Shown here piece by piece: positions 1 to 64,000 of a DNA stretch of 64,000 nucleotides. The translations under genes were made by a program, and so were the position numbers. The notes below the pieces were generated by a model. It saw only the letters and a list, made by a program, of their open reading frames with translations, ran no database searches and was not told the origin of the DNA. Every line of letters begins with the position of its first letter. Position 1 is the stretch's first letter. The DNA comes from Tetradesmus obliquus (taxonomy: Eukaryota; Chlorophyta; Chlorophyceae; Sphaeropleales; Scenedesmaceae), in the NCBI GenBank assembly GCA_030272155.1, contig CP126194.1, positions 6,005,501-6,069,500 on the forward strand, written 5' to 3'.

Positions 1-3000
1 TGCTGCGCTGCAATGGCACATGCTGTGGCTTGGGCAGGTGCTCTGCGGCCCAGCACAAGACTTCCTCGTTCCAGCTCGCATCTGCGGGCGGCCAGTGCGG
101 GAGTTGGCATTTTCGCAGTGAGCGCAAAACATTTGGGCAGGTACAGCAAGCCACATTGCGGGCGTGTGCTGCTACCTAAGCGCATGCACCAATTCATGCA
201 TTTGGCATGTGCTGCTGTCGGTACAGAGCTGCCAGCGTGTGTGTGCATGTGACCTGCCATCACAGCACTACATGACGCATTAACTCACCTTGCAACGCCA
301 GTTGCACTGTTAGGCAGTAACCCACAGCCTCTGCTGGGTCGTGGAATGCCACCAGGAAAGCATCGCCCTCCGTAGTAACCTCATAACCACCGAAGTCGGA
401 CAGGTACTGCCGCAGCACCTTGTCATGCAGGTCAACAGCCTGAGCCGAGGGCAGTAAGCAGCACCACAGCACACATCAGGCACAGCACAGGCAGCTTTAT
501 GTCCTCTTGGTTGCCCGGCAAGGACATTCATGGCAGCTGCTTCTGCTACACTGCAGGATGATACGCAGGTCACAGAGGGAGGATTGTCATGAAAGGGCAT
601 CCGTGCATGCCAGCAGACAAGGAGGCAAGTTGCAGCTCCCCAATCCCTGCAGAACACAACCCACCTCAGCTGCCTGCTGTGTGTCCCACTCCCACAGCTC
701 GGTGCTGCCTGCAATGTCAGTGCTCACGAGCGTGACAGGCATCCTGACCTGCGGCGGCAGCGCGCGCCGCCTGCGCGCCCTCAGCACCTCGACCACCTGC
801 TTGCGCACCCATACAAAGGCAACAGCTGTCCCCAGGGCAGCTGCACCCACCACCACAACTGCACCGACCAGAAATGCCACCAGGCGCGGGTCCACCCTAG
901 GGCCCTGCAGGCAATGAGACAGGGCGGCATGGCAAAGTTTTGCTGCTGCGTGTTACTGTGGTGCAAAGTTCTTTGTGTTGGTGTGATGTACAGCAAGAGC
1001 ATCACAATGGTATGACTAACGCCATGCTGCCACACATGACTACTGTATGCATCAGATCCTGCTGTTACATGTACATCCTGCAACCATTGCACCAACACTG
1101 GAGCTTCTTGATGTTGGTGAGGAATGCCCACCTTTGCCGAGGGCTGCTTCTTGCACACCATTGCAACTGCTGAGTTGTTTGTCTCCGTGATTGCTGACGT
1201 ATATCCATCCTGGCACACACAGCCCACGAACTGATAGTAGTATGGGTCCACCAGCAACAGCGTGGTGTCCTTTCCTGTGATACCAACTACTGGGCAGGTG
1301 GCAGGTATGTGCTGCTCAGCTCCTCCGCCAGGCACCTCCAGATGCTGCAGGTGCTCAGCAGACAAACTGCAAGCACGGCACAACAAGCAGAGCAGGAAAT
1401 GTCAACTCATGTACATCACTGCATTGATGCAGCTGGCGTAGCAGCGTGCTGCAGCGACCTGGGGTGCACATGAGCAATGGTTTTGACTTGACATACCTTG
1501 TCAGCTGTCAGAGGGGCGGCGCATAGCTCACTAAGCTAGTGGCAACAACAGCATTCCATGCAGCATACACAAGGAGCCCACCAACAGTCCATAGACCTGG
1601 CACACCTGCTTATTTCCATCCAGCGCGGCACAGCTGTGAGCGCGCTGTTGCCTGCGCTGCTGCTGGCTGCCAGACGTTTAGGTTCCTGCATGCTGGTTCC
1701 CCTGGCATCAAGCAATGCCAGATGGGGCATTAGCACCAGCTGCTCTGGCAGCGTGCCCAGCAGCCTGCTGTTGCCATTCAGCCGCATCACTGCCAGGTTG
1801 TCTGCACTGCCGAGACTGCAGGGCAGTGTGCCCTCAAACCTGAATATGCATGGCAGCAAGCATGCGTGAACAGCAACTGAAAAGCCATCCAGCACCATTG
1901 CACATCACCAGAGCCAGTGCCTGGCTTGTTATGCATGTGTTTTTCAAGTTACTTGCAGGAAACACTACTAATGCTGCAGGAGCCCCTCACCAAACCCTGC
2001 TCACCTGTTGTTGCTGAAATCAAGCTCTGACATTGCCCAGCTGCCCAGCTGATCTGGCAGCTGCCCACTCAGGCTGTTGTTGCCTAGCCTCAGCACACGC
2101 AATGTGCCACCAAATGGCGGCAGAGGGCCATCTAATGCATTAAAGCTGAGGTCCAGCTCCCTGAGGTCCACCAGCAGCAGCTCTGCAGGGATGCTACCAG
2201 TCAGCTGCAGCAGGCGGGGGTGCGGCAGGCAGGTGCACACAGCAACCTTTAAGTGGCCACCATGGGCGCTGTTGCAGGTAGCAATCATGGTACTGCTCAC
2301 GGCATACATTTAATACTGCTTGCCGGCCAAAACTGACAAACACAGTAGGACAGCTGAGGCAACGTCATTTCTCTCACCCTATTCTTGCATAGATCAATAT
2401 CATCCAGTGAAGAGTGCCATCTCGTGGTGATGGTTCCAAGTGCTTGAGTGGCGTCCCCATCCGGCTGCAGCGGCTGCAGCATGCTTGTGTTGGGCAACAC
2501 CAGGGGGCCAGACAGGCGGTTGACACGCAGGCTGACGGTCTGAAGTGCTGGTGCCAGCAGCAGCTCCTGCAAGGCAATGCTGCCGCTCAATTGGTTGTTG
2601 TCAAGCTGCAGGATGCGTAGCCGCTGTGCTTGCAGGAGACCAGGCGGAATGCTGCCTGTGAGGGTGTTGTTTGACAAATCCAGTGTCGTTAAGCTGGGTA
2701 AGCTAGCCAAGGTGCCATGGAGTTGGCCATTGAGACTGCATGACGATGCAAGAAGGCCTTGCAACTGCTGGAAAGAGCCGATGCCAGTGCCGATGCTTCC
2801 TGCAAGCTGCTTGTTCCCTGCAAGGTTGACGTACAGTAGAGTGCTGGCCAGGCTGCTATTGCCCTGCTCAGTCAGCACGCTGAAGTTGCCAGCAACATTG
2901 TTCGCAGGAAGCTGCAGGGCCACGACGGTGCCTGGGCTATTGCAACAACAGCAGCAGGGCAGGTCTGCCAGCCTCCATCTGTTGTCATCCTGCCATACAG

Positions 3001-3439
3001 GTGGCTGGGGGCTGCCTGACACATTGCTACAGCAGCTGACGCCAGCCCATTTGCAGTGGTCTGTGCCACCCAACCATCCATCTGCCTGAAGCCATTGGAC
3101 ACCCTGCCATGCCTGAAACAGCAGCTGCAGCTCCGCTTTCTGTGCAACCTTTAAAGCAGCCGTTGCTGCGTAAAGCAGGAGGCACGCCCAGGGGCATGTT
3201 TTAAGGTATGCCCAAACAGCTTAGGCCAGAGGAGGCCAACATATGCTTAGGCATTGCACTTTCAGTGCAACATGTGCTCATAACAGTATTGCTGCACTAC
3301 AAAGACTGCCGACTTGTGATGCCTGCTCACCTGGATGGCCCTGTGCACACGCACACTGCTGACGTAAGCCATCCACTGCAACAAATTGCAGCCACGCGGC
3401 TGCCGTAACAAGCAGTAAGACCCGTCCGACAGATGGCAT
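1..3439 (-). CDS. LRR receptor-type class III adenylate/guanylate cyclase (3' end off window)
   Basis: Probable membrane receptor making a cyclic nucleotide. Exons read from high to low: 3439-3331, 3165-2378, 2204-2005, 1839-1606, 1366-1132, 904-665, 439-289, then beyond; all phases close. It starts at MPSVGRVLLLV, a clear signal peptide; an upstream in-frame Met lies at 3481. An LRRNT-like cap follows (HCKWAGVSC), then plant-type LRRs (for example LDLSNNTLTGSIP), a juxtamembrane region, one transmembrane helix near residues 530-555, a basic stop-transfer run, and a class III cyclase domain. The two metal-binding aspartates are visible: D585 in STDIAGS and D628 in TEGDAF, at normal spacing. 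The substrate-specifying residues lie in the part not recovered, so ATP versus GTP is open. The remaining exon(s) in 1-288 were not resolved. The LRR-helix-cyclase order recalls plant LRR receptor kinases with the kinase replaced. Confidence 0.85.
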
Positions 3440-6400
3440 GGTGGCATTGACGAAAGGACTACATTGTGCTCTGCGGGGCATGCCTCAAGAGCCAAAAGAT
3501 TATTCCATAAATATAATATCAATAGGCTCGAAGTAAGCATTACATTAAGTTGTCAGCAGGCTGACCATGTCACGATTTGGTTGGATTTGATTGTCACGTG
3601 GAGGTTCTTACCTGCTGGGTTTTGCAGCATGCACAGGATGGCTGGCGTGTAAGAAGTTGCAAGAACTTTCAGGAACCTCCGCATACTTCGGAGGTGCTGA
3701 GCTACTTCAGTGGGAGGCTACTGCACAGTTGTGGCAAGAATTACACTTAGTGGTTGCATAACTGCAAGCCTGTATTCACGAATCAGCATCCACAATGTGG
3801 AGCAACCCCTACCCCAACTCGCAGCCTAATATGCGCGCAGCAGTGACGATATGACTGCCGCGCCTGAACTGTTGAAGCATGCATTGAAGCATGGCCCTGC
3901 CAAGCTCTCACGACATGCATGTATACCCTGCACACAGACTGGCGCTGTTTGCTCAAGAAACGTGCACACTGTAATTTCACAACTCGTACGGATGCATCGT
4001 ACGAATGCACCCATGCACGAAGCACACAGAATGCTGATTCTGTGGGTACCAGCATACGCAGGTGACAGGACCAGTGCGTGGTGCTCTCAATGTGAGGGGG
4101 TTTATGGCCAGCAGCAGGAACCAGCCAGTGAGAGCGCATCATGAAGCAGGCAGCATACCAACAGCACATAGCACAAAATCCGTACTCTGGTTGGCCGCTC
4201 GCAATCTTGATGGTGTGTGCGATGGCAAGGCAACGCCAAACACACCCCGCTGGCCAATGTGCTAGCAACTGCACACGCAAGCCATGCCACCTGCTACATA
4301 CCAATCCTCTCCTCCGTCGAAAGGTCTTAGCAGCGCTATGATAGCTACTAAGCAATCCACACTCACACACACATGAACATGTCGGCATAGCCACCGGCAC
4401 TTTTGTTGAGACGCAGTGCTGATTTGCACTCGACTACAAAGCTAGAACAACAATCCTGTATGCCGCACAGGGCATCATCAGCCAGCAACAAATGCGCGGC
4501 AGCACTACAGGCTGTGATGAGCACAGCTGCAACACGAGCCACAAGAGTCCATCACTGTCTTTCTGTCCTAGTTGACATGTACCACACACCCAAATCGTCC
4601 TTTCGATGCCCTCACTGTGCAGCACTGTTGTGCATGCCTGAGTTGCTTCACCCCAAGCCACACAGATAGCAGGCGACACTGCCATCTCGAAAGCCGCGAA
4701 TGAAATGCAACCGAGGCACATGCCACGTAATGTCAGGCTGCACGATACGCCGCCTGATGCTGCCAGTCCAAAACACCCTGGCTTAGAGGGTACACGGCAG
4801 GGACCAAAACGGCAGCTATGGCACCCCACCCCACGGGCCACCTCTACTCCATGTGGCTGTATCAGCAAGCACATGGACTGCACACCCCCAGCAAAGCACG
4901 TACAGCTGCGAGCATTGACCGCTGCTGCACGCATGCATACCAGCTGCCCTGCACACTGGGATACAACCTCACGCAGCAAAACTTCAAGGTACGCTGCACT
5001 GCAGACTTGCTGCTTGGACACAACCTGCTTGGACATCCCACCTGCAGAGCCGAGATATGTCCAAGCACCATGCTGAAACAATTGCCCAGCATGCTGAAAC
5101 ATGCCATTGCAACGCAAGTCCTGCTTTGTGTGTTGATTATTGTGCACCTTGAGGGAGCGATCATATCCTTAGAGCTGTGGGCAGGCAAGAAAGCGGCAAT
5201 CAAACAGAGAGAAACAGCCACAGCACGTCTGTGAGTTGGGCCGATGACTGCCAAACGGCCGTGGAGTGGCAGCAACAATGAGGCATCTGCCTCTAGATAC
5301 ACACAGAATGCATGCTGGCACACTTGCCATGCAGGAGTGCAGCAGCAACAGCATTCACACACAAACAATGCACTGCAGGTATCTGCTGCAGACTTGAGAG
5401 CCCACCCAGAGTCTCTGGTGGTTGGTTCTGACTATCCCCGCGTTGCGCAAGAGAGCGGCAACAAGCACTGCAAACGGTGGAAGAGCTCTGCCGGCCACGT
5501 TTGTAAACAAGCCTGACATTAATGGCACAAAAGACATCACACATGCAGCCGTGCGCATTGTGCGCGCTTAAACCACGCTGCGGAGACTGTTTCAATTCGT
5601 GATGCCATGTGCAAGCAGTGTCATTGGCTGCTTGCATGGCGCCGACATGGCCAACAAAACAAAGCAAGGCAAGTAATGTAGAATGTTGCAAATTCAAGGT
5701 TACTGCAGATATATGGCTTTATGGCACAAGCGCCTCCACACAGCGTTGCACAGAGCAACGTACACTTGAGCAGCGTGCATGAGGCTGCGCCCAACTCTGC
5801 CAGCCATCTGCAATCAGTGCAGCGCAGTGAAAGGCAGTCCTTGCCATGCACGCCAGAGAAAAGGCATGCCAGTGCTACAGCCGGCGCTGAAGCACCCAGT
5901 GCTACACCAGCGCCAGGCCACAAACCTTAACATGTGATTGACAAACAAGCAATGCGTAGTCCTTTGTTGACAGCTGCGATGCGCACACGCAGGAGTACCA
6001 GCAACACCTGAGCCACCGAATCCCGCGGGTCTCCATGCATGCTGCAGCTGCTGCACTCTTACTAACCAAGGCCTTGCAGCGCTTTCTGGCACAGGCCTGC
6101 TTATTGTATTCACAAGCCCTGTTTTGAGCTGCCTGGCGATCTGGCTCATGACCTATGCATGGCTCATCAGCAGCAGCTCAGGACGTCAAAAGGCCCACAC
6201 ACACATACACGCACGCAGTTGAGGCATACGCGTCTCATGCAAGCAGCTCATACCCTACGAGCTCCAACCGCTGGCAAGTAGGCTTCCTGCACTCATCTGG
6301 CAAGATGCTACCACCCCCTAGGCACAACGTGCCGCCCTCCAACATGGACCCCAACAACGCCACCATACACAGCAGACCAAACACAGGCGCCACATCACTT

Positions 6401-6898
6401 GCACCAACGCAAGCACAGCATCAGCGTCGCATGCTGGTTATTCCTCGCTGCTGCTGCCGCGCTCTGCGCCGGCCACACCCTTGCGTGACAGTCCTTGGCA
6501 GTAGTAGTAGTTTGGTACTCGCTCTGTATTGTACGATGCCGCTCTCACAATGCCACCACACATATCCACACAGTGCCCCGCCCAGGACCCCTGCCTCTCA
6601 TCAACCACACCTGCAAACCCGCCCACCTGCTCAGAAACCCCACCAAACCCTACCAGCACCCTTCTGGCATGGCATCTGCACAAGCACCCGCCGGCTGCAC
6701 TTCACCGCAGCTCAGCAGCTTGTCTCCACTTTCCATCTTCCGTCTTCACCTCCCACCTTTCTGAACCACCAAACAACAAGCCACTGCAGCGCCACCCGAC
6801 ATCACCCCAGCTGCACTCAAGCAGCCAAAAAACTCATGAGGCAGTTGCCTTCACACAGGGATGCCCGCTTGGGATGAACATGCCCCGCAGCCGGCAGC
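3440..6898. other. Intergenic stretch, no supported gene
   Basis: This lies upstream of the cyclase receptor and beyond the 3' end of the Gln/Ala-rich gene at 6899. Open frames here are short, lack matching splice sites and do not resemble known domains. It should hold the promoter and 5' UTR of the cyclase gene; the first 100 bp upstream are relatively AT-rich. I see no RNA gene or transposon end. Confidence 0.5.
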
Positions 6899-6921
6899 TC
6901 ATGAGGCAGTTGCCTTCACAC
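6833..6921. repeat. 24-bp direct repeat, period 65, over a gene's stop codon
   Basis: The 24-bp string beginning CTCATGAGGCAGTTG occurs at 6833-6856 and again at 6898-6921. The second copy contains the stop codon and the last codons of the minus-strand Gln/Ala-rich gene; the first lies just 3' of it. A short GGGATG string also follows both copies. Confidence 0.85.
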
Positions 6922-8815
6922 CTCCAGGGATGAACACGCCAGTGCCCTTGTTAGCGATCTGCCCACTCTTCACAACATCGGCCATGGGGTGCCAGTGGGA
7001 GCCCGCCCACTTAGGGGCCTGATGCACCGGACCAGACCTGCCTCCATTGTTGCGGCCAGCACCAGACGCACCGCCCGGCCTGTCCTCTGCACCAAATGTG
7101 GCAGATTTGCGGCCTGCTGCAGCCTGCGTGGGTGAGTCACGCGCACTGCCGGTGCTCACGATCGACGCTGACGTGCGGGGAGGGCAGCGGCCGTCCGGCG
7201 TGCGTGAGAGCGGGATGTCCATCGACGAGCGCTGGTTGGTGTTGATGCTGGAGACGACTCGGTTCGCGGCGCCAACAGCAGCACTGCTCAGCCACGCAGC
7301 CTGTGCACCTGTGAGGCCAATCTGCTGCTGCATGCCTGCATTAACGCCCATAGGCGCTGCACTGCTGCTGTACAGGCTGCTGCAGGCAGTTACGTCCAGT
7401 GACATGCGCCCAGTAGGAATGCGGTTCACAGGCGCAGCACGCAGGCCGTATGCTGCCGGCTGCTGCATATGCGGCAGCGCTGGCTGCTCCATGCTCAGCC
7501 TGCTGCTGTTGGCTGCAGGCATGTACAGCGCGGACTGCAGCGCCAGCTGGTTTCCTGCAAGCTGGTTTCCTGCAAGCTGGTTTCCTGCAAGGCCAGCGCC
7601 GGCTGGCGGCAGGCCAGATGAACCAGCCAAGCCTCCTCCGCAGAACGGCCCAGTGGCTGCCGACAGTGCCGCTGCTGCTGCGGCGGCTGATGCCGCAGCT
7701 GCTGCCGCTGCTGCTGCCATGGACTGCTGCGCCGCAAAGTGGGAGCCCATAGGCAGCTGCTGTGCCCCTGTGAAGTTGCAGCTCTGGTGCCCGGTGGTGA
7801 AGCTGTTGCTGCTGCCGATGTCGAAAGCTGCCATGCGCTGTGCCAGGCCTCCCAGGTCGATGCTGTGCCTCATGGGCTGCTGCTGTGCTGCACGTGCTGC
7901 TCCAGCGGCCCAGGCCCAGTCTTGGCTGATGTCCAGCGTTGCCGACTGTGCGGGGGTCAGCAGGCTGCGCGTGACGCGCCACCACATGCACGAGAAACAA
8001 CACAAAGAGCACAGCAGACGTCAGCAATGAAGATTTCGCAGTGTGGGCGCGTGTGCAGAGGTTGCTGCGTTACTGTGATATGGCTGGATACCTGCAGCAC
8101 AGTATGCTTGCGCGAGCTTGCTGCATGCAGCTTACATGTTGCTGGGAAGTCGCCACCGCGCATGTGTGCACAGGTACATGGCTAGCAACCTGCAGCTGGC
8201 CGCTGATGCTGACATCTGCTCAGAATTCCCTTGCTGCTGCTGCTGCTGTTTCGCTCACCAGTCCATTGGCAGCGACTGGTCCAGTGACAGGGACACTGCA
8301 GGGATGATGCCGCCGCATGATGACCCCGAAGGGGTTGACTGCATCGTCTGCGACAAATGCGACTGCTGCACCACAAATGGCTCGTCTTCCAGGATTGGTG
8401 CTGCTGTGGCCTGCCCCTGCCCAGGCGGCTGCTGCCGCTGCCTGTGCAGCGCCTGTTTCATCTGCAGCAGGCGGCTGATCTCTGCATCAATGCAGTGCTC
8501 GTCCGAACTGCTTTGCGGCTGCTGTTGCTGCTGCTGCTGCTGCTGCAGGAGTGCAAAGAGCTCGGCTGTGTTTGCTGCCTCTGCAGAATGGAACAGCTGG
8601 TCGTTGCCCATGCTTCCTGCAGCATCCAGACCGAACTGGGGTGCCTGGTCTGACATGCTGCTGAATGGGGACACGTCATTTGTGCGCATCGGAGCAAAAC
8701 TGCCGCCCAACAGGCCAACAGCTGCTGCTGCTGCTGCGCCCGTGTCAGCCTCGAATGAGTCCACTGCTGCGAAAGAAGGCCATAAGCTAAACTCAGCTAC
8801 GCTCTCCACAGTCAT
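6899..8815 (-). CDS. Gln/Ala-rich protein of unknown function with GTGVFIP C-terminus
   Basis: Two coding exons, 8815-8259 and 7964-6899, give 540 residues; the donor (GACTG/GTGAGC) and acceptor (GCGCAG/C) are in matching phase. The start is the first ATG after a splice acceptor at 8816; the segment upstream looks like a 5' UTR intron. The N-terminal half is Ser/Gln-rich with a poly-Q run and a predicted helical stretch (DAEISRLLQMKQALH). The C-terminal half has a poly-Ala run, three tandem AGNQL repeats (+ strand about 7549-7592) and a conserved-looking end, WAGSHWHPMADVVKSG then GTGVFIPGG. No enzyme domain is visible. Composition suggests a nuclear or RNA-associated regulator, but that is inference. 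A GTGVF(I/L)P tail recalls motifs I have seen in uncharacterised plant proteins; homology is untested. Confidence 0.7.
7549..7592. repeat. 15-bp tandem repeat, three copies, coding
   Basis: GCTGGTTTCCTGCAA is repeated three times with no interruption. On the minus strand it encodes AGNQL units inside the Gln/Ala-rich protein, so the repeat length keeps the frame. Confidence 0.9.
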
Positions 8816-8817
8816 CT

Positions 8818-8868
<51 letters not shown>

Positions 8869-9149
8869 CAAAGCACCATGACGTCAGGTTGTGGTTGCAG
8901 GGCAACAAGTGTGTAATCTTGCCATGCTGCTGGACGGCATGTTTGCACGACAAATGCAAGCCAACGCCAGTTGGCACATAGCCTGCAATTGCATATCCGT
9001 CAGTTAACTTTAGGTGCCAGTCACAGGCGCGTGGCTGGCTGTTGTGAAGCTGTGGTGGTACCACTGCCATCATCAAGGCTGCTGGTCTGCCACAGCAGCT
9101 CATAGCAGGGCAGCTGCTGCAACTGCCCACATCAACGACCTCCACTGAC
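8816..9149 (-). other. Probable 5' UTR intron of the 6899-8815 gene
   Basis: A donor (GGAAG/GTCAGT on the minus strand) sits at 9149 and an acceptor (CTGCTGCAG) ends at 8816, one base before the ATG. The putative leader exon above 9149 contains no ATG in the minus direction for more than 100 bp. The acceptor is preceded by an uninterrupted (CTG) tract that would serve as its pyrimidine tract. Confidence 0.5.
8818..8868. repeat. (CAG)n microsatellite, about 17 units
   Basis: An almost pure CAG run on the plus strand. For the minus-strand gene it reads (CTG)n and ends in the CAG of the splice acceptor in front of the start codon. Confidence 0.95.
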
Positions 9150-11817
9150 CTTCCTGACTCGCCAGCTCCGTTTCAGCTGCTTTGGCTCCTGCTGATGCTG
9201 CTTTGGGCTGATTGCTGCCCAGCGCCTACTTTATCTCTCGGTTGCCTGCAGTTGGGCCAAGAACGCAAAGCACAAGGTATGTCAGCTAAAGTGATGCACA
9301 GAGCATACGATGAACTACTGTTATGGGCGCTTGCTGTGGTGGGCTGCCCGCTTCCACTTATCTTTCACCGGCCACCCCAGGTCAGCTGGCAGGTCGACCA
9401 TGGCATGAACAAGCCAATCTAAGCAAAAAATTCATAAGAAAGTGCCGTGATGCGGCAAGAGCAGCCCTCTTTTCAGAAATCGCAAGACGCGCTGACAGAC
9501 CGAAATATCCAGCGATCGAGCACTTTAGGCTGCCACCTGAGCACACAGTAACATAAGCAAAAGCATAGTTCGCTGCTTACCTCCTGCTTTATTGCCCTCA
9601 AGTTTTTACGGAAGGATACTGCTTGCAAGCTGGTCGGCTCTCACGGCTGCAATCAATGTTTAGATACGACTATCTACAGCTCCTCGCTAGCGGGTGGCAC
9701 CACGCATGCCAATGGCGGGGCAGGGGACGTCACCACCAAACCCCCGGAGTTAGACCTCGCTGATTTGGTAGCAAGGATGGCAATCGCGGCAACTTTGACA
9801 GCCAAAGAAACAATCTGGAAAGCAGATTTTGTTTTGACAACGATGAGCTGACTGTAGCTTCGCGTGCTGTTCATTCTAATGTGGCATATCATGCAGCGTG
9901 GATGCACGCCCTACTCCTACCTAGGACACATCTAAGACTGCACTCAAGTTAAAATCAATATCCGTTAGCCCCAAGCTTAGCTTCGCCGTGTAGCATGGTC
10001 GTCGAATTGCACTTGCAGGTGTGGGGCTTCACCAGTGTATGAGAGCTGTATCCGCCCCGGCGGCGTACGAATATGGTCTGTATTACCAGTTTAAAAGCAT
10101 ATTTTGAGCACGAACACAGCCAAAAGCAGCCAGGTCGTGCCCTAACCCATTGAAAGCACGTTACTTGGCCAAGAGCACTGTGAGGCTGGCGAAAAAATGC
10201 ATGATGTCTAAAAAGCATCAAAACAACTCTCTCTAGCAACGATGTAATAAGCAGCTGAATCATCCCAACAGCATCACCCTGCTGCATGCAGGTGGACACA
10301 AGAAGCAAGTGAGAAGCACAGCTGCAGCCCCGCAGGAGGAAAGCAAGCAAAAGCGGAGTCGCCTAAACTTCAGCTACGCGTTCCAATGTAAACGTCCACT
10401 GCAGCAGCTTGCCTGATTGCTACATGCAGTCCTGAGCGTACCATAACTACGGTGTAACTTGGGTGACATGGGTTGCCAAATCACCCAATTCTGCAGCTGG
10501 ATGTGCGTGGCAGGGCATGCCGCGGGCCGTTTATGCGATGACACAGCGCCAGAAAGCAGACTACCCAGAAACATCATGCACACCACCCTCCTCATGCAAG
10601 CTCCGTAACAAACAGGTGCCTTGTTTCGTTCAACAACTACTAGTTGGTAGCACCAGCCTCCAGCACAGCAGCGCACAGCTGGTTTAAACCAAGCACAAAC
10701 ACACCACAAGTGTTCAGGCATATTTATTGCTGTGAGAGTGGCTCTAAGATGAGCCGCTTCCAGCAGTTGCGCAGCGCAATAAGCATGGCGGCACGGAGGA
10801 AATTAAACTACCTGGGTGCCAGTCTCAATCAAACAATCAACCGCTTTTGTTAGCGGGGCACATTATTCCGGCCGGGTAAAGGATCTCACCGCTTTGGCGC
10901 AGGTCCCAAGCCCTGCAGCAACACAACCCATAAAAGTGCCTGCCCCCGCCCTAAGGTTTGAAGGCGCAACTCAGGCTATGGCAGGTGCGCACCACTGGCA
11001 AGCAGCCTTTGCAGCTTTTGGGCTGTGTAGGTCATCGTAGCAGATCGTGCAGGAGACACCACTAGTACACCACTGCACTGTCCAGCGCCACTGCAGCCTG
11101 CAGCAGTGCTGCACACAGCGCAGTGTGGTGAGCAGTGCTGACTGGTTGGTCTGCTGCTGTCATGCACCGCAGCTCCACGCAAGTCAAGTAACCAGCAAAG
11201 AAGCTGTCTCACAGTTCGCGAGTGCTCCTGGAAACTCAAATCAACCAAGCCTGGTGTGGACAGCCAGTCCTACTGTCGCGGTGGCTATGCGGTGCATGCC
11301 AGCTCGCCAGCGCCGTCGTCCGCTGCAAACATGCTTAATACAGAATGTACTAAAAATCACATGCAGTTTGTGCTCAGCAATTTCTCACAGATCCGTCCGT
11401 CGTCATGACGACGATTCGTCCTGGTCCGTCCTGGCTGCACAGGTTCGTGAGCTCCATTGCGTTATGGAGACCACGAGTTCGTTTGAGTTGATAGAGTGCT
11501 TACTTTTGCATCAAGACGTTAACGTAGGAGGGCGATGGTAGCAGCAGCCACGGGAAGCCGTCTGACCAGCAATATTGGGCGCCAGTTGACGGAAATTATG
11601 CTTTGAGGGCGATAGAAAACTTGTAGCTTGCGTTTCGCAGTCAATGTGGCCTGCGGCGTGCCCAGTAGCTGCAGCAGGATACGATGCACATGGGTGTCTG
11701 GTCGCGAGGAGCGCCAAGTCGCAGCACAGCACACAAGCGCAGCCTTTCCATGACAGCTATCAAAAACGAAGCATTGCACGCAGCTAATATGGATTCATCT
11801 GAGGCACTCCACTGTTT

Positions 11818-11876
<59 letters not shown>

Positions 11877-13949
11877 CACCGCCTTAGGCTCAGGGCGGGC
11901 TCAAAGCCATGGTGCCAGATTATGGTTCTGCATGCACATATAGGTCGTTTGATTTATTGTACAGCGTTATGCTGGGGTTTTGTGCCTTCTGACACGTGCC
12001 ACTAGGCATGCCGGCGCCCCCCTGAATTATATTTTCGTCTCTCAACAAGGACCCTTAAATACAATGATAAGCAAGACGGCTGAGACGCAAAATAAAATTC
12101 CTGTGGCGGCAGCTGGGTGGCAACACTACGTGCCGCGCACGCATTCACGTAGTATCGCAACAGCAGTGTCGTGAGCAGCAGACGTCATCAGCCACAAGTT
12201 AATCACACCAAGCAACACATGATGGTTGCAGCGGAGCAACAATATCAGCAGCGCGTGCACCAGCACAGTGCAGGCCGTGTGCCACAGGCCATGTGGCAGT
12301 GCCAACCCACCGCAACACGCATGAGCTGGCAACCCAGCTCCAGCTGCAAGCAGGTGATATCAAGCCCCGAGCGATCATTGCAATGCAGAATCGCAGAGCC
12401 TGGGTGTCACAAGCAGGCAACACAAACCTTTACTGCGGCTTGCAAGCCATGAATACAAGTAAAAGGGCGTATCTAGAATGCACATTCACGCACCTTCAAG
12501 CAATGCTGGACCAGGAGACCCCCGCCACAAGTACAAGGTAGTCAAAACTCAGTACAAGTAAAGCCGACAAGTAACGCACCCCGTGCGCCACGCGCGCGAC
12601 TCCGAGGGCATCCAGCACACCAAATGGCATCATAGCATACATTGTACGCACTTGGCAAGTGTTAAGCAGGCTGCCTGCTGCTGCTGCCGCAGCATACGTG
12701 TGCAGCCTGCGGCCTGCTGGGTGCACTGTTGGTGTGCAGCTGTGCCTACATGGCAGAAGACATGAGTAGCAGGCGTCTTTCAGCTGCAGTCTAACATGCC
12801 ATTAGAGGTGTCCTAGAGTCGCACCAGCTGGCTGCGCTGTAACATCAGTCAGTGCAACCGGCCGGCCAGCATCAGGTGCCTGTAATGGCTGCAGCTCCAT
12901 GCATGGTGAACAGGTGCCAGCCAAAAATGTATGCCTTTGCGGTCATACGCAGCAGCGCAGAGCACTGTTGCAGCTCTTCCACTGCTGCCAAGCCAAGACT
13001 CATGTGTCGCAGTCACACGCACATACACACACTCTGTCACAGCCACACAGTTTCCTGGTGGCTCCACCGCCCCAAATCATGGCTGCTCCATCACACCACC
13101 CGCTACGGTCAACCCACGTCTTGGCATGCCCTGCCAAAACACCAGCTATTGGTCATCCTAACCGACCAGCTCTCTCCGTCAACATGTCAAGTTGCATGTG
13201 CTGCACCAGCACATGCTGGAGAGTGTCGGCAAAGCGCATGTCCAGCGCTCAGCTTGTGGCACTCCTAAGCCTCACCTATCCTCATTATGTCGACATATAA
13301 ACGTTACTGCTTCATTGCAAGAAAACCCAGCAAAATGGAAGCTCCGCTGCATGGGGTGGCTGCCAGCTCAAATACAAATGGCAGCACAACCCCACTAGGC
13401 AGCGGGCACCCAGAGAAACGCAACATAGTATTGCATTTGACTTTCAACATGGCAGTGCACGGCCGCCCAGGAGCCAAGAGATACGCAGTGGCTCCAGCCC
13501 CAGCATTAATCAATGGCGAGTTCAGCTTGCTGCTGCTTCATTCAGACTCAGACTCGGGTGCCCTACACGGGCAAGCCTGCCACAAGTCAGTCCACTTGAT
13601 AGTTCCCGGTCAGTAAGTAACAATAATGACTTGGACGCTCAAAACAGCCGTTGCAGCACGCTTGCAAAAGTGCAGCAGCAAAGGAATGCGACCAATCACA
13701 GCTGCCAAAACATCAAGCGCAGCACACAGCCTGCCACTGCAAAGCGGCAAAACTGGACCTGCAAAACAAGACATGTGAGCAGCGGCTGCTGCGCACCAGT
13801 CAATGCCGCGCACCAGTCGATGCCACCAAAAAGGCCAGGCCCGACAGCCCCACAGCAGCAACCACAGAGTCCCAGCGTGCTATTGGCTGGCACTTCACTA
13901 CCCTAAGCATCTGGACCACAGAGCAAGGCACGCTGCTGCCGCTGCACGT
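9150..13949. other. Long stretch without a supported gene
   Basis: This 4.8-kb segment holds only short, unspliceable frames plus a CAG microsatellite. The first part should carry the promoter and leader of the 6899 gene; the last part the 3' UTR of the 13950 gene. A minus frame at 9674-9907 has a hydrophobic patch and a plus frame at 9323-9556 a charged one. Neither has neighbours in phase or a recognisable motif, so I do not call them. Confidence 0.5.
11818..11875. repeat. (CAG)n microsatellite, about 19 units
   Basis: A pure CAG run in the intergenic region. It gives a poly-Q tail to a 67-codon plus-strand frame that has no other coding support. Confidence 0.95.
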
Positions 13950-16060
13950 CTAGATGTGGCTGGAGTGGCGCCGTGCCTCTGCTGCCGCGCGCGCACTGTG
14001 CAGGTGGCTAGGGGTGTGGTCTGCGGAGCCGCGCCGTGCTTGGCTGGCAGTGATGCTCAGCTGCAGGCTCGCCAGGTCCTCCGGCTCCAGCTCAGTCAGC
14101 CTGCTGGTGCTAGCCAGTGCCTTGGCACGCAGCTGCTGCAGCCGCTCCGCAGTCAGCTCCAAGGACGTCGGCTGCTGGTCCTGCTGGTGCTGCGCTGGCG
14201 GCTGCAGCACCTGCTGCCGCATCAGCTGCTGCTGCTGCGCTTGCTGCAACGTGTTATGCTGCTGGGCCGCCCAGGGGCCATGCTGGCCCAGCTGGCTTGG
14301 TAGCTGCGGGCCAAACGGCAGAGGAGGACAGCCGGCCAGGTAGCCCTGATGCTGCTGCTGCTTCGGTGCTGCCAGGTGGTGTCTTGGCCATGCAACATTC
14401 TGACGCTGCTGCTGCTGCTGCTGGTGGTGGCCGCTGAGCATCTCAGCATTGCTCAGCGGCAGCACCTCTGTGCATAGCAGCGCACTTGTCGCTAGGTCTG
14501 CGTCTGATGCTACTGCCGCTGCCCTGCCGCGCTGCTGATGCGCCTCGCTGTCGCTGTCACACAGGCTGCTGCTGCTGCACTCCATGTCATCAGAATGGGT
14601 TGAGCAGGCAGCCTGGTGATGAGTAGTCGCGGCATTTGCACCAGCTACGCCCCTGGCAGCAGGACCTGCTGCTGCTGCTGCTGCTGCTGCCAGCCCTTGA
14701 TGTTCACCTTGCCCATGAGGCTCGCCAAACTTCGCAGAACATGTCTGTGCACCTGCAGCGTGCACAACCCCTGTTGCTGCCATCATTGCTGTGCCACCAT
14801 GCTCCGGCAAGTGCTCAGGTGCTGCAGACCCAAAGAGCTGCTGCTGCTGCCGAAGCTGACAGCTGCTTGGTACCTGCTGGTGCAGTGCGTGTGATTGCTG
14901 CTCCTGGAGGTGCTGCTGTCCAGGTGGCTGCTGCTCTAGTGTCTGCCCATGCTGTTGCTGCTGCTGTTGCTGTTGCAGGTGCTGCTCTGTGCGTGCAAGC
15001 AGCGAACGCAGCAAAGCTACTTTGCGTAGGTTGCTGCCGGATGCCGGCAGGTCAGAAGGAGAGTTGGGTGCCTTCTCTGTTGCCTTCAGCGCTTTCGGCA
15101 CTGCAGGAGCGGCTACCCCTGCTGCTGGCGCTGCTCCAACCGCTCCTGCTGCACCCAAAGTGCCTGCAGCCATTCCTGCAACACCAGTTGCTATCTGCCA
15201 GGCTGGCGGTGGCAGCGGCTTGGCCCCTGGTGCACCTGGGCTCACATAGCTGCTGAATGGGTATTGTACTGGGCTGTGGCCGCTGGAGCCGCCGCCAGGA
15301 CTGCCCATGGGAGATGCGTGCTGTCCTGCAAGCGCCTCTGTGACTATGATTGGTCGATTGCCCTTGCCGCTGGGTGAGCGCGAGGTCCGTTGGCTTGCTG
15401 CTGCTGCTGCTTGTCCTGCGCCGCTGCCGCTACCTGGGCACCCTGGCGGTGAATCCATCTCCATGTCCCACTCGCCACCATCACGTGGTGTTAACATACC
15501 CCCCGGCAGCTGAACATAGCAGCCACCTGAGCCGCCAGTGGCCCTGGGGCTGGTGAGGCTCAGCACTTGAGGGCTGAGCTGCTGCTGCTGCATGCCAAAG
15601 TTGAGGCGGCTGAAACCGTTGGCAATCACCTGCAGGACAGCCGCAAGGTTGCGTGCTTGATGTCAAGTGTGATGTGGCGAGCCAAGACCTGCAGTGCATA
15701 GGTATGCACGAGCACTGGACGTGCAAGCAGCATGCTGTTTGTAGAAGGGTGCACGCCATGTGCCGCTTGGGCAGCATGCAGACCACACTGCTGTATTCCT
15801 ACAGGATGATGCAGCTGCAACGTAGCTTCCAGCCACCTTGCAGGTTGTGCAAGCATTGAAAGTTCCTCCTGCTGTGGTTGTCATGGGCTGCAATGATAGC
15901 AGGCACATACCTCACTGAGGTACCGCTTGCTGTTGCGCCAGTTGTCTTCATCTTCTGCCTCGGCCTGGCCTTGCAAGTCAGCCAGCTTTTCAACGGGGCT
16001 GCGTGGCCGCTTGCCCCCCATGCAGGGGGGCAGAGACATCATCCAATCCTCCAGGCTCAT
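13950..16060 (-). CDS. Gln-rich protein of unknown function with conserved-looking N-terminal exon
   Basis: Exons 16060-15911 and 15629-13950 join in phase 0 (SE/GTATGT donor, CTGCAG/GTG acceptor) to give 609 residues. Exon 1 starts MSLEDWMMSLPPCMGGKRPR and continues with a charged stretch ending NWRNSKRYLSE; together with the start of exon 2 (VIANGFSRLNFGM) this is the only complex, non-repetitive region and looks like a short conserved module. The remaining 500 residues are low-complexity Gln, Ala, Ser and Pro with poly-Q and poly-A runs, then a C-terminal helix (LTAERLQQLRAKALAS). KRPR could act as a nuclear signal. Function unknown; a transcription or RNA-binding cofactor is a guess from composition. 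Confidence 0.75.
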
Positions 16061-16734
16061 CTGGTCTTCTGCCTGCTAACCAAGCAGCAGCAAGCTCCCG
16101 CCGAATTTGCCGTGATCGCAGCTGTGCCCAGACCGCATCCTCAGAGTTTTGTAGACAGCATTTCTTGCGTTTTCCGAGTCAGTTGGCCACGGCGCCTTGC
16201 ACTCCGATTCCAACCGACAAGTGCAGCACTCGCGCAGATCTGTTGAACAGAGCCAATTACTGCCAAGCTATATGTATATTATGAGTTTCATCGACATTCA
16301 TCAGCCTGGGTGACGCAGACCGTCATAAAGAAATGCTGAAGCAGAGGGGTTTGGCCAGCCTGCAGGTTGTCAAAGTAGTAAAGCAACAGGAACAAACAAC
16401 CACCACACCCAGGTTGAAACAGTCTTTGACCAGAGCCACCGAGTGAGGAGGCTGCAAATGCCACATTCTGGATGCAGCAGGCCTGCAGCTCAATCGTATG
16501 AGCCTCATACAACCAGCCCAGCGCCGCCACATTCGGCTGACATGCAGCAGAGGTCACCAGTGCTTCAAGGGCGACACGAATATCTACAGCCTGGCCTTTA
16601 CGCTGAAAGTATTAAAACTCGATGTCTGCCCTTGAATCACCTACTGCAATGGGAAGCGCAGGGTCACCAGCAATGCTGCAGGCCAAGGGCATCTTGGGCG
16701 CCTGCAGGACGTTGCAGGGCAACATTAGCGCGCA

Positions 16735-17227
16735 TCAGCAACACACTACTGACATGTTGCATCCCCCGCACAGAACATATGGTTGCGCAGGTGTCATCAG
16801 CGCTAGCACCAGATCAACCTGAGTGTGAGAAAAGACGTCTGCCAACCACTGGCTGGGCCCGGCCCAGGGGCGGTCAGCCCCTGTTGGCAGCTCGCGGATG
16901 TCCAAGCGCGTGATAGGGCACATAAATGTCCCATTGCACTCTGAGCATGGCAGTCTGAACTTTTGTGTATCAAATTGCAGTTCTTGACAATTTCTAGCTG
17001 AGCAAGAGGATGGCCCATACATGCGGTTGGCAGTCGCCTACAGGTCGCCACAGTCCAAGGTTGTACCCGACTCTACCAAGCATGCGACAATCAGGCGTTG
17101 CCAGCAGCGTCAGTAGGTGCTGGTCCAGCAAGTTGAATGCTTGTTTGCGTTCTGGGTCAACATCTGCATGGAACCAGACTGTCACCTGTGGCCTACGTGC
17201 CCTGGCAAACTGGTGCCATGCCTGCAA
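16735..17227 (-). other. Possible coding fragments, unknown protein
   Basis: Two neighbouring minus-strand frames have unusually balanced amino-acid composition for this window. One (17227 to about 17010) includes RRPQVTVWFHADVDPERKQ. The other (about 17022 to 16735) has Cys pairs, LPCSECNGTFMCP and LCGGC. They are in different frames and I could not find a donor and acceptor in matching phase. This may be a degraded gene, a transposon remnant or part of an unresolved gene. The rest of 16061-17373 shows nothing else. Confidence 0.25.
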
Positions 17228-17373
17228 CAGTTGTGCAACCCAGAACAGCGTGCTTGACCATCAGATGATGCAGCACATTCACACATCATCACTTTCAGGC
17301 GAGGTTGCTTGAGTCTATACTGTTTGTTGAGCGTCAGATTGGCCACAATACGGAACACTTGCCACGTGGTTGT

Positions 17374-17398
17374 AGAACTGCCCAGAACTATCCAGAAC
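17374..17398 (+). promoter_or_regulatory. Step-type heat-shock element upstream of the Hsp40 gene
   Basis: AGAAC occurs three times at an exact 10-bp period (17374, 17384, 17394). GAA units in the same orientation every 10 bp are the layout known for step-type (gapped) heat-shock-factor sites. The site is about 230 bp upstream of the Hsp40 start codon, a normal distance for an inducible chaperone promoter. Confidence 0.45.
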
Positions 17399-17483
17399 AT
17401 AACATGCCCGACCCCAGGAACCGACGGGCTCAAACGTGCGGCACCCCACCCGACACAAGACCAGACGTAACTGAGCTTTGGCC

Positions 17484-17490
17484 TATTTAT
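17484..17490 (+). promoter_or_regulatory. TATA-like box of the Hsp40 gene
   Basis: TATTTAT lies about 135 bp before the Hsp40 start codon and about 85 bp behind the GAA repeats. It is the only TATA-like string in that interval, but the transcription start is not known. Confidence 0.35.
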
Positions 17491-17624
17491 CCTTGGATTG
17501 CTGTGAAACACCCCTGCGCGATCGCAAAGCTCCGCAACTGCTTGTGTGCGCCCTGGCTACACACAGCTCTTGACACGAGGAGAAAAAGTAACTTGATTAC
17601 ACCTTCTTAAAGCAGTGCATCACG

Positions 17625-20064
17625 ATGGGCTTGGACTATTACAAGCTGCTAGGTGTGGGGCGAACTGCCAGCGACGAGGAGATCAAGGCAGCTTACAGAA
17701 AGAAGGCAGTGAAATATCATCCAGACAAGAACCTCAACAACAAAGGTGCGCGCTATCAGGCCTGGCCTGAACTTCTGAACATGCTGAGTCCAGAGTTCCT
17801 GACCGTGACTTGGCTGTCCTGCAGAGTACGCTGAGGAGCGATTCAAGGAGGTTGCAGGTTAGTGGATGCATGCTAGATGTATGCTGGATTCATGGCACAT
17901 TCATGCAGGCTGTTGCGCGCCTAGGTCAGCAGTAGCAGCAACGGCAAATGCCGGCTTGCACCACATCAACAGCTTGCAGCTGAGCCCGCTTTCATTATGC
18001 GTGCTTGTACCTGCTTCACCAACCTCACATGCACCTGAAGCCAGTAGTTGCTTGTTGCAAGAGTTGACACGAAGGACGTGTGGTGAGACCCGTGCTGTCC
18101 AGCATTGCATGTTCAGCACATTTCACGGTGCAAGGTCGACAGTGTTTTCTGTGCCCGCAAACTCATGCGCTGCTGTGCATGCTTGCAGAGGCCTACGATG
18201 TGCTGAGCGATCCTCAAAAGCGAGCAGTGTACGACCGCTATGGTGAAGGTGAGCAGGGGAAGCAAACACCGCACAGCACAGCACAGCAGCAGCAGCAGCA
18301 GCAGCAGCACAGTGGTTGCGTTCTCAAGGCATCTATATGTTGGGATTGTTGCAGAGCAGCGTGCCCCCTGCTTTTGGTGGTGCAGCCTCCTAGCACCCAT
18401 TCAGCACCTGGCCTAATGTTCCCACCTTGTTGACAGAACATGCTTGTGCCTCCTTGCTACCTGGCGCGCGTGCTGCTTCCACCCTGTGCGTGCGTCAACT
18501 GTGTTGCTTGACCGTTCACTCTGTTGTGCGGGTGTTTGCAGAGGGCCTGAAGGGCGGGGCGCCTGCCCCAGGAGCAGCCGGTTTTGATGGCGCAGCAGCA
18601 GCACCAGGAGGCAGCCACTTCAGCTACTCTGGCGTGGACCCAGACACAGCACGCCGCCTGTTTGAATCGCTGTTTGGTGGTGGGCTGGGTGGCATGGGAG
18701 GTATGGGCGGAGGGCCTTTTGGCGGCATGGGCGGCAGCAGCAGCAGCAGCGGCCCTGCGCAGTTCCAGTTCATGTCAAGTGGCCCCGGAGGTAGCAGCAT
18801 GTTTTCCTCGTCGGCATCTGGAGGGCCGTTTGGCAGCGGCAGCAGCAGCATGTTCGGCGGCAGCAGCGGCGGCCAGCGCGGCAGGAGCAGGGGCGGAGGT
18901 TATGGTGGCATGGCTGACTTGTTTGGTGGCATGGGTGGGGCAGATGAGGATGCATTTGAGGCAGGCGACATGCGCGCAAATCCGTTTGCTGCATTTGGCA
19001 TGGCTGGCGGCAGCAACGATGCAGGCGCCGGCCCGTCGTCATTCTTCCAGCATTCTGCGCAGCAGCGGCAGCAGGGGCGGCCGGGCAGTGCGGACGCCTG
19101 GGGCAGCCCACGCTACCAACACCAGCAGCACCACCAGCAGCAGCAGCAGCAGCCTGCGGTGCAGAGTGTGCCGCTGCTGCTGAGTCTGGAGGAGCTGTAC
19201 TGTGGGGCAGTGAAGCGGCTGAGGGTGACGCGGCATGTGCTGGACGCAGCCAGCGGCAAGTCGCTGCCTGTGCAGGAGGTGAGCGGGTTTAAAGTGCTTC
19301 CAGCAGTGATGCTGTCGTCAGATGGTCGCACTGCCTGCGGCAGCAGCAGGGGAGTGCGTTGTTCAGGCAGCACCCAGCTAGGGTGTGTGGTTGTGCATGA
19401 GCTGGAGGTAGCATGTGCTTCAGAGCTGTGCTTGCGCTGGTGCTTGGTTGCAGCTGGCGGAACTGTTGCTCTGCGCTAGCGAACATTGCGCTGCGCCCTG
19501 CGCTGCTGTGTTCTAAGCTCTCTTTGCATCCTTGCGCTGCTGTCCCACGTTGCCTCTTTTCACATCCCATCACTCCTCACTCCCCAGTCCTGCTCTCCTT
19601 GCGCCCTGCTCACTCCTCACTCCTTGCTCCTGCAGGTGCTGGAAGTCAACGTCAGGCCAGGCTGGAAAGAGGGCACAAAAATAACATTCTGCGGCAAGGG
19701 CGACGAGCTATCGCCCGGCGGCCCCTCTGCAGACCTGGTGCTCATTGTGAGGCAGCAGCCCCAGGCTACCTTCACCCGCAGCGGCAACGACCTGCATGCA
19801 ACACTCAAGCTGCCGCTTGTAACAGCGCTAACAGGCGGTACTGCGGCTCTGCGCATGCCGGATGGCCGCACCCTGCAGCTGCCGATTAGTGCGGCGCAGC
19901 CCGTGAGCCATGGCAGCGAGCGGGTGGTAGCTGGAGAGGGCATGCCGATTAGTAAGGCGCCTGGCGGGAAGGGTGACCTGCATGTGAAGTTTGAGGTGGA
20001 GTTTCCTCGGCAGCTGAGTCAGCAGCAGAAGGAGCAGCTGCGGCACATCCTGCCAGTGCAGTAG
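17625..20064 (+). CDS. Type II Hsp40 co-chaperone (DNAJB1/Sis1-like)
   Basis: Stimulates Hsp70 ATPase activity and delivers unfolded clients, in the cytosol or nucleus. Exons 17625-17745, 17825-17857, 18189-18248, 18542-19278 and 19636-20064 close in phase to 459 residues. Residues 1 to about 72 form the J domain, starting [11 protein letters not shown], with the HPD triad at 32-34 and DRYGE at its end. A long Gly/Phe-, Gly/Met- and Ser-rich linker follows, longer than in human DNAJB1 (340 residues in total). Client-binding CTD I begins [17 protein letters not shown] and CTD II follows. No CxxCxGxG zinc motifs are present, so it is type II. The Phe-rich linker and CTDs suit a Sis1-type protein rather than a specialised J protein. 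The upstream GAA array suggests heat induction. Confidence 0.95.
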
Positions 20065-20114
20065 AGCAGGCATTTCGGCGCATTTGATTTTGCAGCAATG
20101 GCAGTGCAGCCCCC

Positions 20115-20330
20115 CGCATGCCGGACAGCCGCACCTTACAGCTGCCGTTTAGTGCGGCGCAGCCGGTGAGCCATGGCAGCGTGCGGATTGTGGCTGGGGA
20201 GGGCATGCCGATTAGTAAGCAGCCTGGGGGAAAGGGTAACCTGCCTGTGACTTTTGAGGTTTTGAGGTTTTCTCGGCAGCTGAGTCAGCAGCAGAAGGAG
20301 CAGCTGCGGCACATTCTGCCAGCGCAGTAG
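20115..20330 (+). pseudogene. Partial duplicate of the Hsp40 last exon
   Basis: This segment closely repeats 19852-20064, the CTD II end of the Hsp40 gene, and begins about 50 bp behind its stop codon. It keeps an open frame of about 70 codons (from [20 protein letters not shown] to LRHILPAQ and stop) with several substitutions and one 3-bp insertion (EVEFPR becomes EVLRFSR). It has no J domain. It could be a decayed tandem copy or an alternative last exon; retention of the frame despite divergence makes the second option worth testing. Confidence 0.85.
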
Positions 20331-26690
<6,360 letters not shown>

Positions 26691-27463
26691 CAGCTGTCAG
26701 CAATGACAGTTGACCCAGGCTACTCAGGCTGCCTTGCAGCCGGCGCTTTATGTAAAGTGGACCAAGGTTGGGGACGGCCTCATGTTTTGAGCTACTTCCT
26801 TTGGGCAAGCCTGCAGAGCATGACAGCAGCTGGGATCCAAGCAGCTAGCCTAGCCTGCGGCTGGCCCGTGTGTGCCACTGGAGGCGTATGATGCAACTGC
26901 TGCCACTGCAGCACAGTAATGTATGTGCTGCATGGTGCATTCGTGGCAACACTTGCTGGCTGGGCCCTTTCGCTGAATGAATCAGTATGAGCAGCTGCCT
27001 CCCTGTGAACACCGCCGACACACTCGTGTATGCCACAGTGCGCCGCTGGTGCTGGCTGCACGATACAAGGAATGATGCCAGCGCTGGCAGTGCAGCTCTG
27101 TTCCTGAGTTCTTGGATACTAGTGCTGTGATTATAAAGGATAAATGCAGCTGACAAGCTGGTGAAATGGCGACACAGAGCAACACACTCAAGTAGTAGCA
27201 CCCTGCAGCAGCCCTGCCGCACGTGTACCTCTGTGTCAGTAACACACTGTGTGACAGTCAGTTGTGCAGGGCCTGCACTGCATGCATGTCGTAGGCAAGG
27301 CATGCAGGCTGCTCGAGACGGTGTTATCTTTCATTGCAGAACAAGGTCACCAAAGTGTACTAGCACTTTGCTACACACCAAGCTCCTTGACTGCAAGTGC
27401 TACCACACACCACTGATCCAACCTCTTGCAGCCGATCTGTTTGAGCGCACAGATATTACTATC
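26691..27463. other. Intergenic, GT49 3' UTR and ISD11 promoter
   Basis: A TGTAA motif, the usual green-algal polyadenylation signal, stands at 26751-26755, about 60 bp behind the GT49 stop. Nothing else in this interval is recognisable as a gene. Confidence 0.55.
26751..26755 (+). terminator. TGTAA polyadenylation signal of the GT49 gene
   Basis: TGTAA occurs 61 bp after the stop codon. Green algae commonly use TGTAA about 15 bp before the cleavage site. The position is right, but a five-base motif has a high chance rate. Confidence 0.4.
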
Positions 27464-28282
27464 ATGCCGTCGGCAGCTGAAGTAAAGTCGCTTTTCCGGC
27501 AGTTCCTGAGGGTTGGACGCAAGTTTCCAAACTACAACATTCGCCAGTACGCACCTGCGAATCTCAGCGCACTCCCGCGTGGTTCCGCACCAGCTGAGGC
27601 GCATATATACATTCGTTTATGTTGCTTAGATATCTACTTGCTCTCCACGTGCTTCCTGGGAAGTAGTAGCAGCAGGCACAGCAGCAGCACCAGCACCAGG
27701 CACTGGGTCACTCTCGTCCATTAACACTGCTGCTTGCATGCTGCCGCAGTTACATCCAACGACGATCGAAGGAGGAGTTCCACAGCTTGGCAGCTAACGC
27801 AGATGCAGCAGCAGCAGAGGCAGCGTGGCAGCGGGCCAAGTCGCAGCTAGAGGTGTGGCAGCGGCAGTCTGTGGTGTACCAGCTGTATGGCAGGAAGGTC
27901 AAAACTGTGCTGGTGAGTTATTCTGCACGACGAAAGAAGGGCATGGACACCCCTCTGCAGGGCGCAATCCTGCAGGAAGATGCATCGTCTGCAGTGCTGT
28001 GTGCTTGCAGTTGTGCTTGCGAGCGCTGTTGCCCCACAGCTTGTGCAGTTTGTTTGATACACCAAAGCCATTGTAGCCAAGCAAAGGGCAGCTGCGGTTG
28101 ACTGGCTGTCAGCACCCTCAAAATTGTGTAGCTGCTTTCAGTGGGTGTTGTACTGCTATCAGTGCGGTTGTGGTTTGCAAACTGCTGCAACTCAATGTCT
28201 TTCATGCCGCCGCAACCGTTACTGCACTGCTGTCCTGCAGGAGCTGGATCAGGCAGCCGCAGCACGCCAGCACGCTGGTTGA
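27464..28282 (+). CDS. ISD11: ISD11/LYRM4, LYR-motif Fe-S cluster assembly factor
   Basis: Mitochondrial partner of the cysteine desulfurase NFS1, needed for its stability together with acyl carrier protein. Exons 27464-27546, 27750-27912 and 28241-28282 close in phase to 95 residues, the family's usual size (about 91). The sequence runs MPSAAEVKSLFRQFLRVG, a LYR-motif variant (LFR), then FPNYNIRHYIQRRSKEEF, matching the YN-R-Y-RR-DF pattern of LYRM4, then an Ala-rich insert and VWQRQSVVYQLYGRKVKTVL, equivalent to VIRRQV-IGQLY in animals. The tail ELDQAAAARQHAG is short. An alternative end at 28310-28399 (MRRQQLQEAQQQQQQLLEEA) is open but in less convincing context. Family call is firm; symbol by similarity. 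Confidence 0.9.
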
Positions 28283-29006
28283 TGCAGCTGCAGAGGCACA
28301 GTGTAGCAGGTGAACAAAACGACGCTTTGGGCATGCGGCGGCAGCAGCTGCAGGAGGCGCAGCAGCAGCAGCAGCAACTGCTGGAGGAGGCAGCAGCATA
28401 GGCTAAGGATGAGCATGCAGCAGGCGGTGGTTTGGCTGATTATGGCTGCTTGCAAGTAAGGGCATGGTTCTATTTCGTGGTGTTGAATCATGCTGGCGCT
28501 TGCATGCCCCACTGCAGCATGCCAGTGCACTGGCAAGGCATGTGGCATGATTTGCTATTTACTCAAGGCTTTGCGCATGCAGTTGCACAGCTACCGCAAC
28601 AGTGAGTTGCACGTTTGTGGATTGCAAACGATGATTATACTACCCGTTGCGGTACGAATGCCGGACAGTGTTACAGAAAGCCAACAGGAGTCAGATATGC
28701 ACATGCCTGACCAAGGAGTTTGTCATGGATGGGAGCATTTGCTGCTCCAGCAGCAATCATGACAGCACAGGTCATCTGTACTATCATTGCATATATGCTC
28801 AACGCTATGCAGACCAAGTGCAGTGTTCAGCACATCCAGTTCATGTGCAGCGCTAGCATGTACATGTGCGCAACCAATGGGTAACAAAGCAATGCTTTTT
28901 GTGCCTTCATGGTCATGTGATGAAGCAAGCTCAATGTGGAATAGACGACTCAACACGCTAGCCAGCTGCTCATGCTGGCACAACTGCGTGAACAGTGATG
29001 AAGCTG
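28283..29006. other. Intergenic between convergent genes
   Basis: It holds the 3' UTRs of ISD11 and of the minus-strand gene at 29007. A Gln/Glu-rich open frame runs to 28401 just behind the ISD11 stop. Otherwise only noise frames are present. Confidence 0.45.
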
Positions 29007-30057
29007 TCACAACACAGGAGCAGCCCCTGAGAACCAGTTGCATTTCAGTATGTTAAGTACAGAAAACGGCAACTGCTGTGGCTGCAGCTGTTCATCGGCT
29101 AGTGCAGGCTGCTGCTGCTGTTGTTGCTGCTGCTGGTGTCCGCAGCGCCTTAGCACCTCTGCCTGCATAGCAGCCTTCCACTCATCAAGCGAGGCAGCAG
29201 TGTTGTCTGGTGGCAGCAGGTCAGACATGTGCCTGTACCGTGTGCTAGGCAGTGGGGCATCATCCTGCAGCAGCAGCAGCAGGTGCGGCAGCAGCAGGAA
29301 CAGGACTCCAGCTGAAGGCAGTGCGTCTGCTGTTTTGTTTGAGAGTCATCACATGCAGTGAGCTGCTGTGGGCGTTGCTAGCAGCAACAGTGCTGACAAG
29401 TCAGCTACCCGCACAGCTTGGCACGAACTTTCAGCAAACGTGACCAGGAGCCACAGCTGCGGATGCCAGCAACGCCGATGCCAGCACAACATAAACACGT
29501 CTGCTTGCCTGTGTCATAGATTGCTAAAGCCCAACCAGCCCTGGCCTGGCCATGTTTTATTTGGCAAAGATACAGCAGCCACTGGTGCAGCAGGACACAG
29601 CAGAAGCCGTGCCAACGCTGTTACATGCTGCAGGGGCAGCTGATGGATCAAATGCCACTGCACCTGTTCGTCCGCGGTGTTAGCAGCTGCTTTGCCGCAT
29701 GGTCTGCACTGCAGCTCTGCTTCCAGCATGCGCTGCTGCAAGGTGTTGACTGCATCCAGATGCTTGCGCAGAATGTGGTTGTTGATGGTGGGCAGCGCTG
29801 CTGCAGCCACTGGCGATGGCAAGGGGCTGCCAAATAAAGAGCTGAAGCGATAACCTGAGCCCATCACACCCTCGGTGCGGGCCAGGTGCGACTGCGTGAC
29901 AGCAAGAGCTGTGATGTTACTCAGCTGCTGTAAGCAGTAGTTCACCAATGTCCAGCCTGCTGGCGATGTGCTTGAAGTTTGATGTGAAAACATAAGAACG
30001 AGCAATTTAAAATACCTTTCGTGACGACGAGCTTCTTGAGGAGGGTGGATGCGCCAT
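29007..30057 (-). CDS. Hypothetical protein with central helix and poly-Q
   Basis: Not recognised. Three exons, 30057-30016, 29927-29664 and 29264-29007, join in phase 0 throughout to 187 residues. Exon 1 is MAHPPSSRSSSSRK before a GTATTT donor. Exon 2 carries VMGSGYRFSSLFGSPLPS and a helix, NNHILRKHLDAVNTLQQRM, suggesting a short coiled coil. Exon 3 starts DDAPLPSTRYRHMSDLLPPD, then SLDEWKAAMQAEVLRRCGH, nine glutamines and a hydrophobic tail. The exon 3 acceptor is again a CTG tract ending CTGCTGCAG. No signal peptide or membrane span. It could be a subunit of a coiled-coil complex; that is only a guess. Confidence 0.6.
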
Positions 30058-30753
30058 GGTCTAGGACTGCTTTCGAACAGGCTACGACTCGACGTGAGGA
30101 AGACGTAAGGAAAGCAGCGCGCCGGTGTTAGCGACAATGTACTTTATGCGTGGGTGCCAACACCCGTACTTAGCTGAACAGTGACAACGTTGCCACCAGT
30201 CAAACCCTAATGACACCCCAGCTGTGGGCATCTCATATCGCTGACTGATCTCAGCTAGCAGCACTTGAAGGCTCTGCATGACCTTTAACATGCCTTCAAC
30301 AGTGATCAAGTGCAGTTACAGCACAGCAAAGCAAGCGACGCAGGGCCACTGAGCTGGCACATGTGTTTGGCACTGCAGGTGTGTGGTGCTGGCAGCAGCA
30401 GCCCAGCGGGAGGTGCATGGGGTGGCAACAACAGCAGCAACCGGTGCGGGTCAACCACCACTTGTGCTGCACAGGTGCCAGACAGCATTGGTTCTTGAAG
30501 GCGCTGGCACTCTCAAGAGTGTGTGGCATCAAGACCTCGCAGACAGTAATAATCTGCAGTGCAGTGTCATTTTTTTTTCTCTCCAAAGTTTATCTCTCCG
30601 AATTCACTTTCCAGTGGGTTGGTGGTGTTGAGAAACACCGTTTTGGGTTTGTTTGTTTTTTCGTTTCAGGCATGGGTTCATTCAGGCTGCTGCAGGACTG
30701 TGGCTCAGCAGCCAGGGTGGGAGCAGGCTGCAGGGCAGGGCCAGGGCAGGTGC
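30058..30753. other. Intergenic, no supported gene
   Basis: Upstream region of the 29007-30057 gene and 3' region of the 30754 gene. It contains T-rich runs near 30570-30665. Small frames at 30082-30309 and 30306-30488 on the minus strand lack matching splice sites. Confidence 0.45.
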
Positions 30754-31400
30754 CTACAGCTGCATCAGGTGTGCCCGCACAGCAAACACCTCGCCCGCCA
30801 GCTGCTCAGAGGTGCAGCAAGACAGCAGCTGCGTGCGCAGCTTCATATAGTCCTCTTCAGGCATTGGGAGCAGCAGCAGCTCACACAGCACCTGCACTGC
30901 CTCAGACCACGAGTCGGATGCAGCGCCGCCATTGCAGGGCATGAACGGCGCATGGCACTGCAGGAAGCACTGCACCAGGCCTGCCATGCGTGCCAGGTCC
31001 TCGGTGCTGTCGCAGCGCTGCAGGATGGGCATGAACACCGCATTGACCTGGTGGCGCTCCAGCAGGGAGGCAGTGGCGTGCAGGTTGTACTGCTGCAGGG
31101 CGTTCAGGCCCTTCACTGCTTTGAAGAGGCACTTTGTGTAGCATGCAAGGAACCAGCTGGCGCGCAGCTCGACATCGCGCAGCTCCCTGAAGACATCCTT
31201 TGCAACGCTCACGATGTCCTTTGCCAGGTGCTGGGTCAGCCTGTCAAATGGCAGCCGGAATCGCTGCAGCTTGAGCCCTGCCAGGCAGCCCTTAGCCCTG
31301 CGCTCGAGCTCGTTGGCCGGGGCGGGGCAAGCCAAGTTGCGAGGTGCCAGCTGGGTGGTCTCCTGAGGTGGGTGCTCGGGCGTCAGGTGCGCACAGCCCT

Positions 31401-31471
<71 letters not shown>

Positions 31472-32163
31472 TGCAACAGCATGGTGTTTGATCAGCAAGT
31501 GCGTGCAAAGAGGCAGGCAGCAACAATGATACCACTGGCAGCTAACCAATGCCATTGCGCTGCACTGCGCCCACCTGAACTGCTGGTGCCACAGCGCTGC
31601 CAGTCTTGTCGGTCTTGAGGGGTGCCCCAATGTGCACAATCATGTCCTGTAGCAGCAGTAACATGTGAGCTTAGGCCAGCACAGCGTGAGTGCGAGAGAA
31701 GAAGCATAACAACAGAGGGACACGAGCTGCCAGAACAAATCTGGCGGCAGCGATAAACTTGCTTACGCAGACAGCCAAACAGCATGTAGCTGTGTGAGCC
31801 AGTGAGTGTCCTTGCACTCACCACATCAGGGATGCTGTTGTCAGCAGTGGTGGTGGTGGTTGCAGGGGCCTTCTGCTGCAGGCCTGCTGGTGAGGAGGTA
31901 GGCTGGGAGGCAGCAGCAGGGGCCGGCAAGGGGACTGGGGACAGCAGCAGCCTGAGGACGCGCTGGCAGCAGTAGACAGCCAGGCGCAGGATGACCCAGG
32001 CGGCGTAGTAGAAAGCGCAGCAGGTGGCAGCCAGGCCCAGGTAGCAGCAGGTCGTAAGGAGGGCCCAGCAGGCAGCACCAGGGGCAGTGCAGACCATCCA
32101 GCTCCAGTAAAAAACCACCTTGAAGAAGAGGACAACCAGTGATGCCAACTTCTCCATGGTCAT
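30754..32163 (-). CDS. Predicted membrane protein of unknown function
   Basis: Exons 32163-31822, 31646-31575 and 31398-30754 join in phase 0 to 352 residues. The first 80 residues are strongly hydrophobic with Cys and aromatic residues (about three membrane segments, beginning MTMEKLASLVVLFFKVVFYW) and end in an Ala/Pro linker. Exon 2 is DMIVHIGAPLKTDKTGSAVA. Exon 3 is a Leu- and Cys-rich helical domain, including RFRLPFDRLTQHLAKDIVSV, then RELRDVELRASWFLA, ending ASDSWSEAVQVLCELLLLP and AVRAHLMQL. No catalytic motif is evident. The third exon's acceptor follows a (CTG) tract of about 23 units. A TATA box stands 136 bp above the ATG. The gene model is solid; the function is unknown. Confidence 0.7.
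31401..31470. repeat. (CAG)n microsatellite, about 23 units, at a splice acceptor
   Basis: Reads (CTG)n on the coding strand and ends in the CTGCAG acceptor of exon 3 of the predicted membrane protein, only two bases from the exon. One CAA interruption lies near the distal end. Confidence 0.95.
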
Positions 32164-32298
32164 GTTGACGGTATGTCTTGGATATGATTTTCGAAGGTTT
32201 CCCGTGGGGTTAGCCCTTAAAGGTAATCCGTGGGGATATTGAACGCTTCAGGTGTTGTTGTCCAATTACTTGGTGAGGTTTCTGTGCAATGGCCGAGC

Positions 32299-32305
32299 TT
32301 ATATA
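32299..32305 (-). promoter_or_regulatory. TATA box of the membrane-protein gene
   Basis: TATATAA on the minus strand, 136-142 bp above the start codon at 32163. It is the only such motif in the first 300 bp upstream. Confidence 0.4.
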
Positions 32306-33402
32306 CCGTAGGCAGTGACCATGCCGACGAGTGCCGCCTAGAGCTCATGCCCGCTCAGCTTCCAGTTGAGCTGAGCCGGGCTGAATGAGTTCTAGCTTTC
32401 CCTGTAGCAGAGCAGGCAAACTTGCGTCAGTCAATGCGGCAACTCAATGTCACCCGAATCAGATTTGGCGCGGACACACTTCGCGCCCAAACTGCATTTG
32501 ACACGAGCGAGACAGCAGTCGCGACGCAGATAGCGAACTTACAATCAAAGCACAATTGAAAAAAGATTGTTTGCCGTGACTCACCTCTGCTCTGCTTGAG
32601 AAGGTGAGCTCAACTCATCGGCCGAGGTCTGAGCTGAGTCTGACCCGTCATTTGCGACTGCTCGACTGCCCTATGCTGCAGCTGTGCTGCTAGAGTCATT
32701 GCATGCATTGCTGCTTGTCACTAGCTATAGCACTCTTTGTTGCTAGCAAAGCCTGCTGCCCTGTTGCAGGTCGCATCAGTGGGGTTGCCAGCAACTGCAC
32801 GTGCTTGCTCAGAGAGGTTGGAACCGTGGTCCAGCAGTGCATCGTGCTGGTTGAAGCTGTCGGGGAAACGCATTTGCTGTGAAATTACCCCTACGTGACC
32901 TTCGGAGCTTGACAGAAAGCTGCAAGGTTGCATGACAGAACATTGCCAAGCCCGCACAACGCACACTGCTGTCAAAGTGGTTCTACAGTTTACAGTGATG
33001 ACAGGCAGAGCTTGCTCGCCAAACTGCTGTTCCATTTCATGCACTCCTTCTGTCTTATACCTGGGATGTACAGGCCAGCTAGCTGCTAGCTGCCTTGCAG
33101 TCGTGCTGGCTCGTGCTGCTGCGGCTGCTGCTTCTGGCTCCTGCTTCTCTTCGACAGACCCTCACCCAGCCTCGGTTCTTTTTTTCCAGCCTCGGTTCCT
33201 CTGTGTAAAGAGTTACAACGTGCATCAGGTCACACATTACAAGCACAATGCACCATAGTGCTGCAATACCCGCTCCCCTGTACACAGCAGCGCCATGGCC
33301 GCCCCACAAAGCATTACCGCACCAACCAGCAGGATGGCACGTAGCTGCCTGTGGCATGCAGGATGAGCCAAAAGCTGAGGGGGCCTTGGAAGCGCCCTGC
33401 CC

Positions 33403-33442
33403 TGCCTATATAAGAAAGTTGCCGATTGCCTATATATAGGCA
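33403..33442. repeat. Duplicated TATA motif and 16-bp perfect palindrome
   Basis: TGCCTATATA occurs at 33403 and 33427. The second copy is part of the perfect palindrome TGCCTATATATAGGCA at 33427-33442. No gene follows closely on either strand, so a promoter role is not shown. Confidence 0.6.
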
Positions 33443-34150
33443 GTAGCTACTCAGTTGACAGCTGCACTCGTGACGATGCTGATGCATTGGCAGTCATGAC
33501 GCCGTGTAATACACAGATGTGAAGCACCAGACACTGCTGATGGCATCAGCAAAGCGCGCTAAGGGTTACAGCAGTATTGGCCTGGGTGCGCTTCTCCTAC
33601 TGTCGTAGCAGTTGGCAGCGCAGGCAGATAAACGGCTGCCATGCAACCTCGACAGCAGCTCCACCATACTTTGCGCTGCAGTGAGATCGACGCGCTGCCC
33701 GACACGTAGTAATAGTGCTGACATGATGCTACACGTATTGCTGGTGATCACAAGCATAAACACAAGGCATGTCCACGAGGCGTTGTTGATAACACCGCAC
33801 AGCACTCTTCCTCAAAGAGACAGCATCCTTCCCGAATAATTTGGACGAATGCATTCAACACTATCTATGTGCCAGTAAGGCACAAATGGCAATCCAAAAG
33901 TGCCTGATATACATCCAAGCCATGCTACAGAAACACCAGATACTGTACACTCACTCCACTGGCACAGCTGCTGGGGATTGCAAGGGGCACAGGCCTGCCT
34001 CCTGGGCTTAGCATGCATGCCCCCATCACATCAAACTGGGTCAGGTCTGCAGTGCCGCTGGATGTGCTCATGGTAATTGGTGCACCGCAGCTGCGCTGTG
34101 CTGCTTACTTGCTGCTGCAAGGATGCAGCGGCAACCCTGCCATGCCTCTG

Positions 34151-35134
34151 TCACCCTTCATCCATGCCGCCAGCATCGCTGCTGCTGCTGCCACCAGCTG
34201 CTGCTGCACCACCGCCATCCACTGGCCTACATTCAGAACGCAGCACAGGAGAATACGCAGCAGTGGGCTCAAGCTGTAATTCTTGTCACAATGGGCGACA
34301 GTAGCAGTAGCTTCAGCACTCATGCAAGTGGCACCATTGTTACTGTGCAGCCTTCACTGAACATAACCATGCACCTTTTCAGCTGCGTGGTCACTGTGGT
34401 TCCTTTCATGAACGAAGGCTGGTGCACAAAGCACGCTGCACGTGAATCTCTGCATATAACATATGATTAGTCGGATGTGCTGTAGCATTGCAGTTACGCA
34501 ATGAACCAGTGGTGCTCTTGCTGCTGTGCTTGCAGCTGCTGCTTGCAATGCCCACCTGCCACGGGGCGGCGTTGTCGGTTCATACGGCAGCTGCCAGGCC
34601 CAGCCTGGCTGCTGCTGAAGCTGTAGCTGCGGTTGCTGCTGCTGTAACTGCTGTAGCTGCGGTAGCTGTTGCTGCTGCTGTTGCTGCTGCCCAAACTGCT
34701 GGTACTGCTGCTGCACAGCCTGTGCAAGCGATGAGCCCAGACTACCAGGTACTGCAGCAGGAACTTGCTGAACTGGCTGCTTGTTTTCGCTGAATTGCTG
34801 CAGCTGCTGCCAGTAGGACCCCGTGACTGCTGTGCCTGGGCTTTGCTGTTGATGTTGCTGTTGCTGCTCATGGGCGGTCTGGCCCCTGGACGCGTCGAAG
34901 GCGTACACAGACTGCGTGTATACTGGCTCCGGTTCTGGTTCCTCGTCATCTGAGGCAGCAGCGAGGAGCATATAAGCAGCTGTATGGTGCCGAGAGGGCG
35001 GAAGCCGAGCTGCTCTGCAAACTCGGCGAACAGTGCTCTGCCTCACCGTCTATCAGTTCTGGTAGGTCAATGAAGGTGTAGTCCAGCTGGTGCAGCACTG
35101 AATCCAGCGGATCATTGCTACTCTTGCCCTGCAT
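34151..35134 (-). CDS. Acidic Gln-rich protein of unknown function
   Basis: Exons 35134-35047, 34949-34556 and 34226-34151 close in phase to 185 residues. The N-terminus, MQGKSSNDPLDSVLHQLDYT then FIDLPELIDDDEEPEPEP, is the only complex part and resembles a short acidic interaction motif. The middle is mostly glutamine; then comes PGWAWQLPYEPTTPPRGR and a Gly/Ala/Ser tail ending GGMDEG. The start codon is the first in-frame ATG of exon 1, though more sequence is open upstream to about 35280 without an ATG. No domain is recognised; a transcription-related role is only suggested by composition. Confidence 0.55.
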
Positions 35135-36002
35135 GCTGCCAACAGCAACCTTGGTGCAAGTCCTGAGGCAGCTGTGCAAAAGCTGTGCACGATCACTTTT
35201 TTTGCTATAGCCAGGACAGCTTTTCGAATCACTTTATCCTTCAGTGCCAGGTCGCTAACTTGAATGCGAGGGTCTTGCACCAGTACCCTACCAGGTTTGT
35301 GAACTGCCAGTTTTCTTTGCTGCCAGGTAATCAGAACCCTGCCTAACAGCCTCTGCAGGGGAGCAACCCTGCTGACAGAAACTATTTTTCACTCAAGTTC
35401 TGGCTCCCAAAGCAGTACAGTCCATTGCACTATTCCATGCTGTTGTCCGCAGCAATGCCAGCATCATCCAGTCCACTCGAGAAGAATACTGGGCGGCTGC
35501 AGCGCAGCACGACATATTAGTGGCTGGTCACTTCCTTCTACTGCACATCACTCATCCTGGGTTTGGCGAGGGTTACACCAAGCCGCAATTAAACAGCCGA
35601 ATCACTGTCAAGGTGACCTCACAACAGTCAATGAAAGCAGTCACCAGTCGCGTATATGAGCGTGCATGTGGTGCACTGCTGACACCCACGAAGCACTCCA
35701 AACACTGCTAGCAGCAAGCAGGCACTATTGTACACCTCCATTGCCTGTTTCAGCTGAAAGCCAGGGCTCCACTACTTCCACACGTACTGCTACCACTCTG
35801 TAGCTGAAGCTGCTGCGCCTGTTCAAACCTCTGTGCATGTCTGCACTCAAACGCTCCTCAACAGTCATCGCCACAGCTGCATGCAGCTTTATAAGCCTTT
35901 ACTCTGTTTCTCTCTGCAGCCTTGAGGCTTTGCAGCTGTTCCGCTCCATGCCCCCTCTGCAAATCTTGCTGCAGCAGCAGCAGCAGCAGCAGAAACTGCT
36001 GC
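35135..36002. other. Intergenic, no supported gene
   Basis: Promoter side of the acidic Gln-rich gene and 3' side of the amidase. A short CAG run lies at about 35972-35992. Frames are short and show no family likeness. Confidence 0.45.
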
Positions 36003-38231
36003 TCACACAGCAGCCTTGGCAGTAGCAGCAGCAGCAGCGGGCCTCACTGCACCAGCTGCTGCAGCACCGCGGGCAGCAGCCAGCTTGAGTCCTGCAAGGC
36101 CGTTGGCTGCCTTGGCCACTGCAGCGCTGCCGTTTGCTGCTGCCAAGGTCTGGCTGATCAGCTTGGACTGAGGAGGAGGCTCGATAACGCCACCTGCACA
36201 CAACACGGAGCAGCAAAGCAGCAAACGGTGTGTCAGCACACAGCACACTGCAACGCCTGGGCGCAATGAGCATGGAATGACGCTTGTGGAGATATACAGA
36301 CATGCTTGTGCGAGAGGCTTGAGAGATGTGCCATTGTGTGACATCATAACGGGCAGCTGTCAGCGCTTGGTATGCACGTCCATGATGACATCAAGCAGGT
36401 ATGCTGCCTAAGCATCGCATGTCAAACCGTCAATCATCTTGCAAGCCCTGAACAGCTCGCGCACGCAGCAAGCCAGCAGGTCAGGCAATCATTGCATGAT
36501 CTTACATTGCACACTGTACCAGCCGCCACTCACCTGATGCCTCCTCATGGCTACTGAACATACACATGCAGTTTGTGACGCAGTGACTGCAGTGCGCATG
36601 CTATCTTCTGTTGCAAAGATCTTAGCTGGCGCCCAGCTGCCACGCACCTGAGGCCTCCTCAGGCGCGTCAGCGTCACGGGTGAGCAGCTCCACCTGCGCT
36701 GCTGCCTTGCGCGGCTCGTTCACCCACGTCCTGGGCAGCAGCAGAGCAGCACCAGACACATGCCAGTCAGCCACACGATGCGTTCGGCCCCTGCTGCCGC
36801 TGCTCTACGGCCATAACTGCGCTACGAGTTCCTCTTATAAGCACATCGGCAGCCGTTAACGTGTTCCTGTCCCTTTTGTGGCTAGGCATTGTATGTGCAG
36901 TGAATTTGAATATCCAGCACGTGCCTCAACGCAGGCCGTAACATGGCAGATGCGGCAGCAGGCTGCTGCTGCGAATCCATTGGATTCGTCCATGCTGCAC
37001 AGCTGTCTGGTCCTTACTTGTAGAAGTCGAAGGGGCATGTGGCGTGGCCGCGGGGCTCTGAAGTGTAGCCGCGGTGCAGCAGGTTGTACAGGTGGTTCTC
37101 AGCCGTCCAGTGCTTGCGCGCATCCCTGCAGCAACACACAGCGGCAGCAGCAGCAGCAGCAGTAAAAAGCAGAGGTGCATAATCAGCTGGCGTCCATGCT
37201 GCAGCAGAGACAGTCCAGACAGCTGGATTCACGCAACTTAGAGTATACAACAGCATGACAGCGCCGAAGAACAAATACTTGATCCCCTAATCGCTGCTGT
37301 GTGTCGCTGCTGTGTGTTTCTACTCCCCACCTGATGGCTGTGAGTGACAGCGTGGCGTAGGTCAGCTCATCAGGTGAGGTGCCGCACTCGCCCAGCACGC
37401 TGCCGTCAAAGTCTGCAGCGCAGCAAGCAGCAGGAGAAGGTGAGCATGCAACACATGCTGTTCATGTACTGTAGGTTTTGCCAGCAGGTGCTTTGTCCAG
37501 CTGAGGTGCCAGCTGATGCATTGACGCTGGTGGGCACTGACATCTGGCCCAGCTGGCACACAAGGCAACGCACGCTGGTGTGGTGTTCACTGTGGGCCGA
37601 TAATGCAGCAGCAGCATCAACATTGCAACTAGGTATGCTGAGTATGCAGCACGCGTGAACCACTGTTGTGCTTAGATACTGTTCAGGCAGGCTCAACATA
37701 ACTCGGCTCACCGATGATGTTGGAGTGGCCAAAGTAGCTGTACACCAGGTCACGGCCAGCCATGTTGGCCACTGCCATGTAGCAGTTGTTCTGCAGCAAA
37801 CACAGCGGGGGTAGCAGCATTCATGCGCTGGTATGTTGCAGGCCTGTGAGAATTTGTGTAGGGCGTGGCTGCATCAAATCCGGTCCGCACGTCGCTGGCA
37901 CCTGCCTCTGCATGCACACATATCAACAAACGTGTGGAACAAGGTCCCCGCGCTACTGCTTGCGTCTTTTGTCAACCACTGTGCCAAGCAGGCTGCTGGT
38001 GAGCAACAATTGAGGCCGCGGCACTTCTTAAGGCCACAGCCTAATGTACTGTGCACGCCACACTGATGGAGCTGCACCAGTCATCTGCTGCAGACGTGTC
38101 AGCTGCTGTCACCCGCCAAGTCTGATGTGCTGCAACCCTCACCTCCCACGCGCGCACGCAGGCCACCTTGATCTGCTGCTCCTTTGCGGGGTACATGTAG
38201 CCTGGCCAGCACGTGAAGCAATGCAACAGAT

Positions 38232-38284
<53 letters not shown>

Positions 38285-40468
38285 GGCGGCAGTAGAGCGG
38301 TCATGGCGGTTTGCTGGCCAGCCTGATCAAGACATGGCCTTAGCGCGGCGATGCACACACTTGCTTTTATCAAGTGCTTCAGTTCTGCGTAGCCGCATTA
38401 GGCCTTGCAGTTTGCTTGGCCATGTGACAGCTAGATGCACACTGCAAAGCTGCATCACCCAGCTGCTACAATATCACAACATGCAGCAAAACAACAATAA
38501 CACAATGCTGTGCTCACCCTGGATGCGCACTACCAGCTCTGCGCCCTTCATCACAGTGTCACGCACCACCTCAGGCATGTTGCCATCTGAGCAGCAGCAG
38601 CAGCAAGCACGGAGCAGCAGGCAGCAGCAGCAGGGGCAGTGACACGGCATTGATTCATGCGGGGACTGCGGGGCAACCCAGCAGGGTGACAAAGTGAAGA
38701 CAGCAGCGTGTTGATGAAGGCAGCGGCCCAGCAGCGCTGTCAGCCACCGCACATAGCATCCTCACCAACAGCACTGCACAAGTGCCAGAGCAGTTACATT
38801 ACTATGGCACGCATCCAGCAGCATCCAGCAGTCATCTTTCCAGCACCTATTCAGCATGCAGTGGCCAGCTGTAGATAACTGCCCCTGGCTGCGCCTCACC
38901 GTAGCAGATGACACCTCCCACCACCACACATGACGTGATACAGCACCAGCTGCAGCTGCCGCAGCAGCAGCAGCAGCAGCAGCAGGTAAGGCTGCCCCCA
39001 GCCGCTCACCGTAGCATATGACACCTCCCACCACCAGCCCCTTGGGCCCAATCGCCACGCCTGTCTCATGGCCGGCAGTCCACGGCTCCTGCGGCGTCCT
39101 GCAGGCGGCGATACACACGAGCACATCATGCATGCATCAGTGACCACTATCAGGCTCAATGGCTGATGCACAGGGCAGCGGCCTCACATGCAGCGAGACA
39201 GCACAATTCAGGCAGCCCACGGCATCATCTAGCACTCGAGCAGCCAAGCTATTGTATGCTGTTGCATCTGCATCAACAAGGCCTGCTGCAGCCCGCAGTG
39301 TGGCCCGCCACTTGCTACTAACACATGACCTCCCAAAAAATGACGCTCACCACGGGAAGATCTTGCGGTAGGTGTAGTTGACCTCGCCCTGGTCTGTAAC
39401 CATGATCATGGTGTTGTAGGGGTTGAGGCCCTCGGGGTGCTTTTCACCAGTGATGCTGAAGATGCCAAACACCTGCACAGATACGGCAGCGGCAGTTTTG
39501 TTGCGGACGGCATGGTGTGTTATGAGGATAGAGCAACACTTTGTCACCCTGTCCCACCTTGAACCCTGTCCTACCTTGAACACCCTGTCCTGCCTGTGCT
39601 GCTGGTCCCTTGTGTTGTTGCAACAGCTTGTAAGGACGAACTGTTGTTTTGACCAGTGCCGGTGTATCTTCAGCGCACTGACATGTTCTGGTACCGCAAT
39701 CAGCTGCGGCGCCTGCACACCTTGTTCTTCTTGCAAGCTTCCTTAAACATCTTGACCTCTGGTCCATCCAGTGTGGTGGTCAGGTCCTGCCACTTTTCCG
39801 GGTGAAAGCCCTGGGTGCTGTACTGCAGGGTGCAACAGGTGTTCAGACAGGCACACAGAGGCGGCAAACAGTGAGATACATATGGCGCAGCTGAGCCATG
39901 GCAACATAGAGTGGTGTGGTGTGGACTGCTAGCCTGAATAATGGCTACTGCTGGCAGGCGCACTGGCAAGGAGTGTGAGTGGCAGCGCTGCCAGCAGCAA
40001 TGACATTGAAGGGCATGTGCACTGCTTGATGTGCAGTCTCCAGCTGCCCTTGCGGCAGCCTTACTGAAAAGCAAGCGGGACCGGCGCACCCTAGTGGGTC
40101 GCTATAGCTGCAGCTGTCCGCTGACAGCGCTACTAGAAACAGGCGTGCATGTGCTGGTGACGCTGCAGTTGCTGCAAGACTGACGCATAGTACCAGCGGG
40201 CGGCTGCTAACAGCAGTTGCGGGAAGAAGAAGAAGTAGAAGCACGGCAAGTTCTTGCGCTCGCTGCGCAGCTGCTGCACTGACACACGCACCTCAGGAAA
40301 GATGATGAGGTCCAGTCCAGGGTAGCCCCTCTTGGCACCCTCAATCATCTTGGCAATTCGGGCACAGTTCTGCAGCACATCCTGGCGCGACTCACACACA
40401 GGCACTCGATAGTTGACCACTGCAACGCCTACAGCGTCCTTGCTGCTGGAGATGGAGCCAGTAGGCAT
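36003..40468 (-). CDS. Aliphatic amidase, AmiE type (nitrilase superfamily)
   Basis: Hydrolyses short aliphatic amides to the acid and ammonia, a nitrogen-scavenging reaction. Eleven exons (high to low): 40468-40292, 39822-39721, 39472-39351, 39098-39010, 38586-38518, 38201-38143, 37790-37712, 37412-37331, 37125-37018, 36730-36648, 36193-36003; every phase closes, giving 386 residues. The sequence follows bacterial AmiE almost without gaps: [104 protein letters not shown]. The catalytic Glu59, Lys130, Glu138 and Cys162 match AmiE E59, K134, E142 and C166. The last 63 residues are an Ala-rich extension. Formamidase (AmiF) is the alternative. No targeting peptide is evident. Introns 4 and 10 sides carry partial exon copies. 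Confidence 0.93.
36520..36661 (-). repeat. Tandem duplicate of the amidase exon 10 donor region
   Basis: CAGC-GCCAC-CACCTGA-GCCTCCTCA, the end of exon 10 with its donor at about 36634-36661, recurs at 36520-36547, period 114. The shared GATCTTA about 30 bp to the left of each copy shows that the duplicated unit is longer than the exon part. Confidence 0.7.
38232..38283. repeat. (CAG)n microsatellite, about 17 units
   Basis: Lies in the intron before amidase exon 6, reading (CTG)n on the coding strand about 30 bp upstream of the acceptor at 38202. Confidence 0.95.
38898..39041 (-). repeat. Tandem duplicate of the amidase exon 4 3' end and donor
   Basis: The last 30 bp of exon 4 with its donor (39007-39040, encoding VVGGVICYG) recur at 38898-38929 with one or two changes, period 109. 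A CAG run separates the copies. The duplicated part includes the catalytic-cysteine codon and a good GTGAGG donor, but there is no obvious acceptor in front of the second copy. Confidence 0.85.
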
Positions 40469-41288
40469 GGTGCTGCTTCAGGTGTGGGACCTGCAGAGCA
40501 GATGACAGAGGCAGCAGCTCACGTGAGTGAAGGATGGTCAGCGGTTGCTGTGAGATCATACACGAAAAGACAAGTGCGCATACTGCATGTTGCATGAGCA
40601 AGCTGTGCTCCAAGGCCCCATCAGCACCATGTGCTCGTGTACAGCCCCATGTGATCAACGAATGAACACGAATGGAGCTATAAGCCACGCCAATGCCGTA
40701 TGTTCAGCTATAAACTTGGTTTTGAGACCCCTTAACCCAATGCATGACCGCTGGCGCTCAATCGCACTAGGGCTTGTGGACCCACCAACGCGGTGCTTAC
40801 GCAAACCAGCTTGCTGATCCGCTGGAGGGAGTCAGTATCAGAGGGTTACAGTCACTTGCAGGTTTACTGAGCTTCGTCGAGGCACGACTGGCAGGAGACA
40901 AGTGCTCGGCCTCTACTAGTGCTGGCCTTGTTATTGCTGGTTACGTGATGCGCGTTTGTTCCTAGGTTCCCAGGTACGTGATACCGTGAGCATCACATGA
41001 TCGCAGAGGCAAAGGGCACCAGCGCTTATCACTGGGACGCCCACCAGCCATGCACTTGGCTGCATCCATGACTTAGACTCGAGCCCAGTTGCGCGTCCAG
41101 TTACACCTGCTAAAAGCCCCATGTACAACTGGACAAGGCCGTGTCTAGTGCAAATTGGACATGTAGTGTCCTTCTTCACATCATGCAGCTTCATACAGTC
41201 AGTGCAGTGACTGCAGCCTGCCCCACCCAGACATGCAAATGCTGGCCAGCATGGGTGATGACACTGCCAAAAAATGGCAAATCTTCTG
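40469..41288. other. Intergenic between amidase promoter and the next minus-strand gene
   Basis: No supported gene. A TTACA (TGTAA on the minus strand) at 41101-41105 could be the polyadenylation signal of the 41289 gene. A minus frame with Cys pairs (about 41150-41230, CSHCTDCMKL and CPICTRHG) looks like a zinc motif but sits in the probable 3' UTR without splice support. Confidence 0.45.
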
Positions 41289-44200
41289 TCAATGTGCACA
41301 CATCATCTTGTCATATCTGCCATACATCTTCTTCAGCGGATCCGCAGGGTCCCACAGTGCAGGGCAAGGGAAGCCTGCCGTTGACAGCAGGTACCCAATC
41401 AGCCTGAACGTCTGCACTGCTCGGAAGCGGTCATCCACCACAGCCACCTGCAGCAGCACACACAAACCCTGTCAAAATCCTGCACACAATCCCTTTAATC
41501 AAGGCCCCAACTATGAGCCTGGCTGCAGCATTCAGTCGGTGGCCAATGCTGCAGCTGCAGCTGCCACTGCCCTTTGCAAGATCATCGCCTGCCACCTGGC
41601 ACCCACCGCTTGCCTTCCCTTTGCCTTTGACTGCCAGCATGTCCGCATCGCCCCTTGATCCATGTACATGCAGCTGCAGCACAGGCCGCAACCCACGCAG
41701 CATCGCTCACTGAGCGTGGCACGCACCTGCTGCTTTGTGTAGATGTCCCGGAACATGCCCTGCCTGTCGCAGCTGCTGCACTTTGGGCCCACCCCAGTCC
41801 TCCGGCTGGGAGAGCTCGGCATGCGCTCATCCACAACGTACTGCTGCCAGAAGCTGGCATTTGCATCTTGCAGGAAGCCCCAGTCCATCAGGTATGCTGT
41901 CTGCTGCATGAAGGTTTCAAGGTACATGCTGTGCACCAGGTGGTCTGCCAGCTCACCCTGTTTGATCAAGAAGGCAATGCGCCAACCAGGCGCCAGGCAG
42001 CAGACTGAATGAGATCAGCATATGGCGCCACAGGCAAGCTTGCACGGATCGGCAGACACAAGGAGTCAACATGAACGAGCGAGATCACTTGCAATAACCT
42101 AACCTGGTAACCTGGTTGAACCTCAGGCACCACGATTCAACACACACGCTGCTGCTTGCGCACCTGCATCATCTTCTCATAGTAAGAGGCATAGGCGTCG
42201 CACAGTTGCGCAGCAAGCGCTGCTGCGTCGCTTGCATTGCTGTTGAGGCCAACGGCTGGCCCACATGCCGCAGGCCCGACCAGGTTGCTCACAAAGCCAG
42301 GCAAGCAGCGGCAAATCGCGCCCTGTTTGCAGGCAGCGCAGGCAGCAGCAGTGCTGAGCTTTCACACATTGTAGAGGCAGCTGACTTACAGCAGCACCAC
42401 CTTTCAGGCGGCGAGCCGACGTAGCGCTGCCGGACACATGTACAGTAGGGGCACGAGTCGGCTGCATATGCTGGTGTGCGGCATCGTGCAGCATTCTGCA
42501 TGGCTGTCACACGCGCACAGCAGCGCCGCACACACCTCGGGCGCAGCATTGCTGCAGTCGATGCACTCGCCACCAAAGGCAGGGCTCAGCAGGGACCCCT
42601 CTGCACAGGCTGCCTCGGGTGCTGAGTCAGGGCCGCCAGCTGCAAGCGGCGGTGCAGTGAAGGGGAACACGCTGCGCAGCGTGGCGGCATCAGCAGCAGA
42701 CGCCAGGCCTTCTTGCAGCGCTGTGAGGCACACCTGCAGCAGCAGCAGCAGCAGCAGAAGCAGCAGGGCAGCAGCAGGCAGACGCAGATGCTTAGTTGAT
42801 GTTGCCTGTTACCATCACCCATATGCATGGACGTGGACAGCCAGAACGCCTGTACACGGGCACGTACCCCCTGCCTCCTTTGGTCCAACGCACCCCTGCC
42901 TCCTTTTGTCCAACACAGCGCTAGCGGCTGCCACGCGCACCTCTGCGTTGCTTTTTCCTGCAGGCACCCAGCCCCTGGCAGCAGCCTCGCCGCAGGCAGA
43001 GAACATGCCTGGCAGCAGAGCAGCCACCTGCTGCCTGCACAGCAGCACCAGACAGACCCATTAAGCCATGGCAGTAGCACGCACGATCACCAGGAAACCC
43101 AGTGTGACCAGCTGCCATGCTACAATGCTTGCAATCCGCGTCTACGTGTGTGTGCTGTGCCTCTGTGCATGCTGCTGCTGCTGCTGCTGCTGCTGCTGAT
43201 AATCTTTGCATGCGCAATCTTTGCATGCTGCAGCTTTTTACATGATGCTCTTTCCGAGTGGTGCGTGGCGTACCTTATGCTGCACATTTGGCCCAGCTTG
43301 TCACCCCGCACCCTCACAGCCCAGCCAACCTCCTGCCCGCTGCTGTTGTGCTGCGGTAGGTACTGCAGCGGCACCATCCAGACACCCGGGGGCTTTGCTG
43401 CCGCTGCTGGCGGGGATGCAGGTGCTGCAGGGTTGTGTACTGTTACTGTTATTTGGTAACGCGTGCCAGCTAGCCACGGCCCTGCAGGATAGAGGCAGCA
43501 GCATACACAATTGCGGCGCTGGCAAGGTGGTGCTCAACAACATTGCCCAAGGCGGCATTCAAAGGCTGCTGCAACATGTCATGCAGAGCTCAACACATTG
43601 CTGCCTTTGATCCTGGCATGAATTCATGGTGGTGATAAATACGGCAATGAACCTTCATTACATGCGCTGTCGTCAGCAGCAGAACAGGTGTGAACCTGCA
43701 CAAGCGCGTGTGAACTGCTCCGCAATTGCTCAGCGTTCACCCGTGCGCCTGCTGCCGCTGCCTACTGTGTGGGTGCTCCTCACCAGAGATGGTCACGCAA
43801 CTCCCGTTCAGCTTTGCAGTGTCTGCTGAGCCGCCGCTGCCACTGCCTCCTCTGCTGCTGACGCTGCTGCTGCTCCGTGCTTGCGTGCTGGGCTGTGGCA
43901 GCATTGCCATCAGCGCTGTCTCTTGTGCTGTTGCAAAGATGTGCCTGGATATTCAGAGAACAGAAAACAATATGTTTCAGTGTTACAGATATCTGTGCTG
44001 TTGTTTCAATGCAAATATTGATTTGCCAACATATCATCTGCGTGCTGTTGCTACTGGTTGCAGCACCAAGCAGGCGCACCAGTCTGAGGCATAGCCTGAA
44101 GAGTAGTAGGGGTCTCTTGCAAGCTCCGTTACGGAGTCGGACACATCTATGCTGAAGGGACTGCTTGAAGCAGCTTCTGAGCTGTCTGCAGCAGGAGTGA

Positions 44201-44429
44201 TCAGTTCCCTCCCTCCAGCCTGCTGCCACAGGTCCCCTCCTTGCTGCAAGGACTGCACAGCCACCTGGCCCTTCATTTGTACCGCTGATGGATCCATGAA
44301 GCATACTAAGATGCCGTCTGGAGCTGTGTTCCGAGGTGTGGAGAGCTCCAGCGTCACATTCGTTTGGCAGTCGTACGCAAGGCTTGAATACCACAGCAGC
44401 CGGCACAAGACGCCGAACACAGCACTCAT
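41289..44429 (-). CDS. Cys-rich, probably secreted or membrane-anchored protein
   Basis: Not recognised. Eight exons (44429-44080, 43887-43784, 43424-43274, 43034-42941, 42733-42536, 42322-42164, 41957-41727, 41447-41289) close in phase to 481 residues. The hydrophobic start MSAVFGVLCRLLWYSSLAY could be a signal sequence, followed by NVTLELST. A Ser/Gly linker precedes PPGVWMVPLQYLPQHNSSG. An EGF-like piece appears across exons 5 and 6 (GECIDCSNAAPE/GAICRCLPGF). The C-terminal half is mostly helical (EKMMQ/GELADHLVHSMYLETF) with a CSSCD pair and ends MYGRYDKMMCAH. Several N-x-S/T sites fit an extracellular location. The exon 2 acceptor is the weakest splice. A cell-surface or wall role is an inference. 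Confidence 0.65.
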
Positions 44430-46469
44430 CGCACTTTGAGACTTAATATCGAAAGTTTGGGTGCGGTTGCTGCCGTTCAGTGGCCCAGCTCGAGGTGTCG
44501 CTTTGCAGCAAAGCACCACATCACGTCCCAGCAACCAGACCACTTCGCGCTGTTCGAGCTCTAACTTGGTGTACGGGACAGTATAAAATTGGTACAACGT
44601 GCAAGCAGGTCAATCATTTCAAGTATAATGCAGCATAATGAGTACTCACATGGCTAGAAGTGGTGCCCCAAAAGGCCACTATGGCTGCTGAACCTCGTAT
44701 TGCAAGCATGTGCAGCTGTTGATCAAACACGATGCCAACTTTGCATGTACAAGGGAAGGGCGCCAGCCAACCCCTTCATGCCCAGCAGACCAGGACAGCA
44801 CCCTGGGCCAGCAGAACCCTTTCTCTAGACTCCTTGGCACCTAGCATGCAGGCAAGATTTCCTCGAACACTGAGCTCTTTAACCTTGCACAACAACAGTC
44901 CGAAAACGAATCCAGAAAGTTACCGGGGGTTTGAGTACTAGCGCGAGTACCGCACTGGCAGTGCAGCGAGTACTCAGCCAGTACGCAGCCTGAGCATCAG
45001 GCCTGGCCAGCTGGGCCAGCCAGACTGTGCCACAGGCGGCTATTCCAGCCAGTTTCATACAGGCACTGAGTCCTGATTCATGTGTTACATGTTGGGCAGC
45101 CCTGCTGTTGGGTGTCTAACATCGCAAATTTGCGCGCCGCTCAAGCCGCAACAGCATGTAGTGGTGGCAGGCCTAGCAACAGCATGCCACCAGCGTAGTA
45201 GGTGAAACCCATTTCAGCAGGTAGACAATGCATGCACTTCTGCTGATACCCTGCAAAATGCAAGTGCAAGGCGGGTCGGGGGGTTCTCCTCAAAGGCGCG
45301 CAACAAGGCGAACCCAGCCTCCGGGCAACATCAACACATACATAATGCTGTAAAGCTGTGCCAATATGTTGTTATGCAAACTTTATCTTTTGTCAGGACA
45401 AGGTGGATGCAGGTTCATTGGAGGCACCTCATGACACTTCTGCATGCACATGTGGTGGAGAAGCGGTCCGCTGCAACGTACAGTACTACGTGCACTTCAA
45501 CATCCACAGATTGCATGTGCATGCCAGCAGCTGCCAAATGGTTTGTAAGCAACAACGTCGTGATGCAACCAGGGCCCTGGGTGTCTTCAGGGGCGCTCTG
45601 GCAACTCGACATGCCCACAACCATGAAGCTGCTGCATCTGACATTCAGCACGCGAGCGTCGTTACTGCTCAGAACAAAACGCCTACAGCCTTCATGTGCA
45701 CGACATCACAAGTAAAGGGCAACTTCAGAATTGCTCTAGTTCAGAGGGACAGAATACAGTTGTGTCAGACACTGTCAGGTGGAAAAATCACACCGCGGTC
45801 GGATCACATCACACATGCAGAGCTTTGCACACAGCAAGATATGCATGCGCTGCCATTGCAGAATACAGTGATCAAGGCTGTCACGACTGTGTCACAAAAC
45901 ACATCAAGACCACAGCAACCGCACAATGCCCAGGCATCAAAATACAGTGATTTGGGCTGTCACAACTGTGTAACAGAACACACCAAGACCACAGCCACCG
46001 CACAACGCCCAGGCATCAACCACTTGCAGACAACTGGCCACTCAGCAACAACAAGCACTGTAAACACCAACAACTGGAACCAACGCAGTGGCATCAACCA
46101 CTTGCTGACAGCAATCGTGTGTGCAACCTGCCATCCACATACGTGTGCTACAACACAAGGCTGGTGACACTGGTCTAAGCAGCACATGAGATTGCATCAC
46201 GCTGTGCAATTGTTTGAACTGTCAGCAGGTGGCTGACTAGGACAGCCCAGCACTAGTGACTAGTACTAGCAACACCGTCTATGTATGTCAGACCATGTAT
46301 GTATGTTGTACGAACGACCTTGTGCTTGCTGCAGCCATGTCACCACATCTCAGCACTTTCCTGCAAAATGTACACCAGGGATGCCACCCCAATTATACAT
46401 CACGCCCAAGGTACAAACCCGACCAACGGGCAGCGGCCAAGGAGTTGCCACGCTGCCGCCACAAGCCGC
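44430..46469. other. Intergenic stretch with tandem repeats
   Basis: Promoter side of the Cys-rich gene and 3' side of the recombinase gene. A plus-strand frame of 269 codons (45358-46167) crosses the 79-bp repeat but has repeat-driven, compositionally odd content and no homologous look, so it is not called a gene. Confidence 0.5.
45862..46019. repeat. 79-bp tandem repeat, two copies plus fragments
   Basis: Copy one starts AATACAGTGAT at 45862, copy two at 45941, with about ten differences. GGCATCAACCACTTGC, the end of the unit, recurs at about 46014 and 46089. The period is not a multiple of three. Confidence 0.85.
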
Positions 46470-47066
46470 TCAGCCGCTCTTGCTGCCCTTCTCCTTGTTC
46501 TTCTCCTTTGCCAGCGCCGCCAGGTGCCGCGAGTACCCCGGCACGGCCAGCTTGAGCTCCTCACGCTCCCCCTCCGCCGCTTCCAGCGCTGCCCTAATGC
46601 TGCCAGAGGTCACCTGCAGCTCCTTGATGCGGTCAAGGATCAGCCGCACCTCGCGCCAGCGCGCCTTGCCATGCGGCTGCTTGCTGCGCCATGTGGTGTC
46701 GGGCGGCTGCTTCTCCTCGCACTGCTGCACTGACATGCCCCCGCTCACAGGCGCCGTGTACCAGTCCCAGAGGCTCTTCACGCTGGGCTGGTTGCGCAGC
46801 ACAGGCACAGCCTTGGCGACGCTGCTGACGCCAGCTGCTGTCGTGCTGTAGGGCGCATGCTCAGCTGATGTTGCTGCTGCTCTCACTCCAGCTGCCAGCG
46901 CTGCAGACACAGCCTGAGAGGCAGCAGCAGCTGCTGCAGCGCTTACTTCTGCCTGCTGTGCCGTGCCCCCTCCAGCGGTGACAGCTGCAGCAGCTGCTGC
47001 TGCAGCTGCAGCAGCTGCAGCTGTAACAGCAGCAGTCTCTGAAGTACCTCTTGCTACCCCTGCAGG

Positions 47067-47121
<55 letters not shown>

Positions 47122-50100
47122 CCACCAGTGCTGGTGTGCGCCCGCACGGCGCCGGAGCTGCTGGGGCGCAGCAAGCTGGAGAACGCTGCAGACAGCGAGG
47201 GCTGAGCTGCTGGGGCTCGCTGCAGCGTTGGTGCCGCGAACATGCGGCAGCTGCTGCCACTGCCAGCGCAGGCAGCTTGACCTGCCCGTGCTGTCACCAG
47301 CTCTGCCTGTGCAGCCTCCAGCTCCAGCTGCAGTCTGCGCACCCTAGCTGCAGCAGCTGATGGGCGGGCACCACCCGCTGCCGCACTCCGCCCTGCACGT
47401 TTGCGCTGTAGCCTGCGCTGCTGCGTGGTGTGCTGCTCCTCGTACTCCTCATCTGCATCTTCACAGTAATCGTCATCCTCATCCTCCCCGTAATCACCCT
47501 CCCCCTCCTCCTCCTCCTCCTCCTCCTCATCATCATCATCTGATGCTGCTGCTGCTGCTGCTGCTGCCATGCGTGCACTCCTGCTGCGGGTGCGGTGCGG
47601 TGTCAGCTGCTGCAGCAGGGACAGCAGCTCCTCCTCGCCGACATCTGCTTCTTCATCACTGTCACCTGGGCCAGCCGACGCTCCTGCTGCTGCTGCTGCT
47701 GCTGCCGCCGCTGACGCACTGGCTGCAGCAGCATCTGCAGCGGGTGATGTGACTGGTGCACCGCGGCCTGCTGCTGCAGGCGCTTCTAAGGGCCCAGCTG
47801 CCTCTGCTGCATGCAGCAGGGTCTCAAACACCTGCTGCTGCTCCTCAGCAGCATCGCTGAGGTCACGCGGCACCCTGCGGCTGTCCATCTCATGCAGCAC
47901 TGCCCTGCGGCCCAGCAGCATGTCGCGAATCTCCTGCACACCGTGTGCCAGGTCCATCACGCGCTCTCGGGTGCTGCGGGGGCGCAGGTGCTCATAACCA
48001 CCTGCTGCCAGCTTGTCCTTGAAGATGGCCAGCAGCCGCCTGCAGCAGCCGGGAGGAGGTGTGCCAGCAGCAACAAAACAGACAACAGGGGCAGCCGTTG
48101 TCAACACATGAACGCAAGCAGCGTGACAGTGCATCATACTGCTGCAGCCATGTCACCCCGTCGTGGAGTACTTGATGACAGGCGGCATCTCAAGCATGAC
48201 TGCAGCGGCTGCATGCAAACACAGCTACACCGCACACAACACACAAACATCACCACTGCGTTCTGCTGCACCCATTTGGGCCCTCACCTGAAGCGCGGCT
48301 TCTCCAGCATGAACTTGATGCTGGGGTTGGCAGCTGCAGCCTCGCGCACCTCCTCGTTCTCGCAGCACAGCAGGCCGCAGCTGTCCTGAGCTCCCACCCT
48401 GCCCAGGTAGTCCATCACTATTGCCAGCGCACCCGCTGAGGGGTTCTCAGCCAGCTGCTTGCGCGTCATCTTGTCCACCTGCAGGCGGCATGTAAAAGAG
48501 GACCTTGAGTACAGCGCTGTAAACAATGCACCTTGCTGCCACAGCATGCAGAATGCGAACTAGCTACGCAATGGCTGCAACAGAACAGGTGCACAAGGAG
48601 CATGCAGCGAGTAAACCCTGCACACGAAGGTAGCCACGACCGCTGCCAGCAGGTGGCAGGTGCTCACACCACTGCGATGCGAGCAAGCATACCCACCATC
48701 GCCTGCGCCTCCTTCACAGGTAGCAGCTCGGCCGCCAGCTCTGCCATCTCCTCATCATCGTCGAAGGTCAGGCAGAAGCGCTCAGCGAAGAAGGCGTCCA
48801 TCTGGTCCTGGGGCCAGCCAGCAGCAGCCAGCAGCCCCTGGGGCTTGAAGAAGCGCAGGTAGCACAGGTTGAGGGCGGTGCGCAGCCAGCGGCCCATCCT
48901 AGCGATCAGCTGCAAGCGGTGCAGAGCAGCCCAGCAACATTGTGAGATGACGGCAGAAGGGATGGTGGCAGCCGCCGGGACATCTAACTCTGCTTTGCTG
49001 CTGCTAGCATGCACAGCAGCAGCTGCTAAGCAGCGCGTGCGCTTCCTGCGGCATATGCTGCGTGCTGCCGCCCACCAAAGCGGGTTTCTCTCAGCAACTG
49101 CCCAGGCTCAGCGAGGCCACTCACCCCGTCATCCACACCTTGCTCATCCAGGTCGCGCGCCTTGTACATCCTGAAGGCGTGCGTCACCTTGGTGATGATG
49201 ATGCCGGCCGCCTCCAGGAAGGCCTTGAGGCTGTCTGCGTGCTGCGTGTAGCTGATGCTCTCGTGGGGGTTGTTGCCAGTCCACAGCGGGGTGTGGTGCC
49301 ACTCATCAGGGTCCAGCACGTTCGGCACTGGGGCCTTCTCCAGCATGAAGCGGGTGATCAGGTGCCGCGCCAGCGCACCATGGGCGCACAGCAGCGGGTC
49401 CTTGTGGCGGATGGAGCCGGCATAGGCCACCTTGCCACCAAACTGGCGCTTGCCACCCCGCAGCACTGCTGACAGCAGGATGGCAGGGTTGGGGCCTGCT
49501 CATCGAAACAAAGACGTAGGCGGCAGCAAGGCAGCGGCATGTTTGATGAAGGGTACACTACGTCCAGATTTGTGCAGAGCCAACAGTGTGCACAACGTGC
49601 TCCCAACACCGGGGCTGTCATTCTTATCGACATTATCTACAGCAGCACCCAGCATTGCTGCCGCATGCTACACCACTTCAGTTTTTGAATTGTCGAGGGT
49701 GATGTCAGCAATGCATTGCTGTTGTCTGGCACAGTTGCTATGTGCGCTGCTCGCATTTTGTCATAGTACACAATTGCATCGGACTGGATGCGGGAAATCA
49801 TTGGCTGTTCTATACTTCACACCTACCTATCACGCGCAGCACCTCTGGCGGCAGCAAGTCGGGCAGGAACACCAGCCGCGCATCGTCACCCCTGCCGATG
49901 GTCATGGTGAGCCACAGCGCCATGGACAGGTCGCGCGCAGCTGTGGGCTTGTCGCTGCCCAGCATGGTCAGGCACAGCTTGAATAGCTGGTCGGGCGAAA
50001 GAGTGTCATCCACTGTGCCGATCTGCAACATAAGAAAGTGTGGTTGGGTTACAGTTGTCCCCGCAGAGCCAGCATGCAAATAGTCCCCACTCACACAGCC

Positions 50101-51467
50101 CTATCGGTTGCTTCAACTGCCACCAATGTCACCACCACGCAGAGACACATGCAGCAGTGCCAGGGCACTGCAATTGGCAAGCGCTGTGTGTAAGAGTGCT
50201 GTAAAACCACTGCTGATAGAGAACAGATCTGCTTTCCGTATGATCACAGCACCAGCACATCACGAAGTGCCCTGACTGGAAAGCAGACAGTGTCACACTG
50301 TACAGTACAAACACCCAGCACTTGTCATAGCCACACAGCCTGTTCACCTGCGGGTCGCGGTCTGGCCTGGCACCCTTGTCTGGCAGCGACTTGGCCTCTG
50401 CCCCCGATGCAGCTGACGTGTAGGCTCCACCCATGTCGCCTGCTGAAAGGCCAGCTTTGAGGTGATGCAGCATCCAGTACAGCTTCACCATGCCACGGGC
50501 CTGCTTGACCGTGCCCAAACCCTGTGTGCAGGCAGTGCAGCATACAACCCCACGTTGGCTGTCATGCCTGGCATTGCTCACTATGGCAGCCGCTAGGCTG
50601 CAGCTGGGCTGCAGCTGAGTGAGGGAAGGCATAAGCTGCTTGGTCATTGCTACCGCACATCTGGCACATGCCTGCTACTGCACTGCCATCTGTCCTTGTT
50701 GTCACCGCTGCAGTGCTGTTCAAACGAGCCCAACGCACTGCAGTGGGTGTGTGTACATGTCCTTGTTTTACAGGAACATGTATGTGTATGCAATGGTAAT
50801 GAAGGTGAGACCAGCAGCAGCCAGTGGTGTGGCTCAGCAGCTGAATCTCATGCACAAACAGCGCCGTTCTGCCAACACTCACGATCTGTTTCGCCTTGTT
50901 TGGGGCCTCCCAGCCAGGGTAGTTCTCGCCTACCCACATCATGAAGCTGGTGATCTTGGCCTGTCCATCTGGAAGCGACATGTCCGGGTTGTAGGGCGGG
51001 TCGCGTGCGCTCCCATCCTGCAAGTGCTCACAGTGCCACTACAGCAGCAGCAACAGCAGCAGCAAACTAGGCACGTGTAAGATATGCAGGGCCCTCCCCA
51101 GCCAAGAACAGCCGAGAAAGCAACAGCTGATGGGTGCATCTATGCGCAGGCTTTTTTCTTTTGCCTAGTGGAGTCATGCTGCTGCGCAAGCCCCTACTCC
51201 CTTCAAGCTCACCAGGTAGCGCGCATACTGCGAGTCGTACTTGCGCTCAGTCTCAGGCCGCTTGGATCCCTCCATGTCATGCGCCAGGTTCTCCAGCTGC
51301 TCTGAGGTGATCCTGCAAATGTGTACATGCAGTGCCAGTGCCTTCTTCAGGCAACACCGACGCGCTTACTGCTAACCGCTGCATATCTGGCCTCTGCTGC
51401 TGACCTGACTGTCTTTCAGCACGCAAGCTGCTGCTGCTGCTGATTGCCAACTGTAGTGCATGAACGG

Positions 51468-51506
<39 letters not shown>

Positions 51507-51551
51507 TGTTCAACAAGTAAATTGCTCCCCAGTCGAAGCAGATGCACTGCT

Positions 51552-51597
<46 letters not shown>

Positions 51598-52027
51598 TGC
51601 TGCTACTGCTGCGCCCATCCTGCTGCTCTTCATGTGTGCAGTATGTGTAGTTAACTCAGCCACAACGCATTTGCATGTCTGTCTGTGCACAGCTTTTTGC
51701 TGGGAGATAAGGCAAGTGTAACCCTACAGCAGCAGCATGCAAGCAGCAGCAGCATGCAAGCACGAGTGCTGCTCACTCTGCATGCGCATAGCCTCCGCCG
51801 TCGTCGCTGCTCTGTTGCTTAGCTTTCAGTTTGCGCTTCTTGGCGGGCACAGTGCGCTTTGGTTTCGATGCGGGTCGGGGTCTCTTGCTGGCCTTCCTGC
51901 TGCGCCTTCCCCGCTTCGGGGGAGGCTCTGGACTGCTAGACTCCGATTCATCATCAACTAGGTCATCTAATTTTTCCGTGTTGAAGCTATCGCTTGGCTT
52001 CGCCTTAGATTTGCGTGTGCTCTTCAT
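46470..52027 (-). CDS. Crypton-type tyrosine recombinase with GCR1_C-like domain
   Basis: Cuts and rejoins DNA through a tyrosine; Cryptons are DNA transposons that use it. Nine exons (52027-51777, 51312-51213, 51017-50883, 50521-50348, 50022-49827, 49495-49125, 48909-48697, 48478-48288, 48039-46470) close in phase to 1066 residues. The N-terminus is acidic then very basic (PPKRGRRSRKASKRPRPA), a nuclear signal. The recombinase core shows box I Arg264 (TMTIGRGDDARLVFLPDLL), CAHGALARHLITRF typical of Cryptons, H391 and R394 in KVTHAFRMYKARDLDEQGVD, W417 in ARMGRW, and the nucleophile Y426 in LNLCYLRFFKPQGL. A long poly-Ala, acidic and poly-Q linker follows. The end, SVKSLWDWYTAPVSGG to TWRSKQPHGKARWREVRLIL, matches the GCR1_C DNA-binding pattern. 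All catalytic residues are intact. Domesticated host gene or mobile element is undecided. Confidence 0.88.
51467..51605. repeat. Two (CTG)n tracts in the first recombinase intron
   Basis: About 12 CTG units at 51467-51502 and about 14 at 51555-51596, with GTT and CTA interruptions at the end. They read CAG on the coding strand of the recombinase gene, opposite to the tracts that abut acceptors elsewhere. Confidence 0.9.
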
Positions 52028-52169
52028 GAGTTCAAATCATATTCAACTCCCAAGTGCCTCCGAAATGCAATCGCAGAGCACTGCGAGTGCCTTACATCAA
52101 TAATAATACCATTAGATGGCGAGCGTCTTGCAGGATGCGCTGTGCGGTTCGTCAGGACCCAGGTTTTGG

Positions 52170-52285
52170 GTGGTAACTAGGGCCGTGGCAGTTACCACGG
52201 TTTGCGTACCCTCAGTGTGGTACGCATGCGTACTGGTAACCCAGTGGGGGGGTACGCAAACCCCCTGGTAACCTTGAGTTACCAG
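52170..52285. repeat. Dense cluster of inverted repeats upstream of the recombinase gene
   Basis: Three nested elements lie in 116 bp. GTGGTAAC (52170-52177) pairs with GTTACCAC (52191-52198). GGTTTGCGTACCC (52199-52211) pairs with GGGTACGCAAACC (52250-52262), flanking the perfect 14-bp palindrome GTACGCATGCGTAC (52220-52233). CTGGTAAC (52265-52272) pairs with GTTACCAG (52278-52285). GTACGCA or its complement thus occurs four times. Confidence 0.9.
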
Positions 52286-53725
52286 CCACGCCAGCGTATG
52301 GATGCAAAACCGCCAACGCATAATTATAGCAATCCCCTGACAGCAAGATGCGCGCAGACAACACTGCATGCCTGCTTACTACTAACATGCGGATGGACGC
52401 AGCCTAACTAACAGAAAGTGTGCCATTATCGGTTGTGCACCAGACTGCAGCACAGGCAATGTTGAAAGCACGCTACTTGCGCGTCACGTGGATGCTCAAG
52501 GCGTATCAACCGACCTCTGGCTTGACAGCATGCATGCATGCAAGCAAGGTGCACAGCAGCCAGCGCGGAAAGCTGCGCAGCACGACAGCATCACAGCGGC
52601 TGCACCCTTGAAACCGGAATATGGCAACAAAAAAACATCAACAGGGAGTTGTCAAAAGCAAAGCTTGCAAAGATGCAGCCGCCGTCCTGTGCTCGCTGCG
52701 CGCCCCCCACGCTGAACTGACAGACACACCCGCAGCTCTCCAAACACATGTCCCAAACTCACAGCCACACCACACGAGGCGAAACGCCCCCGGCCTGTCA
52801 CAGCAGTTTTCCTCGCAATGCACCAGCCAGTCTCGAATAATGGTACACACAAGAGAGCGCCTACGGCGCAGCGCCGCAACGCATGCACCCGCGCCACAGT
52901 CAGGGGGATGGTACAGGGAGCGCACGCCGACACAGCCGCAGCTCACTGCCGCAGCAGCCACAGCAGGTGTGCTCAATGTCATATGCATGCCTCATCAAGT
53001 GCGTTAGCCCTCAAAGCAAACCGCACGGATCATCCCCAACCCAGCCATATAGCTCACACTCCCCGCCAGCCCACCGCACCCCGACCTCCCCTGCACTCAA
53101 CCCCCGCCCAGCCGCCCCCCTGCGTGGCCAACAATACAGCGCCAGGCACACAAACACACACAGAATCAAGGCTACGAGTGCAGCCCAACAACTACCTGCC
53201 TGAGTAGCCCCTCCCTGCCAGCCCTGCTCAACACACCCCACCCACCCGCCAGCCCCACCAACCACCAAAACTCGCACACATTGTAGAACAGCAGCTGCGG
53301 CGCACCACGACCCCACCAGGTGTGCAGCTTCAAGCGCTTGCAGCCTCGGCTGCCGCAGTGGCATGACCACCACTGGCACACCAGCAGCAACGCTGCTGCG
53401 CTGCACAGCAGCTGCTGTGCTCTGCGCCAATGCATCAGCCCGCCTGCACCAGGAACCTGCCATGCAAACAAACCAGCGCGCACAGTGCAGCATGCAGCGT
53501 GCGGCTCTCCCAGCAGGATGGCATGAGTGCTGCTCTGTGCCTGTTGCTCATGCACAGCCGAACACCACCACCGCTGCCATGGCTGAATGCAGCTCCTTCA
53601 ACCGCAGCGGCTGCAGGACTTCATCGCCAGCACTGCTGCTGTCGCTGTTCGCCGCCGCTCCTGCGCCTAGCATGCAGCTGCCGCCAGCTGCTGCGTTGCG
53701 CGCCTGGCATGCAGCTGCCAGCTGA
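52286..53725. other. Intergenic, no supported gene
   Basis: Holds the distal upstream region of the recombinase gene and the 3' UTR of casein kinase 1. From about 53020 to 53290 the plus strand is C- and A-rich. Frames on both strands there are compositional artefacts. Confidence 0.45.
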
Positions 53726-56700
53726 TCAGTAGCGTGTTGCGCCGTACTGGCCCTGGGAGGTCTGGAGCAGCAGTCTGCATAAAAGACAGCACAGGAGCAC
53801 CACCAGGCTCTCAAGCTGCCCCACCAGAATTGCATTCACATGTTTCCGTGTTTTTGTCGCACACAAACCACAAAGCACACACAGAACCACAAAGCACACA
53901 ATGCGCTACTGCCGGGTGCTGCGGAGCAACTAGGCGCAAGCATTGCTAAACACAGCTACATGTATGTGCAGTGCCAGCTTGCAGAGTACACGTTGCATCT
54001 GCAATCTAGCGCACCCATCATCACCACTGCATCTGCCCTGCCCCTTCAGTGTCCCAGCAATTGCAACGCCAGCCGGATCTACATAAACTCGCACGCTGCT
54101 GCTGCTCACCTCCTGCGGGACGACTCTCCAGCTGCAGCTGCGTCACCAGCACCAATTGCCGCGCCGCCAGCCGCTGCTACGCCAGCGCGCTCAGCGCCCG
54201 GCTGCTGTTGCTGCTGCTCCTGGCCGGCGCCCTCCGGCCGCGGGTTCACCTGCCGCTGCAGGTTCTGGTTGTGCACGTGCTTGAGCACCGTCCAGTCGAA
54301 CACGTAGTCCCAGTGGTAGCCTGCGCCACGCGGCAACGCAGACAAACAACAGCAGCAAAGGACATGTTACATCTTTGTTGACGGTACTGGCAGTCGGCCC
54401 ACAAGGAGCTATCAACACCACATGGCACCACATGGCAATAATTTGCTGCAGACAGGCGCCACAACCAGCTGCCCTAGAGCATGCACTTATCTGTAATGCT
54501 TCCACCCTCACTCATCCCGTCTCTGCCTTCCGCGCGACGCCACTCTGCTGCGCAGCTAGTCACCCTAGGCCTGCATCAGCACCACACCCCCAGCTGCCAC
54601 AATCCTGCGCTCACCCTCGCGCGCAAAGAGGTCCCTGAAGACCTTGCGCAGGTAGGAGTAGTCGGGCTTGTCGTCGAAGCGCAGGCTGCGGCAGTACTGG
54701 AAGTAGGTGGTGAACTCCAGCGGGTAGCCCTTGGTCAGCAGCTCGATGGGCGTGGACATCTTCTTCTCGCTGATCTTCTCGTACTTCTGGCGCTTGGTGG
54801 CGGCCTTGAGCCCCTGCCAGGGCAGGCTGCCGCGCAGGAAGTACATCAGCACGTAGCCCAGGCTCTCCATGTCATCACGCCTGCCGGGTGACGCGGCAGC
54901 AGCAGCAGCAGCCACAGGCAACGACAGCAGCAGCATGTTGAGCACATCTGATCTCAGCATGCACGGACGAGGCAAGCACAACGTTGCCAGCAGCTGAACT
55001 TTGGCTTCCCACCACGCATGAACGAGTGCACAGCACATGCCACTGCCTCATGCGGGTTGCGCGTGACATGGAACAGTGGAGCATAACGAGAACACACGCA
55101 CGCTGTTGCACGCACCTGCTCTGCTCAATGCCGAGGTGCGTGTTGATGCTGGCGTAGCGTGCCGTGCCCGTGAGGTTCTTGTTCTCGCGGTACGGGATGT
55201 GGATGTGGCTCTTGGGGTCCCGGTACTTCTTGGCCAGGCCAAAGTCGATGATGTGCACCTGGCCACGCGGTAGAGCATCAGCAGCAGATCAGGGGCTAGC
55301 ACGCAGCGTCTAAGGGCTGCTGCCAGCAGTGCCAAGGGGCTGCATGCAGCAGACGCCTGCTGCTACTAGCGCCTGCTCAGTTGCAGCACGTCAACATGAC
55401 ATGTGGGCGACTGCCACACCTTCTGCAGTTGCTAGACACAGCCAGAGCTCCCTCGCTAACTGCTACTGCCAAGACGTATGGACTACCCCAGGCTCTGCCA
55501 TACTCTGCTTCAGCTGCCCTTCCTGGCATGGCACAGGCCACCAATCTGCGAGCATCCGTGCTGCAGCTGCCTGCGCTGCTTTGTGCTGCTGTGCAGCCTC
55601 CCTGTCGCCTGCTGTACCTGGTTGGCCTTCTTGCCCAGCCCCATGAGGAAGTTGTCTGGCTTGATGTCCCTGTGGATGAAGCTGCGCGCGTGCACAAACT
55701 CCACTCGCGACAGCTGCAGGCGGCAGCACCACGACAGCAGCAGCAGCGCACACAAGCACGAGAGCGTAAACAAACAGTGCTTGCAGCAGATGCGTCCGCG
55801 CTACCAGGTGTGCGCCTGAGTAAGCAACAACTGAGATATACTTAGCAGCTGATACGCTACGCCAATGCTGTACCCGGCCGCATGTGGCTGCTGCTGCTGC
55901 TGTTGTTGAATAGTCTCCTCCAGTGCATGCCTGGCGCAGCACTTGCTGCTGCTCCTGCTGCTATAACCGCGCTTTGCGTGCTGAGCTGGTGCAGTGCTGC
56001 GACTGCTGCCAGCAGCCTGCCTCTGCAAGCATCTTCGTTGGCAGCTGCGCCAGCTGCTGTTGGAAAGCAAGGCTCAAATCAAATGCTGATCACCTGTCGG
56101 TACTGCTTGATGCCCACAGCAGCAACGCAACAGCCACGACAGGAGGAGGTACAGATCCAAGATAATGCACGCGTAGGCTGTTGCTAGAATTTAACATAGC
56201 CAGGCTGCATCAACTAGGTGCGAGCAGTTGAAGTCGTTGTTCATCGAGCCAGCCTGCACGCACCAGCTGGTCCGCCAGCATTAGCACTGTCTTGAGGCTG
56301 AACTTTCTGTTGCAGAAGTTGAACAGGTCCTCAAGGCTGGGCCCGAGCAGGTCAATGACCATCACGTTGTAATCCCCCTCCACGCCATACCAGCGCACGT
56401 TGGGGATGCCAACTGCAGTAGAGCATAAACACAAGTTCAGCGGGAAAGGCAACAGCAGCGGCAACAGTACCAGAAGCAGCTGCTGTGCACCATGCCTCTT
56501 TGCTTGCTGCCTGCCTGCCTGCCACGCACCTCCACCCTGCAGGATCTTGTATAATTTTGATTCATACAGCAGCTGCGGGTGCTTGGTCTTGATGCTCTCC
56601 TGCAGAACAAGGAGCGGAGTGAGTGTCCATGCACAGCAAGGCCTGCCCGGCTGGCCGCTGACGAGCGTGCTGGTTCGCTTCACGCACCAGCTTGATAGCC

Positions 56701-56976
56701 ACCTCCTCTCCAGTCTGTATGTTGGTGCCTGCAGGCCAGAGCGCGTGAGTCAGCAATGTTCTGTCCAGCGGCAAACATAGCGCCCGCCCCTCTGCCCCGG
56801 CAACGCACCTAAGTAGATATCTCCAAACGACCCGCCACCTGTAGCACAAACGAAGCACGTTAGCGCCTGGCCACGACCCACTGCATGCCCCAAGGCACAG
56901 CGAGGCCTGGGCAGCATAGCTCACCGATTTTGCGCCCCAGTCGGTAGCGTCCAGCTATACGAATGTCTAACGCCAT
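53726..56976 (-). CDS. Casein kinase 1 (CK1 delta/epsilon-like, plant CKL type)
   Basis: Ser/Thr kinase acting on primed or acidic sites in clock, membrane-traffic and growth pathways. Ten exons (56976-56925, 56838-56809, 56728-56688, 56599-56530, 56412-56264, 55713-55618, 55258-55116, 54880-54615, 54320-54110, 53774-53726) close in phase to 368 residues. It starts [18 protein letters not shown]; the Gly-rich loop is [11 protein letters not shown]. Lys40 in VAIKL, Asp130 in [10 protein letters not shown] and Asp151 in [10 protein letters not shown] correspond to K38, D128 and D149 of human CK1 delta. The CK1 signature [20 protein letters not shown], the [17 protein letters not shown] segment and the [12 protein letters not shown] segment follow, then [13 protein letters not shown]. 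The tail is short, Gln/Ala-rich, ending [10 protein letters not shown]. The final 49-bp exon is the least certain part. Confidence 0.96.
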
Positions 56977-57570
56977 GTTTGGCTTCTTGTTTGGCCTGTA
57001 TGCTCCCGCTCTGCCTCCCTGATGATACAGGCCCAGAGCTCGCTCAACTATCCATAGCAAGTCTTGCTGCACCTGCTCTTCCTCCCTTCTCTAAAACAAC
57101 TTAGCGACTAGCCGAAGGGCGCTAGGCTGTGGACAAAGCACGAGCCTCGTCCTTGTTGTTCTCCGGCCCCAACAAAACCTCGCAGAGCAGCGAAGTCGAA
57201 ATGTTTGAAATATGATCGCTACCACCCTTTCCGGTTACAGGGTCATCTTGGCTGTGTGACGTGTGCCTTCCTGGCCTTCCAACAGTCGGTGATGGTGTTA
57301 CTCCTGCTGCGGTCTTTGCAGCCCTGGCCCTTGACGTACGTTTGGGCTGGTGTACACGGATCAAATGCAATACAACATTAGATCGTGAACTGTTTCATCG
57401 ACAAGGTTACATCACGAAAGCATGTCACAGAAATAGACCCCTGCAGCAGCAGTACTAGCATGCTGCGCAGCAGTACTGTGAAGAACAACAAGTTCACGGT
57501 GCTGGCGCATGCAACAAGTGCGACTCACAGACAACCGTTAGTTCCATCCACGAGTGCGCAGAGTGATACA
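56977..57570. other. Intergenic between casein kinase 1 and dynein
   Basis: Promoter and leader of casein kinase 1 and 3' UTR of the dynein gene. TTACA at 57407-57411 (TGTAA on the minus strand) stands about 160 bp behind the dynein stop and is a candidate polyadenylation signal. Confidence 0.45.
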
Positions 57571-60500
57571 TCAGGTATCTAGCTGGCACAGCAGCGCCAC
57601 ACCCTGCAGCACCCAGAAGTCAGTGCCTGTACCGTGTGCAACTGGCAGGCTCACACACAGCACAAAATTGGTGCTCTGGCCTGTCGTGCTCAGTACACCA
57701 GCACGCTCAGACGTTTTGTACAACGGGCATTGGTACTGCTCTGCCGGCGGCTCATCGCTTTGCACCGGCTTGAAGTGCACCACAGGCAGTGGTGTCCGCA
57801 TCACGCCCGGCTGCGACTCCTGCAAGCAGCCAGCTGCGTTGTCCCAGCGGCCGCCATCAATCCACAGCCCATCCACAAAGATGCCATCAGCTGGCGGCTC
57901 TGATACGGCACTGCCTGATTGGCTCTGCATCACCTGCAACATGCGAGAGCAAGGAAGAATCTGTGAGCTCAGCCTGAAGTTCAGGTAGTAATCTGTTTGT
58001 TCACTGAGTTGATGCGATACATCAATGCTTCGCTGTATGAGACCTGATACAGTTGCTGCCTTGCTTTGGTTTTCAAGCCACATATTGATCCAGCCATTGT
58101 GTACCTGAGAACCATGCATCGTGAGTGGGATGATTAGTCGTGAGAGTTTTGCGGCCTAACTAGACTACAGTCGGGTTGCTTGGACTCATCACGCCACCAT
58201 GCGCACCTCGAAGCCAAAGCTGAGCGAGTCAATAGGTATGCTGTACTGGCGCGCATGCATCTGCAGCACGCCAGTCATGAAGCCCTGGGGGAAGAAGAAG
58301 CCAGGCAGCCAGAAGCATGCTGGGGGCCCGTTTGCCAGCCAGCTGCGCATGAACGCCACGCGCGCATGGTAGTCCCGCACCCAGCCAGCCAGCGGCTTCA
58401 GGGAGGGGTAGGCCACGCGCTGCCACAGCACAGGCACCTGCAGGTGTTTTGCGGCACCAGGGGTTTTAGGCCAGCATAGCACAGAGTGGATGAGGAAGCG
58501 CCTGCACTGTGTGCTTGTGCATGCTCTTGGCATGTGTGCATCTCGCTTCATGTCATGTGCTGAACAAACGCCAGCGCTTCTTCCCTAGAACCTCACCCCA
58601 TACATAATGGTCTCTGCGTTGTCATGCGCAACTGCCCTATTGAAATGCATCACTGGATGCAAGGGGACGTACTGCGCCACCTCACGCTGCACCTTCCAGC
58701 ATGCGGCTCTCACGCTTCCACCCTCACCTGGTTCAGCAGCAGCGCATTGTAGGCCGCCTCCAGCTCCGCACTCATCACCACCTGGCCGCGGATCGCAGCC
58801 TGCAGCGCCACCAGGCTCTGCCGCAACACTGCAGCCAGCCGCTGGAAGCGCTCCACCTCCTGGCCCAGCACCACCGACAAGCTGTTCAGCTTGCCGTCAG
58901 GCATGCGCTCAAACAGCCCAGCAGCAGCCTCACTCAGGTCCAGGTCAGCAGGCAGCGCCTCCAAGGTTTCTGCACACAGCGCGGCGACGACGGCATCGCT
59001 GCTGCTGGCGCTGCCGCCGCTGATGCGCGGCTGGATGGACAGCACCGCATCCAGTAGGCGGCGCGTCTCCTGCAGCTGGAAGGCGATGTTGGCGCTGGCG
59101 TGCATGCCAAACACCTCGGGGGCCTCTGTGCTGCATGGCGGCAGGGCGGGTCGAGCAGGTACAGCAGCAGCAGCAGCAGCAGCAGCAGCGGCGGCAGAGC
59201 GGGTCAAGCAGGTACAACAGCAGCAGCAGCATGGCAGAAGCAGGTGTTTTGTTTGTTGTGACCACTCCGCCCACAACACAACTGCAGACTTGGGACAGCA
59301 TTGCTTCTGCCGTTTGCTGCATGCAATGGAAGCCCCAGTATTAGTCTGTGACGCCTGCCCTGCCATCTACTCTGCCAACACCCTCTTTGCCCGCTGGTTG
59401 ACGCGTCAGCTGTCTGGTACCCGCTCACTTGGGCAGCCCCTTGATGTACTCCCTGTATGACTCCATGCTGCCATCCCTGGGCACGCAATAGGTGCCGCTG
59501 TGCGTCAGCGCAGCACACTCGTCACGCACAATGCGCGGCGACAGGAACTGCCGCAGCACGCTCGTCAGGCAGCGGCGGTCAAGGTCGTCCGTCACCCTGC
59601 ACACAGGCATCACGGCAGCGCCAAACACGTCTAAGTTCAGCAGCCGTGTGTGCCTAAAGCATCCTCATCCACTTCAAACAAATTTTGCTCCTCCCCATGG
59701 CCCCTGCTGACTGTACAGCGCGGTGCCCTGCAGTGCATGCCAGCTGCCAGCCGTGGCATGCCGCATGCAGGTCTTGGCACGCCTGCTGCATGCATGCACA
59801 TGCCCCCCAGCTGCACAAAGCTGCAACGCTAGTACTGCACGCACCTGCCGCCGTAGTTGACCTGGCCGATCACATACTCCAGCGCCTCCCAGGGGATGGC
59901 CTCCGCCTCGTTCAGGAACATGCGCAGCGTGCTGCTGCTGCACTCCAGGTCGCTGGCGTTGAACTCGTAGCAGATGTTCCAGCCCAGGGGCCCAAACTTG
60001 CGGCGCTCCTGCAGAGGGGCAACAACAATAGCAACACAGCATCTCATATGCACAGTCTTACCGCGTGTCCTGGCACCTATAAGCGCAGCAGAGCTGTGAC
60101 TCCAGAGCACTGGACCTGAAAAGGCGCCTCACCTGCACCACTGCATGGAAGAACGACAGCGAGAACAGCAGCCGCCGCCACTCGCTGGGCTTGGCCGCGC
60201 AGCTGTCCAGCAGCTCATCGCCTGCATCATTGTAGGTGCGCCCGATGTTGGCCTTCACGCCCTTGGGCGGCTCGTTGGTGAGCTTGATGCCGTTCTGCAG
60301 CACCGGCACCGGGAAGACTGGCGAGGGCATGCTGGTCAGCCACAGCCGGAAGTCCGGGTGCACGTTCTGGCTGGTGCCGTGCGCCAGCTCCTCAACCTGC
60401 AGCAGCAGGATGAGATGCGGCAGCAGGAGGAGGCAGCAGCAGGGCAGGGCAAAGCTAAGACTCGAGTTGGAGTCGACTAAGCTAGTAGTAGCATAGCATT

Positions 60501-63500
60501 GTGCAGCATACTGCCTGCACTGATGGCTTGGTGTGTGACAGTGCACCACATGCTCGCTGTTGCATACTTGCAGATGTGTGAGCCCAGGCAACTGTGTGCA
60601 AGCTCTCACCTGCTCCTGCAAGCGCCGCATCCAGCTGGCTGCCAGGTGGCAGTTCTGCAGGCACACCCAGTCTCCCGCAGTGGCCGCCTGCTTGATCATC
60701 GTCTCTGCCAGCAGGCCCTGGCCCAGGCTGACCAGGTGCAGCCGCTGGCCCATCACCCAGCCCTTGCGCTCACCAAAGCGCTGTAGCATCGCCGTGGGGT
60801 CAGCGCCTGCAGCAGGGGTAACAAGCGCAGATGTGAAGCAGTCAGCACAGCTCGGCCAGCAGCCTCCGGCCACGCTTGCTGCGCAGTTTCTGCACCATGC
60901 ATCATGTGCTACTGCCATACTTGACAGCCTTGTTGTACCACTCCTGCCACCCTGCACCAAGTGAACTCTTGCTGCTGACTCCAACAAGGCAATTGCCGCA
61001 CATGACACCAGCCACTCTAGCAGCAGCCACACCCACAACAGCAACGCCATAAGCAATCGCGCCCCACCTGTCGACAGGATGAAGATGATGGGCGTGCGTG
61101 CGCTCGTCTCCTCAAACACGCCATCCAGCGTCCACGGCTCAGGCTCCGTGAACTCACGCCCCAGCTTGGCAGCCACGTACTGCTGCGCAGCAAACATCAG
61201 CTTCTCCTCCCGCAGCTGCTTCACCAGCAGCAGCGCAGCGAAGCGGCCGCCCAGCTGCTCCTGCCAGGGGCCCGGCAGTGGCTGCTGGTGCGGCTCGGCA
61301 GACTCATACCTGCAGCCAGCACAGCACACACACCATGCGGATACAGTTGATCATGTGTAATCAACTTGCTGGTTCGGTGATCCTCTCAACTTGCTCAAGA
61401 AGATGCAAGGCAAGCTGCAGGTTGAAACTGTGTGCGCGTGAACCACACCCACATGGAGCCACACCTTCAAGACTCCACAACTGCTTGCTCACCATTCCTT
61501 CCAGCCCCTGGCGTCCTGCTGTATGCTATCGCCAAGCCCCTTCAGCGGTGGCACCAGCTGCTCAAGCAGCAGCAGTCCTTGCCAGGCCTCGTCGGGCAGC
61601 CAGTATGCTGCATCAGGCTTGGCCCTGGGCTTGTGGCTGCTGCTGGCGCTGCTGCCACTGCCACTGGTTGTCGCTGCTGTGGCGGCACCCCGAACTAAGC
61701 AAGCCCACTCCACATCTGCAATCTCGTTGGCTGAGGGGTGCCGCAAGATGGAGGTGCAAAGCAGGAAGCTGAAGAGCAGCTTGTGCTCCTCAAACAGGCC
61801 CCTACACACAGGCACAGCCAGCAGTTGTCCCAAATCAGGCATAGGAAGCATAGCCAGGGCATCATGGAGTGAAAGCACGTGCGTCATTCACTGTCATGTG
61901 TCATGCGCTGCATGCAGATACCTCGCATACTTATGAAGTGCGTGTTGCACCGGCTCTGCGCCCGCGTTGCACACCCAGTCCTACCTGGACACGTTCTTGA
62001 ACACAAACGACGTAGCATACTCGCTCAGCAGCTGCAACCGCACAGCCACATCGCCGCTCTTGCCGCTGGCCTCTATGCAGTGGCTGAACAGTCTAATGAA
62101 GTAGGCCAGGCTGAACTGGTACATGGGGCTGATGCCCGCCAGGTCAGCAATAGCAAAGTAGAGGATGCTGCCACGCGTGGCGGCGGGGCGGTAGCTCTCG
62201 CGCGCCGCGTTGATGTTGCGCTCTGTCTCTTCCGCCTCCTTGACGCGGTTCTGCAGGCGGGTGCGATAGTCGGGCATATCAATAATTTTATCCATGCGGC
62301 ATGCAGCTCAACGTGCGGGGGGCTTGAGCGCCAAAGCAGCAGGCAACGCTTCACTTTGCTTTGCACAGTGCGGCTCCCAGCACAGTGTACGGTCCAGTTA
62401 GCAGTAGCAACAACAAGCAGCCAGGCTCAGGTGCCCACCTGTATGGCTGCACTTGTCAGCTTGGAGTTGTTCAGCGTGGCCAGCAGCTGCTCATCATCCA
62501 GGATGTTGCCCTCACACTCACGCAGCAGCTTGAGGATCTTGTCCTGCAGGCAAAATCACACGAATCACAACAGCCAGTGAGGCGCTGGGCAGCCCTGAGT
62601 AGATAACCTGTTGTGGTGCCCTGCATGGCCATTGGAGCAACACCACGCATCTAACCACCACAGCAGCGGTTCATTGCTGGCGCAAGCCAGCATCTGGTGC
62701 AGCACACAACCAAGCACACGGGCAAACAGCAAGTCTGCTGCAGAGCTCACCTCAAGGTCTTGCAGCTGGCGCTTGTCTGCTGCGATGGACGTGACCAGCC
62801 TGTCTCGCTGGTCCTCGAGCTCGGGGCGCTCTTGGCGTACAACTTCACCAAGCAGCTGGTCCTCAAGGCCCTGGAGTGTCAGCAGGAAGCATAACGAGTT
62901 GCAGTGCATTCGACGTGCCAGGCAGGTGCGCACCAAGGAGCAAACTGCAAGCAATTTGGCTGGAAACTGCATGTGAATTTGACAGAGTCCTAATGGGTTG
63001 GCCACACATTGCTGATGTGCTACGTGCATCTGCCCAGCTGAGGCGCCGCATTCACAACACAAACACACACAGCCACACCTGCATCGTGACTGTGAAGTTG
63101 ATGAGTGTGACTTTGATGCACACTTCCGGCAGGTAGTGTGGGTTGGCCAGCTTGGTTGTTATGTACAGCTTAAAGGCGGGGTCGTAGTCCACATCAGCAT
63201 CGCCAAGCCGAATCAGCAGCCGCCCGCCCTGCTTGAACACGCAGCGCTGCAGCACTGGCTCTAGAGCAGGGTCCAGCACCTCACCCACATCCTCGATCAA
63301 GCAGGGATTGCCTGCATGCATAACACGGCAGCAGTCAAAGGTTATTGAGTCAGCTGGAGAGCATCCCCAAGGCAGGAGTGCATGCAGGGCATGTTATGGC
63401 AATAATAGTCGATCAATGTGAGGCGGCTGGTGCAGTAAATGACATTCAGACAAGAGCAGGGGCTATCCGCAACCACCAGTCACCCCAGCTCCGCACCTAT

Positions 63501-64000
63501 ATTGATGCAGTTCTCCAGTGTTCTCAAGAAGTTGCTGTCGGTAAGTTTGATGACGCGCAGCCCGCTGCGGCTCTCCATGTTCTTCACCCACGCATTCGCT
63601 TGACCCTGCAAGCCAGCGCGACAAGAACTCGGCCCCCAACATGCACATATGGCACCAACTTGCAAGCAGCCCTGCCAATTCCTCTCTGCTTGGCACCTCC
63701 AGCAGCATGCACATCCAAAGATGCACAGAAGCTGAATTATGCATAATAGCAGCAAATATCATCAACCACCAAGCGATACGCAGCAGCTGCTGCGACAAGC
63801 ACGAGGCATACCTGTGGGTCAATCATCAGCGGCCAGCGCTTGCCGCGTGTCACCAGGATGCTGCTGTCAATGGATGTGCCATCACTCGGCAGCCCAGCCA
63901 GCAGCCACTCCCGGACCTCAACAGGGCTGGCAAGCGTGCCGCGCAGCATGCAGTTCTGGCTCACTGGAATGGCCAGCTCTTGACACTTGGCCACCCAGCT
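57571..64000 (-). CDS. Axonemal inner-arm dynein heavy chain, DNAH6-like (5' part off window)
   Basis: Motor subunit of a single-headed inner dynein arm in cilia. Fifteen exons in the window (64000-63812, 63605-63497, 63311-63079, 62870-62751, 62543-62439, 62250-61985, 61801-61493, 61309-61068, 60806-60610, 60396-60133, 60008-59845, 59596-59429, 59130-58728, 58437-58207, 57933-57571) close in phase and encode the last 1120 residues. They cover AAA5 ([28 protein letters not shown]), the [20 protein letters not shown] stretch, [23 protein letters not shown]6 ([19 protein letters not shown]) and the C-terminal domain ([50 protein letters not shown], ending [10 protein letters not shown]). The wording of the AAA5-AAA6 linker is nearest human DNAH6 among the sequences I know. 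It implies ciliary genes in this lineage. Confidence 0.95.
59138..59223 (-). repeat. 52-bp tandem duplicate of a dynein splice-acceptor tract
   Basis: GGCGGCAG-GCGGGTC-AGCAGGTAC followed by a CAG run starts at 59138 and again at 59190. On the coding strand this is the (CTG)n pyrimidine tract before the acceptor of the exon starting at 59130. Confidence 0.85.

Follow-up and report, generated by a model that had tools for sequence, protein, structure and literature searches.

Does the intron-rich tyrosine recombinase gene at this locus belong to a mobile transposon, or has the host genome taken it over? The window, i.e., the whole stretch of DNA analysed, comprises 64,000 nt of the green alga Tetradesmus obliquus (GCA_030272155.1, contig CP126194.1, positions 6,005,501-6,069,500 of the forward strand). 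A previous sequence-only reading had described a Crypton-type recombinase at 46470..52027 and leaned toward a domesticated or long-resident gene. Here, we find that this interval covers the gene alone and that the mobile unit is larger, extending from 44919 to 52283. Our analyses make it very likely that this unit is an autonomous DNA transposon of the Crypton type, that it has been mobile recently and that it fits the description of CryptonF. Its features are as follows.

44919..52283, minus strand: whole mobile element, 7365 bp; limits set where similarity between copies starts and stops
52278..52283, minus strand: 5' terminal direct repeat GGTAAC; no relation between flanks from the first base outside it
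52172..52283, minus strand: 5' terminal region with inverted hexamer copies, likely a recombinase binding region
52252..52272, minus strand: 5' arm, element positions 12-32, from alignment to the 3' arm
52028..52277, minus strand: 5' leader from terminus to ATG, presumed promoter/5' UTR by position alone
51777..52027, minus strand: exon 1, basic/acidic N-terminal tail, aa 1-84 (gene model)
51213..51312, minus strand: exon 2, start of a presumed N-terminal core-binding domain (gene model)
50883..51017, minus strand: exon 3 (gene model)
50348..50521, minus strand: exon 4 (gene model)
49827..50022, minus strand: exon 5, box I Arg264 (TIGRGDDAR); Arg invariant in the C8 paralogue
49125..49495, minus strand: exon 6, catalytic domain with H391-x-x-R394 and the main NDC10_II match (model, Pfam and paralogue)
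48697..48909, minus strand: exon 7, W417 and the nucleophile candidate Y426 (gene model and paralogue)
48288..48478, minus strand: exon 8 (gene model)
46470..48039, minus strand: exon 9, Ala/Gln/acidic low-complexity linker and GCR1_C-like block (about aa 959-1025)
44925..46469, minus strand: 3' non-coding part of about 1.55 kb, in which no further gene was recognised
44919..44938, minus strand: 3' arm GTACTCAAACCCCCGGTAAC, aligned as an imperfect inverted repeat with the 5' arm
44919..44924, minus strand: 3' terminal direct repeat GGTAAC, from comparison of copy ends

The spliced frame described earlier was reproduced exactly, with nine exons running from 52027 to 46470 on the minus strand (3201 nt, 1066 codons plus stop), no internal stop and GT...AG at all eight introns. 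The predicted protein contains R264, H391-A-F-R394, W417 and Y426, and the LWDWY, TWRSK and ARWREV blocks lie at its C-terminus as previously stated. The splice model is a prediction from genomic sequence. Nevertheless, GT/AG is retained at each intron covered by the other eight genomic copies of the element, and the 11 indels in coding sequence that distinguish copies B, E, F, G and H from the window copy are all multiples of three; therefore, the predicted nine-exon frame is more than chance.

In Pfam, the protein matches NDC10_II above the cut-off (E=1.5e-9). The match to GCR1_C is weak for the whole protein (E=0.068) and, for the C-terminal 132 aa, reaches E=0.0027 and 18.4 bits, under the Pfam cut-off of 23. 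However, a homologous single-copy paralogue on contig C8, which is 38% identical and in which the R, HxxR, W and Y catalytic set is invariant, matches GCR1_C above the cut-off at 29.8 bits, and the C-terminus of the window protein aligns with it (BLASTP, E=3e-7). Because the paralogue's C-terminus lies above the cut-off, we call the corresponding block of the window protein GCR1_C-like, and the element protein is a predicted tyrosine recombinase with a C-terminal GCR1_C-like DNA-binding block. When the genome was searched in six frames with GCR1_C, the C8 paralogue was reported but not one of the nine copies. The W-rich blocks seen earlier are in place, and the GCR1_C call depends on the paralogue, not on the protein's own score. 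DUF3504, a profile named in the earlier reading, was not listed for the window protein in an all-Pfam scan at E≤10. CryptonA and the animal DUF3504 genes, which lack the C-terminal domain, were rejected on that result, as was a Starship captain (DUF3435, large cargo element), because DUF3435 was absent from the Pfam scan and the element is 7.4 kb with one recognised gene. NCBIfam and PHROGs searches each gave 0 matches, PDB sequence searches gave no relative (one chance-level match to an unrelated enzyme, E=1.3), and no relative was confirmed in the viral contigs or the prokaryote genome contigs searched.

Three observations support the idea that the element is a recently mobile DNA transposon. 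First, by copy search and border comparison, the assembly contains at least nine near-identical copies of the core with unrelated flanks. Second, copies A, C (the window copy) and D, located on contigs C3, C4 and C8, do not differ at any of their 7365 bp. Third, the frame is open in six of the seven full-length copies, with copy I as the sole frameshifted copy (two single-base deletions). In all seven, similarity breaks off at the same base on both sides. From the dispersal of these near-identical copies, we infer mobility. It is very unlikely that the window gene is instead a Crypton recombinase that the host has retained as one cellular gene for DNA binding: the long intact frame, the eight introns and the host-like linker would suit such a gene, and precedents such as Gcr1 and Cbf2/Ndc10 in yeasts are on record (PMC3212892, here in excerpt), but against it stand at least nine copies, which have defined ends, lie in unrelated flanks and include three that are identical down to their introns. 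The earlier lean toward residence is thus not borne out; the introns, the Ala/Gln/acidic linker and the CAG runs that had been taken as signs of it all lie inside the recurring mobile unit and are, therefore, uninformative on residence time. The single-copy C8 paralogue is the better candidate for domestication. Between copies, pN/pS is 0.43 (C-F) and 0.53 (C-E), 0.82-1.03 in E-F, F-I and E-G, and 4.99 in G-H; with few changes and mixed ratios, these differences indicate only weak constraint.

The window gene is the only gene recognised in the element. Two overlapping ORFs in the 3' non-coding part, where the single-base indels among copies are located, have no Pfam match above cut-off (best, Methyltransf_36, E=0.0054, sub-threshold), and a Pfam scan of four neighbouring ORFs gave nothing at E≤0.001.

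All seven full-length copies carry GGTAAC at both ends, as do two short derivatives of 476 bp and 862 bp that retain both element ends; these 6-bp repeats take the place of the 4-5 bp flanking repeats expected earlier. Genome searches with the tip patterns found the 5' tip at 13 places (9 exact; backward-pattern control, 0) and the 3' tip at 15 (13 exact; control, 1). Empty sites, which the sequence-only reading had proposed to look for, were found at copy B, which sits within a tandem repeat: of seven unoccupied repeat units spanning the joint, five were read, and each carries one six-base slot (GATAGC in 4/5, GACAGC in 1/5), so that integration appears to proceed without target-site duplication. 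GATAGC matches GGTAAC at four of six bases, and the target word is, therefore, loose or mismatches are repaired. Two further comparisons were one-sided. Left of the 476-bp derivative, flank similarity was only marginal (score 31; highest score among 500 shuffles, 27), while for copy E the left flank was unlike and the unoccupied relatives of the right flank (n=6) read GGTACC (3), GCTACC (2) and GATACC (1). The end sequence of copy H, GGTAACCTTGAGTTACC, is the reverse complement of nt 1-17 of the element, as would be expected had this copy used the hexamer in the tip of another, probably that of G, with which it is arranged head to head.

The constant hexamer also bears on whether the recombinase is a passenger moved by another enzyme. 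A composite of this kind is documented in MarCry, in which a Mariner transposase moves a Crypton gene (PMC3212892, in excerpt); the ends of our element, however, have neither true terminal inverted repeats nor a variable target duplication, and the recombinase is the sole gene recognised inside, so that we give a passenger origin very little probability. The claim that long terminal inverted repeats are lacking is strictly true, except that the last 20 nt align, as an imperfect inverted repeat, with element positions 12-32 at the 5' end (19 matches, one mismatch, one gap; 0/2000 base shuffles score as high). The region 52172..52283 holds five of the element's six GGTAAC/GTTACC hexamers, with inverted repeats, and the first 120 nt are predicted to fold (z=-4.43; 0/200 shuffles as good). 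Joining the ends as a circle would set the two inverted arms of about 20 nt around the joint; the predicted junction, ...AAACCCCC-GGTAAC-TCAAG-GTTACC-AGGGGG..., is absent from the assembly.

We suggest that the recombinase would bind the inverted arms at both ends and recombine the terminal GGTAAC repeats, thereby releasing a DNA circle that keeps one GGTAAC. The circle may then recombine with a chromosomal hexamer resembling GGTAAC, and integration would regenerate one repeat per end without target-site duplication. From the anatomy of the copies, we infer catalytic activity and binding to the arms, as well as the circle, the sequence of strand exchanges and the way in which copy number rises; a circular DNA intermediate has been proposed for Cryptons by analogy (PMC3212892, in excerpt).

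Two other routes to dispersed copies are less probable still. DIRS/Ngaro retrotransposons likewise encode tyrosine recombinases and occur in algae; the introns, however, are kept in every copy spanning them, which favours a DNA intermediate, and scans of the gene and of two ORFs in the 3' region revealed no reverse-transcriptase domain, making such a retrotransposon or its remnant extremely unlikely. Spread by segmental duplication, to which the head-to-head pair and the tandem repeat around copy B might point, can be given almost no weight, as similarity ends at the same bases in all seven full-length copies and their flanks are unrelated. Beyond the ends, homologous flanks were seen only in the tandem-repeat context of copy B.

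As a probable autonomous Crypton, the element can be compared with known lineages. The Crypton assignment itself held up on an NDC10_II-related tyrosine recombinase, a GCR1_C-like block, short terminal direct repeats and dispersed near-identical copies. The Cryptococcus neoformans Crypton Cn1 reportedly has one intron-containing gene with the recombinase in mid-protein, a C-terminal DNA-binding region like those of fungal transcription factors, short direct repeats and no long ones, and is said to span about 4 kb, against 7365 bp here. Its repeat is 4 bp (PMC7175516, in excerpt, citing Goodwin et al. 2003) rather than 6 bp. The following points rest on excerpts of Kojima and Jurka 2011 (PMC3212892). 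CryptonF resembles our element in having one recombinase gene, 6-bp direct repeats (present in most fungal and oomycete CryptonF), no true terminal inverted repeats and similarity to Ndc10; its C-terminal GCR1_C-type block has a counterpart in the GCR1_C-like block here. All CryptonF features examined fit, GCR1_C by way of the paralogue, as judged by published description, and the NDC10_II match only points toward CryptonF. The element differs in its size, its offset pair of inverted arms of about 20 nt, its long low-complexity linker, its sub-threshold GCR1_C match and its host, a photosynthetic eukaryote rather than a fungus or oomycete. Yeast Cbf2/Ndc10 is related through the NDC10_II match of the element's catalytic region; Ndc10, however, is a host centromere protein derived from CryptonF with a lost catalytic site, whereas the element is multicopy with a complete set. 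CryptonS of oomycetes and a diatom shares short terminal direct repeats (5 or 6 bp) but is described without GCR1_C and mostly with TATGG termini, in contrast to GGTAAC and a GCR1_C-like block. Cryptons have mainly been described from fungi; the 24 species of Table 1 are fungi, animals, oomycetes and a diatom, with no chlorophyte among them. Cryptons are also mentioned in PMC12220804 and PMC5963040. In the titles and abstract openings searched, a scope outside which subscription journals and Repbase lie, we found no report of a Crypton in green algae. As far as searched, the host lineage and the attachment-site anatomy are new here.

If this assignment is correct, Cryptons with GCR1_C also occur in a photosynthetic lineage, a distribution relevant to the age of CryptonF: the group may have originated in fungi and been transferred horizontally, or it may be older. 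A wider reading, which we put forward tentatively and consider somewhat doubtful, is that green algae have their own Crypton lineage combining tyrosine recombinase and GCR1_C, with a readable attachment site and derivatives mobilised in trans. On this wider reading, the hexamer slot would tolerate mismatches, accepting GATAGC in place of GGTAAC; the two arms would meet only in the excised circle; the inverted-hexamer cluster at one end only could give the reaction its direction; and short derivatives whose interiors are unrelated (862 bp) would be moved in trans. The combination of tyrosine recombinase and GCR1_C would then not be a fungal and oomycete speciality. We know of no earlier test of site choice and cleavage by a Crypton recombinase; with its three identical copies on different contigs, its two-ended derivatives and a readable empty site, this family is well suited to such experiments. 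Annotators should mask the gene as a transposon rather than name it a host transcription factor or centromere protein. Downstream of the gene, a TGTAA polyadenylation-type signal lies only far from the stop, at +1381.

Our verdict from sequence comparison is that the 7365-bp element (window 44919-52283, minus strand) is best read as a recently mobile Crypton. The window is part of contig C4 in a genome of 104.66 Mb and 17 contigs, in which the recombinase core finds at least 68 exon-level matches that resolve into at least nine near-identical copies, for which the sequence-only reading had proposed a search, plus weaker relatives; these counts are lower bounds, covering the best-scoring candidates. 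The light-harvesting family PF00504 has 52 exon-level matches in the same genome, which marks the host as photosynthetic and, together with the style of its genes, as presumably a green alga.

Copies from the recombinase-core genome search, with differences per aligned bases
Copy A, C3:1.91M, none over 7365 bp
Copy B, C3:5.01M, 1/7356 and a 9-bp gap
Copy C, C4 (window copy), none over 7365 bp
Copy D, C8:4.28M, none over 7365 bp
Copy E, C5:6.57M, 47/7347
Copy F, C12:4.85M, 32/7361
Copy G, C12:0.67M, first 483 bp absent, 76/6836
Copy H, C12:0.67M, first 1989 bp absent, 64/5357
Copy I, C3:4.63M, 78/7343
Weaker relatives (at least five), C8:1.32M, C6:5.60M, C2:3.49M, C8:4.53M, C6:3.59M

The coding frame is open in copies A-F and broken in copy I, and what remains of it in the truncated copies G and H has no internal stops. 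In copies B, E, F, G and H, the 11 coding indels all have lengths divisible by three.

Several observations define the ends of the element. DNA searches on both sides place the common limits of similarity at window 52283 and 44919 in all seven full-length copies, outside which the flanks are unrelated between copies. The element starts with GGTAACTCAAGGTTACC (GGTAACTGAAGG in copy E) and terminates with CAAACCCCCGGTAAC. In the genome, 13 places carry the 5' tip pattern (9 exact, 4 with two mismatches) and 15 carry the 3' tip pattern (13 exact, 2 with one mismatch); with the patterns read backwards as controls, the counts were 0 and 1, respectively. Of 15 right flanks, eight have T as the adjoining base, five have C, and one each has A and G, and no fixed base adjoins the hexamer GGTAAC in nine left flanks. 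Copy B lies in a tandem repeat, seven unoccupied units of which span the joint. In the five units read, the slot between matching flanks is GATAGC (4) or GACAGC (1), the aligned part in one of them being limited to the right flank and a few bases immediately to the left of the slot. Direct repeats and empty sites had been suggested as a check, and copy B provides both: it carries GGTAAC at each end, while unoccupied units have a single six-base slot. Thus, one slot became two hexamers and nothing else was duplicated. Two further empty-site cases are less clean. For a 476-bp derivative on C3, a relative at C3:421k carries a single GGTAAC and a similar right flank, while the left flank is marginal (score 31 versus ≤27 in 500 shuffles). 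The right flank of copy E is a dispersed repeat, six relatives of which read GGTACC (3), GCTACC (2) or GATACC (1); its left flank is not similar to these relatives.

Copies G and H, both without 5' ends, are joined head to head at C12:667673-679991 (L008, L009, L046, L047). The right end of copy H is followed by CTTGAGTTACC, giving a joint that matches the element's first 17 nt in reverse complement. The simplest reading of this joint is that copy H inserted into a hexamer at the tip of a second copy, probably its neighbour G, and that a deletion then removed both 5' ends.

The element's final 20 nt, GTACTCAAACCCCC-GGTAAC, can be aligned to 5' positions 12-32, GTACGCAAACCCCCTGGTAAC, in reverse complement, with 19 matches, one mismatch and one gap, a result that none of 2000 base shuffles equalled. 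In a putative circle, these inverted arms would be opposed across TCAAG. PMC3212892 gives the typical arrangement for tyrosine recombinases as two inverted repeats of 11-13 bp separated by 6-8 bp. Here, the spacer may be 5 nt if the hexamers count as parts of the arms; alternatively, the hexamer itself may be the exchange region. Five of the six hexamers in the element lie within its first 112 bp, and the whole 64-kb window has 13. Compared with shuffles, the first 120 nt give a much better fold (z=−4.43, 0/200); for the last 120 nt, the difference is smaller (z=−2.53, 3/200).

Two short elements, each with the hexamer at its start and end, look like non-autonomous partners that would be mobilised in trans. 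In the 476-bp element (C3), 86 bp of one end and 362 bp of the other are retained (100% and 99.7% identity). In the 862-bp element (L039/L079, C6:5770505-5771366), which is probably a separate non-autonomous family, the retained ends measure 113 bp (91%) and 91 bp (77%) and enclose an unrelated interior. End fragments are also present on C2, C5 and C9. At the deletion point of the 476-bp derivative (L038), filler contains TAAACCCTAAACCC, which resembles a plant-type telomere repeat and is possibly a repair scar.

Rebuilding the gene from the raw window reproduced the nine-exon frame and every residue named in the sequence-only reading.

Exons, all minus strand
Exon 1, window 52027-51777
Exon 2, window 51312-51213
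Exon 3, window 51017-50883
Exon 4, window 50521-50348
Exon 5, window 50022-49827
Exon 6, window 49495-49125
Exon 7, window 48909-48697
Exon 8, window 48478-48288
Exon 9, window 48039-46470

The spliced frame (3201 nt, 1066 residues) has no internal stops. In Pfam, residues 287-427 match NDC10_II (E=1.5e-9, 37.8 bits; cut-off 26.3), and the acidic linker has DNA_pol_phi and CSRNP_N matches below cut-off. The GCR1_C domain proposed for this gene is sub-threshold at residues 959-1025 (13.9 bits with the whole protein, 18.4 with the C-terminal 132 aa alone; cut-off 23). However, it gains indirect support from a paralogue on C8 (L075, C8:1321500-1331000), the C-terminus of which matches GCR1_C above cut-off (E=7.4e-7, 29.8 bits) and is homologous to that of the window protein (BLASTP E=3e-7).

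Features of L075, positions in the locus
About 2198-3997, recombinase core
About 6994-7203, GCR1_C-like end

The L075 core is 38% identical to the window recombinase and retains R, HxxR, W and Y. Both proteins have a long Ala/Gln/acidic low-complexity linker between recombinase and GCR1_C block (L075 6398-7342; window exon 9), which in the window family changes repeat length in frame between copies. Among the matches listed, L075 has no other copy at the DNA level; the remaining matches are short and, by position, are taken to be CAG-type repeats. Compared with the window copy, L075 would make the stronger candidate for a recombinase that has been domesticated. Further diverged recombinase fragments lie at C2:3485k (L076), C8:4526k (L077) and C6:3588k (L078), two of the three with H-x-x-R (THEFR, THIAR), indicating that the genome holds several older recombinase lineages.

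Introns, previously read as a sign of long residence, are not unusual in Cryptons, e.g., Cn1, and therefore carry no weight for residence time. All features open to testing agree with CryptonF, GCR1_C through the C8 paralogue only. The literature searched (partial coverage, mostly titles and abstracts) yielded no report of a green-algal Crypton, and the element is, as far as we have seen, both a new member and a new host record. It is ordinary in kind; its value lies in its readable attachment site.

A neighbouring gene (window about 54300-56900, minus strand), which by eye we take to be casein kinase 1-like, gave no Pfam matches at E≤0.001 in two ORFs scanned and has a diverged relative at C4:3711004-3713585. 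Just outside the element, window 44579-44717 is a ~140-bp dispersed repeat with at least 27 other places (92-97% identity), four of them on C17 and 3830 bp apart.
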